DNA from: Streptomyces sp. 840.1
GTDB lineage: Bacteria; Actinomycetota; Actinomycetes; Streptomycetales; Streptomycetaceae
Reading direction: 5' to 3'
DNA length: 64,000 bases
Assembly (NCBI RefSeq): GCF_003751445.1
Contig: NZ_RJUU01000001.1
Coordinates: forward strand, 1,369,001 to 1,433,000
Below the pieces are notes generated by a model that had not been told where the DNA came from, did not search any database, and worked only from the letters and a program-made list of their open reading frames with translations. This document shows, one piece after another, positions 1-64,000 of this stretch. Made by a program: the position numbers and the translations under genes. Position 1 is the stretch's first letter. The number at the start of each line of letters is the position of its first letter.

Positions 1-245
1 TCCACGACGCGCGCACGGCCCTCCAGCACGTCGTGCCCGTCCCCGCCGACGATCTCGGCGGGACGCCGGGGCGTGGGCAGCCCGGCGACGACCTCGGGGC
101 AGCAGGACACGGCCCGGCGGTCACCGATGGCGGCGGCAAGCCCGGCAGAGGCCTTGCCCCGGCCGTCGAAGCGGCAGGGCACACCCAGGAGGCAGGCACT
201 GACGAGTACGGAGTCCACGGGTTCCATGGGTTCCACAGGTTCCAC
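1..245 (-). CDS. DUF523 / TudS-like protein, N-terminal part, cut by window edge
   Basis: The minus strand from the GTG at 245 reads open to the left edge (81 codons). It carries the DUF523 opening signature SACLLGVPCRFDG, then SCCPEV about 30 residues later. In the family, conserved cysteines hold an iron-sulfur cluster, and characterised members (TudS) desulfurate thiouracil; activity here is inferred. The start is uncertain because the N-terminus is a small repeat, VEPVEPMEPV, giving in-frame starts at 245, 236, 227 and 218. GTG 245 is favoured by GAAGGGCG just upstream. The C-terminal part lies outside the window. Confidence 0.7.
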   Translation of the reverse strand, partial: MEPVEPMEPVDSVLVSACLLGVPCRFDGRGKASAGLAAAIGDRRAVSCCPEVVAGLPTPRRPAEIVGGDGHDVLEGRARVV

Positions 246-367
246 GGTTACGCCCTTCGCGACGAGATGACGGGACGACGAGAACACCCCTCCCGGGACG
301 AGGGGCCTGTTGTGCGGCGGCACCAGGGCCGGGCCTGGCAGCCTGCGCCGGAGCCCGGCCGTGCACC

Positions 368-1141
368 TCAGCCGACGGCCGGCTCATGCAGTGCAGCAGG
401 GAACACCACTCGGCCGACCCCGGTGTCGACGACTGCCGAGTGCTCCGGTTTTCCCCTCTCCGAAAGGTCTTCCCAAGCTGCGAGGACCAGCCGGCTCAGA
501 CCCGGCAGGGACTGCGCATGAACCGCACCGCGCGAACGGCTGCGCGCGAGGTCCCGTGGCCGCCAGTCGCCGTCAGTACGCCGTCGGCTGTTGAGCGGCG
601 GGGCGGTCCTGACCTGCAGCATGTGTTCCAAGGCGAGCCCACAGACACCGAGCCCCAGCTCAGCGGCTACAGCCTGTTCGTCCTCGGGAGCCTCGGAGAG
701 CAACAGAGGCCAGCGGATCACCACCACCCTCTCCCAGAGCTCGGGCGGCACGGTGTTGGCCAGGTGATGGCTCTCCCCCACTGGCAGATCTCTGAGGCGG
801 CGTTCAGCAGCCTGCGTCTGCCCCACGTAGCAGAGCCCCGCACCGGAGGCGAAGACTCCATAGAGCACCGGCCCGGTCGTGGCGGGCTCATCATCGTTCG
901 TCCCAGTCAGAAGAGCTCCGAGCCGGTGCGCGAACCGGTACCGCCGCTCCTGCCAACGGGCAAGCAGCGAGGCGTCGGCGAGCAGGGTTGTCAGCGACGT
1001 TGTCCAACTGCGGTATGCGTCTTCGTACGACTGGTCGTCCACGGACACCAGTCTGAGGCAGTCGCTACCGGCCGTTCGACCACCAGCGTGGAGCCGACAC
1101 CGAGCGCCGCCCCGCTCAAGGCCCCCACCAGGGTCAGCCAC
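368..1141 (-). CDS. Hypothetical protein with GIY-YIG-like segment; N-terminus doubtful
   Basis: A 257-residue frame. Residues around 90-140 (GPVLYGVFASGAGLCYVGQT followed by RRLRDLP and WERVVVIRWP) resemble the core of the GIY-YIG nuclease fold, which uses spaced Tyr/Gly, Arg and Glu residues. Whether the catalytic set is complete is unclear, so nuclease activity is not claimed. The first 25 or so residues look poor. Another frame beginning at ATG 1146 encodes a convincing membrane-anchor start, MEWLTLVGALSGAALGVGST, and stops about 50 codons later, which suggests a frameshift joins it to this frame. It could also be an intact gene using an internal GTG near the SVDDQSYEDAY stretch. Confidence 0.5.
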   Translation of the reverse strand: MADPGGGLERGGARCRLHAGGRTAGSDCLRLVSVDDQSYEDAYRSWTTSLTTLLADASLLARWQERRYRFAHRLGALLTGTNDDEPATTGPVLYGVFASGAGLCYVGQTQAAERRLRDLPVGESHHLANTVPPELWERVVVIRWPLLLSEAPEDEQAVAAELGLGVCGLALEHMLQVRTAPPLNSRRRTDGDWRPRDLARSRSRGAVHAQSLPGLSRLVLAAWEDLSERGKPEHSAVVDTGVGRVVFPAALHEPAVG

Positions 1142-1202
1142 TCCATGCGGTCAACCTACGGATCTGTGCCCCATGGCAACAGGCCGCATCGAGCCGATCA
1201 CG

Positions 1203-1250
1203 AGAAAACCCCTCCCGACCAGCTGAAACAGCAGGTCGGAAGGGGTTTCA
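1203..1250 (-). terminator. Intrinsic terminator of tRNA-Tyr
   Basis: On the minus strand, just beyond the tRNA 3' end, GAAACCCCTTCCGACC pairs with GGTCGGGAGGGGTTTTC: about 15 bp with one G-T pair around a short loop, ending in TTTTC. Position and orientation fit termination of the tRNA transcript. Confidence 0.8.
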
Positions 1251-1257
1251 CTTCCAG

Positions 1258-1339
<82 letters not shown>

Positions 1340-1554
1340 AAGGGATGCTGCCGTGGGGCCCGCCTCTCGGCGGCGCTCTGTGGCAACGACGTAAACGATA
1401 CCTGATGCCCAGGGGTGCTACGCCACTGGATTGATCAGCAGCCCGCGCGGGCCCGGGTGGCTAGGCTTTGGTGGGCGGCGTGGTGCCAGTGGGCCCCGCT
1501 GCCGCCCCGTAGACATTCCGTTTCCAGCACCCCAGATACAAGGAGCCACACGTC

Positions 1555-2043
1555 ATGGCCGACTCCAGTTTCGACATCGTCTCGAAGGTCGAGCGGCAGG
1601 AGGTCGACAACGCCCTCAACCAGGCCGCCAAGGAAATCTCGCAGCGTTACGACTTCAAGGGCACCGGCGCCTCGATCTCCTGGTCGGGCGAGAAGATCCT
1701 TATGGAGGCGAGCGGCGAGGAGCGGGTCAAGGCGATCCTCGACATCTTCCAGTCCAAGCTGATCAAGCGCGGCATCTCGCTGAAGTCGCTGGACGTGGGC
1801 GAGCCGCAGCTGTCCGGCAAGGAGTACAAGCTCTTCGCCACCATCGAGGAGGGCATCTCCCAGGAGAACGCCAAGAAGGTCGCGAAGGTCATCCGCGACG
1901 AGGGCCCCAAGGGCGTCAAGGCGCAGGTCCAGGGTGACGAGCTGCGGGTCAGCTCGAAGAGCCGGGACGACCTGCAGGCCGTCCAGGCGCTGATCAAGGG
2001 CCAGGACTTCGACTTCGATGTGCAGTTCGCCAACTACCGGTAG
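1555..2043 (+). CDS. yajQ: YajQ family nucleotide-binding protein (UPF0234)
   Basis: 162 residues, full length for the family, opening [20 protein letters not shown] and carrying the conserved YDFKGT segment and the C-terminal [10 protein letters not shown] ending. YajQ proteins fold as two ferredoxin-like domains, bind nucleotides (cyclic di-GMP in some bacteria) and are cytosolic; the role in actinobacteria is not settled. ATG 1555 is supported by AAGGAG 10-15 nt upstream. It appears monocistronic: the next start is 150 nt downstream, and tRNA-Tyr lies divergently upstream. Confidence 0.93.
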
Positions 2044-2193
2044 TACGCGGCGGTCCGGGCGTGGGGCGGAGTGTGTGGTTCCGCGCCCGGACGTCATGTC
2101 CGAATACCGCCGGTAGCGGCGGTTGGGGCGACGCAGACTGGTCCGTGGCAGCCGATGATCCCGCTGCCCGACGGACGAGACGAGGGACGAGTC

Positions 2194-2706
2194 ATGACCA
2201 TGTACGCGACGGTCGACAGCCCGCTGGGCGAACTGCTGCTGGTCGGCGAGAAGGCCGCGGGGCCGGCCGGCGACGAGGTCGCGCTCGTCTCGCTCTCCCT
2301 GCCGGGACAGAAGGGCGCGGCGGTCGTCCAGGACGGCTGGATCCGTGAGCCCGGGGCGTTCGAGGGGGTCGCCGGGCAGCTGCGGGAGTACTTCGAGGGG
2401 CGGCGGACCCGCTTCGGCGTCGCTCTCGCCGGCGGCCGGGGCACCGAGTTCCAGCGCCGGGTGTGGGCCGCGCTCGACGAGGTCCCCTACGGGGAGACCG
2501 TGTCGTACGGGCAGATCGCCGAGCGGGTCGGCGCGTCCGGGGCGGGGGTGCGTGCCGTGGGCACGGCGATCGGGCGCAATCCCCTGCTGGTCGTACGGCC
2601 GTGTCACCGGGTGATCGGTGCCGACGGGGCGCTGCGCGGCTACGCGGGCGGCCTGGAGTGCAAGGAGCGACTTCTGGGGCTTGAGGGCGCCCTGGCGGTG
2701 CGCTGA
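2194..2706 (+). CDS. ogt: Methylated-DNA--protein-cysteine S-methyltransferase
   Basis: 170 residues. Suicide enzyme that moves alkyl groups from O6-alkylguanine (and O4-alkylthymine) in DNA to its own cysteine. The active-site motif PCHRV is present with the acceptor at Cys137, preceded by the helix-turn-helix/arginine-finger region (VSYGQIAERVG, GTAIGRNP). ATG 2194 was chosen over an upstream in-frame ATG at 2071 because GAGGGA sits just before it and the MTMYATVDSPLGELLL opening matches the family. The stop codon overlaps the alkB start (TGATG), so the two are probably translationally coupled as a direct-reversal repair operon. Confidence 0.93.
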   Translation: MTMYATVDSPLGELLLVGEKAAGPAGDEVALVSLSLPGQKGAAVVQDGWIREPGAFEGVAGQLREYFEGRRTRFGVALAGGRGTEFQRRVWAALDEVPYGETVSYGQIAERVGASGAGVRAVGTAIGRNPLLVVRPCHRVIGADGALRGYAGGLECKERLLGLEGALAVR

Positions 2707-3365
2707 TGGCCGGGCTCTTCCCCCGGCCGCCGCTGGAGATCGCGCCGGGCGCGGTGCACGTACCCGACTGGCTCTCCGAGGAGCGGCAGCGGGAGCTGGT
2801 GGCGGCCTGCCGGGAGTGGGCGCGCGGGCCGGTGCCGTTGCGGCACACGGCGCTGCCGGGCGGCGGGGTGATGTCCGTACGGACCGTGTGCCTGGGATGG
2901 CACTGGCAGCCGTACCGGTACACGCGTACGGCGGACGACGTGAACGGCGCACCCGTCGCCCCGTTTCCCGGCTGGCTCGGGGAGTTGGGGCGGGCCGCAC
3001 TGGTGGCGGCGTACGGGCCGCAGAGCCCGGTGAAGGCGTACGCGCCGGACACCGCCCTGATCAACTTCTATGACGACGCGGCACGGATGGGCATGCACCA
3101 GGACAAGGAGGAGCGCTCCGGTGCCCCTGTGGTGTCGCTGAGCATCGGTGACAGCTGCGTCTTCCGCTTCGGGAACACCGAGAGCCGGGGAAGGCCCTAC
3201 ACCGACGTGGAGTTGGCCTCGGGCGATCTGTTCGTCTTCGGCGGCCCCTCGCGGTTCGCGTTCCACGGAGTGCCGAGGATCCGTCCGGGGACAGCCGGTC
3301 CCGCGACAGGCATGAGCGGTGGGCGGCTCAATCTGACCCTTCGCGAGACCGGGTTGGGCATCTGA
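2706..3365 (+). CDS. alkB: AlkB-type 2-oxoglutarate/Fe(II) DNA dioxygenase
   Basis: 219 residues, typical length. Oxidatively removes methyl groups from N1-methyladenine and N3-methylcytosine. The iron ligands are visible: His131-x-Asp133 (MGMHQDKEE) and His187 (FAFHGVPR). The C-terminal RLNLTLRETG supplies the 2-oxoglutarate-binding arginine region, and the earlier LINFYDD segment is typical. Its ATG overlaps the ogt stop by one base, linking it to ogt. No Ada regulator is adjacent, so control is unknown. It converges on the small membrane-protein gene ending at 3378, with only 12 nt between. Confidence 0.92.
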   Translation: MAGLFPRPPLEIAPGAVHVPDWLSEERQRELVAACREWARGPVPLRHTALPGGGVMSVRTVCLGWHWQPYRYTRTADDVNGAPVAPFPGWLGELGRAALVAAYGPQSPVKAYAPDTALINFYDDAARMGMHQDKEERSGAPVVSLSIGDSCVFRFGNTESRGRPYTDVELASGDLFVFGGPSRFAFHGVPRIRPGTAGPATGMSGGRLNLTLRETGLGI

Positions 3366-3377
3366 GGGCGGACGGGT

Positions 3378-3653
3378 TCAGCGGCGTTCGCGGGAGTTCC
3401 CGAACAGCAGCCGGTAGACGATCAGCAGGACCAGTGAGCCGCCGATGGCCGAGATCCAGGTCGCCGCGTCGAAGAAGTCGTCCTTGGAGATCGGCCGGTC
3501 CAGGAAGCGCGCGGATATCCAGCCGCCCACGAAGGCACCGACGATCCCTATGAGCGTGGTGCCCACGAGGCCGCCGGGGTCGCGTCCCGGCAAAAGGATC
3601 TTGGCGATGACGCCTGCGACAAGTCCAAGAATGATCCAGCCAACAATCGTCAT
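3378..3653 (-). CDS. GlsB/YeaQ/YmgE family small membrane protein
   Basis: 91 residues from ATG 3653 (MTIVGWIILGLVAGVIAKIL). Three hydrophobic segments with the glycine-rich pattern of the YeaQ/YmgE (transglycosylase-associated) family and the PGRDPGG loop after the first segment. Family members are stress-induced inner-membrane proteins without a proven reaction. GAGGGGTAGG precedes this start; a longer frame reaching 3674 adds seven unlikely residues. Confidence 0.85.
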   Translation of the reverse strand: MTIVGWIILGLVAGVIAKILLPGRDPGGLVGTTLIGIVGAFVGGWISARFLDRPISKDDFFDAATWISAIGGSLVLLIVYRLLFGNSRERR

Positions 3654-3790
3654 GCGTGCGAACCTACCCCTCACTCGGTCTTGGAATCCAAGACGTCCAT
3701 GAGGGGCGGGTGGTTGCGGGATATGGGCTGTGAGCTGGCTGTACGTCTCGCGGCGCCGCCCGTCGGCAGACGCTCGTCAGCAGTGGACGG

Positions 3791-4183
3791 TCACCAGCCG
3801 GCGAACTGTTCGTCGGTGCTGACGATCTCCTTGCCGAAGGGCATCAGGGACACCGGGATCAGCTTGAAGTTGGCGATGCCCAGGGGGATGCCGATGATCG
3901 TGAGGCACAGGGCGATACCGGTGGTGATGTGGCCGAGCGCCAGCCACCAGCCGGCGAGGACCAGCCACAGCACGTTGCCGACGCAGGAGGGCCCGCCCGC
4001 GTCCCGGCGGTCGACGACGCGGTGGCCGAAGGGCCACAGGGCGTAGACGCCGATACGGAAGGCCGCGAGGCCGAACGGGATACCGATGATCGTGATGCAC
4101 AGCAGGAGTCCCGCGAGCAGGTAGCCCAGGAACATCCAGAAGCCGCACAGGACCAGCCAAATGACGTTCAGAATTGTCTTCAC
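3791..4183 (-). CDS. YccF domain-containing membrane protein
   Basis: 130 residues containing two copies of the YccF motif ([16 protein letters not shown] and [16 protein letters not shown]), each following hydrophobic stretches, so a compact membrane protein with pseudo-repeat symmetry. Function is not established for the family. The GTG start overlaps the htpX stop by 4 nt, indicating co-transcription and coupling with htpX and a possible role in membrane-protein quality control by association only. Confidence 0.85.
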
Positions 4184-5043
4184 GGGCGATGACCTGCCAT
4201 CTGCTCGAGTCGGGCGATGCGCTCCGCCATCGGCGGGTGGGTCGAGAACATCCTGGACATGCCCCGGCCGGGGCGGAACGGGTTGGCGATCATCATGTGG
4301 CTCGCTGTCTCGATCCGCGGTTCGGGGGGCAGCGGAAGCTGCTTGGTTCCGGCATCAAGCTTACGCAGGGCGTCGGCGAGGGCCAACGGATCACCGGTCA
4401 GCTGGGCTCCCGAGGCGTCCGCCTCGTACTCACGGGAGCGGCTGACGGCCAGTTGGATGACGGAGGCGGCGAGCGGCCCCAGGATCATGATCAGCAGCAT
4501 GCCGAGGATGCCGGGGCCCTCGTCGTCGTTGGAGCGGCCGACCGGGATCAGCCAGGCGAAGTTGACCAGGAACATGACGACGGAGGCGAGGGCCCCGGCG
4601 ACGGACGAGATCAGGATGTCCCGGTTGTAGACATGGCTGAGCTCATGGCCGAGGACGCCGCGCAGCTCCCGCTCGTCCAGGATCTGGAGGATGCCCTCGG
4701 TGCAGCAGACCGCGGCGCTGCGCGGGTTGCGGCCGGTCGCGAAGGCGTTGGGGGCCTGCGTCGGGGAGATGTAGAGCCGCGGCATGGGCTGCCGGGCGGC
4801 CGTGGAGAGCTCGCGGACCATGCGGTACAGCTGGGGCGCCTCGAACTCGCTCACCGGGCGGGCGCGCATGGCGCGCAGCGCCAGCTTGTCGCTGTTCCAG
4901 TACGCGTAGGCGTTGGTGCCGACGGCTACCAGGAGCGCGACGATCAGGCCCGTACGTCCGAAGAAGCTGCCGATGAGAATGATGAGTGCGGACAGGCCCC
5001 CGAGGAGTACGGCGGTTCTCAGCCCGTTGTGCCGGCGGTGCAC
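4180..5043 (-). CDS. htpX: HtpX-type membrane zinc metalloprotease
   Basis: 287 residues, usual length. Two N-terminal membrane helices (about 10-50), the catalytic HELSH motif in [14 protein letters not shown], two more membrane helices, and the third zinc ligand region [11 protein letters not shown]. Cleaves damaged membrane proteins. GTG 5043 is supported by GGAGGG 6 nt upstream. The last 4 nt overlap the yccF-family gene, forming a two-gene operon. A long gap upstream suggests its own promoter. Confidence 0.92.
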
Positions 5044-5238
5044 GGTACGCCCTCCAAATGGTGCAGCAGGGGAACCCTTGCTTGGTGGTGCTCCACTCCC
5101 CAGTGGAGCCTCCCGTACTGGTCAACGCCAGGCGAGGAGAGCTAGTTCCCTTGTGCTCACTGCCGCGGGGCCCGGCTCGCTCCGGGTGTCCGCTCCGGAG
5201 CGAGCCGTAGGCCGTACGGGTGGAGAGGTGCCGCGGGG

Positions 5239-5757
5239 TCAGCGCTGGACGGGGAGTTTGACGAGCGCCAGGGCCTCGGGGTCGGGCTCGACCTCGCTGG
5301 TGCAGTAAGCGCAGCGGGAGGCGACGGCGGGGATCGCCGTGTAGCAGCGGGGGCAGTCGCGCAGGGCGGCCTTGATGTCGACCTCCTCCTGGTCCTTCTT
5401 GGCGGTGAAGCGGTCCTGGACCTTGGCCATGGGCACGACGACGCAGAAGTAGAGGACCGCGGCGGTGATGAGGAAGGCGATCGCGGCGGCGACGAAGAGG
5501 CCGTAGGGGAACGTCACGCCGTCGAACTTGAACTCGGCCTTGCTGAAGTCACCGGTGCCTCGGGTGATGAGGCCGATCAGCGGCACGATGAACGCGTTGC
5601 TGAACCCGGTGACGACCGCGGTGAACGCGGCTCCGACGGCGAGACCGATCGCCATGGAGATGACGTTTCCGCGCAGGATGAATTCCTTGAACCCGTTCAG
5701 CACTGCCTGTGGCTCCTCGGTTGTGATGTGCAGTTCGTATGCGCCGTGCGCGGGCAT
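5239..5757 (-). CDS. mscL: Large-conductance mechanosensitive channel with C-terminal zinc ribbon
   Basis: 172 residues. The MscL core is clear: FKEFILRGNVISMAIGLAVG (amphipathic helix and TM1), a periplasmic loop, then TM2 (FVAAAIAFLITAAVLYFCVV) and the cytoplasmic helix. It releases solutes under hypo-osmotic shock. Unusual is a C-terminal extension with paired cysteines, CPRC and CAYC about 12 residues apart, a probable zinc ribbon replacing the usual bundle-forming helix. ATG 5757 is preceded by AAGG. The open frame continues far upstream, but that portion antisenses nuoN and is not coding. Confidence 0.88.
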   Translation of the reverse strand: MPAHGAYELHITTEEPQAVLNGFKEFILRGNVISMAIGLAVGAAFTAVVTGFSNAFIVPLIGLITRGTGDFSKAEFKFDGVTFPYGLFVAAAIAFLITAAVLYFCVVVPMAKVQDRFTAKKDQEEVDIKAALRDCPRCYTAIPAVASRCAYCTSEVEPDPEALALVKLPVQR

Positions 5758-5804
5758 GACCTTGCCCTGCGGGGGCCGCTCCGGGCAAACCGATCTTGCC
5801 GGGG

Positions 5805-7382
5805 TCAGAACAGGTTGACGTCGGCGAACCTGAGGACCGCCTGGGGTGCGCCGGAGAGGGCGATGCCGGCGACGGCGGTGATGACGATCGCGGCGGTGAG
5901 CGGTGCCGGGGCGCGGTGGTGGGTGGCGGGGCGCTGCTCCGTACCGTCCTGCGCGCCGTCCCGGGCTTCGTCCTCGGCGGGGCCGCGGAACAGGGCGGCG
6001 GTCCACTGGAGGTAGTAGTACAGCGCGATCACGACGTTGACGGCCATGACGACGGCGAGCCAGCCGAGTCCGGCGTCGACGGCCGCGGAGAAGACGGTGA
6101 CCTTGGCGAAGAGGCCGATGATGCCCGGCGGCAGTCCGGCCAGGCAGAGCAGGAAGAAGCCCAGGGTGAGGGCCGCCAGGGGGCGGGTGGCGTAGAGGTT
6201 GCGGTAGTCGGCCAGCCGGTTGCCGGGGCTGGTGCGGGCGACCAGGGCGGCGACCGCGAAGGCGCCGAGATTCACGACGGCGTACATCAGCGCGTACGCG
6301 ACGGTGGAGCCGATCTGCCGGTCGCCGGCGTACGCGGCGGCGGCGATCGGCACCAGGAGGTAGCCGGCCTGGGCGACGGACGACCAGGCCAGGAGGCGTA
6401 CGGCGCTGCGCGCGCGGGTTGCGCTCTGGCGCAGGGCCGCGACGTTGCCGACGGTCATGGTGATCGCGGCGAGGACGGCGAGGGCGGGGCCCCAGACGTC
6501 CGCGTAGGAGGGGAACGCGACCACGGTGACGAGGATGAGGCCGGAGAAGCCGACCGCCTTGCCGACGACCGAGAGGTAGGCGGCGATCGGCAGCGGGGCG
6601 CCGACATAGGTGTCGGGGACCCAGAAGTGGAAGGGGGCGGCGGCCGTCTTGAAGGCGAAGCCGACGAGGGTGAGGGCGACGCCCGCCTCGGCGAGGGTGG
6701 AGAGCTGCCCGGGTACGTCGTCGAGGCGGGCGGCGATCTCCGTGAGGTGCAGGGTGCCGGTCGCCGCGTAGACGAAGCTCACGCCGAGCAGCATCACGGC
6801 GGTCGCGACGACGGAGGACAGGAAGAACTTCAGCGCGGCCTCGGAGGATCGCCGGTCTCCGCGCTTGATGCCGACGAGGGCGAACGCGGGCAGCGAGGCG
6901 ACTTCGAGGGCGACGACGAGGGTGGCGAGGTCGCGGGCGGCGGGCAGCAGCGCGGCACCGGCGGCGGAGGACAGCAGCAGGAACCAGAACTCGCCGGCCG
7001 GCAGTTTGCGGGTGTCCCCGATCGACAGCAGCGCGGTCAGCAGGGCGCCGCCGAGCACCAGGAGCTGGATGACCAGGGTGAAGTGATCGGCGGTGTAGCT
7101 GCAGGCGTGGGTGCCGGCGCTGAGGCAGAAGGTGGAGCGGTCGCCGTCGCGCAGCGGGAGGAGGAACAGGAGGGCGGCCACGAGGCCGGCGACGGCGCCG
7201 TAGCCGAGGAGCGGCTTGCGTTCCCTGGGTACGAAGAGGTCGGCGACCAGGACGACGAGGGCGACGGCGGCGACGGTGACCGGGGGCGCGATGGCGAGCC
7301 AGTCGACGGACTGGACGAGGCTGGTGGTGCTCTCGGCCGCGGTGTGGACGAGGTCGGTGGTGCTCTCGGCCGCTGTGGTCAC
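5805..7382 (-). CDS. nuoN: NADH-quinone oxidoreductase subunit N (second nuo operon)
   Basis: 525 residues, a 14-helix antiporter-like proton-pumping subunit of complex I (family: NuoL/M/N). Typical markers are the Lys/His-bearing helices in FAFKTAAAPFHFWVPDTYVG and LAWSSVAQAGYLL. Start is GTG 7382, overlapping the nuoM stop by 4 nt. The N-terminus is unusual: an 11-residue unit, TAAESTT(D/S)LV(H/Q), is repeated twice (33-nt DNA repeat, 7323-7378). A charged loop near the C-terminus (EDEARDGAQDG) is also atypical. It is the last gene of the operon. Confidence 0.93.
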   Translation of the reverse strand: MTTAAESTTDLVHTAAESTTSLVQSVDWLAIAPPVTVAAVALVVLVADLFVPRERKPLLGYGAVAGLVAALLFLLPLRDGDRSTFCLSAGTHACSYTADHFTLVIQLLVLGGALLTALLSIGDTRKLPAGEFWFLLLSSAAGAALLPAARDLATLVVALEVASLPAFALVGIKRGDRRSSEAALKFFLSSVVATAVMLLGVSFVYAATGTLHLTEIAARLDDVPGQLSTLAEAGVALTLVGFAFKTAAAPFHFWVPDTYVGAPLPIAAYLSVVGKAVGFSGLILVTVVAFPSYADVWGPALAVLAAITMTVGNVAALRQSATRARSAVRLLAWSSVAQAGYLLVPIAAAAYAGDRQIGSTVAYALMYAVVNLGAFAVAALVARTSPGNRLADYRNLYATRPLAALTLGFFLLCLAGLPPGIIGLFAKVTVFSAAVDAGLGWLAVVMAVNVVIALYYYLQWTAALFRGPAEDEARDGAQDGTEQRPATHHRAPAPLTAAIVITAVAGIALSGAPQAVLRFADVNLF

Positions 7383-8953
7383 GACTTGCCTCCTGCGAGG
7401 AGCTTCTGCACGGCCGGGTCGGTGAGGCCGAGGAGGACGGCGGGCCACAGCCCGGCCAGGACGGTGAGGGCGGCGAGGGGGGTCCAGGCGGCGAACTCGT
7501 GGTGCTGGATGTCGGGGATCCGGTGCGGTTCCTCGCGCTTGGCGCCCATGCAGACGCGGCGCACCAGGATGAGCATGTACGCGGCGGTGAGCAGGGTGCC
7601 GAACGCGGCGACCGACATGAAGGTCAGGAAGGCGGGGCGGCTCAGGCCGTCGGCCGGGTCGAAGGCGCCGAACAGCGTGAGCATCTCGCCCCAGAACCCG
7701 GCGAGGCCGGGCAGGCCCAGGGAGGCGATCGCGGTGAACGCGAGGAGGCCGCCGAGGCGGGGCGCGCTGCCGTAGAGCGCGGCGCCGGTGGCGCCGGAGA
7801 GGGTGTCGAGGTCGGCGGTGCCGTAGCGGTCCTTGACCGCGCCGACCAGGAAGAACAGCAGGCCGGTGATGAGCCCGTGGGCGATGTTGGCGAAGAGCGC
7901 GCCGTTGACGCCGGTGGGAGTCATGCTCGCGATGCCGAGGAGTACGAAGCCCATGTGGCCGACGGAGGAGTACGCGATCAGGCGCTTCAGGTCGCCCTTG
8001 GCGCCGGGCCGGACGAGGGCCAGGCAGGCGAGCGATCCGTAGATGATGCCGGCGACCGCGAAGGCGGCGAGGTAGGGCGCGAAGGTGTGCATGCCGTCGG
8101 GGGCGATCGGGAGCAGGATCCGGACGAATCCGTACGTGCCCATCTTCAGCAGGACGCCCGCGAGGAGGACCGAGCCGACGGTCGGGGCGGCGGTGTGGGC
8201 GTCCGGGAGCCAGCTGTGCAGCGGCCACATCGGGGTCTTGACGGCGAGTCCGACGCCGATCGCGAGAACGGCGATGACCTGCACGGACGAGGTGAGGCCT
8301 CGGCCGTTGTCAGTGGCGAGTGCCACCATGTCGAAGGTGCCGCTCTTCAGTCCGATGAGGAGCAGCCCGAGCAGCATGACGACCGAGCCGAGCAGTGTGT
8401 AGAGGATGAACTTCCAGGCGGCCGCCTGCCTCTGCGCACCGCCCCAGCGGGCGATGAGGAAGTACATCGGGATGAGCACCATCTCGAACGCCAGGAAGAA
8501 CAGCAGCAGATCGAGGACGGCGAAGGTCGCGAGGGTGCCGGACTCCAGGACCAGGATCAGGGCGACGAAGGCCTTCGGGGAGGGGCCCGCAGGCAGCTTG
8601 AAGTAGCTGTGGAGCGCGCAGAGGAAGGTCAGCAGCGCGGTCAGTACGAGAAGGGGGAGCGAGATGCCGTCGATGCCGAGATGGATGCGGACGTCGAGCG
8701 CCGGGATCCAGCTGATGTCGGTGGTGGCCTGCATCTTCGACGGGTGGTCGTGGTCGAAGCCCAGGGCGAGCACGATCGCGGCGATGAGGATCACGCCGGT
8801 CACGGTCACGCCGTGGCGGAGCACCGCCTGGTCGGGGTTGCGGCCCTTGAGTCCGGGCGGGGCCGGGAGCAGGGCCGCGACGGCTCCGAGGAGCGGGGCG
8901 ACGACGATGAACGCCAGAAGGAACTGCATCACGGATGCGCTGATATCGATCAC
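7379..8953 (-). CDS. nuoM: NADH-quinone oxidoreductase subunit M (second nuo operon)
   Basis: 524 residues, antiporter-like membrane subunit. Diagnostic motifs include the glutamate-bearing AFEMVLIPMYFLIARWGG, KTPMWPLHSWLPDAHTAAPT and LKRLIAYSSVGHMGFVLLG. GTG 8953 lies 3 nt after the nuoL stop; an internal ATG eight codons on is an alternative start. Overlaps nuoN by 4 nt. It resembles, but is clearly diverged from, the nuoM of the main operon at 52.5-54.0 kb. Confidence 0.93.
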   Translation of the reverse strand: MIDISASVMQFLLAFIVVAPLLGAVAALLPAPPGLKGRNPDQAVLRHGVTVTGVILIAAIVLALGFDHDHPSKMQATTDISWIPALDVRIHLGIDGISLPLLVLTALLTFLCALHSYFKLPAGPSPKAFVALILVLESGTLATFAVLDLLLFFLAFEMVLIPMYFLIARWGGAQRQAAAWKFILYTLLGSVVMLLGLLLIGLKSGTFDMVALATDNGRGLTSSVQVIAVLAIGVGLAVKTPMWPLHSWLPDAHTAAPTVGSVLLAGVLLKMGTYGFVRILLPIAPDGMHTFAPYLAAFAVAGIIYGSLACLALVRPGAKGDLKRLIAYSSVGHMGFVLLGIASMTPTGVNGALFANIAHGLITGLLFFLVGAVKDRYGTADLDTLSGATGAALYGSAPRLGGLLAFTAIASLGLPGLAGFWGEMLTLFGAFDPADGLSRPAFLTFMSVAAFGTLLTAAYMLILVRRVCMGAKREEPHRIPDIQHHEFAAWTPLAALTVLAGLWPAVLLGLTDPAVQKLLAGGKS

Positions 8954-8956
8954 GGC

Positions 8957-10953
<1,997 letters not shown>

Positions 10954-10957
<4 letters not shown>

Positions 10958-11364
10958 GGGGTGGCCTCTGCCTTCTTTGCCTTCCCTGCCGGAGCAGTGG
11001 CCTGGTCTTCGGGGACTTCGGTGTCCCTGGCGTCGTCCGGGAGTTCCTCGGCCTCGTCGGTCTCGGCGGTGTCGCGGAGGCGGTCGATGTCGGAGCTGCC
11101 CCGGTTGCGGTACACGGCGAGGACGATGGCCAGGCCGATGCCGATCTCCGCCGCCGCGATGGCGATGGTGAACAGGGTGAGGGCCTGGCCGGAGTGCAGG
11201 GCGTCGCGCAGCCATACGTCGAACGCGACCAGGTTGAGGTTGACCGCGTTGAGCATCAGCTCGACGGACATCAGGACCAGGATCGCGTTGCGGCGCGCGA
11301 GGACCCCGTAGAGGCCGGTACAGAAGAGGAGGACGGCGAGCACGGCGGGATAGGCGAGGTGCAT
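10954..11364 (-). CDS. nuoK: NADH-quinone oxidoreductase subunit K (second nuo operon) with long tail
   Basis: 136 residues; the family norm is about 100. The first 95 residues carry the three helices and the essential glutamates ([31 protein letters not shown]). The remaining 40 residues are acidic then lysine/alanine-rich ([24 protein letters not shown]), probably a disordered cytoplasmic tail absent from the 99-residue copy at 56 kb. ATG 11364 shares one base with the nuoJ stop. Confidence 0.92.
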
Positions 11365-12065
11365 CAGCTGTTGTCCTCTCGGCTCTCGGCGGCCTGGCTC
11401 TTGGCTGCCTGGGACTTGGCTGCCTGGCTCTTGGCTCCCTGGGGCTTCGGGCCCTTGACCGCTTGCCCCTTGGCTGCCTGGGCCTTGGCTTCCTGGGCCT
11501 TGCGGGACAGGACGACCGCGCCGACGAGCGCTGCGAGCAGGAGGACGGAGAGCGCTTCGAAGGGCAGTACCCAGTGGCGGAAGAGGAAGGCGCCGGTGGC
11601 CTCGGTGGAGCCCTGGGCCGGTCCGTCCAGTTCGATCCAGGTGGTGCGGAAGGCGTCGACGACGACCCATACGAGGGTGCCGGCGGCGGCGACCGCCACC
11701 GCGAGGGCGGCCCAGCGGTTCTCCGAATCGGCGTCCGGGGAGCGGCCGATGGGGGCCCTGGTGAGCATCAGGCCGAACAGCAGGAGGACGACGACGGAAC
11801 CGACGTAGATCAGTACCTGCACCCAGGCGATGAACTCGGCCGTGAGCAGCAGGTATTCGACGGCGAGCCCGCCGAGCGCGACGATCAGCCAGAGGGCCGC
11901 GTGCACCAGTTGTCTGGTCGTGACGGTGACGAGGGCCGCGCCGAGGGTGGCGATCCCGACCAGCACGAAAGCGATCTCGATGCCTGCCGGGGAGAGGAAG
12001 CCCGGGTGGCTCCCGGCGGCGAGGACGTGGGCGGGGCCGTCGGCGAGGACGTGGACGGCGATCAC
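11364..12065 (-). CDS. nuoJ: NADH-quinone oxidoreductase subunit J (second nuo operon) with repeat tail
   Basis: 233 residues. Five membrane helices with the NuoJ signature [20 protein letters not shown]; this subunit helps connect the quinone site to the pumping arm. After about residue 185 it ends in a low-complexity lysine/alanine tail including [18 protein letters not shown], encoded by 15-nt repeat units between 11391 and 11499. ATG 12065 overlaps the nuoI stop by 4 nt. The tail has no counterpart in the main-operon NuoJ. Confidence 0.92.
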
Positions 12066-12679
12066 GCCTGGCCCTCCTGGTCCGTCGGGGCGGGATCCGT
12101 CGGGGCGGGATCCGTCGGAGTGGGCGGGGCGGCCTCGGCGGCGGCCTCCTGCTCACGCTTGGTCCGGAGCTTGTCCGCCGTCTTGCGTGCGGCGGCGATC
12201 TCCTTCGGCTCCTCGGCCCCCGGATCGAGCGCCGGCGGCTCCGGCACCGTCCACATCCACTCGCGGAGCTTGTCGCGCTCGTGGGTGAGTTCGAGGATGT
12301 CCGTCTCCGCGTACTCGAACTCCGGCGACCAGAACAGCGCGTCGAACGGGCACACCTCGATGCAGATACCGCAGTACATGCAGAGCGAGAAGTCGATGGC
12401 GAAGCGGTCCAGGACGTTACGGCTGCGCTCGCGCCCGCCCGGGGCGGCGGCGGGCACCGTCTCCTTGTGGGAGTCGATGTAGATGCACCAGTCCGGGCAC
12501 TCACGGGCGCAGAGCATGCAGACCGTGCAGTTCTCCTCGAAGAGGGCGATGACGCCTCGGGAGCGGGGCGGCAGTTCGGGCTGCGCGTCCGGGTACTGGG
12601 CGGTGACGGTCTTCTTCGTCATCGTCCGCAGGGTGACGGCGAGACCCTTGGCCAGGCCTGCGCCGGGGATCGGGGGCAC
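12062..12679 (-). CDS. nuoI: NADH-quinone oxidoreductase subunit I, 2x[4Fe-4S] (second nuo operon)
   Basis: 205 residues. Two complete ferredoxin-type clusters: [12 protein letters not shown] and [12 protein letters not shown], the N6a/N6b electron relay that hands electrons to NuoB. The peripheral arm therefore keeps part of its redox chain although NuoE/F/G are absent from the operon. The C-terminus has three exact-to-near 15-nt repeats (12081-12125) encoding TDPAP-type units. The start is GTG 12679 sharing a base with the nuoH stop (TAGTG). Confidence 0.92.
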
Positions 12680-13647
12680 TAGTTGATCGCCACCTTCACG
12701 ATGCCGGTGAGCGCGATCTGCGCGAGAGCGAGCGGGATGAGCGTGGTCCAGGCGAGCTTCTGCAGCTGGTCCTCGCGGAGACGGGGATAGCTCACGCGCA
12801 GCCAGATGACGACGAAGGCGAGGACGGCGACCTTCAGGAGGGTCCAGACCCAGCCCAGTCCGTCGGCGCCCAGCGGACCGTGCCAGCCGCCCAGGAAGAG
12901 GACGGTGGTCAGCGCGCACAAGACGACGATGCCCGCATACTCGGCGAGCAGGAACAGGGCGAACCGTAGGCCGGTGTACTCGGTGTACGCGCCGAAGATG
13001 ATCTCCGAGTCCGCGATCGGCATGTCGAACGGCGGGCGCTGGAGTTCGGCGAGCCCTGCCACGAAGAAGACCAGGGCCCCGACGATCTGCCACGGCAGCC
13101 ACCACCACTCGAAGGCGTCGAGGATGCCGGGGAGCGAGACCGTGCCGGCCGCCATCGCCACCGAGGCGGCGGCGAGCAGCATCGGCAGCTCGTACGCGAG
13201 CAGCTGGGCGGCGGTGCGGATCCCGCCGAGCAGCGAGAACTTGTTGGCCGATGCCCAGCCCGCCATGAGCGAGCCGAGCACGCCGATGCCCATCACCGCG
13301 AGCACGAAGAAGATGCCCGCGTCGACCACCTGGCCGACCGCGCCCTCGCCGGGGCCGATCGGGATGGCCACGAGTACGAGCAGGTACGGGAGCAGCGCGA
13401 CGGCGGGGGCCAGCTGGAAGACGCGGCGGTCGGCCTCGGCCGGGACGATGTCTTCCTTCTGTACGAACTTCACGCCGTCCGCGACGAGCTGGGCCCAGCC
13501 GTGGAAACCGCCGGCGTACATGGGTCCCAGGCGGCCCTGCATGTGGGCCATCACCTTGTGTTCGGCCTGGCCGACGACGAGGGGGACGACCATGAACACC
13601 GCGAACACGATGACGAGGCGGAGGGCGACGTCCAGTACGTCGTTCAC
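12679..13647 (-). CDS. nuoH: NADH-quinone oxidoreductase subunit H (second nuo operon)
   Basis: 322 residues, eight or so membrane helices; NuoH forms the membrane part of the quinone chamber. The region that reads [15 protein letters not shown] in the main copy reads [15 protein letters not shown] here, and the acidic loop is [18 protein letters not shown] rather than [18 protein letters not shown]. The fold is retained but the quinone-facing residues differ. GTG 13647 overlaps nuoC by 4 nt. It directly follows nuoC where nuoD, E, F and G would normally lie. Confidence 0.92.
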
Positions 13648-14825
13648 TCGGTATCGCCTCCGGCGGGGGTGTTGGGTGTGTCGGGGGCTTCAGGTGTGTC
13701 GGGTGTCTTGGGTGTGTCTGCGGCGTCGGCTGTGTCTGTCGTGTTGGCCGCGTCTGCCGCGTTGGGGGGTTGCTCGGTGGGGGTGCCGCTGCGCGGGGGC
13801 TCTCCCCTGCCCGCCCCTTCCCGAACCGGGGGCTCCGCCCCCGGGCCCCCGCTCCTCAAACGCCGGAGGGGCTGGGGCGGTGCCGAATCAGCGGCATCGG
13901 CAGCGGCATCGGCGTCAGCCGGAGCCCCGGCATCCCGGTCCGCTGCGTCGTCGAAGGCCGGGCGGGCGTTGTGCCAGGGTGCGTCCGTCGCCGGAGCGGG
14001 CGCAGGGGCCGGTGCGTCCGTGTTCGGAGCAGTCGCATCCGTACCCGGGGCCGGGCCCGAAGCCCGTGTGGCCCGGGGCGCCGTCCCCGGGGCCGGGCTC
14101 GGCGCGGTGTCGGGGGCTACGGCCGGCCGCTGGCCCGCCGAGCCGTCGCTCGCGCTGCGGGTGCGGCGGGCCGGGCGGTCGCCCGCCGGCCTCGCCGCGC
14201 GGGCGGGGCGGGCGGGGGCAGGCGGGAGCTGGCCCTTCAGCGGGCCCCATTCGTTCGGGTCGGGGACGCCGGGCGGCAGCATCGTGCGGCGCTTCGGGCC
14301 GCCGTGCTCCGACTCGCCCGGCTCCTTGGCGCCCGGCCAGGCCTTCGCCACGCGGGCCGCCAGGACGAAGTCCTTGCGCAGCGGGTGGCCCTCGAAGCCC
14401 TCGGGCAGCAGCAGGGGAACCAGGTGCGGGTGGCCGTCGAAGCCGATGCCGAACATCTCGTGGGTCTCGCGCTCGTGCCAGGCGGCGCCCGCGTAGACGC
14501 CGATCGCGCTGGGCAGCACCGCGGCCTCGTGCGGAACGGTCGTGCGGACCAGCAGCCGGCGGACCGCAGGGCCGGGGCCGGCACGGTCGGGCAGCGCGAC
14601 GAGATGGGCGCAGACCCGGAAGCCCGTGCCCGGTTCGTCGACGGCGCTCAGCCAGTCGAAGTAGGTGCAGCCGAGGCGGTCGCGGGCCGTTTCGAGCGCG
14701 GCGATCCAGGACGCGGGTGGCACGTCGACGGTCAGCAGTTCGTACGACTGCTCCGCCGTGGCGTCCTCGCCGAAGATCTCGGCGACGGCGTCCGGCAGCC
14801 GGTCGTAGCTCTCGGCGGCGATCAC
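13644..14825 (-). CDS. nuoC: NADH-quinone oxidoreductase subunit C (second nuo operon) with ~180-residue disordered tail
   Basis: 393 residues. Residues 1-200 are a normal NuoC (30 kDa) domain: [46 protein letters not shown], ending [13 protein letters not shown]. The rest is Pro/Ala/Asp/Thr-rich and repetitive ([20 protein letters not shown]), without a recognisable domain. A dispersed Streptomyces-type repeat (13808-13880) is translated inside this tail. NuoC normally docks with NuoD, which is missing here. ATG 14825 overlaps the nuoB stop by 4 nt. Confidence 0.88.
13808..13880. repeat. Dispersed Streptomyces-type palindromic repeat inside nuoC
   Basis: The stretch contains CCCTTCCCGAACC, a GGGGGCTCCGCCCCC hairpin, CCCCCGCTCCTCAAACGCC and GGAGGGGCTGG, matching from memory a repeat very common in Streptomyces intergenic DNA. 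Here it lies within the open nuoC frame and is translated ([18 protein letters not shown]) without breaking it. Identity to the genomic repeat family is recalled, not searched. Confidence 0.65.
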
Positions 14826-15532
14826 TTCCCCTCCTCCTTCGGGGAGTCGGGGGCGGAACCGGTCACGGACGGCGCGGCGACCAGTCCGCTGCGCAGCGCG
14901 GCGGTGGACGGACGGGCCGCGCCGCCCGTCCCGTAGCGCTCGCTGAGCGACTCGCGGGCGATCTTCTCCTGGAGTTTGAGGATCCCCTGGAGCAGGGCCT
15001 CCGGCCGGGGCGGGCAGCCGGGGACGTAGACGTCGACCGGGATGATCTGGTCGACCCCCTTCGTCACCGAGTACGAATCCCAGTACGGGCCGCCGCAGTT
15101 GGAGCAGGCGCCGAAGGAGATGACGTACTTGGGCTCGGGCATCTGCTCGTACAGGCGCTTCACCGCCGGGGCCATCTTGTCCGTCACCGTGCCGGAGACG
15201 ATCATGAGGTCGGCCTGGCGGGGGCCCGGCGCGAACGGGATCACGCCGAGCCGGATGAAGTCGTGGCGCGCCATGGAAGCGGCGATGAACTCGATCGCGC
15301 AGCAGGCGAGTCCGAAGTTGAAGACCCAGAGGCTGTAGCGGCGTCCCCAGTTGAGGACCACCTTCATCGGCTCGGGCGCGAGCCGGGACAGCACTCCGAG
15401 CCGCTTCGGCTCGGGAAGGAACGTGGGCACGGGTTCGGGCCCGGGTACGGGTACGGGTGCGGGACCCGATTCCGGTCCCGACTGCGGCTGGGGCTGCGGC
15501 TGACCGGCTGACGACGGGCTCGTCACGTCCAT
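14822..15532 (-). CDS. nuoB: NADH-quinone oxidoreductase subunit B, cluster N2 (second nuo operon)
   Basis: 236 residues; the core is about 160. All ligands for the terminal [4Fe-4S] cluster N2 are present: the tandem cysteines in GLACCAIEF, then [14 protein letters not shown] and [13 protein letters not shown]. There is an N-terminal extension of about 45 residues rich in Pro/Gln/Gly ([22 protein letters not shown]) and a C-terminal extension of about 40. ATG 15532 lies 10 nt inside the end of nuoA. The more upstream open frame is antisense noise. Confidence 0.93.
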
Positions 15533-15933
15533 TCGAGGACGCCCTTCTTCCATGCGTAGAGCAGTCCCACGGCCAGGAAACCGAGGAAGATGAACATTTC
15601 CACCAGCGTCGTCGCGCCGTATCCGGGCGCGGCGAAGACGGTCGCCCAGGGGAACAGGAAGATCGAGTCGACGGCGAAGATCACGTACAGGAAGGCGTAC
15701 ACGTAATAACGGACCTGGGTGTGGGCCCAGCCCTCCCCCACGGGGTCCACGCCGCACTCGTACGTGAGGAGTTTCTCCGGCGTCGGGACCACCGGGCGCA
15801 TCAGCCGGCCGGCTCCGAAGGCGACGGCGACGAACAGCACCCCGACCACGGCGAGCAGTCCGACGACCGAGTAGCTGTGGAAGTACTCCGACGCGAGAAC
15901 GGCCGGTCCCGACAGGTCCGCAACGTCCGTCAC
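15523..15933 (-). CDS. nuoA: NADH-quinone oxidoreductase subunit A (second nuo operon)
   Basis: 136 residues, three membrane helices with the conserved cysteine-containing loop [28 protein letters not shown], which in complex I lines the quinone-chamber entrance and joins NuoH and NuoD. First gene of the ten-gene minus-strand operon A-B-C-H-I-J-K-L-M-N. The GTG start at 15933 follows GAGGGGGCG. It is divergent from the sensor-kinase gene at 16103. Confidence 0.93.
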
Positions 15934-16102
15934 GTCCGCCCCCTCGCTCCCTCAAACCTGTTCGACGATCTGTACGCACGGGAGTCTAGGCCCTGTAAAG
16001 GAACAGTAAGCAGTCGCGTCGTGCAACGGGTGGGGTTATCCCCACTTCACGTCACCCACGAGCCCCATGGCGTCCGGATGCCCCACCCGGCAGGCTGGGT
16101 AT
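15934..16102. promoter_or_regulatory. Divergent promoter region, nuoA (second operon) / sensor kinase
   Basis: 169 nt separating two divergent starts. On the minus strand a TAGACT hexamer (15983-15988) fits a Streptomyces -10 for nuoA, but without a clear -35 at the right distance. On the plus strand GGGTATATGACC directly abuts the kinase ATG, so any promoter there lies very close. No Rex-type TTGTGAA palindrome was seen. Confidence 0.35.
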
Positions 16103-17314
16103 ATGACCATGAGCCCGCAGGTACCCGGCAACGACCGGCCGCCGCCCGTCCGCATCGCCTTCGACACGTACACGTGGAAGGAGATCGCGCATCTCCTCGC
16201 CAACCTCCCGATGGCGATCCTCGGGTTCATCTACTCGGTGCTCATGATCGGCATCGGCGTCGGGCTCGCGGTCACGGTGATCGGGCTGCCCCTGCTGGCC
16301 GCCGGTCTCCAGGGTTCGCGGCTGATCGGCCGGATGGAGCGCGGCCGGGCCCGGGGGCTGCTCGGGGTACGGATCGACGAGCCGAGCCCGATGGCCCGGG
16401 TCCGCCGCGAGGAGGGGTTCTTCGCCTGGCTGTGGTCGAGCCTCAAGGACCCGGTGGGCTGGCGCGCGGTGCTGTACTCCTTCATCCGGCTGCCGTGGGG
16501 CGTGCTCACCTTCGCGGTGACGCTCGTGAGCCTCTTCGTCCTGTGGCCGGTACTCCCCTATACGGCGCGGTTCATGGCCAACGCCGACCGGGGCATGGTG
16601 CGCGGGCTGCTGTCGCCCTCCGACGAGCTGGAACGCCGCATCGCGGAGCTGGAGTCGGACCGGGGCGTGGTCGTCGACACCGCCGCCGCCGACCTGCGCC
16701 GCATCGAACGCGACCTCCACGACGGCGCCCAGGCCCGCCTCGTCGCCCTCGCGATGGGGCTCGGTCTCGCAAAGGAGAAGCTGACCGACGATCCGGAGGC
16801 CGCGGCCAGGATGGTCGACGAGGCGCACGGCGAGGTCAAGGTCGCCCTCCAGGAACTCCGTGATCTCGCCCGGGGCATCCACCCCGCCGTCCTCACCGAC
16901 CGCGGCCTGGACGCCGCACTCTCCGCCATCGCCTCCCGCTGCACCGTGCCCGTCACGGTGGGGGTGGATCTGCCGGGCCGGCCCGCGCAGGCCATCGAGG
17001 GCATCGCGTACTTCACCGTCTCCGAGCTGCTCCAGAACGTCAGCAAGCACAGCGGGGCGCGCACGGCCTCCGTCGACGTGTGGCGGACGGCGGACCGGCT
17101 GCTGATCCAGGTCACCGACGACGGACGCGGCGGCGCCTCGATGGACGGCGGTACGGGGATGTCGGGGCTGGCCGAGCGGCTGGGCGCCGTCGACGGGCTG
17201 TTCGTCCTCGACTCGCCGCCCGGCGGCCCGACCACCGTGACGGCGGAGCTGCCCTGGCGCGACCGGGAGAACGAGCATGCCGCCGCCACCCGCGGCCGCC
17301 TGGAGAAGGCGTAA
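16103..17314 (+). CDS. Membrane sensor histidine kinase (HisKA_3 type), copy 1
   Basis: 403 residues. An N-terminal sensor region with two pairs of membrane helices (about 20-70 and 110-155), then a linker, the HisKA_3 dimerisation/phosphoacceptor helix (IERDLHDGAQARL, His206), and a C-terminal ATPase with the N box region ELLQNVSKHS and G box DDGRGG. Partner is presumably the LuxR regulator at 19200. ATG 16103 fits the sensor start; the open frame extends 12 codons upstream. From the linker onward it is almost identical to copy 2, while the sensor parts differ. Confidence 0.9.
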   Translation: MTMSPQVPGNDRPPPVRIAFDTYTWKEIAHLLANLPMAILGFIYSVLMIGIGVGLAVTVIGLPLLAAGLQGSRLIGRMERGRARGLLGVRIDEPSPMARVRREEGFFAWLWSSLKDPVGWRAVLYSFIRLPWGVLTFAVTLVSLFVLWPVLPYTARFMANADRGMVRGLLSPSDELERRIAELESDRGVVVDTAAADLRRIERDLHDGAQARLVALAMGLGLAKEKLTDDPEAAARMVDEAHGEVKVALQELRDLARGIHPAVLTDRGLDAALSAIASRCTVPVTVGVDLPGRPAQAIEGIAYFTVSELLQNVSKHSGARTASVDVWRTADRLLIQVTDDGRGGASMDGGTGMSGLAERLGAVDGLFVLDSPPGGPTTVTAELPWRDRENEHAAATRGRLEKA

Positions 17315-17344
17315 GCCATAGGGCCGCAGCACCGCAGCACCCGG

Positions 17345-17364
17345 GGTGGCGGAGCCGCGCCACC
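17345..17364 (+). terminator. Short hairpin after kinase copy 1
   Basis: GGTGGCG pairs with CGCCACC around a six-base loop, 30 nt after the kinase stop. No T-run follows, so this is a weak candidate terminator. The rest of the 271-nt gap to the next gene (17315-17585) shows no gene. Confidence 0.3.
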
Positions 17365-17585
17365 GCACGACCGGCCCGGACGCCTCCCATGGTGGGGAAA
17401 ACCCCCGGCCGAAGAGGGAGACCGGCCTCATGGTGCGCCGCCGCCCGGCACAGCACCCTTGAAGCAGTACGGCACGCGTGACCCACCGCCTCCGCCACCA
17501 CCGCCTCCGCACCTGCGGAGACGCGTACGGAACGCGTGGCAGCGGCACCCCGGCACAATCAGAAGAGCAGACGCGGAAGAAACGG

Positions 17586-18983
17586 ATGGACGCCATGGCC
17601 ATGGCATACGGACCGGACACACGGGACCAGCAGCGCTCCGGCACCGGCTTCGACACCGGCTTCGGCACCGGTCCGGGAGCCGGGAACGACCGTCCCGAGC
17701 CCAGGCACGTGGTCCCCGCCGTACTGCGCGCCCCCTTCGAGGGCCGGACCTGGCGCGAGACCACGTATCTGCTGCTCAGCATGCCCCTCAGCATCGTGTT
17801 CTTCTGCTTCGCGATCACCATGACGACGCTGGGTGCCGGCCTGCTCATCACCTTCCTGGGGGTTCCGGTGCTGGCCGCCGCACTGGCGATGTGCCGCGGG
17901 TTCGGCGCGCTGGAGCGGGCCAGGGCCCGGGGGCTGCTGCGGCTCGACGTGGCGTCGCCCGCACCGGTGCGGGGGCGGACCGGCGGGCTGATGTCGTGGG
18001 TCGGGGCGGTCCTGAAGAGCGGGGTGTCCTGGCGGCACCTGCTCTACTCCCTGCTGCACCTGCCGTGGGCGGTCTTCGGCTTCGTCGTCACGACGGCCCT
18101 GTGGTCCTGGGGCCTGGCGGCCTTCACCTACCCGGCGTGGCACTGGATCTTCCCGGCGTACACGGGCGTCGAGGGGGTCCAGCTGTACGGGGACGACGGC
18201 CACCAGATCTATCTGGACTCCCCCGCCGAGCTGGCCCTGACCAGCGCGGTCGGGCTGCTGTTCGTGCTGCTCACCCCGTGGATCGTGCGCGCTCTGACCT
18301 CGGTGGACCGGCTGATGGTGACCGGGCTGCTCAGCCCGTCCCGGCTGGCGACGCGGGTCACCGAGCTGGAGTCGGACCGGGGCGTGGTCGTCGACACCGC
18401 CGCCGCCGACCTGCGCCGCATCGAACGCGACCTCCACGACGGCGCCCAGGCCCGCCTCGTCGCCCTCGCCATGGATCTGGGGCTGGCCAAGGAGAAGCTG
18501 ACGGCCGACCCGGAGGCCGCGGCCAAGATGGTCGACGAGGCGCACGGCGAGGTCAAGGTCGCCCTCCAGGAACTCCGCGACCTGGCCCGGGGCATCCACC
18601 CGGCAGTCCTCACCGACCGCGGCCTGGACGCCGCGCTCTCCGCCATCGCCTCCCGCTGCACCGTCCCCGTCACGGTCGAGGTCGACCTGACGTCCCGGCC
18701 CGCGCAGGCCATCGAGGGCATCGCGTACTTCACCGTCTCGGAACTGCTCCAGAACGTCAGCAAGCACGCCCACGCCACCCGCGCCTCCGTCGACGTATGG
18801 CGGACGGCGGACCGCCTGATGCTCCAGGTCACCGACGACGGACGCGGCGGCGCCGGCCTGACGTCGGGCAGCGGCCTGGCCGGTCTGACGGAGCGGCTGG
18901 ACGCGGTGGACGGCATCCTGGTCGTCGAGTCCCCGGTGGGCGGCCCGACCAAGATCACGGCCGAACTCCCCTGGCGCGGCTGA
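17586..18983 (+). CDS. Membrane sensor histidine kinase (HisKA_3 type), copy 2
   Basis: 465 residues from ATG 17586, preceded by GGAAGAAACGG. Sensor region with two helix pairs (about 60-110 and 150-190) plus an extracellular loop with GVEGVQLYGDDGHQIYLDS that copy 1 lacks. The phosphoacceptor is His284 in IERDLHDGAQARL; ATPase motifs are ELLQNVSKHAHA and DDGRGGAG. The transmitter half is a near-copy of the upstream kinase, long stretches being identical at DNA level. It lies nearest the response-regulator gene, so it may be the primary partner, with copy 1 sharing or competing. Confidence 0.9.
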   Translation: MDAMAMAYGPDTRDQQRSGTGFDTGFGTGPGAGNDRPEPRHVVPAVLRAPFEGRTWRETTYLLLSMPLSIVFFCFAITMTTLGAGLLITFLGVPVLAAALAMCRGFGALERARARGLLRLDVASPAPVRGRTGGLMSWVGAVLKSGVSWRHLLYSLLHLPWAVFGFVVTTALWSWGLAAFTYPAWHWIFPAYTGVEGVQLYGDDGHQIYLDSPAELALTSAVGLLFVLLTPWIVRALTSVDRLMVTGLLSPSRLATRVTELESDRGVVVDTAAADLRRIERDLHDGAQARLVALAMDLGLAKEKLTADPEAAAKMVDEAHGEVKVALQELRDLARGIHPAVLTDRGLDAALSAIASRCTVPVTVEVDLTSRPAQAIEGIAYFTVSELLQNVSKHAHATRASVDVWRTADRLMLQVTDDGRGGAGLTSGSGLAGLTERLDAVDGILVVESPVGGPTKITAELPWRG

Positions 18984-19020
18984 CCACCACCCCCACCGAG
19001 CCCCCTCCACCCCGGCGAGC

Positions 19021-19096
19021 CCGGCTTCCCCGGCTTCCCCGGCTTCCCCGGCTTCCCCGGCTTCCCCGGCTTCCCCGGCTTCCCCGGCTTCCCCGG
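19021..19096. repeat. 9-bp tandem repeat, about 8.4 copies
   Basis: The unit CCGGCTTCC is repeated without a mismatch for 76 nt in the gap between kinase copy 2 and the response regulator. It sits in a 216-nt non-coding interval and is a likely slippage hotspot. Frames across it (Gly-Lys-Pro on minus) have no gene-like flanks. Confidence 0.9.
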
Positions 19097-19199
19097 CGGC
19101 GCAACCCTTCGAACGCTCGCGGCGTCACCGCCGATACTGGGATGCTGGATGCTGATCGGCATACGGGCGGGAACAGCTAGCGGTGGGGGAACAGACGTC

Positions 19200-19874
19200 G
19201 TGGTGGAGGACAGGGTGCGCGTAGTCATCGCCGAGGATTCGGTACTGCTCCGGGAGGGACTCACCCGGCTGCTGACCGATCTCGGTCATGACGTCGTGGC
19301 AGGGGTCGGGGACGCAGAGGCGCTGATCAAGACAGTGAGCGACCTCGCCGCCCAGGACGCGCTGCCCGACGTGGTGGTCGCGGACGTGCGGATGCCGCCG
19401 ACCCACACGGACGAGGGCGTGCGGGCCGCGGTGCGGCTCCGAAAGGAGTACCCGGGCATCGGGGTACTGGTCCTTTCGCAGTACGTCGAGGAGCAGTACG
19501 CCACCGAGTTGCTGGCCGGATCCAGCCGCGGCGTGGGGTACCTGCTGAAGGACCGGGTCGCCGAGGTCCGGGAGTTCGTGGACGCGGTGGTCCGGGTGGC
19601 GCAGGGCGGTACGGCGCTGGACCCCGAGGTGGTGGCGCAGCTGCTGGGCCGGAGCCGTAAGCAGGACGTACTGGCCGGGCTGACGCCCCGTGAGCGCGAG
19701 GTCCTGGGCCTGATGGCGGAGGGGCGGACCAACTCCGCGGTGGCAAAACAGCTGGTGGTGAGCGATGGCGCGGTGGAGAAGCACGTCAGCAACATCTTCC
19801 AGAAACTGGGGCTGTCCCCCAGTGACGGCGACCACCGGCGGGTGCTGGCCGTGCTGACCTACCTGAACTCCTGA
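19200..19874 (+). CDS. NarL/LuxR-family response regulator
   Basis: 224 residues. Receiver domain opening VRVVIAEDSVLLREGL with acidic pocket ED and phosphoacceptor Asp62 (VVVADVRMPP), conserved Lys in YLLKDRV, then a LuxR-type HTH at about 160-205 (LTPREREVLGLMAEGRTN, VEKHVSNIFQKLGL). GTG 19200 follows GGGGGA by about 9 nt; GTG 19203 and 19215 are close alternatives. Expected to be phosphorylated by one or both upstream kinases. The 216-nt separation including a tandem repeat suggests it may also have its own promoter. Confidence 0.92.
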   Translation: MVEDRVRVVIAEDSVLLREGLTRLLTDLGHDVVAGVGDAEALIKTVSDLAAQDALPDVVVADVRMPPTHTDEGVRAAVRLRKEYPGIGVLVLSQYVEEQYATELLAGSSRGVGYLLKDRVAEVREFVDAVVRVAQGGTALDPEVVAQLLGRSRKQDVLAGLTPREREVLGLMAEGRTNSAVAKQLVVSDGAVEKHVSNIFQKLGLSPSDGDHRRVLAVLTYLNS

Positions 19875-19875
19875 C

Positions 19876-19903
19876 GCCCCGGGACGGCTGTCGGACGGGG
19901 CTT
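19876..19903 (+). terminator. Hairpin after response regulator
   Basis: GCCCCG pairs with CGGGGC around a 14-nt loop immediately after the stop codon, followed by TT. A modest candidate. The remaining gap to korA (to 20116) has no gene; it should hold the kor promoter but no consensus hexamers stand out. Confidence 0.35.
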
Positions 19904-20116
19904 CCGCGACTCGCTCCACCCCCTCTTCCAGTGAGGGTCCAACGAGGATCAGGGTGGCTGATGAATCATGGCGGGACGGCGTCCGACAGGCGTCTCAAAA
20001 TGCCGTCCAACTTATGATCGGCCAGAGGAAGGCGACCCTTACAGACGTAGGGTGGGGCCTGGGACCGCCGGCGGGCCGGAAGGTTCCGAGCCACCGCGCC
20101 GAGGGAGGTCCAGTAA

Positions 20117-22061
20117 GTGACCAGCCAGGTCAGTAGCCCAGCCGAGCAGGCCGATGAGGCCAGTGACGCGCTCGTAGGGGGACAGCGTGCCCCCCAGTCC
20201 GCACCGGACAACGGTGACAAGGAGATCCGCCGTCTGGATCGGGTGATCATCCGTTTCGCGGGTGACTCCGGTGACGGTATGCAGCTCACGGGTGACCGGT
20301 TCACCTCGGAGACCGCTTCCTTCGGGAACGACCTCTCCACCCTGCCGAACTTCCCCGCCGAGATCCGCGCCCCCGCAGGCACCCTGCCCGGCGTCTCCTC
20401 GTTCCAGCTCCACTTCGCCGACCACGACATCCTCACCCCCGGCGACGCACCCAACGTCCTCGTCGCGATGAACCCGGCCGCACTCAAAGCCAACATCGCC
20501 GACGTCCCACGCGGCGCCGAAATCATCGTCAACACCGACGAGTTCACCAAACGCCCGATGGCCAAGGTCGGATACCAGACAAATCCCTTGGAAGACGGCT
20601 CACTGGAGGCGTACAACGTCCACCCGGTGCCCCTGACCACCCTCACCATCGAGGCGCTGAAGGACTTCGGGCTCCCCCGCAAGGAAGCCGAGCGCTCGAA
20701 GAACATGTTCGCGCTCGGGCTGCTCTCGTGGATGTACCACCGCCCGACCGAGGGAACCGAGACCTTCCTGCGGACCAAATTCGCGAAGAAACCACAGATC
20801 GCCGAAGCGAACGTCGCCGCGTTCCGGGCGGGCTGGAACTTCGGCGAGACCACCGAGGACTTCGCGGTCAGCTACGAGGTCGCCCCCGCCACCCAGGCCT
20901 TCCCCACCGGCACCTACCGCAACATCTCCGGGAACCTCGCCCTGTCCTACGGCCTCATCGCCGCAGGCCGCCAGGCCGATCTGCCCATCTACCTGGGCTC
21001 CTACCCCATCACCCCGGCCTCCGACATCCTGCACGAACTCTCCAAGCACAAGAACTTCGGCGTACGCACCTTCCAGGCCGAGGACGAGATCGCCGGCATC
21101 GGCGCCGCACTCGGCGCCGCCTTCGGCGGAGCACTCGGAGTCACCACGACATCGGGTCCGGGCGTGGCGCTGAAGTCGGAGACCATCGGGCTCGCGGTCT
21201 CCCTCGAACTGCCCCTGCTGATCATTGATATCCAGCGGGGTGGTCCCTCGACCGGGCTGCCCACCAAGACCGAGCAGGCCGACCTGCTCCAGGCCATGTA
21301 CGGGCGCAACGGCGAGGCCCCCGTACCGATCGTCGCCCCGAAGACCCCGGCGGACTGCTTCGACGCCGCACTCGACGCCGCCCGGATCGCCCTGACCTAC
21401 CGCACCCCGGTCTTCCTGCTCTCCGACGGCTACCTCGCCAACGGCTCCGAGCCCTGGCGCATCCCCGAAACGGACAGCCTCCCCGACCTGCGCGTCCAGT
21501 TCGCCCACGCACCCAACCACGAACTGGCCGACGGCACCGAAGTGTTCTGGCCCTACAAACGCGACCCGCAGACCCTGGCCCGCCCCTGGGCCGTCCCCGG
21601 CACCCCCGGCCTCGAACACCGCATCGGCGGCATCGAGAAACAGGACGGCACCGGCAACATCTCCTACGACCCCGCCAACCACGACTTCATGGTCCGCACC
21701 CGCCAAGCCAAGATCGACGGCATCGAGGTCCCGGACGTGGAGGTCGACGACCCCGCCGAGGCCCGGACGCTGGTCCTGGGCTGGGGCTCCACCTACGGGC
21801 CCATCACCGCCGCCGTCCGCCGGCTGCGCGCCGCCGGGCAGCCCATCGCCCAGGCACACCTGCGCCACATCAACCCGTTCCCGCGGAATCTCGGCGAGGT
21901 GCTGAAGCGTTACGACAAGGTGGTCGTCCCGGAGATGAACCTGGGGCAGCTGGCCACTCTCATCCGGGCCAAGTACCTGGTGGACGCGCACAGTTACAAC
22001 CAGGTCAACGGCATGCCGTTCAAGGCCGAGCAGCTCGCGACGGCCCTCAAGGAGGCCATCG

Positions 22062-22069
<8 letters not shown>
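20117..22069 (+). CDS. korA: 2-oxoacid:ferredoxin oxidoreductase, fused gamma-alpha subunit
   Basis: 650 residues. The gamma domain comes first (about 38-220, starting DRVIIRFAGDSGDGMQLTGD), followed by the alpha pyrimidine-binding domain (YLGSYPITPASDILHELS, FQAEDEIAGIGAALGAAFGG) and a C-terminal transketolase-like domain. With KorB it oxidatively decarboxylates a 2-oxoacid (probably 2-oxoglutarate) with CoA, reducing ferredoxin. No ferredoxin delta domain is fused. GTG 20117 is set by GGGAGG upstream. It overlaps korB by 8 nt. Confidence 0.93.
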
Positions 22070-23174
<1,105 letters not shown>

Positions 23175-23209
23175 CAGTCACCGCCGGCCGCACGGCCGGC
23201 AGTACAGCG

Positions 23210-23245
23210 CGGCTCCCGGAGGAACGGCTCATCCTCCGGGAGCCG
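23210..23245 (+). terminator. Strong terminator of korAB
   Basis: CGGCTCCCGGAGGA and its exact complement form a 14-bp stem with an 8-nt loop, 36 nt after the korB stop. A smaller hairpin (GCCGGCC/GGCCGGC) lies just before it at about 23184-23200. No U-run, as is common for streptomycete terminators. Confidence 0.75.
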
Positions 23246-23329
23246 TGTCGCGTCGCCGAACGGGCTGACTTTCCGGGTGTCCGGCGATTGCGGACCGGGC
23301 CCCGGCCGGTGCCCGCGCACCATGTGGCC

Positions 23330-25285
23330 ATGACCCTGGACCGTCCGGCGTACCGCATCAAACGGCGACTGCTCGGCAGGCCGCTGACCACGGAACACAT
23401 CAGCGAGGAGAAGCTGAACAACCGGACGGCGCTCGGGGTGCTCGCCTCCGACTGCATCAGCTCGTCCGCGTACGGCTCCGAGGAGATGCTCCGGGTCCTG
23501 GTGCCGGTCGTCGGCGCCGCCGCGTTCACGCTGCTCATGCCGGTGACGTTCGCGATCCTGCTGGTCCTGCTGCTGCTGACGCTCTGTTACAGCGATGTGG
23601 TGACGATCTACACCCGGGCGGGTGGCTCGTACGTCGTCGCCCGGGAGAACTTCGGGCCGAACGTCGCGCAGGTCGCCGCCGTGGCGCTGCTCGTCGACTA
23701 CATCGTCACCGTCGCCGTACAGGTCTCGGCCGGCACCAACGCCCTGATCTCACTCGCGCATCTGGCCGGCAACGAGTTCACCGGCCTGGACCACCTCCAG
23801 CTGCCGGTCTCCGTCGGCGTGATCGTGCTCCTCGCATACGGGAACCTGCGCGGGGTCCGGGAGGCGGGCCGGCTCTTCGCGCTGCCCGCGTACCTGTTCA
23901 TGGCCGCCGTCGGGCTGGTCCTGGCCGTCTCCGCAGTGCGCGGGCTGACCGGCGGGCTGCCGCACGCCGATCTGCACGCCGCCGGGGTCGTGCCGCTCGG
24001 CACCCCGGGCGACGGCTGGCTCTACGGGGCCTCGCTCTTCATCGTGCTGCGCGCGTTCGCCAACGGCGGCTCGTCCCTCACCGGGCTCGAAGCGATCTCC
24101 AACGGGATCTCCGCGTTCCGTGAGCCCCAGGGCCGCAACGCGCGCCGCACCCTCATCACCATGAGCGTGATCCTCGGCGTCCTCGTGCTCGGTGTCTCCA
24201 CGCTGGCGCACTTCACCCACGCCGTCCCGTACACGGACGGCACGCCGACCGTCATCGCGCAGGAGGCCCATCTCGCCTTCGGCGGCGGGATCGTGGGCAC
24301 GGTCGGGCTGGTCTTCGTGCAGCTGGCGACCGCGCTGGTCCTCTACACGGGTGCCAACACCCCGTTCACCGGATTCCCCTATCTGGCCAGCTTCGTCGCC
24401 GAGGACCGGTTCCTGCCCCGGGTGCTGACCCGGCGCGGGCACCGCCTCGCGTTCTCCAACGGCATCATCGCGCTGACCGTCGTCTCGCTGGCGCTGCTGC
24501 TGGTGACCGGTGCCAGTGTCGACAAGCTGGTGGCGCTCTACGCGATCGGCGTGTTCACCGCGTTCACCATGGCGGGGGCCGGGCTCACCGTCTACCACCT
24601 GCGGCGCCGGGACCGGTACCGCAGGGCGAAGATCACGCTCAACGCGCTCGCGGCGGTCACCTCGGCCGCCGTCGTGCTGATCTTCGCGGTCACCAAGTTC
24701 ACCGAGGGCGCCTGGCTGGTCGTGGTGATCTTCCCGCTCGGGGTGTGGACGCTGACCCGGATCAACCGCGAGTACCGGCGTGAGGCCGCCGCGCTCCAGG
24801 GCATCCAGGCCCCCGGCGCGGACCGGGCGGTGTACCGGCGCCATCTGGTCCTGGTGCTGGTCGAGACGCTGGACCTGGCGACGCTGATGGCCCTGCGGTA
24901 CGCGCATGAGCTGCGGCCCGACGAGATCCGGGCGGTGCACTTCTCGATCGACGAGGCGTACGCCGGGCGGCTGGCCGCCCGCTGGGAGGCGACGTCCGCA
25001 ACCGCCGTACCGCTGGAGCTGGTGGCCTGCCCGGACCGGCGGCTGCGTCACGCGATGAGGGAGCTCGCGTACCGCAGCACCGAGGACGGCGAGACCTGGC
25101 TGACGGTCCTGGTGCCCCGGCGGATGTACGGCAACGCGCTCGGGAAGCTGCTGCACCGGGGCACGGGCGAGAAGATGGGGAAGACGCTGACGCAGCTGCC
25201 CCACGTGGTGGTGACGATCCTGCCGTTCGACGTCTCACGGGAGCTGCGGGCGAGGGACGAGCGGCACCGGCCGCGTGCGGGCTGA
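23330..25285 (+). CDS. APC superfamily permease with cytosolic C-terminal domain
   Basis: 651 residues. About 12 membrane helices in the first 460 residues, starting at GVLASDCISSSAYGSEEML, a pattern of APC-family amino acid/polyamine transporters; GAN-x-PFTGFPYLAS and an unbroken hydrophobic series follow. The last 190 residues are soluble (RRHLVLVLVETLDLATLMAL onward) and may be regulatory. Substrate unknown. ATG 23330 lacks an obvious Shine-Dalgarno; GTG 23324 is an alternative. It is separated from korAB by a terminator and converges on the HxlR gene 16 nt away. Confidence 0.85.
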   Translation: MTLDRPAYRIKRRLLGRPLTTEHISEEKLNNRTALGVLASDCISSSAYGSEEMLRVLVPVVGAAAFTLLMPVTFAILLVLLLLTLCYSDVVTIYTRAGGSYVVARENFGPNVAQVAAVALLVDYIVTVAVQVSAGTNALISLAHLAGNEFTGLDHLQLPVSVGVIVLLAYGNLRGVREAGRLFALPAYLFMAAVGLVLAVSAVRGLTGGLPHADLHAAGVVPLGTPGDGWLYGASLFIVLRAFANGGSSLTGLEAISNGISAFREPQGRNARRTLITMSVILGVLVLGVSTLAHFTHAVPYTDGTPTVIAQEAHLAFGGGIVGTVGLVFVQLATALVLYTGANTPFTGFPYLASFVAEDRFLPRVLTRRGHRLAFSNGIIALTVVSLALLLVTGASVDKLVALYAIGVFTAFTMAGAGLTVYHLRRRDRYRRAKITLNALAAVTSAAVVLIFAVTKFTEGAWLVVVIFPLGVWTLTRINREYRREAAALQGIQAPGADRAVYRRHLVLVLVETLDLATLMALRYAHELRPDEIRAVHFSIDEAYAGRLAARWEATSATAVPLELVACPDRRLRHAMRELAYRSTEDGETWLTVLVPRRMYGNALGKLLHRGTGEKMGKTLTQLPHVVVTILPFDVSRELRARDERHRPRAG

Positions 25286-25301
25286 CCGCCCGGCGCACGG
25301 T

Positions 25302-25733
25302 TCAGCCGGAGCCCCGCTCGCTCGCGTCGTACGCGGCGCGCGCCGCGTCCACGGCGTCGAGCTGCCGCTCCGACCAGCGGGCCAGGCCCCACACCTGCTC
25401 GGCGGCCTCCCGGCCCATCGCGGTGAGCGTGTAGTCCACCCGGGGCGGGATGACGGGCTTGGCGTCCCGGTCCACGAAGCCGTCGCGCTCCAGCGTCCGG
25501 AGCGTCTGCGACAGCATCTTCTCGCTGACCCCGCCGACCTCGCGGCGCAGCTCGCTGAAGCGGTACGAGCGCTCCAGCAGGGCGGCGAGCACCAGGACAC
25601 CCCAGCGGCTGGTGACGTGTTCGAGCACCACCCGGGAGGGGCACATCGGCTCCCGCACATCCCGCCGCCCCACGTCCGGCCGCCGCGCCGCGCCGGCCCC
25701 CTCACTCACGCTGCTCACGGTACTTACGCTCAT
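25302..25733 (-). CDS. HxlR-family transcriptional regulator
   Basis: 143 residues. Single winged-helix domain: CPSRVVLEHVTSRWGVLVLA, FSELRREVGGVSEKMLSQTL, then LERDGFVDR and the wing PRVDYTLTAMG. The N-terminal cysteine of the CPSR motif is the usual redox/electrophile sensor in this family. It is transcribed divergently from the QorB-like reductase, a layout typical of HxlR repressors controlling a quinone or aldehyde detoxification gene. Confidence 0.9.
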   Translation of the reverse strand: MSVSTVSSVSEGAGAARRPDVGRRDVREPMCPSRVVLEHVTSRWGVLVLAALLERSYRFSELRREVGGVSEKMLSQTLRTLERDGFVDRDAKPVIPPRVDYTLTAMGREAAEQVWGLARWSERQLDAVDAARAAYDASERGSG

Positions 25734-25736
25734 ACC

Positions 25737-25763
25737 AGTACCTTACTTCAAAGTGCGTACTTT
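25737..25763. promoter_or_regulatory. Candidate HxlR operator
   Basis: In the AT-rich divergent region, AAAGTGCGTACTTT (25750-25763) is a 14-bp palindrome with one mismatched pair. AGTAC at 25737 and GTACT at 25757 form an overlapping wider inverted pair. The site lies close to the HxlR start codon, fitting autorepression and control of the divergent gene. Confidence 0.5.
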
Positions 25764-25841
25764 CTTTTAGTTAGCGCTGTACCTAAGGTGAGTAACAGAA
25801 CGAACGAACGGAACATGAGCACCTAAAGAGGAGCAAATCCC

Positions 25842-26702
25842 ATGAGCATCGTCGTCACCGGAGCCACCGGAGAGCTCGGCCGACTCGTCATCGACCAGCT
25901 GCTGGCCACCACGCCCGCCGCCGGGATCGCCGCCGTGGTCCGGAACAAGGAGAAGGCCGCCGGCCTCGCCGCCCGTGGCGTCGAGCTCCGGATAGCCGAC
26001 TACGACCGGCCGGAGACCCTGGCCGGCGCCTTCCGGGCCGGTGACCGGGTCCTGCTGATCTCCGGCAGCGAGGTCGGCAGCCGGGTCGCGCAGCACGCCT
26101 CGGTGATCGACGCGGCCAAGGCGGCAGGTGTCGCGCAGCTCGCGTACACCGGCATCCTGGGCGGCCCCGACGCGGACTTCCTGCTGGCCGACGAGCACAA
26201 GGCGACCGAGCAGCTGATCCTCGACTCCGGCCTGCCGTACACCTTCCTGCGCAACGGCTGGTACACCGAGAACCACACGGCGAACCTGGCCCCCGTCCTG
26301 GCCCACGGCGCCGTCGTGGCCAACGCGGGCGACGGCAGGATCGCCTCCGCCACCCGTGCGGACTACGCCGCCGCGGCCGTCGCCGTGCTGACCGGCGAGG
26401 GCCACCTGGGCCGGGCCTACGAGCTGAGCGGCGATGTCGCCTGGTCGTTCGACGAGTACGCCGCCGAGGTGGCGCGGGCGTCCGGCAAGGAGATCGTCCA
26501 CAACGACGTACCGGCCGCCGTGCACCAGGAGATCCTGGTCGGCGCCGGCCTGCCGGCCGACTTCGCCGCGATCCTGGTGGACGTGGACGAGGCGGCGCGG
26601 CGCGGGCGCCTCGCCGGTACCAGCGGGGACCTGGCCCGGCTGATCGGCCGCCCGACGACCCCGCTCGCGGACACCGTCGCGGCAGCGGTCGCCGCCCAGT
26701 AG
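25842..26702 (+). CDS. QorB-like SDR family NAD(P)H:quinone oxidoreductase
   Basis: 286 residues. Atypical short-chain dehydrogenase of the NmrA/QorB type: N-terminal dinucleotide-binding TGATGELGRLV, no Tyr-x3-Lys catalytic pair, and family markers LAYTGILGG, LRNGWYTEN and YELSG. Predicted to reduce quinones with NADPH in the cytosol. A good ribosome site, GAGGAG, precedes ATG 25842. Its pairing with a divergent HxlR gene parallels the E. coli ytfG/ytfH pair. Confidence 0.88.
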   Translation: MSIVVTGATGELGRLVIDQLLATTPAAGIAAVVRNKEKAAGLAARGVELRIADYDRPETLAGAFRAGDRVLLISGSEVGSRVAQHASVIDAAKAAGVAQLAYTGILGGPDADFLLADEHKATEQLILDSGLPYTFLRNGWYTENHTANLAPVLAHGAVVANAGDGRIASATRADYAAAAVAVLTGEGHLGRAYELSGDVAWSFDEYAAEVARASGKEIVHNDVPAAVHQEILVGAGLPADFAAILVDVDEAARRGRLAGTSGDLARLIGRPTTPLADTVAAAVAAQ

Positions 26703-26732
26703 AGGCCCCGGCGGGGGCGGGCGACAGCGCCC

Positions 26733-26784
26733 CCGGGCCCGGTGTCATGACCGTCTGGCGATACGGCAATGACACCGGGCCCGG
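26733..26784. repeat. Perfect 16-bp inverted repeat with 20-nt spacer
   Basis: CCGGGCCCGGTGTCAT at 26733 and its exact complement at 26769, between the QorB-like gene and rarD, both on the plus strand. It could terminate the upstream gene or act as an operator for rarD. Each arm begins with its own CCGGGCCCGG palindrome. Confidence 0.8.
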
Positions 26785-26841
26785 TCGGCGCTACCTTCGT
26801 CTGGCTGACGAAGCGTCGACGCACATCTGCCGGGAGGGCCC

Positions 26842-27828
26842 GTGAAGGGGACAAACGAACAGCGGGCCGGACTGCTGGCCGGATTCGCCGCCTACGGGCT
26901 GTGGGGCATCGTCCCGCTGTTCTGGCCGCTGCTGAAGCCGTCCGGTGCGGTCGAGATCCTCGCCCACCGGATGGTCTGGTCCCTCGGCGTCGTCGGCATC
27001 GCACTCCTCGTGCTGCGCCGCTGGGCCTGGATCGGGGAGCTGCTGCGGCAGCCCCGGAAGCTGGCGCTGATAACGGTCGCCGCGGTCGTGATCAGCATCA
27101 ACTGGGGCCTGTACATCTGGTCCGTGAACCACGGGCACGTCGTCGAGGCCTCGCTCGGCTACTTCATCAACCCGCTGGTCACCATTGCGATGGGCGTGCT
27201 GCTCCTGGGCGAGCGGCTGCGCCCCGTGCAGTGGGTGGCGGTCGGCACGGGCGTGGCGTCGGTGCTCGTCCTGGCGATCGGCTACGGGCAGCCGCCGTGG
27301 ATCTCACTGGTGCTGGCGTTCTCCTTCGCGACGTACGGCCTGATGAAGAAGAAGGTGAACATGGGCGGCCTGGAGTCGCTCGCGGCCGAGACCGCGGTGG
27401 TGTTCGTGCCCGCGCTCGGCTATCTGCTGTGGCTGGGCGCGCGGGGCGAGTCGACGTTCACCTCCGGGGGCGCCGGTCACGCCGCGCTGCTCGCCTCGAC
27501 GGGGGTAGTGACCGCGGTGCCGCTGATCCTGTTCGGGGCGGCGGCGATCCGCGTGCCCCTCTCGACGCTCGGCCTGCTGCAGTATCTGGCGCCGGTCTTC
27601 CAGTTCATCCTGGGCATCGTGTACTTCCACGAGGCGATGCCGCCCGAGCGATGGGCCGGTTTCGGCCTGGTCTGGCTGGCGCTCACACTGCTGACCTGGG
27701 ACGCGTTGCGGACGTCGCGGCGCACGCGGATGCAGGCGCTGGCCGCGCGGCAGGCGGCCGCGAAACACGCCGAGCCCACCGCAGACGGTTCCGCCTCCTC
27801 CTCCGCGATGACGACCCCGACCCCCTGA
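26842..27828 (+). CDS. rarD: RarD / EamA-family transporter
   Basis: 328 residues, ten membrane helices in two EamA halves. RarD markers are GLLAGFAAYGLWGIVPLFW at the start, INWGLYIWSVNHGHVVEASLG, and LQYLAPVFQFILGIV. A probable inner-membrane drug/metabolite exporter; chloramphenicol sensitivity gave the name, but the substrate here is unknown. The C-terminus has an alanine/serine tail. GTG 26842 follows GGGAGGG by a few bases. Confidence 0.9.
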   Translation: MKGTNEQRAGLLAGFAAYGLWGIVPLFWPLLKPSGAVEILAHRMVWSLGVVGIALLVLRRWAWIGELLRQPRKLALITVAAVVISINWGLYIWSVNHGHVVEASLGYFINPLVTIAMGVLLLGERLRPVQWVAVGTGVASVLVLAIGYGQPPWISLVLAFSFATYGLMKKKVNMGGLESLAAETAVVFVPALGYLLWLGARGESTFTSGGAGHAALLASTGVVTAVPLILFGAAAIRVPLSTLGLLQYLAPVFQFILGIVYFHEAMPPERWAGFGLVWLALTLLTWDALRTSRRTRMQALAARQAAAKHAEPTADGSASSSAMTTPTP

Positions 27829-27864
27829 GCCGCACCACACACCACGCGTCACACATAAACAATG

Positions 27865-27891
27865 ACTCGGTTGCTTTTTTAACTCGGTTAC
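27865..27891. promoter_or_regulatory. Duplicated ACTCGGTT sites upstream of monooxygenase
   Basis: ACTCGGTTGC (27865-27874) and ACTCGGTTAC (27882-27891) are direct repeats 17 bp apart around a T-tract unusual for this GC content. The second copy is centred on the palindrome TAAC-TCG-GTTA. They lie 43-69 nt before the monooxygenase start, so probably bind a regulator encoded elsewhere. Confidence 0.5.
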
Positions 27892-27933
27892 GTTTCTATG
27901 GATCCCGACGGACCCGGCAACCGAGGAGCAGGC

Positions 27934-29487
27934 ATGCCCGAGACCCAGACCACCACCGTGCTGATCGTGGGAGCCGGGCCGACCGGTCTGACCCTGGCCG
28001 TCGACCTGGCCCGGCGGGGCATCGGGGTGCGGATCATCGACAAGTCCCCTCATTTTCCGCGCAGTTCCCGGGCCAAGGGCCCCAACCCGCGTTCACTGGA
28101 GGTCCTGGAGGACCTCGGCGTCGTCGAGCGGGTGCTGTCCGCCGGGTCGGCGCCACTGCCCATGCGCAAGTACCGCTCCGGAGAGGTGATCGCGCAGACC
28201 GATCCGTTCGCGGCGGCGCGCCCGGCACCGGACGCCCCCTACGACCGGCCCTGGCTGATCGCCCAGTGGCGGCTGGAGGAGATCCTGCGCGCCCGGCTCG
28301 CGGAGTACGGCGTACGGGTCGAGCTCGGCGCCGAACTCGTGGGGCTGGCCCAGGACGACGACTGTGTGACGGCCTCCCTGGCGGGCGGCGGGGAGATCGG
28401 GGCCCGGTACGCGGTCGGCTGCGACGGCGGCCACAGCGCGGTGCGCAAGCTGCTCGGCGTCCCGTTCGAGGGCAGCACGGACGAGTCGCAGGCGATGGTC
28501 TGCGGCGACGTCGAGGCGGAGGGGCCCGAGCGCGGCGTCTGGCACCAGTGGTTCGACGAGGACGGCGGTGTGATGCTCTGCCCGATCCCCGGCACCCGGT
28601 CGGGCTGGTGGTTCCAGGCCGCCCCCGAGACGGACGTCGAGGGCCGCCACGTGCCCCCGTCGCTGGAGAGCTTCCAGCGGCTCTTCGCCAAGCACACCCG
28701 GCTGCCCGGCGACCGGCTCTCCCGGGCCACCCTGCTCTCCGCCTACCGGGTCAACGAGCGCCTGGCGGACCGCTACCGGGTGGGCCGGGTGTTCCTGGCC
28801 GGAGACGCCGCGCACGTGCACGCCATCGCGGGCGGCCTGGGCATGAACACCGGCATCCAGGACGCGTACAACCTGGGCTGGAAGCTCGCCAGGACCGCCA
28901 CCGGGCGGGCGGCGCCGGAGCTGCTCGACACGTACCAGGAGGAGCGGCTGCCGATCGCGGCCCGGACCCTGGACATCACGTCGGAGCGGCTGCGGGCCAC
29001 GCTGGAGGCGATCAAGGAGCCGGGCGGCGGCCTGGACTCGGCGGTCACCCCGCAGACCTACGGCCTGGGTGACGGCTACCGCTGGAGCTCCCTGGCGCCC
29101 GCCGGCGCCACCGCCCGGCTGCGCGCGGGCGACCGCGCACCGGACGCACCCTGCGCCGACGCGGCCACCGGGGCGCCCCGCCGGCTGTTCGAGGCCTTCG
29201 CCGGACCGCACTTCACCCTGCTCGGCTTCGGTACGGGAACGGCCCCGGCCCTGCGCGGGGCGGCCGCCGCGCACGCCGGTGAACTGCGGGCCCACGGAGT
29301 GGACGCGGGCGACGCCGGGGGGCTGGCCGACCACCGGGGCCACGCCCGCTCGGCGTACGGCATCGGGCCGGACGAGGACGTCCTCGTACTGATCCGCCCG
29401 GACAACCACGTGGGGCTCATCGCGCCGGGCGGGGGCCACCGGGCCGTGGCCGCGTACCTGAAGGGTGCGGCATTGGAGCGAGCTTGA
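27934..29487 (+). CDS. FAD-dependent aromatic monooxygenase (PHBH/polyketide hydroxylase type)
   Basis: 517 residues. N-terminal FAD-binding GAGPTGLTLAVDLARRG, the central DG motif CDGGHSAVRKLLG, and the second FAD motif VGRVFLAGDAAHVHAIAGGLGMNTG. The C-terminal thioredoxin-like domain is short and variable. Family members hydroxylate aromatic rings with NAD(P)H and oxygen. ATG 27934 follows GAGGAG. No biosynthetic neighbours, so the substrate cannot be guessed. Confidence 0.9.
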   Translation: MPETQTTTVLIVGAGPTGLTLAVDLARRGIGVRIIDKSPHFPRSSRAKGPNPRSLEVLEDLGVVERVLSAGSAPLPMRKYRSGEVIAQTDPFAAARPAPDAPYDRPWLIAQWRLEEILRARLAEYGVRVELGAELVGLAQDDDCVTASLAGGGEIGARYAVGCDGGHSAVRKLLGVPFEGSTDESQAMVCGDVEAEGPERGVWHQWFDEDGGVMLCPIPGTRSGWWFQAAPETDVEGRHVPPSLESFQRLFAKHTRLPGDRLSRATLLSAYRVNERLADRYRVGRVFLAGDAAHVHAIAGGLGMNTGIQDAYNLGWKLARTATGRAAPELLDTYQEERLPIAARTLDITSERLRATLEAIKEPGGGLDSAVTPQTYGLGDGYRWSSLAPAGATARLRAGDRAPDAPCADAATGAPRRLFEAFAGPHFTLLGFGTGTAPALRGAAAAHAGELRAHGVDAGDAGGLADHRGHARSAYGIGPDEDVLVLIRPDNHVGLIAPGGGHRAVAAYLKGAALERA

Positions 29488-29545
29488 GCGAGTCACAGGG
29501 GCTCGTCCCCCTGCCGACCCGCTGCTTATATTTTCCTCACATCTT

Positions 29546-31006
29546 ATGACCCGACCCCTGCGCCCGTCCGGGACCTCCCGCACGCTCCTGCGCACCGCGA
29601 CCGCCACCGCCGCCCTGTCCGCCGTGTCCGTCCTCGCCTGCGGAATCGCTCCCACCGCAGTCGCGGACGACACCGTGCGGACCGTCCACCAGGACGGGCT
29701 CGGCCCCGGCGGCCCCTGGCTCCGCCTCCAGGAAACGACCCCCGACCGGGACCCTGGGGTCCACCAGGTCTCCCCCAAGCCCGACCCGGTCCATCTGAAC
29801 GGCAGCCTGCGCCTCGCCATCGCGGCCGGGCAACAGGCCCAGGTCGCGCACTACTTCAACACGACGTGGACGCCGGAACCGATGCGGCCGCTGCTGGACG
29901 CGGGCCTGTCGTACTGGGCGTACACGGCGTCCGAGGGCTCCAGCGTCACCGACATCGGCGCCAACCTCCAGCTCCCGGCGTCCTGCGGGGGCTTCACCAC
30001 CCTGTCGTTCGAACCCGGCGCCAACACGGACGTGCAGGGCGCCGCCCTGAAGCCGGACGCCTGGCAGAAGTACCGGCTCACCGGCGACTCCGTGATGCGG
30101 ACCTCGCGGGCCGTCGCGGGCATCCCGGCGGGCGGGGACGCCCCGCTGTCGCACTTCGTCACCGCGTGCGAGGGGGCGTACGGGGTGATCGCCAACATCG
30201 GCCGGCTCGGGGACGCGAACGGCACGCTGAACACCTACGTCGACAACATCACGGCCAAGGGCACCACCTGGGACTTCGCCGTCACCGGCCGGGCGTCGGC
30301 GGCGCTCACCGTCCCGGAGCGGATCAAGGCGGGCGACGGCCCCCGCCCGGCCGACGCCTCCTACACCGACCCGGCGGACGGCCCCGAATACCAGGGCATC
30401 GGCACGCGCCTGACGCTCAAGGGCCCGGCCGGGCTGACGCCTGAGCAGCTGACCGTCGTGTCCGAGGGCTCGGCGGTCCCGCTGACCCGGGAACCGGACG
30501 GCTCGCTCACCGGCGAACTGCGCACCAACCTGCGGGCCGGCGCCACGCTGGAGCCGGGCGGGAGGGCCGGAGCCGCCTTCACACTGGCAGCCGCCGAGGA
30601 CGCGCCGGCCGGGCGGCTCGACGTGACGACCGAACTGACGGTCACCGTCGACGGCACCGACGGGCCGGTGCGCACGGGCGTGACGGCCACGGACCACAGC
30701 CGGATCACCTCCGCCGGCACACGGCCCAGCCCCTCGCCGTCCCCCACCCGCCCCCACCACCCCAAGCCCCATCCGCCCGGCGGCGGCCACGGCAACGGTC
30801 ACGGAAACGGCCACTGGGGCGGCGGCCACGGCGGCGCACCCCTGCCCAGCGGCCCGGTCGACGCGGGTGACGGGTCCACCGCCCTGACCGGCTCCGGCGC
30901 CGACGGCCTCTCCGGTCCCGGTATGGCGATCGGCGCGGCCGGGCTGCTGGCAGCGGTCGCCGCCTCGGCCGGCGCGCTCCGCGCGGCACGGCGCCGACGC
31001 GGTTGA
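29546..31006 (+). CDS. Secreted surface protein paired with sortase
   Basis: 486 residues from ATG 29546. A twin-arginine-free Sec-type signal (hydrophobic ATAALSAVSVLACGIAPTAVA), then an extracellular part with no recognised fold. After residue 385 comes a Pro/Ser stalk (PSPSPSPTRPHHPKPHPP), a His/Gly-rich run (GNGHGNGHWGGGHGG), and a C-terminal hydrophobic helix with a RRRRG tail. This is the layout of a wall-anchored protein, but no clean LPxTG/LAxTG is seen; the nearest is LTGSG. It overlaps the sortase gene by 4 nt. No good ribosome site is seen. Confidence 0.8.
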   Translation: MTRPLRPSGTSRTLLRTATATAALSAVSVLACGIAPTAVADDTVRTVHQDGLGPGGPWLRLQETTPDRDPGVHQVSPKPDPVHLNGSLRLAIAAGQQAQVAHYFNTTWTPEPMRPLLDAGLSYWAYTASEGSSVTDIGANLQLPASCGGFTTLSFEPGANTDVQGAALKPDAWQKYRLTGDSVMRTSRAVAGIPAGGDAPLSHFVTACEGAYGVIANIGRLGDANGTLNTYVDNITAKGTTWDFAVTGRASAALTVPERIKAGDGPRPADASYTDPADGPEYQGIGTRLTLKGPAGLTPEQLTVVSEGSAVPLTREPDGSLTGELRTNLRAGATLEPGGRAGAAFTLAAAEDAPAGRLDVTTELTVTVDGTDGPVRTGVTATDHSRITSAGTRPSPSPSPTRPHHPKPHPPGGGHGNGHGNGHWGGGHGGAPLPSGPVDAGDGSTALTGSGADGLSGPGMAIGAAGLLAAVAASAGALRAARRRRG

Positions 31007-31662
31007 GCTCCCGCACCGTGCGGGAACGGCTGCCCCGAGCACCGTTCCCGCGCCACACCCTGGCGGCCGGGCTGATCCCGGCCGCCGCGGCGGCGTTCGT
31101 CCTGCTGCTGGGCTCCCCCCTCGCGGAGCCCGGCGGCGGGACCGCGTCCCGCTCCGGCCCCCCGGCCACGGCGGCGGCGCCCCTGCCGGCCGCGCTCCCC
31201 GCCGCCCGCCCCGTCCGCATCGACATCCCCGGACTCCGGGTCAGCGCGCCCCTGGTGGACCTGGCCCTGGACAGCCGGGGCAAGCTCGGCGTGCCCGACC
31301 CGGCGGACCGCAATCTGGCCGGCTGGTACCGGGACGGGGTGACACCGGGCTCCCCGGGCAACGCGATCGTGGTGGCCCACGTCGACACCGCGACCGGGCC
31401 GGCCGCCTTCGCCGGGCTCGACGCGCTGCTGCCCGGCGCCACCGTGGAGGTCCGCCGCGCGGACCGGCGGATCGCGACCTTCCGGATCTACGCGGTCCGG
31501 GAGTTCGAGAAGCGCGACTTCCCCAGCGACCGTGTCTACGGTCCGACGAAGGACGCCCAACTCCGCCTGCTCACCTGCGGCGGAGCCTACGACCGCGACG
31601 AGGGGGGCTATCAGTCCAACGTGGTGGCCTTCGCCCGGCTGACGTCGGTCCGGCCCGCCTGA
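31003..31662 (+). CDS. Class F sortase
   Basis: 219 residues. N-terminal membrane anchor (LAAGLIPAAAAAFVLLLG), a Pro/Ala linker, then the sortase barrel: RIDIPGLRVSAPLVDLAL, catalytic His126 (VVAHVDT) and Cys192 (LLTCGGAYDR), with a downstream arginine. Transpeptidase that attaches a substrate to peptidoglycan or another amine. The start is TTG 31003 inside the stop of the surface-protein gene; GTG 31018 is an alternative. Tight coupling suggests the upstream protein is its substrate or partner. Confidence 0.88.
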   Translation: MSSRTVRERLPRAPFPRHTLAAGLIPAAAAAFVLLLGSPLAEPGGGTASRSGPPATAAAPLPAALPAARPVRIDIPGLRVSAPLVDLALDSRGKLGVPDPADRNLAGWYRDGVTPGSPGNAIVVAHVDTATGPAAFAGLDALLPGATVEVRRADRRIATFRIYAVREFEKRDFPSDRVYGPTKDAQLRLLTCGGAYDRDEGGYQSNVVAFARLTSVRPA

Positions 31663-31728
31663 CGAATCCGCCACGCCCGACCCCGGTTCAACCGCCGGAG
31701 CGGGGTCCGTCCGGACCAGAATGCAGCC

Positions 31729-32178
31729 ATGCCCCTTGACTGGAAGATCGTCATCGACTCCGCAGACCCGCACGCCCAGGCCGCTTTCTGGGCCGCCGCC
31801 CTCGGCTACGAGATCGAGGACAACAGCCCCCTGGTGGAACGCCTCCTGGGCCTCGGAGCCGTCCCGGAGGCGGTCACGACGACCGCGCACGGCCGGAAGG
31901 CCTGGCTCGACCTGGCGGCGGCCCGGCACCCGGACGACCCGCACGAGCCGGAGAGCGGTACCGGCCTCGGGCGCCGCCTGCTGTTCCAGCGCGTCCCCGA
32001 GCCCAAGTCGGTGAAGAACCGCCTCCACCTGGACGTGCACGCCGGACCGGACCGCCGCGACGCCGAGGCGGCCCGGCTGGAGGGGCTGGGCGCGAAGGTG
32101 CTGCGCGAGGTCGCGGAGCCGGGCGGGACGTGGACCGTAATGGCCGACCCGGAGGAGAACGAGTTCTGCCTGCAGTAG
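31729..32178 (+). CDS. VOC-family (glyoxalase-like) protein
   Basis: 149 residues with a two-module VOC fold: DWKIVIDSADPHAQAAFWAAAL at the start, KNRLHLDVHAG in the middle, and VMADPEENEFCLQ at the end. This subgroup (glyoxalase-like domain) is common in Streptomyces and unassigned in function; it may bind metal and an antibiotic or metabolite. It is separated by about 60 nt from the sortase gene and converges on the TetR gene. Confidence 0.88.
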   Translation: MPLDWKIVIDSADPHAQAAFWAAALGYEIEDNSPLVERLLGLGAVPEAVTTTAHGRKAWLDLAAARHPDDPHEPESGTGLGRRLLFQRVPEPKSVKNRLHLDVHAGPDRRDAEAARLEGLGAKVLREVAEPGGTWTVMADPEENEFCLQ

Positions 32179-32267
32179 ACGGGCCCGGGGCAGCGGGGCG
32201 CGGCTCGGGGCAGCGGCAGCCGCCCCCGGGCAACGGTTTCCTCAACGAACGTCCGGGCAGCGGCCGT

Positions 32268-32864
32268 TCACTCCGCGTCCGGCCGGGGACGCAGGCCGAG
32301 CAGGACGTCCTGGACGAGATCGGCGCTGTGCCTGACCGCTTCGTCGCCGAAGCCCAGGAAGTGCCGGTAGTGGATCGGCGCGTAGAAGAGGTCGACCATC
32401 ACGTCGGTGGGCACGTCGGAGCGGAGCTGCCCGGCGGCGACGGCGGAGTCCAGCCGGGCCCGGCACTCCGCGATGCTGGGCTCCAGGACCGTCTCGCGGA
32501 ACGCCTTCATCAGCTCGGGGTCGTTCTGGGCCTCACCCAGAACACCTCTGAAGGACTCACTGATCCTGCCGGTGATCAGCCGCCGGCTCACCGCGGTGAT
32601 CTGGGCCCCGAGGTCGGCGGCGATGTCGCCGGTATCGGGGAACGCGAAGTCGTCGCCGAGCTCCTCGTTCATGGCCTCCAGCACCACCGCGCCCTTGGAG
32701 CGCCACCACCGGTAGATCGTCGGCTTGCCCACCCCGGCCTGGGCCGCGATGGCCTCGATGGTCACCTTCGCGAAGCCCTTGCGGCTCACCAGGTCGAACG
32801 CCGCGTCGAGGATCGCCCGCCGGGCTCGCTCGCTGCGCCGTTCGCGGTTCGGGTCGGGGGTCAT
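32268..32864 (-). CDS. TetR-family regulator next to RidA gene
   Basis: 198 residues from ATG 32864. N-terminal HTH: RAILDAAFDLVSRKGFAKVT, IEAIAAQAGVGKPTIYRWWRSK; C-terminal ligand domain of the TetR_C_11 type (MVDLFYAPIHYRHFLG). Divergent from the RidA gene with two matching palindromes between them, so it probably represses both. An upstream GTG at 32885 would add seven residues. Confidence 0.9.
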   Translation of the reverse strand: MTPDPNRERRSERARRAILDAAFDLVSRKGFAKVTIEAIAAQAGVGKPTIYRWWRSKGAVVLEAMNEELGDDFAFPDTGDIAADLGAQITAVSRRLITGRISESFRGVLGEAQNDPELMKAFRETVLEPSIAECRARLDSAVAAGQLRSDVPTDVMVDLFYAPIHYRHFLGFGDEAVRHSADLVQDVLLGLRPRPDAE

Positions 32865-32883
32865 GCGCCTCACCCTACCGCTC

Positions 32884-32947
32884 ACGTGACGTTACGTTTC
32901 GTTTCGAAAAGACCTCCGGGATGACCTGGCTTCCCGTAACGTTACGG
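32884..32947. promoter_or_regulatory. Two TetR-type palindromic operators
   Basis: CGTGACGTTACG (32885-32896) and CGTAACGTTACG (32935-32946, extended to CCGTAACGTTACGG) are the same 12-bp palindrome with one change. Their centres are 50 bp apart, about five helical turns, in the TetR-RidA divergent region. They place regulator dimers on the same DNA face, near both starts. Confidence 0.7.
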
Positions 32948-33008
32948 AACGTTTCGTCACGCGGCTGTTCCGGGTCCGGTACCCGGACCGCCGAGACAGG
33001 GGAGAGAG

Positions 33009-33434
33009 ATGTCCAGCAACGAGAACGCGGCCGGCGCGGCGCGCATCCAGAAGATCGCCACCACCCCCGACTGGTACGAGCCGTACCGGATATCGCAGGC
33101 CGTCCGGGCCGGCAACTTCGTGTACGTGTCCGGGCAGGCGGGTTTCGAGGAGGACGGGACGACCGTCGAGGGCGGGTTCCTGGCGCAGGGACGGCAGGCG
33201 TTCGGGAACGTCGCACGGGTACTGGAGGCGGCCGGGCTGACCTTCGCGGACGTGGTCAAGGTCGGCATCTTCGTCCGGGACATGGCGGCGAACCTCCCCC
33301 ACGTGATCACGCTGCGCGGCGAGTTCCTGGCCGAGCCCTACCCGGCCGACACGCTCATCGAGGTCGTCTCGCTGGCCCAACCGGACTGGCAGATCGAGGT
33401 CGAGGTGATCGCACTGGACCGCGACGCCGCATGA
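33009..33434 (+). CDS. RidA-family protein (YjgF/YER057c/UK114)
   Basis: 141 residues, full length. Family features are ISQAVRAGNFVYVSGQAGFEEDG at the N-terminal half, FGNVARVLEAAGLTFADVVK, and the C-terminal IEVEVIALD. RidA hydrolyses reactive enamines/imines from PLP enzymes; paralogues have specialised roles. In this copy the family's conserved arginine near residue 105 is not evident (the segment is EFLAEPYPADTLIEV), so imine deaminase activity is doubtful. Likely controlled by the divergent TetR. Confidence 0.87.
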   Translation: MSSNENAAGAARIQKIATTPDWYEPYRISQAVRAGNFVYVSGQAGFEEDGTTVEGGFLAQGRQAFGNVARVLEAAGLTFADVVKVGIFVRDMAANLPHVITLRGEFLAEPYPADTLIEVVSLAQPDWQIEVEVIALDRDAA

Positions 33435-33600
33435 GCACGGGGACGTGACGGCGCGAAACGGGACGCGACAGCGTAGGACGGACCGTTCGGGCGCCAAATG
33501 AGTGGACTCCTCGGCGCCCGGACGGGAAAGGACGCCTGAGGCGCGGGCCCGGGTGGTGATGTTCATGCCGTCCACCCCCCTCACGAAGAGGTGCCCCCGC

Positions 33601-34800
33601 ATGCGTCGTACCCCCTCCCGCCGTCTGCTCGCCGCAGCGCTGCTCGTGGCGTCCGCGCTGGCCTCGACGGCGGCGTTCCCCGCGCCCGCCGTCCAGGCCG
33701 CGGGCACCGCCGCGCACCACAGGGCCGACTGGCCGCCGCACGGCCTCGGATCCGCGCTCACCGCACGGCTGGACAGCACCATCGCGGACGTCCGCGAGCA
33801 GGCGGGCATCCCCGGCGTGGTCGTCGGGCTGTGGATGCCGGGCAGGGGCAGCTACGTCCGCGCGACCGGCGTGGCCGACACCGCCACCGGCCGGCCGATG
33901 GCCGCCGACTCCTTCGTCCGGATCGGCAGCGAGACCAAGACCTTCACCGTCACCGCCCTGCTCAAGCTCGTCGACGAGCACCGGATCGGGCTGGACGACC
34001 CCATCTCCCGCTACGTCCGCGGCGTGCCTAACGGCCGCCGGATCACCCTGCGCCACCTCGCGGAGATGCGCAGCGGCCTGTTCCCGTACACGTCCGACCC
34101 CGGCTTCATCCAGGCCCTGCTGAGCGACCCGCAGCGCTACTTCAGCCCGCGCCAGTCACTCGCGTACGGCTTCAGGCACGCGAACACCTCCGCGCCGGGC
34201 AAGCAGTTCCAGTACTCCAACACCAACCTCGTCCTGCTCGGCCTGGTGATCGAGAGGGTCAGCGGTCACAAGCTCGCCGACTTCATCCACCAGCGGGTGC
34301 TGCGCCCGGCCCACCTGCACCGCACGCTGTTCCCGAGGGGGGCCGAGTTCCCCGAGCCGCACCCGCACGGCTACACCGACCAGACGCTCAGCGGCGACAC
34401 CGCGGACGCCACGGACTGGAATCCCAGCTGGGCCTGGGCGGCCGGGGCGATGATCTCGGACCTGCACGACCTGCGCCGCTGGGCGAAGACCGTCGCCACC
34501 GGCACCCTGCTCAGCCCCGGCACCCAGGCACAGCGGCTCAGGACGCTGCCGACGGGCTTTCCCGGTACGCGTTACGGCCTCGGGATCTTCGAGACCAACG
34601 GATGGATCGGGCACAACGGATCGATCCCGGGGTACGAGACCGTGACCGTCTACCTGCCCTCGCAGAAGGCCACCCTGGTCATCATGATCAACACGGACAG
34701 CCAGCGGAACGGCCAGGAGCCGTCCACCGTCCTGGCCCGCGCGATCACCGGGATCGTCACGCCGGACAACGTCTACGACGGCTCGGTCGTCACGCGCTAA
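33601..34800 (+). CDS. Exported serine hydrolase (beta-lactamase/DD-peptidase class C fold)
   Basis: 399 residues with a Sec signal peptide (RRLLAAALLVASALASTAAF). Active-site motifs of the class C beta-lactamase/DD-carboxypeptidase family: Ser110-Glu-Thr-Lys113, Tyr205-Ser-Asn and His338-Asn-Gly. Likely acts on D-Ala-D-Ala peptides or a similar amide outside the cell. ATG 33601 is preceded by GAAGAGG. The stop codon TAA is part of the left inverted repeat of the element at 34798, so the insertion may have set the C-terminus. Confidence 0.9.
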   Translation: MRRTPSRRLLAAALLVASALASTAAFPAPAVQAAGTAAHHRADWPPHGLGSALTARLDSTIADVREQAGIPGVVVGLWMPGRGSYVRATGVADTATGRPMAADSFVRIGSETKTFTVTALLKLVDEHRIGLDDPISRYVRGVPNGRRITLRHLAEMRSGLFPYTSDPGFIQALLSDPQRYFSPRQSLAYGFRHANTSAPGKQFQYSNTNLVLLGLVIERVSGHKLADFIHQRVLRPAHLHRTLFPRGAEFPEPHPHGYTDQTLSGDTADATDWNPSWAWAAGAMISDLHDLRRWAKTVATGTLLSPGTQAQRLRTLPTGFPGTRYGLGIFETNGWIGHNGSIPGYETVTVYLPSQKATLVIMINTDSQRNGQEPSTVLARAITGIVTPDNVYDGSVVTR

Positions 34801-34944
34801 AGGTTGTTGCACAAGGCCCGAACGATCTCCAGGGCCAGCATGCGGTCGCCGCCCAGGCCGGTGGAAAACGGTGCACAAACGGGCAGTTGATCATGCCCGA
34901 GATGGCCGAATCCGGGCGTGATCGCCGTTGTGCAACAACCTTTA
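34798..34944. mobile_element. MITE-like element or IS remnant with 17-bp perfect inverted repeats
   Basis: TAAAGGTTGTTGCACAA at 34798-34814 and its exact complement at 34928-34944 bound 147 bp. On the minus strand a frame ending in TAG inside the left repeat reads GLGGDRMLALEIVRALCNNL, which looks like a protein C-terminus, possibly of a transposase. No full transposase. The element abuts the hydrolase stop. Family not identified. Confidence 0.6.
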
Positions 34945-34954
34945 GGGCCTGTCT

Positions 34955-35105
34955 TCAAACTGCCGTATCGACCCGCAGCCGGCGGAGTGCGGCGACGGGG
35001 CGGGCACCGGCTGCCGGTGCCCGCCCCGTCGCCGTCTCGGACGCGGTGAAGCCGAGCATGTCGCGCAGGATCAGCGCACCGTGCGGGTTCGCGGCCGACG
35101 GGGGA
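34955..35105 (-). pseudogene. Possible ECF sigma factor remnant
   Basis: The minus-strand frame immediately following the MarR stop reads SAANPHGALILRDMLGFTAS then ETA, resembling the start of ECF sigma region 4 (usually alilRDvlGfsa-ETAe). After ETA it runs into the 22-bp hairpin sequence and stops at 34955. There is no start and no other sigma region, so this is at most a decayed fragment. Resemblance judged by eye. Confidence 0.35.
34990..35034. terminator. 22-bp perfect hairpin between converging genes
   Basis: CGGCGACGGGGCGGGCACCGGC and its complement flank a single T. This very stable hairpin lies between the plus-strand hydrolase/remnant element and the minus-strand MarR gene, and could stop transcription from both sides. 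Confidence 0.65.
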
Positions 35106-35546
35106 TCACCCCACCCCGCTGACCCTGCGGAGCATGTCGAGGAACTGGTCCCGCTCGGCCGCCGAGAGCGGGGCCAGCAGCTCGTCGTTGGCCCGCTCCC
35201 CCGCCTTCGAGCACTCCTCCAGTCGCCGCGCCCCGTCGGCGGTGAGGCTCACCGCGTTCTTGCGGCGGTCGGCGGGGTCGGGGGCGCGGACGACGAGGCC
35301 CGCCGCCTGGAGGTCGTTGAGGATGACGACCACATCCTTCGGGTCGAGCGAGACCGTCCGGCCGAGCTCGGCCTGGGCCACCGGTGCGAGGTCCGCGACA
35401 GCAGCGAGGACCACGTGATGCCACATCCGCATGTCGTGCCGCGCGAGCGCCTCCGCGACCAGCCCGCGCCCCCGGGCCGCCGCCCGGCCCAGGAGCCAGC
35501 TCGGGAGGGTGCGGATGCGGCTGGGCGCCGGCGGGTTGTCTGCCAT
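35106..35546 (-). CDS. MarR-family regulator
   Basis: 146 residues. Winged helix with MWHHVVLAAVADLAPVAQAELG, LDPKDVVVILNDLQAAGLV and the wing RAPDPADRRKNAVSLTADG. Divergent from the quinone oxidoreductase-like gene, whose promoter region holds two matching palindromes, so it most likely represses that gene and itself. Ligand unknown; MarR proteins commonly respond to phenolics or oxidants. Confidence 0.92.
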   Translation of the reverse strand: MADNPPAPSRIRTLPSWLLGRAAARGRGLVAEALARHDMRMWHHVVLAAVADLAPVAQAELGRTVSLDPKDVVVILNDLQAAGLVVRAPDPADRRKNAVSLTADGARRLEECSKAGERANDELLAPLSAAERDQFLDMLRRVSGVG

Positions 35547-35568
35547 GCGGATCAGCCTATCGAAATAC

Positions 35569-35615
35569 CGTTGGACTTCCCAACGATCTACTCGATACCG
35601 TTGGGACTACCAATG
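35569..35615. promoter_or_regulatory. Twin MarR operators
   Basis: CGTTGG-ACTTC-CCAACG (35569-35585) and CGTTGG-GACTA-CCAATG (35599-35615) are inverted repeats of the same half-site, the second with one mismatch, each preceded by ATAC. Their centres are 30 bp apart, three helical turns. They occupy most of the 98-nt divergent region. Confidence 0.7.
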
Positions 35616-35644
35616 GATTCGCGGGCGTCAGGAGGACATCGCTC

Positions 35645-36571
35645 ATGCGACGCGTCCGGTACGAACACAGCGGCGGACCCGAGGTGCTGTTCCACGAGGA
35701 GGTCCCCGTACCTGAGCCCGGCGAGGGTAAACTGCTGGTCAGGGCCGAGGCGGTGGGCATCACGCTGCCCGTCGTGCGCAAGGTGCGCGAGAGCGGGCGG
35801 CCCGTTCCGCTCGGCGGCGAGGTGGCCGGCGAGGTGGTCCGGGCCGGCAAGGGGGTGCACGGGTACGCGCCGGGCGACCGGGTCACCGGGCTGTGCTTCG
35901 GTCACGGGTACGCGCAGTACGCGCTACTGCGGGCCGCGATGGCCTCGCGGATCCCGGCGGACGCCACCGCCAGGGACGCCGTGGCGCTGGTCCGCAGCGG
36001 CGTCGTGGCGCTGGGCGCCCTGGAGGCCGCACGGCCGGAACGGGGCGAGTCGGTCCTGGTCACCGCCGCGGCCAGCGGGGTCGGCCATCTCGCCCTGCAG
36101 CTGGCCCGGTTGCGGGGCGCGTCCCGTGTCGTCGCCGCGGTGGGCGATCCGGCCAAGGCCGGCTTCGTGCGCTCGCTGGGCGCCGATGCCGTGGTGACGT
36201 ACGGGCAGGAAAGCTGGGGAGAGCCCGTCGACATCGTGCTGGACGCGGTCGGCGGCGCGCTGCTCACACCCGCGGTCAAGGCGCTCGCCCCGGGCGGCCG
36301 GCTGGTCGCGTACAGCTCGGGCGGCGGCACCATCGAGGCGTACGACCTCCTCGTGGGAGGCAGATCGGCCATCGGGTTCCAGGTGGCGATGGTCGCCAGG
36401 AACCGGCCGAGGCGGTACGCGGCCTGGATCGAGGACCTGTGGAGGCTCTTCGGCGAGGGCGCCCTGCGGCCCGCCGTGCACGCGGAGTTCGCGCTGGAGG
36501 ACGCGGCACGCGCACACGCGACGATCGAGGACCGGGCCAACCGGGGAAAGGTGGTCCTGATGGTTCGATGA
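35645..36571 (+). CDS. Zinc-independent MDR family NADPH:quinone oxidoreductase-like protein
   Basis: 308 residues. GroES-like N-terminal domain (HSGGPEVLFHEEVPVPEPGE) and Rossmann domain with VLVTAAASGVGHLALQLARL (NADPH-binding AAxxGVG) then LDAVGGALL. No zinc-ligand pattern, so it belongs with the quinone/enone reductases (QOR). ATG 35645 follows AGGAGG. Controlled in all likelihood by the divergent MarR gene through the twin operators. Confidence 0.88.
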   Translation: MRRVRYEHSGGPEVLFHEEVPVPEPGEGKLLVRAEAVGITLPVVRKVRESGRPVPLGGEVAGEVVRAGKGVHGYAPGDRVTGLCFGHGYAQYALLRAAMASRIPADATARDAVALVRSGVVALGALEAARPERGESVLVTAAASGVGHLALQLARLRGASRVVAAVGDPAKAGFVRSLGADAVVTYGQESWGEPVDIVLDAVGGALLTPAVKALAPGGRLVAYSSGGGTIEAYDLLVGGRSAIGFQVAMVARNRPRRYAAWIEDLWRLFGEGALRPAVHAEFALEDAARAHATIEDRANRGKVVLMVR

Positions 36572-36656
36572 ACCCTCGGCACCCTTCCCCGGGGCAGCAC
36601 TGCCGGACGCCGGCCAGCGCGCCGGACCCCGGACGCGGACCGCATACGCTCGCCCC

Positions 36657-37463
36657 ATGCCTCTCCCGCCCGCATACGCCCTCGTCGCCACGGACCTGGA
36701 CGGCACCCTGCTGCGCCACGACGACACCGTGAGCCCCCGCACCCGCGCCGCGCTCGGCCTCGCCGCCGCAGCCGGGGCCCGCCACCTCGTGGCCACCGGC
36801 CGACCGGTGCCCGCCGTAAGGGAGTTGTTCGCCGCGCTGGGGTACCGGGGGCTCGCCGTCTGCGGGCAGGGCACTCAGGTGTACGACGCCGGGGCCGGGC
36901 GCATGATCCGCGCGGTCGTCCTGGACCGGGAGGCGGCCGCCGCCGCGCTCGGCAAGATAGAGGCCCAGGTGGGGCAGGTGTTCGCCGCGGTGGACCAGGA
37001 CGGCGCCGACGGCCGGACCCTGATCGAGCCGGGCTACCTCATGCCGCACCCGGCGCTGGCCTCCCAGCGCGCCTCCCACCGCGACGAGTTGTGGGCCGCC
37101 CCCGTCATCAAGGTGCTGATCCGCCACCCGGAGCTCGACGACGACGAACTGGCGGCCGCCGCGCACGCCGCCGTCGGAGATCTGGCGACCGTCACCCTGT
37201 CCGGGCCGGGCACGGTCGAGCTCCAGCCGTACGGCATCGACAAGGGCGCCGGAATCGCGCTCGCCGCCGAACACCTCGGACTGGACCCGGCCACCGCGAT
37301 CGCCTTCGGCGACATGCCGAACGACCTGCCGATGTTCCGCAGTTGCGGATACGGGGTGGCGATGGCCAACGCCCACCCGCTCCTGCGGGCCGAGGCGGAC
37401 GAGGTGACCCTGTCCCATCAGGACGACGGGGTCGCGGTGGTCCTGGAGCGGGTCTTCGGCTGA
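36657..37463 (+). CDS. HAD-superfamily Cof-type phosphatase
   Basis: 268 residues. HAD motif I DLDGTLL with nucleophile Asp near residue 13, motif II VATGRP, the large Cof-type cap (about 85-185), and motifs III/IV DKGAGIALAAEHLGL and FGDMPNDLPMF. Family enzymes hydrolyse sugar phosphates, flavin phosphates or PLP; the substrate here is unknown. It converges on the TetR gene, ending 7 nt away. Confidence 0.92.
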   Translation: MPLPPAYALVATDLDGTLLRHDDTVSPRTRAALGLAAAAGARHLVATGRPVPAVRELFAALGYRGLAVCGQGTQVYDAGAGRMIRAVVLDREAAAAALGKIEAQVGQVFAAVDQDGADGRTLIEPGYLMPHPALASQRASHRDELWAAPVIKVLIRHPELDDDELAAAAHAAVGDLATVTLSGPGTVELQPYGIDKGAGIALAAEHLGLDPATAIAFGDMPNDLPMFRSCGYGVAMANAHPLLRAEADEVTLSHQDDGVAVVLERVFG

Positions 37464-37469
37464 CCCGCC

Positions 37470-38060
37470 TCAGCCCACCCCCGCCCCCAGCGACCGCAGT
37501 ACGTGGTCGACCAGGGACGCCACCGCATCCGGGTCCTGCATCGGCTTGCGCAGTACGTGGCGGTAGTAGACCGGGCCGTACAGCATCTCCACCGCCAGCC
37601 GCAGATCGGCGCCCGGCGGGATCTGGCCCTGCGCCTGCGCGGCGCGCAGCCGGTTGACCACCTCTTCGAAACGGGGTTCGATCAGCTGGGTGCGTACGAT
37701 TTCGGCCAATTCGTCGTCGTGGTGGACCTCGGAGAGTATGCCGGCGTACGCGGGGCCGAAGGGCGGGACGGAGAGCACGGCGACCGCGCCGTTCACATGG
37801 GTGCGCAGGTCTGCGGCGATGTCATCGGTCTCGACGGGCGGGTTGGACTGGACCAGGGCCTCCGTGAACGCCTCCAGAAGCACCGCGCTCTTCGATGGCC
37901 ACCAGCGGTAGATCGTCTTCTTGCTGACACCCGCCCGTGCAGCGATGGCCTCGACGGTGACGCGGCCGTAGCCCTTCTCCGTACACAGGTCGAGGGCTGC
38001 TTCCAGGGTCGCCCTGCGTGAGCTCTCGCTGCGGCGCAGTGACCTCGGCGATGTGATCAT
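37470..38060 (-). CDS. TetR-family regulator upstream of ABC exporter
   Basis: 196 residues. HTH: ATLEAALDLCTEKGYGRVTV, EAIAARAGVSKKTIYRWWPSK; C-terminal domain with LRLAVEMLYGPVYYRHVL, the same subtype as the TetR at 32268 and about equally long, so the two are paralogues. The minus-strand ABC transporter genes lie upstream on the same strand, 197 nt away, but no direct link is seen. Target unknown. Confidence 0.9.
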   Translation of the reverse strand: MITSPRSLRRSESSRRATLEAALDLCTEKGYGRVTVEAIAARAGVSKKTIYRWWPSKSAVLLEAFTEALVQSNPPVETDDIAADLRTHVNGAVAVLSVPPFGPAYAGILSEVHHDDELAEIVRTQLIEPRFEEVVNRLRAAQAQGQIPPGADLRLAVEMLYGPVYYRHVLRKPMQDPDAVASLVDHVLRSLGAGVG

Positions 38061-38094
38061 TCGGTGAGCATAGGGCTGTTTGAGCCAATCCTTG

Positions 38095-38124
38095 TTGACA
38101 GTCCGTCGTCAGAAGTCGAACAAT
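38095..38124 (+). promoter_or_regulatory. Orphan promoter-like sequence
   Basis: TTGACA (38095-38100), 18 nt, then AACAAT: a full -35 consensus with a fair -10, pointing right where the next plus-strand gene is more than 4 kb away. It could drive antisense RNA against the ABC permease, or be chance. The gap 38061-38257 otherwise shows only a short CCGTTCGTG direct repeat near 38173. Confidence 0.25.
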
Positions 38125-38257
38125 ACTCAAGCGGAAACGGAACGTACCGTGTCGGCTCGTTCCAGTCCTTCGCACCGTTCGTGCCGTTCGTGCCGCGACG
38201 AGCCGATCGGGGGACGGCTCGCCCGGCCGACGGTACGGGTGAGGGTCCCGGCCGAGG

Positions 38258-39148
38258 TCAGGCGGTGATGTCCTTCGCCGTGAAACGCGCCCAGGCCGCC
38301 GAGCCGAACACCGCCGCGTACAGCGCCTGCAGCTCCAAGTTCTTCACCAGGTCGTCCCAGTACACCGGGGCGCGCAGCAGGTCCGCGAAGGACAGCCAGT
38401 AGTGCGGGAAGAGGTACGGGTGGATCCCGTGCAGCTGCGGAATGGTGTCCAGGATCTGCACCGTGATGAGGATCCCGACCGTCGCCGCCATGGCCGCGAT
38501 GCCGCTGTTGGTGAGGGTCGAGACGAACAGTCCGAGCACCGCGAAGCCGATCAGTGATGCCGCGACCGCCACCGCGATGACCGCCGCTCTCAACAGGCCC
38601 TCGCCGAAACCGATCCGGGTGCCGGAGATCGTCGTGACGTCCCCGACGGGGAACAGCAGCGCGCCCACGGCCAGCGCGGACGCCGCCACCACCAGGGTGG
38701 CGAGCAGGCAGAAGGCCAGCGTGGTGGCGTATTTGGCGAGCAGCAGCCTGGTCCGGCCGGCCGGTGCGACCAGCAGGTAGCGCAGCGTTCCCGCGTTGGC
38801 CTCGCCCGCGACGGAGTCGCCCGCGATGACGCCGACCGCCATCGGGAGGAAGACCGGGAGCGTGGCGGCGAGGGAGGCGAAGACCAGGAAGAGGCCGTTG
38901 TTGGTCACCTGGGAGAGGAACGCGGGCCCTGCCCCGCTCTCGCCGGGACCGGCCGGTGAGCCGTTCGACGTCTCGATCCGCACCGCGATCCCGATCAGTA
39001 CGGGTACGGCGGCCAGCACCCCGAGCAGGGCCAGGGTGCGCCAGCGGCGCAGCGTGGTGGTGAGTTCGGAGCGCAGGATGCCGAGCGTCCACAGCGGGTT
39101 GCGCGGGAGTGGGGCGGCCTCCTCGCGTGCCTGTTCAGCCTGCGACAT
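38258..39148 (-). CDS. ABC-2 type transporter permease
   Basis: 296 residues, six predicted membrane helices: TLALLGVLAAVPVLIGIAV first, then VFASLAATLPVFLPMAVGVI, SGTLRY-like NAGTLRYLLVAPAGRTRLLL, and later hydrophobic runs. Membrane half of an ABC-2 exporter whose ATPase is encoded immediately upstream with a 14-nt overlap. Substrate unknown; such pairs often export lipids, lantibiotics or drugs. Confidence 0.9.
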   Translation of the reverse strand: MSQAEQAREEAAPLPRNPLWTLGILRSELTTTLRRWRTLALLGVLAAVPVLIGIAVRIETSNGSPAGPGESGAGPAFLSQVTNNGLFLVFASLAATLPVFLPMAVGVIAGDSVAGEANAGTLRYLLVAPAGRTRLLLAKYATTLAFCLLATLVVAASALAVGALLFPVGDVTTISGTRIGFGEGLLRAAVIAVAVAASLIGFAVLGLFVSTLTNSGIAAMAATVGILITVQILDTIPQLHGIHPYLFPHYWLSFADLLRAPVYWDDLVKNLELQALYAAVFGSAAWARFTAKDITA

Positions 39149-40100
39149 CGAATCCCTCTCCGGTGAGCGCGACGAAGGCGTCCTCCAGGGAGGCCCGTTC
39201 GACGCCGAAGGACCGCACCCGGACGCCGGAGCGCACCAGGGCGGCGTTCAGGTCGGACAGTTCGACGGAGCCCGGCGGCGCGTCGCCGCGTACCCGGTCG
39301 CCGTCGAGGACCAGACCGGTGACCCCGTGTTCCTCCAGTACGCGGGCGGCGTCGGCCGGGTCCGGGGTGGTGACGGCGAGCCGGCCCCGGGTGCCCGCCG
39401 CGAGGTCGGTGACCGGGCCCTGGGTGAGCAGCCGGCCGCGTGCCATGACCGCCGCGTGGGTGCAGACCTGCTCGATCTCGTCCAGCAGGTGGGAGGAGAG
39501 GAAGACCGTGGTGCCCTCGGCGGCCAGTTCCCGGACCAGGGTGCGGATCTCCCGCATGCCCTGCGGGTCCAGGCCGTTGGTCGGCTCGTCCAGCACGAGC
39601 AGCCGCCGGGGCCGGAGCAGGGCGGCGGCCAGGCCGAGGCGCTGCTTCATGCCCAGCGAGTACGCCCGCGCCTTCTTGCCGCCCGCCGCGGCCAGCCCGA
39701 CCCGCTCCAGCGCGTCGCCGACGCGGGCACCGCGGGTGCGGGGGTCGGCGGTCGGGTCGGCGCGGTCGTAGCGCACCAGATTGTCCCGGCCGCTCAGGAA
39801 GCCGTACAGGGCGGGCCCCTCGATCAGCGCCCCGACGTGCGGGAGCACCGTGCGGGCGGCAGCCGGCATGGGGCGGCCCAGGACGCTCGCGGTGCCGGAG
39901 GTCGGGTCGATCAGCCCCATCAGCATCCGGATGGTGGTGGTCTTCCCGGAGCCGTTGGGGCCGAGGAAGCCGAAGACACTGCCGCCGGGGACGGTGAGGT
40001 CGAGCCCGTCGACGGCGAGCTGGCCGCCCCGGTACCGCTTGGTCAGGCCCCGGGTCTCGATCACGGGCATGGGCCCGGGTGTCACCGCGGCCCCTGTCAT
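39135..40100 (-). CDS. ABC transporter ATP-binding protein
   Basis: 321 residues from ATG 40100. Walker A LGPNGSGKTTT, Q-loop region, signature YSLGMKQRLGLA, Walker B LLVLDEPTNGLDPQG and H-loop SSHLLDE. The C-terminal extension (about 90 residues) is typical of DrrA/CcmA-like exporters. The start is ambiguous since a 20-bp repeat array upstream supplies several in-frame ATG/GTG codons up to 40172; GGGGAAG before 40100 favours this one. Confidence 0.92.
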   Translation of the reverse strand: MTGAAVTPGPMPVIETRGLTKRYRGGQLAVDGLDLTVPGGSVFGFLGPNGSGKTTTIRMLMGLIDPTSGTASVLGRPMPAAARTVLPHVGALIEGPALYGFLSGRDNLVRYDRADPTADPRTRGARVGDALERVGLAAAGGKKARAYSLGMKQRLGLAAALLRPRRLLVLDEPTNGLDPQGMREIRTLVRELAAEGTTVFLSSHLLDEIEQVCTHAAVMARGRLLTQGPVTDLAAGTRGRLAVTTPDPADAARVLEEHGVTGLVLDGDRVRGDAPPGSVELSDLNAALVRSGVRVRSFGVERASLEDAFVALTGEGFDVAG

Positions 40101-40170
40101 GTCTGCTTCCCCGGTGTCATCCCTGCCCCCAGGTGTCATCCCTGCTCCCCAGGTGTCATGCCTGCTCCCC
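40089..40170. repeat. 20-bp degenerate tandem repeat at ABC gene start
   Basis: AGGTGTCATCCCTGCTCCCC and near copies recur about four times, each carrying a CAT (ATG on minus). The array overlaps the start of the ATPase gene and its leader, generating alternative starts and possibly alternative ribosome spacing. Confidence 0.75.
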
Positions 40171-40205
40171 ACGGTTCGCGATGCGGACAGCGGTCGCGGA
40201 TCGCG

Positions 40206-40240
40206 TCCGCCCCGCCGTACGGAGCGTACGGCGGGGCGGA
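40206..40240 (-). terminator. Perfect 16-bp hairpin after LolA-like gene
   Basis: TCCGCCCCGCCGTACG and its exact complement around GAG. It lies 45 nt beyond the stop of the minus-strand gene ending at 40285 and before the ABC genes, so it should separate the two transcripts. Confidence 0.75.
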
Positions 40241-40284
40241 TGCGTCGTGCGTCATGCGTTCTGCGGGAGGCGGGCCGCCGGATG

Positions 40285-41538
40285 TCAGCCGGCGTTGTCC
40301 GCCGCCTTCACCAGCGCGTCCTTCGTGACCGCGCCGACGTACACCCGGCCGTCATCGGTCATCAGCGCGTTGACCAGGCGGGTCTTGAAGACCGTGCCCG
40401 AGCCGAACGTGCCGGTGACCTTGTCGCCCACCGAGTCGAGCAGCTGCTGCGCCTCGGCCGGTACGTCGCCCGATGCCTTCGAGGGCTTGCCGGCCGCGCC
40501 GGGGGTCTTGATCTCGGCGATCGCGCTCCAGCCCTTGCCGGTGACCGTCACGCCCTCACCCTTGGCGTTCAGGCCCTTGAGCGCCCCCAGGCCGCCATCG
40601 GCCTGGTGAGCCTGTGCCGCCTTCTCGCGGCTGCCGGCGCTGTCCGCCTCGGTGACCTCGGCGCCCTTGGGCGGGGTGAAGGAGAACGAGGACGCGGCGG
40701 GCTTGCCGAAGTCGACGGAGGTGAACCCCGCGTCGATCGCCGCCTTGCCGCCGCTGCTGGGCTGGAGGGTGAACTTGAGCGGTACCCCGGTCTTCGCGTC
40801 CACCGCGACGGTGATCGAACCGATCGTGGAGCCGCTCTGCTCGGGCTTGAGGACCAGCCGGTAGGCGTCACGGCCCGCGACCTGCGCGGTGCCCCCGACC
40901 GTCACGGACGTGGTGCCGTCGGCCGCCTTGAGCGCCTGTTCGGCGAAGGCCTTCGGCGTGGTCGGTACGCCGTCGGGCGCCGGGTGCTCGCCGCGCCCGG
41001 TGTGCTTCCCGGCCTTCTCCTTCGCGTGGTAGACGGCGTTCGACTTGCTGTCGTACGCCCAGACCTGGTCGCCGTTGTGGATGATGCTGTACTCGGACGC
41101 GTTGTCCAGGACGGACACCCGCTGCTTGTCGGGGCCGTCGGCGGCCACCCGGAGGGTGTGCGTACCGGACGCCAGCTCGGTCAGCTTCGCCTGCGGGTCG
41201 GCGCTCGCGCCGCCCTTGTCCCCCGCGCCGTCCGGCACGAAGGAGCCGGCCAGGCCGCCCAGGGACGGGATGCCGAGGTCGGTGCTGATCTTCACCGTGC
41301 CGGACAGCTGCTCCGTGTCCGAGGCGGCGATCTTCTCGATGAGTTCCTGTGCGGTGATCTCCGGCAGATCGGGGTCGCCGGAGCTCGCGAGCGCCGGGAC
41401 CAGCCCGATCGTCGCGGCCGCCACGCCCGCCACCGCTACCGGGACGATGTAGCGCACCGCCTTCCGACGGCCCGCGACGCCTCGCGCGGTGCCGTGCGGG
41501 GCCGTGCCGTTGGTGTCTGCGCTGTCGTTCGGTGCCAT
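40285..41538 (-). CDS. LolA-like/DUF2092 exported lipoprotein-carrier fold protein
   Basis: 417 residues from ATG 41538 (GGAGGTAGGG upstream). An N-terminal transmembrane or uncleaved signal helix (YIVPVAVAGVAAATIGLVPAL) and an extracellular domain with the LolA-type half-barrel pattern: TAQELIEKI, SGTVKISTDLG, DKQRVSVLDNASEYSIIHNG, DQVWAYDSKSN, YRLVLKPEQ. Gram-positive members are often near sigma or ABC genes and may bind acyl lipids; here the ABC exporter is next door on the same strand, but separated by a terminator. Function unproven. Confidence 0.75.
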   Translation of the reverse strand: MAPNDSADTNGTAPHGTARGVAGRRKAVRYIVPVAVAGVAAATIGLVPALASSGDPDLPEITAQELIEKIAASDTEQLSGTVKISTDLGIPSLGGLAGSFVPDGAGDKGGASADPQAKLTELASGTHTLRVAADGPDKQRVSVLDNASEYSIIHNGDQVWAYDSKSNAVYHAKEKAGKHTGRGEHPAPDGVPTTPKAFAEQALKAADGTTSVTVGGTAQVAGRDAYRLVLKPEQSGSTIGSITVAVDAKTGVPLKFTLQPSSGGKAAIDAGFTSVDFGKPAASSFSFTPPKGAEVTEADSAGSREKAAQAHQADGGLGALKGLNAKGEGVTVTGKGWSAIAEIKTPGAAGKPSKASGDVPAEAQQLLDSVGDKVTGTFGSGTVFKTRLVNALMTDDGRVYVGAVTKDALVKAADNAG

Positions 41539-41756
41539 GTGTGCCCTACCTCCGTGGTCGGCGGCTTCCGTCGGGATGCACTCGTCCACTCCGTGCCGCC
41601 ATTCTCACCCGTTTTGGTCAGGAGTGGTTGTTCTCCATCTGACCAAATCGGCGAGCCCGAAGCGTCAGCCCGGGGGAGCAACTCCCCATACCTCTGCGGT
41701 ATGACACCGGGCGCCGTAGCTCCGCCTACCCGTAGGGGGTGGCGAGCAGACCGGGC

Positions 41757-42767
41757 TCAGCCCGCGCGGTGCACCACGGCGTCGCACATCTCTTCCAGGG
41801 CGGACTTGGCGTAACAGCCGGGCAGCGGAGCGAGCGTGGCCCGCGCCTCCTCGGCGTACCGGACGGTGTCGCGGCGGGCCTGTTCGAGCGCCGGGTGGGC
41901 GCGCAGCCGGCGCAGCGCCTCGGCCAGCCGGCCGTCCTCGGTCAGGTCGCCGTCCAGCAGCGCGACGAGCTCCAGGTCGTCCGGCTTCCCGTCGGCCTCG
42001 GCCTGCGCCCTCAGACGGAGTACGGGCAGCGTCGGGATGCCTTCGAGGAGGTCGGTGCCGGGGGTCTTGCCGGACTCGTGGGAGTCGGAGGCGATGTCCA
42101 GGACGTCGTCGGCGAGCTGGAAGGCGACGCCGAGCCGTTCGCCGTACTGGGTGAGCGTGTCGGTCGTCGCGTCGTCGGCACCGGCCATCATCGCGCCGAA
42201 GCGGCAGGCCACGGCGATCAGCGAACCGGTCTTGCCGCGCATCACGTCGAGGTAGTGCTCGATCGGGTCACGCCCGTCGCGCGGACCTGCGGTCTCCAGG
42301 ATCTGGCCGGTGACCAGGCGCTCGAACGCCTCCGCCTGGATGCGCACGGCCTCCGGGCCCAGGTCGGCCAGGATGTGCGACGCGCGCGCGAAGAGGAAGT
42401 CGCCGGTCAGCACGGCCACCGAGTTGCCCCAGCGGGAATTGGCGCTGTCCACGCCCCGGCGCACGTCGGCCTCGTCCATCACGTCGTCGTGGTACAGCGT
42501 CGCGAGGTGCGTCAGCTCGACGACCACGGCGGCGGGCACCACGCCCGGGGCGTCCGCGTCACCGAACTGGGCCGACAGCATCGCGAGCAGCGGCCGGAAC
42601 CGCTTGCCACCCGCGTGCACCAGGTGCTGCGCGGCCTCTGTGATGAAGGGCACCTCGCTCTTGGTCGCATCGAGGAGTCCCGACTCGACAGCAGCCAAAC
42701 CGGCCTGGACACCGGCCTCAAGAGCCTGGTCCCGCACGCTCAGTCCGAACGGCCCGACGACGGTCAC
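41757..42767 (-). CDS. Long-chain polyprenyl diphosphate synthase
   Basis: 336 residues. Both aspartate-rich motifs are present, DDVMDEADVRRG and DDVLD, with GGKRFRP at the start (residue about 55). It condenses isopentenyl units into the C35-C45 chain most likely used for menaquinone. Its place near two menaquinone-reducing complex I operons supports that. GTG 42767 follows AGGAG. It is divergent from the POT transporter with a 156-nt shared upstream region. Confidence 0.9.
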   Translation of the reverse strand: MTVVGPFGLSVRDQALEAGVQAGLAAVESGLLDATKSEVPFITEAAQHLVHAGGKRFRPLLAMLSAQFGDADAPGVVPAAVVVELTHLATLYHDDVMDEADVRRGVDSANSRWGNSVAVLTGDFLFARASHILADLGPEAVRIQAEAFERLVTGQILETAGPRDGRDPIEHYLDVMRGKTGSLIAVACRFGAMMAGADDATTDTLTQYGERLGVAFQLADDVLDIASDSHESGKTPGTDLLEGIPTLPVLRLRAQAEADGKPDDLELVALLDGDLTEDGRLAEALRRLRAHPALEQARRDTVRYAEEARATLAPLPGCYAKSALEEMCDAVVHRAG

Positions 42768-42923
42768 GAGGGGATCTCCTGTCTGCTGACGATCACACGG
42801 AATGTCGATGTGTCGCTGCCATCACTCAAGTCAGCGTATCCGGTCCCCTTTGGATCACCGTGGGCGCCTTCCCGCCACCGCCGGTATGTTCGGGATCAGC
42901 TCATACGATCAGGAGTAGTCCCT

Positions 42924-44423
42924 TTGTCCCACACCGCTCACGACACCGATCCGACCCAGCCACCGCCGGGCGACGACCACGCCTTCTTCGGCCAGCCACG
43001 GGGTCTGATGACCCTGTCCGGCCTGGAGGTCTGGGAGCGGTTCTCGTTCCTCGGCATGCAGGCCATCCTCGTCCTGTACTTCGCCGACACGGTCGCCAAC
43101 GGCGGCCTGGGCATGGAGCCCGGCACCGCCGCCTCCGTCTCGGCCGCGTACGGGACCCTGGTCTACCTGGTCTCCGTCGCGGGCGGCTGGCTGGCCGACC
43201 GCATCCTCGGCTCCTACCGGGCCGTCCTGTACGGCGGCATCCTCATCGCCTGCGGCCACTACGCCATGGCGGTGCCGACCGCGACCATGACCTGGGTCGG
43301 GCTCGGCCTGATCAGCGCCGGTACCGGGCTGCTCAAGCCCAACGTGGCCACCATGGTCGGCAAGCTCTACCGGACCGACGACGAGCGCCGCGACGCCGGC
43401 TTCGCCCTCTACTACATGGGCATCAACATCGGCGCGTTCCTCGGCCCGCTGATCACCGGCTGGCTGGGTGACCACGCGAGCTGGCACTGGGGCTTCTCGG
43501 CCGCCGCCTTCGGTATGACGCTCGGCCTGATCCAGTACGTACTGGGCCGGCGTCACCTGGCCGGGCGTAAGCACTCCGCCGAGTTCCCGCTGGCTCCGGA
43601 GGCCAAGCGCGCCGTCGTGTGGCGGATCGTCCTCGGCGTCGTCGTGGTCGCGGCGCTCGCCACCGTGCTGGCCCTGGTGGGCTGGCTGACCATGGACCGC
43701 TTCGTCGACGTACTGACGGTCATCTCGGTGATCGCACCGGTCGTCTACTTCGTGGTGATGTTCCGCAGCCCGCAGGTCACCCCGGAGGAGCGCGGCAGGC
43801 TGCGCCCGTACGTGGTGCTGTTCCTGGCCTCCGTCGTCTTCAACTTCATCCTCTTCCAGGCGTACTCGACGATGATGCTGCTGGCGTCGACCAACGCCCG
43901 CACGGAGATCTTCGGCTTCCACTTCCCGGCCAGCTGGTACGCCTCGGCGCTCGGCGCGTTCGAGGTCGCGCTCGCCCCGGTGGTCGCGGCCGTCTGGGCG
44001 AAGATGGGGCCGCGCCAGCCGCACGCGTCCAACAAGATCGCGATGGGCGTGATCCTCGGCGGTCTCTCGTTCCTGCTGATGGTCCTGCCGACCTCCGGGC
44101 ACGCCGACGACAGCTACAAGATGGCCGCCTGGTGGATCGTCGGCTCGTACCTGCTGCTCGGACTCGGCGACATCCTGCTGGAGACCTCCGGCATGTCCGC
44201 CACCACCAAGCTCGCCCCCAAGGCGTTCGCCAGCCAGACCATGGCGCTCTGGTTCCTCTCGCTGGCCCTCGCCAACGGAATCCAGGCACAGATCGTGAAG
44301 CTGTACGGCGAGGTCTCCAACCCCGCCTACTTCGGTGTCAATGGCGCTATCGCGGTGGTGGCCGGTGTGGCCGTCGTCGCCGCCGCCCCCTGGCTCAAGC
44401 GCACCATGCACCCCGTCCACTGA
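42924..44423 (+). CDS. POT-family proton-dependent oligopeptide transporter
   Basis: 499 residues, about 14 helices. Signature elements are EVWERFSFLGMQAILVLYF (the ExxERFxYY equivalent), GGWLADRILGSYRAVLYGG, YYMGINIGAFLGPLITGWLG and the C-terminal LETSGMSATTKLAPKAF. Imports di-/tripeptides with protons. The start is TTG 42924, preceded by AGGAG. It is followed after 9 nt by a CocE-like hydrolase gene, suggesting uptake and intracellular processing together. Confidence 0.92.
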   Translation: MSHTAHDTDPTQPPPGDDHAFFGQPRGLMTLSGLEVWERFSFLGMQAILVLYFADTVANGGLGMEPGTAASVSAAYGTLVYLVSVAGGWLADRILGSYRAVLYGGILIACGHYAMAVPTATMTWVGLGLISAGTGLLKPNVATMVGKLYRTDDERRDAGFALYYMGINIGAFLGPLITGWLGDHASWHWGFSAAAFGMTLGLIQYVLGRRHLAGRKHSAEFPLAPEAKRAVVWRIVLGVVVVAALATVLALVGWLTMDRFVDVLTVISVIAPVVYFVVMFRSPQVTPEERGRLRPYVVLFLASVVFNFILFQAYSTMMLLASTNARTEIFGFHFPASWYASALGAFEVALAPVVAAVWAKMGPRQPHASNKIAMGVILGGLSFLLMVLPTSGHADDSYKMAAWWIVGSYLLLGLGDILLETSGMSATTKLAPKAFASQTMALWFLSLALANGIQAQIVKLYGEVSNPAYFGVNGAIAVVAGVAVVAAAPWLKRTMHPVH

Positions 44424-44432
44424 GGTACCCCC

Positions 44433-46427
44433 ATGCACATCCGCACCGAATTCCCGTACGAGACGACCCACGAGGACATCCGTATCCCGCTGCCGGACGG
44501 CACCCGGCTGTACGCCCGGATCTGGCGGCCGGTCACCGACGAACCGGTGCCCGCCCTCCTCGAGTACCTGCCCTACCGGCTGAGCGACTGGACCGCGCCG
44601 CGCGACGCGCAGCGCCACCCCTGGTACGCGGGCCACGGCTACGCCTCGGTGCGCGTCGACGTACGCGGCCATGGCAACAGCGAAGGGCTGCCGGGCGACG
44701 AGTACGACGCGACCGAGCTCGCGGACGGCGTCGCCGTCATCCACTGGCTCGCCCAGCAGGAGTGGTGCTCGGGGCGAGTCGGCATGTTCGGCATCTCCTG
44801 GGGCGGCTTCAACTCCCTCCAGATCGCCGCGCTCGCCCCCGAGCCGCTCAAGGCGATCGTCACCGTGTGCTCGGCGGACGACCGCTACGACAACGACGTC
44901 CACTACATGGGCGGCTCGGTCCTCGCCGTGGACATGCACGCCTGGGCCGCGACGATGCTCGCCTTCGTCTGCCGGCCGCCCGACCCGGCCCAGGTCGGCG
45001 ACGCGTGGAAGGACATGTGGCTGGAGCGGCTCGAAGCCGTCGACCCCTTCATCCACACCTGGCTGGACCACCAGACGCGCGACGACTACTGGAAGCACGG
45101 CAGCGTCTGCGAGGACTACTCCGCCATCCAGGCGAACGTCCTGGCGGTCGGCGGCTGGCACGACCCGTACCGCGACACCGTGCTCCGGCTCGTCGAGCAC
45201 CTGGACCCGGGACGGGTCCGCGGCCTGATCGGGCCGTGGTCGCACCAGTACCCCGACCGGGGTCTGCCGCCGGGGCCCGGCATCGGCTTCCTCCAGGAGA
45301 CGCTGCGCTGGTGGGACCAGCACCTCAAGGACAAGGACACCGGCGTCATGTCGGAGCCGCTGCTGAGGTCCTGGATCAGCGAGTCGCACCGGCCCGCCAC
45401 GGTGTACGAGACCCTGCCCGGCCGCTGGGTCGGGGACACCAGCTGGCCCTCGGAGAACGTCTCGCCGGTCGCGTACGCCCTCAAGGGCGGCCCGCAGACC
45501 GTCGACTCACCGCAGCAGACCGGGGTGGACGCGGGCCGGTTCTTCCCGTTCGGCAACGACGCCGACCTGCCGCCCGACCAGCGCGACGAGGACGCCAAAT
45601 CGGTGTCCTTCGAGTTCCCGGTCGAGGACGCACCCATCGAGATCCTGGGCCGCCCCCGGGTGCGGCTGCGCATCCGGATGGACGTACCGCGCGGCCAGGC
45701 CATCGCCCGGCTCTGCGACGTCGCCCCCGACGGCTCCTCCACGCTCGTCACCCGCGGCGTCCTCAACCTCGCCGCCCGGCACGGCCGGGACCGCGCGGAC
45801 GACTGGCCCGCCGGGGCCACCGAGGACGTGACGTTCGAACTGAACGGCATCGGCCACACCTTCCCGCCCGGCCACCGCATCCGGATCGCGATCTCCTCCT
45901 CGTACTGGCCCTGGATCTGGCCCCAGGCCGGTTCGGCGGGCTTCACGCTCGACGCCGGGGGCAGCATCGTCGAACTGCCGGTGCGCCGGCACACCGAGGA
46001 CCCCGCGATCCACTTCGAGGAGCCCGAGCAGTCGGAGCCGCTCGGCGTCGTCTACCCGGCCACCCTCGACGAGCAGCGCCCCGAGCGCCTCGTGATCCGC
46101 GACGTCGCCAAGGGCGAGTGGCGGATGGAGGTGGACCCGCGCTACGGCGGCACCCGGGTCTACCCCGACGGCCTCGAATTCACCGAGGACGCGGTCGAGA
46201 CGTACACGATCCAGGAGCGCGACCCGCTCTCCGCGCACACCCGCTCCGACTGGACGGTCCGGCTGCACCGGCCGGAGACGGCCTGGGACGCCCAGATCGA
46301 CACGCGCTCCGAGATCAGCGCCGACGCGACCCACTTCATCACCTCCAACGAAGTGGTCTGCAAGGACGGCGGCGAGGTCGTCTTCCACCGGACCTGGGAG
46401 AAGCGCATCCCGCGTACCGCCGGCTGA
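44433..46427 (+). CDS. CocE/NonD-family hydrolase (X-Pro dipeptidyl-peptidase-like)
   Basis: 664 residues. N-terminal alpha/beta hydrolase with nucleophile elbow GISWGG, preceded by VRVDVRGHGNSEG, and the C-terminal jelly-roll (PEGHRI-like PPGHRIRIAISSSYWPWIWP) typical of the CocE/PepX group. No signal peptide, so cytosolic. Substrates range from esters to X-Pro peptides; coupling to the peptide importer favours a peptidase or acyl amidase. The ribosome site overlaps the transporter stop. Confidence 0.88.
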   Translation: MHIRTEFPYETTHEDIRIPLPDGTRLYARIWRPVTDEPVPALLEYLPYRLSDWTAPRDAQRHPWYAGHGYASVRVDVRGHGNSEGLPGDEYDATELADGVAVIHWLAQQEWCSGRVGMFGISWGGFNSLQIAALAPEPLKAIVTVCSADDRYDNDVHYMGGSVLAVDMHAWAATMLAFVCRPPDPAQVGDAWKDMWLERLEAVDPFIHTWLDHQTRDDYWKHGSVCEDYSAIQANVLAVGGWHDPYRDTVLRLVEHLDPGRVRGLIGPWSHQYPDRGLPPGPGIGFLQETLRWWDQHLKDKDTGVMSEPLLRSWISESHRPATVYETLPGRWVGDTSWPSENVSPVAYALKGGPQTVDSPQQTGVDAGRFFPFGNDADLPPDQRDEDAKSVSFEFPVEDAPIEILGRPRVRLRIRMDVPRGQAIARLCDVAPDGSSTLVTRGVLNLAARHGRDRADDWPAGATEDVTFELNGIGHTFPPGHRIRIAISSSYWPWIWPQAGSAGFTLDAGGSIVELPVRRHTEDPAIHFEEPEQSEPLGVVYPATLDEQRPERLVIRDVAKGEWRMEVDPRYGGTRVYPDGLEFTEDAVETYTIQERDPLSAHTRSDWTVRLHRPETAWDAQIDTRSEISADATHFITSNEVVCKDGGEVVFHRTWEKRIPRTAG

Positions 46428-46441
46428 CAGCCTGCGAGCCG

Positions 46442-46496
46442 TGCCGCTGTATCCCCGTGCGTTCCCCCGGACGCGCCGGGATACAGCGGCATTTTC
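46442..46496 (+). terminator. Terminator of transporter-hydrolase operon
   Basis: TGCCGCTGTATCCC pairs perfectly with GGGATACAGCGGCA (14 bp, 22-nt loop) followed by TTTT, 14 nt after the hydrolase stop. Confidence 0.8.
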
Positions 46497-46588
46497 CGGG
46501 CATTGGGGGATCGTTGGGACTCTGCCGCCGGGTGGCGCCGCCGACGTAACGTGTCCCCCAAGCGACCTGGAAAGCGAGGCAGCAACAG

Positions 46589-47818
46589 ATGCCCGAGCAG
46601 AGCAGCCCGCTCGAACTGGCCGAGGGCGATCCCTTCGGTCCGCACAACCTTCCGTACGGAGTGTTCTCCGCCCCCGACCGGCCCGGTGAGCGACGGGTCG
46701 GCGTGCGCATCGGCGGCCATGTGCTGGACGCCGGCGCGGCCGCCCTGGCCCTCGGCTCGCCCTACGCGCAACTGCTGGCCCAGCCCGACCTGATGCCGCT
46801 GCTCGCGGCCGGCCGGACCGCCTGGAGCGATGTGCGCCGTGCGCTGACCGCCTGGGTGACGGTCCCGGCCCACCGCCCGGACATAGAGCCGCTGCTGCAC
46901 CCGGTGGACTCCGTGACGCTCCACCTGCCCTACCGGGTGGCGGACTACGTCGACTTCTACGCCAGCGAGCACCACGCCACCAACGTCGGCCGGATCTTCC
47001 GCCCGGACGGCGACGCGCTCACCCCCAACTGGAAGCACCTGCCCATCGGTTACCACGGCAGGGCGGGCACGGTCGTGGTCTCCGGGACGGATGTGGCGCG
47101 CCCCTCGGGCCAGCGCAAGGCCCCCGCCGACCCGGCGCCGGTCTTCGGCCCGTCCGTGAAGCTGGACATCGAGGCCGAGGTCGGCTTCGTCGTCGGCACC
47201 TCATCGGAGCAGGGCCGCTCCGTCGCGCTCGCCGACTTCCGCGAGCACGTCTTCGGCCTGTCGCTGCTCAACGACTGGTCGGCGCGCGACATCCAGGCCT
47301 GGGAGTACGTGCCGCTCGGCCCCTTCCTCGGCAAGTCGTTCGCCACCTCGGTATCGGCCTGGGTGACCCCGCTGGAGGCCCTGGACGCCGCCCGCATCGC
47401 CCCGCCCGAGCGCGACTTCCCCCTGCTGCCCTACCTCGACGACGCGGACGAGGAGGAGCCCGGCGGCTTCGACCTCCGGCTCTCCGTCGCCATCAACGGC
47501 CAGGTCGTCGCGGAGCCGCCGTTCGCCACGATGTACTGGACGGCGGCCCAGCAGCTGGCCCAGATGACGGTGAACGGCGCCTCGCTGCGCACCGGTGACC
47601 TGTACGGCTCCGGCACCATCAGCGGCGCCGAGCCCGCCCAGCGCGGCTCCCTGCTCGAACTCACCTGGAACGGCCGCGATCCGCTCGAACTCCCCGAGGG
47701 CAAGCGGACGTTCCTGGAGGACGGGGACACCGTGACGCTGACCGCGTGGGCCCCGGGCCCCGACGGCACCCGGGTCGGTCTCGGGGACGTCACCGGACGG
47801 ATCGTCTCCGCGCCATGA
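46589..47818 (+). CDS. fahA: Fumarylacetoacetase
   Basis: 409 residues, full length for FAH. N-terminal domain PFGPHNLPYGVFS, catalytic/metal-binding region DYVDFYASEHHATNVGR, ARPSGQRK, EAEVGFVVGT and the LNDWSARDIQAWEYVPLGPF core. Last step of tyrosine/phenylalanine breakdown: fumarylacetoacetate to fumarate and acetoacetate. The rest of the pathway is not in this window. The stop overlaps the GOLPH3-like gene by 4 nt. Confidence 0.95.
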   Translation: MPEQSSPLELAEGDPFGPHNLPYGVFSAPDRPGERRVGVRIGGHVLDAGAAALALGSPYAQLLAQPDLMPLLAAGRTAWSDVRRALTAWVTVPAHRPDIEPLLHPVDSVTLHLPYRVADYVDFYASEHHATNVGRIFRPDGDALTPNWKHLPIGYHGRAGTVVVSGTDVARPSGQRKAPADPAPVFGPSVKLDIEAEVGFVVGTSSEQGRSVALADFREHVFGLSLLNDWSARDIQAWEYVPLGPFLGKSFATSVSAWVTPLEALDAARIAPPERDFPLLPYLDDADEEEPGGFDLRLSVAINGQVVAEPPFATMYWTAAQQLAQMTVNGASLRTGDLYGSGTISGAEPAQRGSLLELTWNGRDPLELPEGKRTFLEDGDTVTLTAWAPGPDGTRVGLGDVTGRIVSAP

Positions 47819-48477
47819 CCCCCACGCCCGAACCGGCGCCGCCCGGACCGACGCTGCCCGAGGAACTGCTGCTGCTCGCGCTGGACCCCCGGCGCGGCAG
47901 ACCGTACTGCCGCAACCGCTTCCTGGAGTACGCGATGGCCGGGGCGGCCCTGGCGGAGCTGGAGCTCCAGGGCCGGATCACCGGGGAGCGCGGACAGGCC
48001 CGCGTGGTCAACCCGCTGGAGCCGCCGGACCCGCTGCTGGCCGCGCTGATGCGGGGTCTGCCGGCCCCCGGCAAGGGCAGGAACGGTGCGGGCGTATCGG
48101 CCAGGGCCTGGGTGCGGCGTGCGGGCCGGCAGACCGAGGGGATGTATCTGGACGCCCTGGTGGAGCGCGGCGTCCTGCGCCGCGAGAGCCACCGGTTCCT
48201 CGGCCTGCTGCCGTACCACCGCCACCCGGTGGTCGCCAAGGACCTGGCCGCCCAGGCCCGCCAGCGCTTCGAGACTGCCGGGCGGGCGGGCTTCCCCGAC
48301 CACCGCAGCCGGGCACTGGCCGCCCTCGTCTCGGCGGCGGGCCTGTCCCGCTTCGTCGGCACCGACCGGTCCGGCCGCGGCGCGATGCGGCACCTGATCC
48401 GTGAGCAGTGGCCGGCCCACGCGGTCCACCGCAACGTCCGCCGCGACAAGGCGAACCAGTCGGGGGGCGGGGGGTAG
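47815..48477 (+). CDS. GOLPH3/VPS74 (GPP34) family protein
   Basis: 220 residues. N-terminal LPEELLLLALDPRRGRPYCR, a helix AMAGAALAELELQGRIT, and the internal LDALVERGVLRRESHRFLGLL match the bacterial GPP34 family. The eukaryotic relatives bind PI4P and retain Golgi enzymes; bacterial roles are unknown. ATG 47815 overlaps the fahA stop (ATGA), so it is coupled to tyrosine catabolism by position, although the function may be unrelated. Confidence 0.85.
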   Translation: MTPTPEPAPPGPTLPEELLLLALDPRRGRPYCRNRFLEYAMAGAALAELELQGRITGERGQARVVNPLEPPDPLLAALMRGLPAPGKGRNGAGVSARAWVRRAGRQTEGMYLDALVERGVLRRESHRFLGLLPYHRHPVVAKDLAAQARQRFETAGRAGFPDHRSRALAALVSAAGLSRFVGTDRSGRGAMRHLIREQWPAHAVHRNVRRDKANQSGGGG

Positions 48478-48609
48478 GGCCCTCGCCCCGGTGCGCGGCC
48501 CGCCGGAGAGCACGGGCCCGGCCCGGCGCGGGCAGCCGTCACCGGCCGCCGGGCACCGGTCACCGGTCACCGCCGCGAGGTGGCGTTCACACGCTCGGGG
48601 AAGCCTCAC

Positions 48610-50670
48610 TCAGTCGAATTCCGGCGGCTCCTCGCCCCAGCCGAACTCCGGGTCGGGGTCCTGAGCCACGGGCCGGGCCGCGGCGGGGGCGGGTGCGGGG
48701 GCAGGGGCAGGGGCAGGGGCAGGGGCAGGTACGGGCGCCGGGGGCGCGGCCGGGGCCGGCAGCGGAGCCGCTTCCGGGGCCGGGGCGTCCGTGGGCGCGG
48801 CGTCGAACGAGGCGAGGACCTCCAGCACCCCGTCCCCGTACGTCGCCAGCTTCTTCTCGCCCAGGCCGCTGATGCCGCCCAGCTCGGCGGTGGAGGACGG
48901 GCGCAGCGTCGCGATCTCACGGAGCGTCGCGTCGTGGAAGATCACGTAGGCCGGGAGGCCCAGCTCCTTCGCCTGGGCGCCGCGCCAGGCGCGCAGGGCC
49001 TCGAAGACCGGCACGGCCTGCTCCGGCAGCTCGGCGGCCGCCGCCGAGGACTTCGCCTTCCGGTCGCCCTTCGAGGAGCGCGACGCGGGCTTCGGGGCCT
49101 CCTTGCGCAGCAGGACCTCGCGCTCCCGGCCGAGGACCGAGGCGCTGTCCTCCGTCAGCACCAGCGTGCCGTACTCGCCCTCGACGGCGAGCAGGCCCTG
49201 GGCCAGCAGCTGTCGGACCACACCGCGCCACTCCGCCTCGGCCAGCTCCTCGCCGATGCCGAACACCGAGAGCTGGTCGTGGTCGAACTGGATGATCTTC
49301 GCCGTCTTGCGGCCCAGCAGGATGTCGATGATCTGGCCCGCGCCGAACTTCTGGCCGCGCTCCCGCTTCAGCCGTACCACCGTGGACAGCAGCTTCTGGG
49401 AGACCACCGTGCCGTCCCAGGTCTCGGGCGGGGCGAGGCAGGTGTCGCAGTTGCCGCAGGAGGCGGTGGCGGGCTCCTGGCCGAAGTACTTCAGCAGCTG
49501 GGCCCGGCGGCACCGTACGGTCTCGCACAGGGCCAGCATGGAGTCCAGGTGCGAGGCGGCCCGGCGGCGGAAGGCCTCGTCGCCCTCGCCGCCCTGGATG
49601 AGCTTGCGCTGCTGGACGACGTCCTGGAGCCCGTAGGCCATCCAGGCCGTGGACGGGGCGCCGTCACGGCCGGCGCGGCCGGTCTCCTGGTAGTAGCCCT
49701 CGACGGACTTCGGCAGGTCGAGGTGGGCGACGAAGCGCACGTCCGGCTTGTCGATGCCCATGCCGAAAGCGATCGTCGCGACGACGACGAGGCCCTCCTC
49801 GCGCAGGAAGCGGGACTGGTGGAGCGCGCGGATGCCGGCGTCCAGACCCGCGTGGTACGGGACGGCCTCGATGCCGTTGCGGCAGAGGTACTCGGCGGTC
49901 TTCTCGGTGGAGTTGCGCGAGAGGCAGTAGACGATGCCCGCGTCCCCGGCGTGCTCCTCCTTGAGGAAGGACAGCAGCTGCTTCTTCGGGTCGGCCTTGG
50001 GCACGATGCGGTACTGGATGTTGGGCCGGTCGAAGCCCGCCACGAAGTGCTTGGCGTCGGGCATGCCCAGGCGCCGGGTGATCTCCTCGTGCGTGGCCGC
50101 GGTCGCCGTCGCCGTCAGCGCGATCCGGGGTACGTCGGGCCAGCGCTCGCCCAGCACGGACAGGGCCAGGTAGTCGGGCCGGAAGTCGTGGCCCCACTGG
50201 GCGACGCAGTGCGCCTCGTCGATGGCGAAGACGGAGATCTCGCCCCGGGAGAGCAGGCCGAGCGTGGAGTCCAGCCGGAGCCGCTCCGGGGCCAGGTACA
50301 GCAGGTCGAGCTCGCCCGCGACGTACTGGGCCTCCATCGAGCGGCGCTCGTCGAGGTCCTGCGTGGAGTTGATGAACCCGGCCCGCACGCCCAGTGCGCG
50401 CAGCGCGTCCACCTGGTCCTGCATCAGGGCGATCAGGGGTGAGATGACGATGCCCGTACCGGGCCTGACCAGGGACGGGATCTGGTAGCAGAGCGACTTG
50501 CCGCCACCGGTCGGCATGAGCACCACGGCGTCCCCGCCGGCCACCACATGGTCGACGACCGCTTCCTGCTCACCCCGGAACGCCTCGTACCCGAAAACCC
50601 GGTGGAGCGTCTGCCGTGCGTCGCTCTCGGTCACACCCATGGTCACGCCTGTCACGCCCGTCCCGCTCAT
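48610..50670 (-). CDS. recQ: ATP-dependent DNA helicase RecQ
   Basis: 686 residues from ATG 50670 (GGGGGACAG upstream). RecA-like domains with Walker [14 protein letters not shown], and GRAGRDG; the RecQ zinc region [19 protein letters not shown]; a winged helix; and a C-terminal HRDC domain ([20 protein letters not shown]). 3'-5' unwinding in replication restart and recombination. After HRDC comes a Pro/Ala dipeptide run encoded by a hexanucleotide repeat, then an acidic end ([11 protein letters not shown]). Confidence 0.94.
48698..48727. repeat. GGGGCA hexanucleotide repeat in recQ
   Basis: Five perfect copies, coding (Ala-Pro)n in the RecQ tail. Six-base steps preserve the frame, so copy number can vary harmlessly. 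Confidence 0.85.
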
Positions 50671-50805
50671 CGCTCTGTCCCCCGGCATCCGGCCCGTTCC
50701 TGTCTCCGCGCTCTCCTGCCACGATAGGCGCCGCGTACGACAACGCCGGACGGGCTTGACTTCCAAGCACGTCCGGCGCTGTTCCAGCGGTGGTACGGGT
50801 GACCC

Positions 50806-52470
50806 CTACCGCACGAAGACTCCCGCCTGGCTCGCCAGGTCCAGGAAGTACTGCGGGGCCAGGCCCAGCACCAGCGTGACCGCGACACCGACCGCGATCG
50901 TGGTCATCGTCAGCGGGGACGGGACGGCGACCGTGGGGCCGTCCGCCTTCGGCTCGCTGAAGAACATCAGCACGATGACCCGGATGTAGAAGAACGCGGC
51001 GATCGCGGACGAGATCACACCGACGACGACCAGGCCGCCGGCGCCACCGTCGGCCGCGGCCTTGAACACCGCGAACTTCCCGGAGAAGCCCGAGGTCAGC
51101 GGGATACCGGCGAAGGCCAGCAAGAACACCGCGAAGACCGCGGCGACCAGCGGGGAGCGGCGGCCGAGACCGGCCCACTTCGACAGGTGCGTCGCCTCGC
51201 CGCCCGCGTCGCGCACCAGGGTGACGACGGCGAAGGCGCCGACCGTCACGAAGGAGTACGTGGCCAGGTAGAAGAGGACCGAGGAGATGCCCTCCGGGGT
51301 GGCCGCGATGACACCGGCGAGGATGAAGCCGGCGTGCGCGATCGAGGAGTAGGCGAGCAGCCGCTTGATGTCGGTCTGGGTGATGGCGACGACCGCACCG
51401 CCCAGCATCGTGACGATCGCGACGCCCCACATGACCGGGCGCAGGTCCCAGGTGAGGCCCGGCAGCACCACGTACAGCAGGCGCAGCAGCGCGCCGAACG
51501 CGGCGACCTTGGTGGCCGCGGCCATGAAGCCGGTGACCGGGGTCGGGGCGCCCTGGTAGACGTCCGGGGTCCACATGTGGAACGGGACGGCGCCGACCTT
51601 GAAGAGCAGACCGGTCAGGATCATCGCGCCGCCGATGAGCAGCAGCGCGTCGTTGCCCATGGTGTCCGCGAGCGCCGGGTCGATCTTCTGGACGGAACCG
51701 TCCACGACGGCGGCGATCCTGGCGTACGAGACGGAGCCCGCGTAGCCGTAGAGCAGGGCGATCCCGAAGAGCAGGAACGCCGAGGAGAAGGCGCCGAGCA
51801 GGAAGTACTTCACCGCGGCCTCCTGCGACATCAGCCGCTTGCGGCGGGCGACGGCGCACAGGAGGTAGAGCGGGAGCGAGAAGACTTCCAGGGCCACGAA
51901 GAGCGTCAGCAGGTCGTTGGCCGCCGGGAAGACCAGCATGCCCGCGACCGAGAAGAGGATCAGCGGGAAGACCTCGGTGGTGGTGAACCCGGCCTTGACC
52001 GCGGCCTTCTCGCTGTCGCTGCCGGGCACGGACGCGGCCTGTGCGGCGAAGGAGTCGACCCTGTTGCCGTGCGAGGCGGGGTCGAGCCGCCGCTCCGCGA
52101 AGGTGAAGACGGCGACCAGCGACGTCAGCAGGATGGTGCCCTGGAGGAACAGGGCCGGCCCGTCGATCGCGACGGCCCCCATCGCGGCGATGTGCGCCTT
52201 CGTCGTACCGTATCCGTCGGCCGCGAGGCCGATCACCGCGGCGAACGCGGCGACGAGGGCGACGACGGTCAGGAAGATCTGCGTGTGGTAGCGGGCCCGG
52301 CGCGGCACGAAGGCCTCGACGAGGACGCCCAGTACGGCGACTCCGATCACGATCAGGACCGGGGTCAGCTGGGTGTACTCGATGACCGGTGCCTTGAACT
52401 TCTCGTCAGGCGCGGCCGATGTCACCCCGCCCGCCATCGTCCACAGGCTGTGGACAGCTGTTGCGCTCAC
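50806..52470 (-). CDS. nuoN: NADH-quinone oxidoreductase subunit N (main nuo operon)
   Basis: 554 residues, antiporter-like proton-pumping subunit. Diagnostic segments: LFKVGAVPFHMWTPDVYQGAPTP, TDIKRLLAYSSIAHAGFIL and the glutamate-helix VALEVFSLPLYLL. Last gene of the main operon. GTG 52470 overlaps nuoM by 4 nt. Only moderately similar to the nuoN at 5.8 kb. Confidence 0.94.
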   Translation of the reverse strand: MSATAVHSLWTMAGGVTSAAPDEKFKAPVIEYTQLTPVLIVIGVAVLGVLVEAFVPRRARYHTQIFLTVVALVAAFAAVIGLAADGYGTTKAHIAAMGAVAIDGPALFLQGTILLTSLVAVFTFAERRLDPASHGNRVDSFAAQAASVPGSDSEKAAVKAGFTTTEVFPLILFSVAGMLVFPAANDLLTLFVALEVFSLPLYLLCAVARRKRLMSQEAAVKYFLLGAFSSAFLLFGIALLYGYAGSVSYARIAAVVDGSVQKIDPALADTMGNDALLLIGGAMILTGLLFKVGAVPFHMWTPDVYQGAPTPVTGFMAAATKVAAFGALLRLLYVVLPGLTWDLRPVMWGVAIVTMLGGAVVAITQTDIKRLLAYSSIAHAGFILAGVIAATPEGISSVLFYLATYSFVTVGAFAVVTLVRDAGGEATHLSKWAGLGRRSPLVAAVFAVFLLAFAGIPLTSGFSGKFAVFKAAADGGAGGLVVVGVISSAIAAFFYIRVIVLMFFSEPKADGPTVAVPSPLTMTTIAVGVAVTLVLGLAPQYFLDLASQAGVFVR

Positions 52471-54038
52471 TTGACGGCCTCCACCTGGGGCTGCGGGTCC
52501 TTCTTCTGTACGTCCGACATGGTGTGCTGCACCGCCGGGTTGACGATCTCCGTCAGCGGCTTCGGGTAGACGCCCAGGAAGATCAGCAGGGCGATCAGCG
52601 GGACGACCACCACCAGTTCACGGACCTTGAGGTCCGTCATGCCCTGGACCTCGGCCTTGACCGGTCCCGTCATCGTCCGCTGGTAGAGCACCAGGACGTA
52701 GATCGCGGCGAGCACGATCCCGGTGGTGGCGATGATGCCGACCACCGGATAGGCGGAGAACACGCCGACCAGGACCAGGAACTCACTGACGAACGGGGCG
52801 AGCCCCGGCAGCGACAGGGTGGCCAGACCGCCGATCAGGAAGGTGCCGGCCAGGATCGGGGCCACCTTCTGGACTCCGCCGTAGTCGGCGATGAGCCGTG
52901 AGCCGCGCCGGGTGATCAGGAAGCCCGCCACCAGCATCAGCGCGGCCGTCGAGATGCCGTGGTTGATCATGTAGAGCGTCGCGCCCGACTGCCCCTGGCT
53001 CGTCATCGCGAAGATGCCCAGGATGATGAAGCCGAAGTGCGAGATCGACGCGTAGGCGATCAGCCGCTTGATGTCGCGCTGGCCGACGGCGAGCAGCGCC
53101 CCGTAGACGATGCTGATCAGCGCCAGGACCAGGACCACCGGGGTGGCCCACTTGCTGGCCTCCGGGAAGAGCTGGAGGCAGAAGCGCAGCATCGCGAAGG
53201 TGCCGACCTTGTCGACGACGGCGGTGATCAGCACGGCGACCGGGGTGGTCGCCTCCCCCATCGCGTTGGGCAGCCAGGTGTGCAGGGGCCACAGCGGGGC
53301 CTTCACCGCGAAGGCGAAGAAGAACCCGAGGAAGAGCCAGCGCTCGGTGCTGGTCGCCATGGAGAACGTGCCGTTGGCGCGGGCCTCGGCGATCTCGGAG
53401 AGCGAGAACGTCCCCGCGACCGTGTAGAGCCCGATCACCGCGGCCAGCATGATGAGGCCGCCGACCAGGTTGTAGAGGAGGAACTTCACCGCCGCGTACG
53501 AGCGTTGCGCCGCGGCGTTCTCGTCGCTGCCGGTGTGGGCCCGGTCCCCGAAGCCGCCGATGAGGAAGTACATCGGGATGAGCATGGCTTCGAAGAGGAT
53601 GTAGAAGAGGAAGACGTCGGTGGCGACGAAGGAGAGGACCACCATCGCTTCGACCATCAGGATCAAGGCGAAGAAGCCCTGAGTGGGGCGCCAGCGCGAG
53701 GAGTTCGTCTCCAGGGGGTCGGCGTCGTGCCAGCCGGCCAGGATGACGAAGGGGATCAGCAGAGCGGTGAGCGCCATGAGCGCCAGCCCGATGCCGTCCA
53801 CGCCCAGTTCGTACCGGACGCCGAAGTCCTTGATCCAGGCGTGCGATTCGGTGAGCTGGAAGCGGCTGCCGCCGGGTTCGAAGCGGGCGAGCGCGATGCC
53901 CGCCAGCACCAGGGTGCCCAGCGAGAAGGCCAGGGCCAGCCATTTGGCGGCGGTGCGCCGTGCGGCCGGGACGGCGGCGGTGGCGATCGCGCCGATCGCC
54001 GGGAGCGCCGCCGTCGCTGTCAGGAGGGGAAAGGACAT
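52467..54038 (-). CDS. nuoM: NADH-quinone oxidoreductase subunit M (main nuo operon)
   Basis: 523 residues. Contains FYILFEAMLIPMYFLIGGFG, KAPLWPLHTWLPNAMGEATT and DIKRLIAYASISHFGFIILG, with the quinol-arm helices and C-terminal QGMTDLKVRELVVVVPLIAL. ATG 54038, 4 nt after the nuoL stop, is preceded by AGGGGAAAGGA. Pumps protons with NuoL and NuoN. Confidence 0.95.
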   Translation of the reverse strand: MSFPLLTATAALPAIGAIATAAVPAARRTAAKWLALAFSLGTLVLAGIALARFEPGGSRFQLTESHAWIKDFGVRYELGVDGIGLALMALTALLIPFVILAGWHDADPLETNSSRWRPTQGFFALILMVEAMVVLSFVATDVFLFYILFEAMLIPMYFLIGGFGDRAHTGSDENAAAQRSYAAVKFLLYNLVGGLIMLAAVIGLYTVAGTFSLSEIAEARANGTFSMATSTERWLFLGFFFAFAVKAPLWPLHTWLPNAMGEATTPVAVLITAVVDKVGTFAMLRFCLQLFPEASKWATPVVLVLALISIVYGALLAVGQRDIKRLIAYASISHFGFIILGIFAMTSQGQSGATLYMINHGISTAALMLVAGFLITRRGSRLIADYGGVQKVAPILAGTFLIGGLATLSLPGLAPFVSEFLVLVGVFSAYPVVGIIATTGIVLAAIYVLVLYQRTMTGPVKAEVQGMTDLKVRELVVVVPLIALLIFLGVYPKPLTEIVNPAVQHTMSDVQKKDPQPQVEAVK

Positions 54039-54042
54039 GTGA

Positions 54043-55938
54043 TCAGACCGCCCTCATCAGCAGGGTCGCGGCGATGAGAACCGCCGTACCGCCGAACATC
54101 GAGACCGCGTAGGAGCGGGCGTAGCCGTTCTGCAGTTTTCGCAGCCGGCCGGAGAGCCCGCCCATGGAGGCGGCCGTGCCGTTGACGACCCCGTCGACCA
54201 GGGTGTGGTCCATGTAGACCAGGGAGCGGGTGAGGTGCTCGCCGCCGCGGACCAGGACCACGTGGTTGAAGTCGTCCTGGAGCAGATCGCGGCGGGCGGC
54301 CCGGGTGAGCAGCGAGCCGCGCGGGGCGACCGCCGGCACGGGCTTGCGCCCGTACATCAGCCAGGCGATGCCGACCCCGATGACCAGCACCACCATGGTG
54401 GCGGCGGTCACGGTGGTCGCGCTGACCGGGGCGTCGCCGTGGTCGTGGCCGGTGACGGGCTCCAGCCAGTGCAGGAAGCGGTCACCGATGGAGAAGAAGC
54501 CACCGGCGAAGACCGAACCGAAGGCCAGCACGATCATGGGGATCGTCATGGACTTCGGGGACTCGTGCGGGTGCGGCTCGTGGCCCTCCGCGTCGGGGAC
54601 CCAGCGCTTCTCGCCGAAGAACGTCAGCAGCATCACGCGCGTCATGTAGAACGCGGTGATCCCGGCGCCGACCAGGGTCACGGCTCCCAGGATCCAGCCC
54701 TCGGCGCCGCCCTTGGCGAAGGCCGCCTCGATGATCTTGTCCTTGGAGAAGAAGCCGGACAGTCCGGGGAAGCCGATGATCGCGAGGTAGCCGAGGCCGA
54801 AGGTGACGAAGGTGACCGGCATGTACTTCCGCAGGCCGCCGAACTTCCTCATGTCGACCTCGTCGTTCATGCCGTGCATGACCGAACCGGCGCCGAGGAA
54901 GAGCCCGGCCTTGAAGAAGCCGTGCGTCACCAGGTGCATGATCGCGAAGACGTAGCCGATCGGGCCGAGCCCGGCGGCCAGGATCATGTAGCCGATCTGC
55001 GACATCGTCGAGCCTGCGAGGGCCTTCTTGATGTCGTCCTTCGCGCAACCGACGATCGCACCGAAGATCAGCGTGACCGCGCCGACCACCACGACGACCG
55101 TCTGGGCGTCCGGGGCGGCGTTGAAGATCGCGCCGGAGCGGACGATGAGGTAGACGCCCGCGGTCACCATGGTGGCGGCGTGGATCAGGGCCGAGACCGG
55201 GGTCGGGCCCTCCATCGCGTCACCGAGCCAGGACTGCAGCGGCACCTGGGCGGACTTGCCGCAGGCGGCGAGCAGCAGCATCAGGCCGATCGCCGTCAGC
55301 TTGCCCTCGCTCGCCCCGCCGGTCGCCTCCAGGACGGGGCCGAAGGCGAAGGTGCCGAAGGTGGTGAACATCAGCATGATCGCGATCGACAGGCCCATGT
55401 CACCGACGCGGTTGACCAGGAAGGCCTTCTTCGCGGCGGTGGCCGCACTGGGCTTGTGCTGCCAGAAGCCGATGAGCAGGTACGACGCCAGACCGACGCC
55501 CTCCCACCCGACGTACAGCAGCAGGTAGTTGTCGGCGATGACCAGGATCAGCATCGCCGCGAGGAAGAGGTTCAGATAGCCGAAGAAGCGGCGCCGGCGC
55601 TCGTCGTGCGCCATGTAGCCGATCGAGTAGATGTGGATCAGCGTGCCCACACCGGTGATCAGCAGGACGAACGTCATCGACAGCTGGTCGAGCTGGAAGG
55701 CCACATCGGCCTGGAAGCCCTCGACCGGGATCCAGCTGAACAGCTTCTGGTGCAGCGCCCGGTCCTCCGCGCCCTTCCCCAGCATGTCGAGGAAGAGCAC
55801 GACGCCGATGACGAAGGAGGCGCCGGCGAGCAGGGTGCCGAGATAGTGGCCCACACGGTCAAGACGTCGGCCGCCGCAGAGCAGTACCGCCGCTCCGAGC
55901 AGGGGCGCCGCGACAAGCAGCGCAATCAGGTTCTCCAC
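54043..55938 (-). CDS. nuoL: NADH-quinone oxidoreductase subunit L (main nuo operon)
   Basis: 631 residues. [55 protein letters not shown], and the long C-terminal lateral helix region ending with a final membrane segment ([17 protein letters not shown]). The GTG start lies 15 nt beyond the nuoK stop, preceded by GGAG. Distal antiporter-like unit of the membrane arm. Confidence 0.95.
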
Positions 55939-55953
55939 AGTTCCTAGCTCCCC

Positions 55954-56253
55954 TTACAGCTTCATCAGGCTGGCGTCGTCGACCGAGGCCGAGTGGCGGG
56001 AACGGAACAGCGACACGATGATCGCGAGCCCGACCACGACCTCCGCGGCGGCGACGACCATCGTGAAGAAGGCGATGATCTGGCCGTCGAGATTGCCGTG
56101 CATGCGGGAGAAGGTGACGAACGCGAGGTTGCAGGCGTTGAGCATCAGCTCCACGCACATGAACACCACGATCGCGTTCCGCCTGATCAGCACTCCGGAC
56201 GCGCCGATGGTGAACAGCAGTGCGGCGAGATAGAGGTAGTTGACCGGATTCAC
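55954..56253 (-). CDS. nuoK: NADH-quinone oxidoreductase subunit K (main nuo operon)
   Basis: 99 residues, exactly the usual size. Three helices with conserved glutamates in [19 protein letters not shown] and [14 protein letters not shown]. Overlaps nuoJ by 4 nt (GTGA). Unlike the copy at 11 kb it has no tail beyond a short [14 protein letters not shown] end. Confidence 0.95.
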
Positions 56254-57080
56254 TTGGCGACCTCCTCTTCGTCGGCGGTGTCCCGGCCGAGCCGTTCGCC
56301 GGAGCGCTGCTCCAGCGCCTTGAGCTCGGCCAGCGACTCGTTGGACACATCGCGCATCTGGCCGCGTTTGCGCAGCGTCTGCATCACGGTGAGTTCGGAC
56401 GGGGTGCCGTCGGGGAGCAGACCGGCGATGTCCACGGCGTTGTGCCGGGCGTAGACACCGGGGGCGGGCAGCGGCGGCAGGTGGCTGCTGCGGACGCGCT
56501 CCTCGGACATCTCCCGCTGGGTCTTCGCCCGTTCGGTGCGCTCGCGGTGCGTGAGCACCATCGCGCCGACGGTCGCGGTGATCAGCAGGGCGCCGGTGAT
56601 CTCGAAGGCGAAGACGTACTTGGTGAAGATGAGGCTGGCGAGCCCCTCGACGTTTCCGCCGTGCTCAGTGTTGGCGGCGCCGAGCCCGTTGAAGCTGTTC
56701 AGCGAGGCGTTGCCGATGCCGGCGATCAGGAGGACACCGAAGCCGAGACCGCAGCCGATGGCCAGCCAGCGCTGGCCCTTGAGGGTCTCCTTCAGGGAGT
56801 CCGCCGCCGTGACACCGACGAGCATGACCACGAAGAGGAACAGCATCATGATCGCGCCGGTGTAGACGACGACCTGGACGATGCCCAGGAAGTACGCCCC
56901 GTTGGCGAGGTAGAAGACCGCCAGGATGATCATGGTCCCGGCGAGGCTCAGCGCACTGTGCACGGCCCTCCTCATCAGGACGGTGGACAGCGCGCCGATC
57001 ACGGCGACGGTGCCGAGCACCCAGAACTGGAAGGCCTCGCCGGTGGAGGTCTGGGAGGCCGCAGCGGCCAGGCCGGTCAT
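56250..57080 (-). CDS. nuoJ: NADH-quinone oxidoreductase subunit J (main nuo operon)
   Basis: 276 residues, five helices; the signature [22 protein letters not shown] is present (the pi-bulge helix that couples quinone reduction to pumping). The C-terminal 80 residues are a charged cytoplasmic extension ([21 protein letters not shown] and [13 protein letters not shown]) typical of actinobacteria. ATG 57080 overlaps nuoI by 4 nt. Confidence 0.95.
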
Positions 57081-57799
57081 GCGTCCACCTCCGAGCCGTT
57101 GCTCTCGTGCGCGTCCTCGGCCGGCTTCTCGCCCTTGGAGACGGCGACCTGACGTTCCGTACCGGGGGCGACCTCGGTCACCAGGCCCCGGTAGTAGTCC
57201 TGTTCGTCCGTGCCGGGGAAGATCGCGTGCGGACTGTCGACCATGCCTTCCTCCAGGCCCGCGAGCAGCTCGTCCTTGGTGTAGATGAGGCTCTCGCGGG
57301 TGGTGTTGGCCAGTTCGAACTCGTTGGTCATCGTCAGCGCCCGGGTCGGGCAGGCCTCGATGCACAGTCCGCACAGGATGCAGCGCGCGTAGTTGATCTG
57401 GTAGACGCGGCCGTAGCGCTCCCCCGGGGAGTAGCGCTCCTCGTCGGTGTTGTCCGCGCCCTCGACGTAGATCGCGTCCGCCGGGCAGGCCCAGGCGCAC
57501 AGCTCGCAGCCGATGCACTTCTCCAGGCCGTCCGGGTGGCGGTTGAGCTGGTGCCGGCCGTGGAAGCGCGGCGCCGTCACCTTCGGCGTCTCCGGGTACT
57601 GCTCGGTCAGCCGCTTCTTGAACATGGCCTTGAAGGTCACGCCGAAGCCGGCCACCGGATTCTGGAACTTGTCGTCCGAGGACTGCGGGGACTGGGCGGA
57701 CCCGCCGGCCCCCGAACCCCCGGAAGCCACACTCGACCCCGTCGGCCCGGTGGCCTTCGGGGGCCTCTCGGACCCCCGCGACTCAGGCAGTTCAGACAT
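57077..57799 (-). CDS. nuoI: NADH-quinone oxidoreductase subunit I (main nuo operon)
   Basis: 240 residues from ATG 57799 (GGAGG upstream). Clusters N6a and N6b: [12 protein letters not shown] and [12 protein letters not shown]. An N-terminal Gly/Ser extension of about 55 residues precedes the core. Overlaps the end of nuoH by 8 nt. Relays electrons from NuoG to NuoB. Confidence 0.95.
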
Positions 57800-59195
57800 G
57801 GTCGGCCTCCTTTCCGTCACTCGGATTTCCGTCACTCTGAGTATCCACGCCGCCACTGACAACGAGCTCGCGCTCACGGCGCGGCACCCGCCTCGGCACG
57901 GGCGGCAGGGTCTGTCCGGGCAGGGGTGGCACCGGGAATCCGCCCGCCATCGGGTCGAACGCGGGCTCCGGCTCGGCCTCCGCCTCGGCGGCCCGGCCCT
58001 TCCTGTCGCGGAACATGTCGACGACGAAGGAGATCAGCAGGATCGCGATCACGGCCCCGGCCACGTAGAGCAGGATCTTCGAGTAGTCGTAGCCCTCGTT
58101 GCGCAGCGCCCGCACCGTGGCGACCAGCATCAGCCAGACCACGGAGACCGGGATCAGGACCTTCCAGCCCAGCTTCATCAGCTGGTCGTAGCGGACCCGG
58201 GGCAGCGTGCCGCGCAGCCAGATGAAGAAGAACAGCAGCAGCTGGACCTTGATGACGAACCAGAGCATCGGCCACCAGCCGTGGTTCGCGCCCTCCCAGA
58301 AGGTGCTGATCGGCCACGGGGCCCGCCAGCCGCCCAGGAACAGGGTGATGGAGACCGCGGAGACGGTGACCATGTTGACGTACTCGGCGAGCATGAACAT
58401 CGCGAACTTGATAGACGAGTACTCGGTGTTGAAGCCGCCGACCAGGTCACCCTCGGACTCGGGCATGTCGAACGGGGCGCGGTTGGTCTCACCGACCATC
58501 GTGATGATGTAGATGATGAACGAGACCGGCAGCAGCAGGATGAACCAGCGGTCCTGCTGCGCCTCCACGATCTTCGAGGTCGACATCGACCCGGAGTAGA
58601 GGAACACCGAGGCGAACGCGGCGCCCATCGCAATCTCGTAGCTGATCATCTGCGCGCAGGAGCGCAGGCCGCCGAGCAGCGGGTACGTCGATCCGGATGA
58701 CCAGCCCGCGAGGACGATGCCGTAGATGCCGACCGAGGCGACCGCGAGGATGTAGAGCATCGCGATCGGCAGGTCGGTGAGCTGCATCGCCGTACGGTGC
58801 CCGAAGATCGAGACCTCGTTGCCGGACGGGCCGAACGGGATCACCGCGATCGCCATGAACGCCGGTACGGCGGCGACGATCGGGGCGAGGATGTAGACGA
58901 CCTTGTCCGCACGCTTGACGACCAGGTCCTCCTTCAGCATCAGCTTGATGCCGTCGGCCAGCGACTGGAGCATGCCCCAGGGGCCGTGCCGGTTGGGACC
59001 GATGCGCAGCTGCATCCAGGCGACGACCTTGCGCTCCCACACGATGGAGAAGAGCACGGTCACCATCAGGAACGCGAAGCAGAAGACCGCCTTGACGACG
59101 ACGAGCCACCAGGGGTCGGTGCCGAACATCGACAGGTCCTCGGCGGCGAGCACCGCACCGTGCGGGGCCGCGGCCAGTTGAGCGAGGGCAGTCAC
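57792..59195 (-). CDS. nuoH: NADH-quinone oxidoreductase subunit H (main nuo operon)
   Basis: 467 residues. Canonical quinone-site motifs: [40 protein letters not shown] and WWFVIK-like [20 protein letters not shown]. The last 90 residues are a proline-rich hydrophilic tail ([20 protein letters not shown]) common in actinobacterial NuoH. GTG 59195 overlaps nuoG by 4 nt. Confidence 0.95.
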
Positions 59196-61699
59196 GCTCG
59201 CACCTCCGGTGTGACGTCGGGAGTACCCGGTGCGGCGGGACCGATCCGCACCAGACCGCCGGGCTGGGCGCCGGTGGTGGCCGGCACGCCCCGTCCGGTG
59301 GAGTTCAGCGGCACCCAGACCACCCGGTCCGGCATGTCGGTGACCTGGAGCGGGAGTTCCACGCTCCCGGCCGGACCGCTGACGGCCAGCAGGTCGCCGT
59401 CCTTGACTCCGGTCTCGGCCGCGGTGACGGCGGAGAGCCGGGCGACCGCGGCGTGCCGGGTCCCGGCCAGCGCCGTGTCGCCCTCCTGGAGCCGGCCCAG
59501 GTCGAGCAGCATCCGGTGGCCCGCGAGGACCGCCTCGCCGTCGCCGGGCCTGGGCAGCGGCTGGGACGCCTCACGCGGGTCGTCCGCGTGCGTGCCCCGC
59601 CACCCGCCGAGGCGGTCCAGCTCGCGGCGGACCGACTTCAGGTCCGGCAGCGCGAAGTGGACGTCCATCGCGTCGGCCAGCATGTGCAGCACCCGGGCGT
59701 CGCCCGGCGCGAGGGTCCGGGTCATCTGCTCGGGCTTCAGCGCGGCCTCGAACATCCGGGCCCTGCCCTCCCAGTTGAGGAAGGTGCCGGACTTCTCGGC
59801 GACCGCGGCCACCGGGAACACCACGTCGGCGCGGTCGGTGACCTCGCTGGGGCGCAGTTCGAGGGAGACCAGGAAGCCGACCCGGTCCAGGGCCTCCAGG
59901 GCCAGCGCGGGGTCGGGCAGGTCCGCGGTCTCGACCCCGGCGACGAGCAGGGCGCCCAGTTCACCGGAGGCCGCGGCCTCGATGATCTGGCCGGTGTCGC
60001 GGCCGAAGCGGGACGGGAGTTCGGCGACGCCCCACAGGGCCGCCACCTCGTCCCGGGCCCTCGGGTCGGTGGACGGGCGGCCGCCGGGCAGCAGCGACGG
60101 GAGTGCGCCCGCCTCCACCGCGCCGCGCTCGCCGGCCCGCCGGGGAATCCACACCAGGCCGGCACCGGTGGCGGCGGCGGCCCGTACCGCGGCGGTCGGG
60201 CCGCCCGGCACACCGGCCAGCCGCTCCCCCACCACGATCAGGGCGCCGGCACCGCGCAGCGCCTCGGCAGCGGCGGCTCCGTCGCCGTCCAGGCCGACGC
60301 CGCCCGCGATCGCGTCCAGCCACTCCGTCTCGGTTCCGGGGGCGGCCGGCAGCAGGGTGCCGCCCGCCTTGGTGAGCCCTCGGGTGGCGTGCGAGGCGAC
60401 GGCGAAGGTCCGCTGGCCGCTCTTGCGGTTGGCCTTGCGCAGCCGCAGGAAGACGCCGGGCGCCTCCTCCTCGGACTCGAAGCCGACCAGCAGTACGGCC
60501 GGTGCCTTCTCCAGCGAGGTGTACGTGGCCCCGGCGCCGTCCAGGTCGCGGCCGCGCCCGGCGACGCGGGCGGCCAGGAAGTCGCCCTCCTCGCTGCTGT
60601 GCACCCGGGCCCGGAAGTCGATGTCGTTGGTGTCCAGGGCGATCCGGGCGAACTTGCTGTACGCGTAGGCGTCCTCGACGGTCAGCCGGCCGCCGGTGAG
60701 GACCCCGGCCCTGCCGCGTGCGGCGGCGAGCCCGGTGGCCGCGGCCTCCAGCGCCTCGGGCCAGCTCGCCGGCTCCAGCTCGCCGGACTCGCCGCGCACC
60801 AGCGGGGTGGTGAGCCGGTCGCGCTGCTGGGCGTAGCGGAAGCCGAAGCGGCCCTTGTCGCAGAGCCACTCCTCGTTGACCTCGGGGTCGTTGGAGGCGA
60901 GCCGCCGCATGACCTTGCCGCGCCGGTGGTCGGTGCGGGTGGCGCAGCCGCCGGCGCAGTGCTCGCACACGGAGGGCGTGGACACCAGGTCGAAGGGGCG
61001 GGAACGGAACCGGTAGGCCGCCGAGGTCAGCGCGCCGACCGGGCAGATCTGGATGGTGTTGCCGGAGAAGTACGACTCGAACGGGTCGCCCTCGCCGGTG
61101 CCGACCTGCTGGAGCGCGCCGCGCTCGATCAGCTCGATCATCGGGTCGCCCGCCACCTGGTTGGAGAACCGGGTGCAGCGCGCGCAGAGCACGCACCGCT
61201 CACGGTCCAGGAGCACCTGGGTGGAGATCGGGACGGGCTTCGCGAAGGTGCGCTTCTGCCCGTCGAAGCGGGAGGTCGCGTCGCCGTGCGACATCGCCTG
61301 GTTCTGCAGGGGGCACTCGCCGCCCTTGTCGCAGACCGGGCAGTCCAGCGGGTGGTTGATGAGCAGCAGCTCCATCACACCGCGCTGCGCCTTTTCCGCG
61401 ACGGGCGAGGTGATCTGCGACTTGACGACCATGCCGTCGGTGCAGGTGATGGTGCAGGACGCCATCGGCTTGCGCTGGCCCTCGACCTCGACGATGCACT
61501 GGCGGCAGGCGCCTGCGGGGTCGAGGAGCGGGTGGTCGCAGAAGCGCGGGATCTCGATGCCGAGGAGTTCGGCGGCCCGGATGACCAGGGTGCCCTTGGG
61601 CACGCTGATCTCGATGCCGTCGATGGTCAGCGTGACGAGGTCCTCGGGCGGGAGAGCCGCCTCGCCGCCCCCGGAGGGCGCACTCGTGGTGACTGTCAT
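59192..61699 (-). CDS. nuoG: NADH-quinone oxidoreductase subunit G (main nuo operon)
   Basis: 835 residues. N-terminal [2Fe-2S] ([21 protein letters not shown]), the HxxxC-type cluster around [17 protein letters not shown], further cysteines [10 protein letters not shown], then the CEHCAGGC cluster and a molybdopterin-oxidoreductase-like domain. Present only in this operon. ATG 61699 overlaps nuoF by 4 nt. Confidence 0.95.
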
Positions 61700-63060
61700 G
61701 CGTTCACCCCCCGGTGAGCGTTCTTGTCGTCGGCCCAGACGGTCGACTTGGCGGGATCGAAGGGGCAGCCCTTGCCCGTGATGTGCTGCTCGTACTCATC
61801 GCGGAAGTACTTGAGCGAGGAGAAGATCGGTGAGGCGGCACCGTCACCGAGGGCGCAGAACGACTTGCCGTTGATGTTGTCGGCGATGTCGTTCAGCTTG
61901 TCCAGGTCGGACATCTGGCCCTTGCCCGCCTCGATGTCGCGGAGCAACTGGACGAGCCAGTAGGTGCCCTCGCGGCAGGGTGTGCACTTGCCGCAGGACT
62001 CGTGGGCGTAGAACTCGGTCCAGCGGGTGACGGCGCGTACGACGCAGGTCGTCTCGTCGAAGCACTGGAGCGCCTTGGTGCCGAGCATGGAGCCGGCGGC
62101 GCCGACGCCCTCGTAGTCGAGGGGTACGTCGAGGTGCTCGTCGGTGAACATCGGGGTGGACGAGCCGCCCGGGGTCCAGAACTTGAGCCGGTGGCCGGGG
62201 CGCATGCCGCCGCTGATGTCGAGGAGCTGGCGCAGCGTGACGCCGAGCGGGGCCTCGTACTGGCCGGGGCCCGCGACGTGGCCGCTGAGCGAGTAGAGCG
62301 TGAAGCCCGGGGACTTCTCGCTGCCCATCGACTTGAACCAGTCCTTGCCCTTGTTCAGGATCGCGGGAACCGAGGCGATGGACTCGACGTTGTTCACCAC
62401 AGTGGGGCAGGCGTACAGACCGGCGACCGCGGGGAAGGGCGGCCGGAGCCGGGGCTGGCCGCGCCGTCCTTCGAGCGAGTCGAGCAGCGCCGTCTCCTCA
62501 CCGCAGATGTAGGCGCCGGCGCCCGCGTGCACGGTGAGTTCCAGATCGAGTCCGGAGCCCAGGATGTCCTTGCCGAGATAGCCCGCCTCCCGCGCCTCGC
62601 GTACGGCCTCGTGCAGCCGCCGCAGTACGGGGACGACTTCGCCGCGCAGGTAGATGAAGGCGTGCGAGGAGCGGATCGCGTAGCAGGCGATCACGATGCC
62701 TTCGATGAGGCTGTGCGGGTTGGCGAAGAGGAGCGGGATGTCCTTGCAGGTCCCCGGCTCCGACTCGTCGGCGTTGACCACCAGGTAGTGCGGTTTGCCG
62801 TCGCCCTGCGGGATGAACTGCCACTTCATCCCGGTGGGGAAGCCTGCGCCGCCCCGGCCGCGCAGACCGGAGTCCTTGACGTACGCGATGAGGTCGTCCG
62901 GGGACATGGCCAGCGCCTTGCGCAGACCTTCGTAGCCCTCGTGGCGGCGGTAGGTCTCCAGCGTCCAGGACTCTGGCTCGTCCCAGAAGGCGGACAGGAC
63001 CGGTGCCAGAAGCTTCTCGGGACTGGTCCCGTTCTTGTCGATTTCGGCGGCCAACGTCAT
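61696..63060 (-). CDS. nuoF: NADH-quinone oxidoreductase subunit F (main nuo operon)
   Basis: 454 residues. NADH/FMN-binding [16 protein letters not shown] and [18 protein letters not shown], then the N3 cluster ligands [13 protein letters not shown] with a downstream cysteine in FCALGDGA. The electron entry point of complex I. ATG 63060 is used; GTG 63063 directly before it is an alternative overlapping nuoE by 4 nt. Confidence 0.95.
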
Positions 63061-63908
63061 CACTCCCCCTCCTCGGCGGCGGGACCGGCCGGGTGGTCCG
63101 GGTCGGATGCCGAGGTCTGCTGTGGCGCGTCATGGGAGCTGAGGTGTTCGGCACCCTTCTGCGGTTCGTCGCGCGGGGCTTCGCCGCGCTGGCCCACCAC
63201 GCGGGGCTGCGGCCCGGCCTCGCCCTTGGCCAGCTTCAGGCCGATCAGCGAGGCGGGTCCGGCGCCGCCGGTCGCCTCGACCGCGCCGGGGCGCTCGTCG
63301 GGGAAGCCGGCCAGTATCCGGGCGGTGTCCTTGTACGAGCACAGCGGGGCACCGCGGGTCGGCTCGACGGTGCGGCCGGCGATCAGGTCGTCGACGAGCC
63401 GGGTCGCGCTCTCGGGCGTCTGGTTGTCGAAGAACTCCCAGTTCACCATCACGACGGGCGCGAAGTCGCAGGCCGCGTTGCACTCGATGTGTTCGAGGGT
63501 GACCTTGCCGTCCTCGGTCGTCTCGTCGTTGCCGACGCCGAGGTGCTCCTTGAGCGTGTCGAAGATGGCGTCGCCGCCCATCACCGCGCAGAGCGTGTTG
63601 GTGCAGACGCCGACCTGGTAGTCACCGCTCGGCCTGCGCCGGTACATCGTGTAGAAGGTGGCGACCGCGGTGACCTCGGCGGTGGTGAGGCCGAGCAGTT
63701 CGGCGCAGAACGCCATGCCCGTGCGGGAGACGAACCCCTCCTCCGACTGCACCAGGTGCAGCAGCGGCAGCAGCGCGGAGCGGCTGCCGGGGTAGCGCGC
63801 GATCACCTCCTTCGCGTCCGCTTCGAGCCTGGCGCGCACCTCGGCCGGGTAGGCGGGGGCGGGGAGCTGCGGCATCCCCAGACTGACTTCGCTGCGTGCT
63901 TCGGTCAC
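63060..63908 (-). CDS. nuoE: NADH-quinone oxidoreductase subunit E (main nuo operon)
   Basis: 282 residues; the core is about 180. N1a [2Fe-2S] ligands in [13 protein letters not shown] and [15 protein letters not shown]-terminal Pro/Gln/Asp extension of about 80 residues ([19 protein letters not shown]) looks disordered. GTG 63908 overlaps the nuoD stop by 4 nt. Confidence 0.94.
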
Positions 63909-64000
63909 CGGTCGACGCCTCCCATCACGGGGTCGATGGACGCGACGGCGACGATGACGTCAGCGACCTGGCCGCCCTCGCACATCGCCGCCATGGCCTG
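63905..64000 (-). CDS. nuoD: NADH-quinone oxidoreductase subunit D, C-terminal end, cut by window edge
   Basis: 31 codons open from the right edge on the minus strand: [20 protein letters not shown], then [11 protein letters not shown] and the TGA at 63905. The DPVMGGVDR ending is characteristic of actinobacterial NuoD, the quinone-binding peripheral subunit. Its presence here contrasts with the second operon, where nuoD is missing. Confidence 0.93.

Follow-up and report, generated by a model that had tools for sequence, protein, structure and literature searches.

A second complex I gene set without an NADH module in Streptomyces sp. 840.1 and a NuoD subunit encoded at a distance

Known complexes and the ten-gene operon

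The F420H2 dehydrogenase Fpo and the cyanobacterial NDH-1 both consist of a complex I core that is devoid of NuoEFG. The electron donor types of these enzymes are treated in passages of earlier reports (PMC7771536, PMC11238625), and a complex I without an NADH module has also been described for D. hafniense, where the donor is unproven and ferredoxin/PFOR has been proposed. Excerpts of a study of Ca. Actinomarinales describe an 11-gene, EFG-less nuo paralog that was compared to methanosarcinal Fpo (PMC7771536). The streptomycete nuo2 cluster itself, with its separate nuoD2, was already described in 2013 (PMC3765725), and what the relevant passages of that paper and of a 2021 report (PMC8388888) convey is the same arrangement as that found here: nuoA2, nuoB2 and nuoH2 to nuoN2 are contiguous, nuoD2 lies elsewhere, and there is no N-module. 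The cluster is said there to form one operon, and an antisense RNA is reported across nuoM2-nuoL2; in those passages, a methyltransferase, Trp or Glu changes, a form with nuoD in the operon and a wider distribution are not mentioned, and nuoC2 is not listed.

In Streptomyces sp. 840.1, the nuo2 operon occupies positions 5805-15933 on the minus strand of the window, which is the whole 64,000-nucleotide stretch of DNA that was analysed; ORF translations and Pfam, with NCBIfam for NuoJ, give the order NuoA-B-C-H-I-J-K-L-M-N, with all ten genes on that strand, which the initial annotation had not named. The gene nuoA2 (15523..15933, 136 aa; PF00507, E 4e-32) is followed by nuoB2 (14822..15532, 236 aa; PF01058, NCBIfam NuoB), encoding the N2-cluster subunit, whose four Cys ligands (CC, C, C) are intact in translation and alignment, and by nuoC2 (13644..14825, 393 aa), in which the 30-kDa domain (PF00329) spans residues 33-158 and a Pro/Ala-rich tail of approximately 230 aa follows. 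nuoC2 runs directly into nuoH2 (12679..13647, 322 aa; PF00146, E 2e-100, and alignment) through a 4-nt overlap (13644..13647), the position at which other actinobacterial classes often have nuoD in their operons. nuoI2 (12062..12637, with an alternative start at 12622; 186-191 aa) encodes two 4Fe-4S motifs of the CxxCxxCxxxC type and matches Fer4 families, its matches to NuoI models lying below their own cut-offs, and nuoJ2 (11364..12065, 233 aa), the product of which has a C-terminal tail of repeated AKSQA, matches NCBIfam NuoJ models at best with E 8e-32, below the curated cut-offs. nuoK2 (10954..11364, 136 aa; PF00420 and NuoK model) precedes three genes for antiporter-like pumps that all match PF00361, namely nuoL2 (8957..10957, 666 aa; also PF00662), nuoM2 (7379..8953, 524 aa; also TIGR01972, above cut-off) and nuoN2 (5805..7382, 525 aa). 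Glu and Lys residues which we take to be the key ones for pumping are seen in the translations of L2, M2 and N2. Pfam matches above curated cut-offs were obtained for A, B, C, H, I (Fer4), K, L, M and N, and seven junctions overlap, by 10, 4, 4, 4, 1, 4 and 4 nt; the gaps are of 41-56 nt ahead of nuoI2 and of 3 nt between nuoL2 and nuoM2.

Neither translations nor Pfam reveal NuoD, E, F or G within the operon, so that it does not correspond to a 14-subunit NADH dehydrogenase. No subunit particular to Fpo or Ndh was recognised among the annotated proteins. The initial annotation had read the locus in this manner, as a tightly packed set in which nuoC passes straight into nuoH, with the Fe-S ligands of NuoB and NuoI and the pump subunits kept, and the present analysis bears it out on each of these points. 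Its view that this is not a decayed copy also holds, the ligands being retained and dN/dS being low in the four operon genes examined: medians against other Streptomyces were 0.107 for H2, 0.163 for I2, 0.247 for J2 (first 175 residues) and 0.265 for C2 (first 165 residues), over 9-11 loci, two of which come from one genome. The dN/dS analysis also covered nuoD2. A canonical 14-gene nuo operon (frame calls; nuoD1 and nuoC1 by Pfam) shares the window, starting at about 50.8 kb and running past the window end, approximately 35 kb from the nuo2 operon.

NuoD2 and its distribution

The genome holds a second Complex1_49kDa gene, nuoD2, on the minus strand outside the window (G000:C1:2763035-2764177; locus L002:1498-2640), about 1.38 Mb from the nuo2 operon. 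A diverged NuoD encoded elsewhere, which the initial annotation had advised looking for, is hence present in the organism's own genome, and NuoA, B, C, D and H-N are all encoded, ten in the operon and NuoD2 apart from it. The large subunit of group 4 membrane [NiFe] hydrogenases carries two CxxC nickel motifs; CxxC is absent from the NuoD2 translation, and NuoD2 is thus set apart from that group.

NuoD2 was found in all 99 genomes of the order, with 77-98% identity outside its own genome. Among 148 genomes of the class, NuoH2 (matches of at least 64% identity) is present in 41 and NuoD2 (E 1e-75) in 67, with both in 39; the two genomes with NuoH2 alone are incomplete assemblies (72% and 80% complete). 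This co-occurrence has a Fisher p of ~3e-15 when relatedness is ignored, the samples being composed of one genome per species, which are not independent. Two other searches in the analysis covered the best 120 matches each. NuoD2 without detectable NuoH2 occurs in 28 of the 148 genomes, six of which are less than 90% complete and others near-complete, and in one single-contig genome (G127) NuoD2 is present and no nuo2 was found; NuoD2 can therefore persist without the operon. Another of the 28 (G114), at first considered to have D2 without an operon, was rejected as such, as B2 and C2 were found at a contig end.

Gene order in nuo2 is conserved across classes, and elsewhere in the phylum NuoD2 is frequently part of the operon: of 18 genomes that we selected out of 80 with a match, 13 have it placed between C2 and H2. 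The same placement is seen in 14 of the 48 actinobacterial loci of a named collection, one more such locus being truncated at its start; this survey took the best 80, by similarity to the query, of at least 580 relatives and comprised 48 actinobacterial NuoD2 and 32 other NuoD. A NuoD-like protein encoded adjacent to the operon, which the initial annotation had named as evidence against its reading if it occurred in closely related strains, does exist, albeit in related classes. In an unrooted NuoD tree of 58 rows (some being the same gene twice; matches below 330 residues in length, and those interrupted by a stop codon, left out), a branch with support of 100/99 separates 52 D2-type rows from six other NuoD rows, and the 30 D2 rows of the class form one group (100/100). 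The Ca. Actinomarinales paralog described above probably belongs to the same clade, since a locus titled Ca. Actinomarina (L161) has A2-B2-C2-D2-H2 to N2; unlike in Streptomyces, its nuoD is within the operon (PMC7771536).

Nearly all nuo2 genomes that were checked also carry NuoD1 and NuoF. The Dermacoccus-like genome G218, with a completeness rating of 100%, carries the ten nuo2 genes and D2, but neither NuoD1 nor, at E 1e-20, a NuoF homolog was found in it. Three further genomes (G151, G181 and G230), considered as lacking the 14-gene operon on account of no NuoH1 past E 1e-50, were rejected as such, given that NuoD1 and NuoF were found there.

Quinone-site residues and the methyltransferase-family gene

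In canonical complex I, quinone binding is attributed to a His and a Tyr (Nqo4 His38 and Tyr87). Among the best 80 of at least 580 relatives, His38 is retained in 79 of 80 NuoD rows, the remaining one being truncated, and the Tyr position is occupied by Trp in 48/48 actinobacterial NuoD2 vs Tyr in 32/32 others, Bacillus- and Paenibacillus-titled relatives included. NuoD2 hence has the His, with Trp78 in place of the Tyr; as this pair does not bear on subunit make-up, nuo2 is classed by its composition, as a variant, and mechanistically is not taken for a standard member. The Trp was considered as a consequence of NuoD leaving the operon, an idea that was rejected because NuoD2 proteins encoded within operons carry it too. 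The alignment of NuoH shows FDMPIADSE in NuoH2 vs FDMPESEGD in NuoH1, the NuoH1 Glu being replaced in 40/40 NuoH2 rows (38 distinct genes). Chloroflexi-titled members of the best 80 of at least 580 relatives are devoid of the NuoH Glu and have the NuoD Tyr; for two loci of that survey (L167 and L171), the NuoH examined was that of the neighbouring 14-gene operon. Passages of one study describe the NDUFS2 tyrosine as “strictly conserved”, with Tyr72 in cyanobacterial NdhH, and as the quinone proton donor in some mechanisms (PMC8119997).

Lying 20 nt upstream of nuoD2, also outside the window, is a minus-strand gene (L002:2661-3749, start uncertain) that matches Methyltransf_28 (PF02636) with E 7e-16, above the cut-off, placing it at the level of the NDUFAF7/MidA family; its best solved-structure match is 4f3n_A (E 5e-6). 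The family is present in 61 of the 148 class genomes, 57 of which also have D2, and in 51 genomes of this set the gene lies within 15 kb of D2 on the same contig; there are 10 D2 genomes out of 67 without a family match and four genomes with a match and no D2. Among the best 80 of at least 580 relatives, 10 actinobacterial loci have in-operon D2 and nuoN2, and in 8 of them nuoN2 is immediately followed by the family gene; of the 31 stand-alone nuoD2 loci, 14 have the family gene on the opposite strand. NDUFAF7 is reported to dimethylate Arg85 of mitochondrial NDUFS2 (passages of PMC3829151 and PMC3750175), and the same Arg is given as unmodified in E. coli (PMC3750175). The bacterial pair shares with that system the methyltransferase family and a candidate target, the Arg of an HRG motif next to cluster N2, and differs from it in being known here from gene linkage and the residue. 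The equivalent of Arg85 is present in NuoD2, and NuoD1 has Thr. The HRG Arg is shared by 80/80 NuoD rows from the best 80 of at least 580 relatives, all 32 of the Tyr type included, and so is no hallmark of the actinobacterial clade.

A search of openly licensed PMC papers returned nothing on point for a bacterial NuoD methyltransferase and no report of Tyr-to-Trp at the quinone site; the Trp of NuoD2, the Glu loss of NuoH2, the Arg that distinguishes NuoD2 from NuoD1 and the linkage to an NDUFAF7-family gene were not encountered in the literature searched.

Proposed complex, alternative explanations and electron donor

Most likely, nuo2 and NuoD2 together encode an 11-subunit complex I whose D subunit gene has moved away, and this reading builds on features that are directly legible in the genomes: the gene set, a second NuoD that co-occurs with the operon and stands between C and H in other classes, and the residue changes. 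The ten operon proteins and NuoD2 would assemble as one complex, in which electrons would reach the NuoI2 clusters from a low-potential carrier in its reduced form, ferredoxin being the likeliest, and pass thence to N2 in NuoB2. Menaquinone is the actinobacterial quinone; it would be reduced in the B2/D2/H2 cavity, driving proton pumping through H2, J2, K2, L2, M2 and N2. Like NDUFAF7 acting on Arg85 of NDUFS2, the methyltransferase may dimethylate Arg55 of NuoD2 close to N2, and the change from Tyr to Trp, together with the lost NuoH acid, could cause quinone to be bound and protonated differently vs canonical complex I. We hold this explanation as a whole, including the donor, quinone and methylation scheme, to be probable. 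It would be set apart from the D. hafniense-type complex by the Trp in place of the quinone Tyr, the separate NuoD in the class and the linked methyltransferase.

The initial annotation had raised the possibility that NuoD (and EFG) are borrowed from the main operon, so that NuoB2, C2, H2 and the others join NuoD1, and perhaps NuoEFG, in a 14-subunit hybrid that uses alternative pump subunits. The proximity of the two operons and the presence of NuoD1 and NuoF in nearly all nuo2 genomes checked fit such an arrangement, as does the proposal in PMC3765725 that complex I makes differential use of NuoL2/M2; however, it is very improbable and without support here, because a dedicated NuoD2 exists, accompanies NuoH2 in 39/41 genomes, lies within the operon in other classes and is the sole NuoD found in G218, and NuoD2 and NuoH2 both display clade-specific quinone-site changes. 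That the operon is a functionless duplicate in decay is scarcely credible: NuoD2 without NuoH2 in 28/148 genomes would fit operon loss in several lineages, but the low dN/dS of the genes examined contradicts a relic in Streptomyces, cofactor ligands and pump residues are retained, gene order is conserved across classes, and nuo2 is reported as expressed in a passage of PMC3765725.

Two other alternatives concern the ends of the electron path. The Trp of NuoD2 and the replaced Glu of NuoH2 could signify that the complex is no quinone reductase, its electrons going to another acceptor, or that it is a redox-gated ion transporter; this is quite unlikely, given that His38 is kept, that B, D, H and the pump arm are all retained, and that the Chloroflexi-titled relatives without the NuoH Glu still have the Tyr. 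F420 is made by Actinobacteria, which speaks for an Fpo-like enzyme in which F420H2 feeds the 11-subunit complex via a separate FpoF-like protein, as do the comparison to methanosarcinal Fpo made in passages on the Ca. Actinomarinales paralog (PMC7771536) and the in-operon D2 of L161, which has the same Trp (best 80 of at least 580 relatives). Nevertheless, NuoD2 scores 311.7 bits with the FpoD model and as much as 401.3 bits with bacterial NuoD models, and we consider this alternative unlikely.

Within the reading of an 11-subunit complex I, a broader proposal is put forward only tentatively: nuo2 could represent a phylum-wide complex I lineage that reduces quinone without the Tyr, in a Trp-lined pocket, with a dedicated NDUFAF7-like enzyme dimethylating its N2-side Arg, and the pair of NuoD2 and methyltransferase might have a further role that preserves it where the rest of the complex is not found (e.g. 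Motilibacter). A natural Trp clade whose genes are under selection and, according to PMC3765725, expressed would put Tyr proton-donor mechanisms directly to the test, and the gene linkage could offer a bacterial system for an N2-side Arg methylation that is otherwise tied to human NDUFAF7. nuo2 also provides an aerobic, genetically tractable host in which to ask what feeds an 11-subunit complex I.

A donor other than NADH, the second option of the initial annotation, is judged likely for a set that has no NADH module, and ferredoxin is, by analogy, its likeliest identity. KorAB was considered as a dedicated donor and rejected. KorA is widespread (116/148 class genomes); of the 41 NuoH2 genomes, 24 have it no more than 12 kb from NuoH2, 13 have it on a different contig, one has it far away and three gave no match. 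G218 has neither KorA nor a POR_N-family enzyme, and KorA adjoins the main operon in G127, where no nuo2 was found. A divergent korAB pair lies near nuoA2 in nine of the surveyed nuo2 loci.

The nuo2 operon and a separately encoded NuoD

The nuo2 operon lies on the minus strand at 5805..15933, exactly as the initial annotation had placed it, and its ten-gene order, nuoA2-B2-C2-H2-I2-J2-K2-L2-M2-N2, was confirmed by Pfam and NCBIfam, the NCBIfam matches of some genes falling below curated cut-offs. The overlaps of 1-10 nt ascribed to it are present at most junctions, I2 and M2 following short gaps; translations and a NuoB alignment bear out the complete Fe-S cysteine set of NuoB2 and NuoI2. In the four nuo2 genes compared with other Streptomyces, synonymous changes far exceed non-synonymous ones. 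The window also holds the full 14-gene operon from ~50.8 kb up to and past its end. NuoC2 (13644-14825) carries, behind a normal domain, a ~230-residue Pro/Ala/Asp-rich tail (residues ~165-393) that is probably disordered; in some other genera (e.g. locus L079) the space before nuoH2 fits only a much shorter tail. NuoJ2 (11364-12065) ends in a repetitive AKSQA tail.

The search for a diverged NuoD elsewhere, proposed with the initial annotation, was successful: the genome holds two 49-kDa family genes. One is nuoD1, part of the main operon; the other, nuoD2, lies at G000:C1:2763038 (contig C1 of the own genome), ~1.38 Mb from nuo2. NuoD2 has 380 residues and is 40% identical to NuoD1; its gene follows, with the same orientation and 20 nt downstream, one that encodes a Methyltransf_28 protein, and shows a median dN/dS of 0.094 (37 loci, against other Streptomyces). 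This arrangement is already known in Streptomyces, since excerpts of PMC3765725 (2013) state that streptomycetes have nuoA2, B2, D2 and H2-N2, all contiguous but nuoD2, as does an excerpt of PMC8388888. Judged from sequence, nuo2 and NuoD2 most likely form a complex I of 11 subunits whose NuoD gene has been relocated.

The initial annotation had also considered that NuoD, and the NADH-oxidising subunits, might be borrowed from the main operon. A NuoD1-type gene occurs in 38 of 40 genomes checked and a NuoF homolog in 39. In G218, a genome rated 100% complete, searches found neither, and NuoD2 and all ten nuo2 genes are present, so that borrowing of D or F is impossible there if its assembly is whole. 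The NuoD2 of G218 is 93% identical to one titled Dermacoccus nishinomiyaensis, among the matches listed. In the fragmented assembly G130, no NuoD1 was found and NuoF is present.

Co-occurrence and gene order

NuoD2 is present in 99/99 genomes of the order, and in the class survey NuoH2 occurs in 41/148 genomes, NuoD2 in 67 and both in 39, the sole genomes with NuoH2 and no NuoD2 being G112 and G200 (72% and 80% complete). NuoD2 occurs without NuoH2 in 28/148 genomes, six of them <90% complete; G114, counted here, has B2 and C2 at an assembly end. Single-contig G127 has one NuoH match, 43% identical to NuoH2, inside a 14-gene operon. Identity of NuoD2 to the query is 73-100% in the 39 genomes with both and 40-78% in the 28. 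Both genes share a contig in seven genomes, the closest pair being 184 kb apart.

Thirteen sampled NuoD2 from genomes in which no NuoH2 was found keep 85 invariant reference residues, including Arg55, Trp78 and His29, and vary at operon-invariant sites such as Thr28, Gly30, Gly132 and Thr135. On the tree, 29 rows call for a minimum of three switches between the orphan and the operon state. Among the matches listed, three orphans correspond to Motilibacter-named proteins, one of them exactly. At loci L059-L073, nuoD2 and a methyltransferase-family gene are kept in genomes where no remaining part of the complex was found, L066 (G114) being an exception owing to its assembly end; several have folate and pantothenate genes alongside, as named from translations. 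In G125 (L077:3583-8511), two NuoL-like antiporter genes, perhaps Mrp-type, directly adjoin nuoD2, and antiporter-like genes also lie near it at L141 (Flexivirga).

Outside the class, 20 regions from 18 genomes of our choosing were compared, two regions being main operons. In 13/18 genomes the NuoD2 type is part of an 11-gene operon, flanked by C2 and H2, and in 3/18 it stands alone with a methyltransferase gene in the region, so that separation also occurs in a few genomes there; of the remaining two, one contig ends directly past C2-D2 and one has another NuoD type in place. Among the best 80 of at least 580 relatives from a named collection, 48 are of actinobacterial type: 14 have D2 between C2 and H2, one is cut at its start but has H2 after it, and the remaining 33 are stand-alone genes. 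A methyltransferase gene lies in the fetched DNA of 31 of the 33 (same strand 17, opposite 14). Where nuoN2 was found in in-operon loci, that gene directly follows it in 8/10. In an unrooted tree, a 100/99 branch splits 52 NuoD2-type rows from the NuoD of six further rows; the 30 NuoD2 rows belonging to the class form one group (100/100). We infer, as the simplest history, that nuoD left an 11-gene operon for a new site, where it is linked to the methyltransferase gene; direct nuoC-nuoH contact would be the scar.

Quinone site and HRG arginine

Aligned to Thermus Nqo4, NuoD2 keeps His38 and has Trp78 at the position of Tyr87, a residue that binds the quinone head group and is termed strictly conserved in an excerpt of PMC8119997 (cross-species numbering from part of PMC9503403). 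Among the best 80 of at least 580 relatives, Trp occurs in 48/48 actinobacterial rows (including L167, titled Acidobacteria, with the gene order of Actinomycetota-titled loci) and Tyr in 32/32 rows titled from other phyla; in the 58-row set, Trp occurs in 52/52 NuoD2-type rows and Tyr in the other six. NuoH2 changes FDxPE to FDxP(I/V/L/T) in 40/40 rows (38 distinct genes), Glu being kept in 9/9 NuoH1-type rows (8 distinct genes); we take this Glu to be E. coli NuoH E216. Six Chloroflexi- or SAR202-titled relatives lack the Glu and keep the Tyr, and the Glu may thus have been lost first. This signature is undescribed in the openly licensed PMC papers searched.

Regarding METHYLTRANSFERASE, NuoD2 reads HRG and NuoD1 HTG. 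According to excerpts, the corresponding bovine residue, Arg85, is symmetrically dimethylated, ~7 A from cluster N2, the position being Thr in Thermus and unmodified Arg in E. coli (PMC3750175), and dimethylation in human cells is by NDUFAF7 (PMC3829151). PF02636 matches 61/148 class genomes, 57 with NuoD2 (51 with the two genes on one contig and no more than 15 kb apart, six with them on different contigs) and four without; ten NuoD2 genomes gave no match at the cut-off used, some being misses, as tblastn finds the gene in G218. The link is undescribed in the openly licensed PMC papers searched. The Arg occurs in 80/80 rows (the best 80 of at least 580 relatives), Tyr-type included, and alone is therefore not specific to the NuoD2 clade.

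Electron donor

On the analogy of donors proposed for further 11-subunit enzymes in an excerpt of PMC11238625, we regard ferredoxin as the likeliest donor, F420H2 being another candidate. The 2-oxoacid:ferredoxin oxidoreductase genes korAB are divergent to nuoA2 in nine fetched nuo2 loci and lie ~4 kb upstream of it in the own genome; KorA is widespread, however (116/148 class genomes), and lies no more than 12 kb from NuoH2 in 24 of the 41 genomes that have NuoH2. No member of its family, POR_N, was found in G218. A second korAB copy (L211:9424-12334), ~270 kb off, has 97-98% DNA identity to the window copy (20117 to about 23160), the surrounding 19 kb giving no other match to the window. Between nuoA2 and korA (16067-19874) lie two related histidine kinase genes and one for a NarL-type response regulator; korA is directly divergent to nuoA2 in several further genomes, among them one from this genus.
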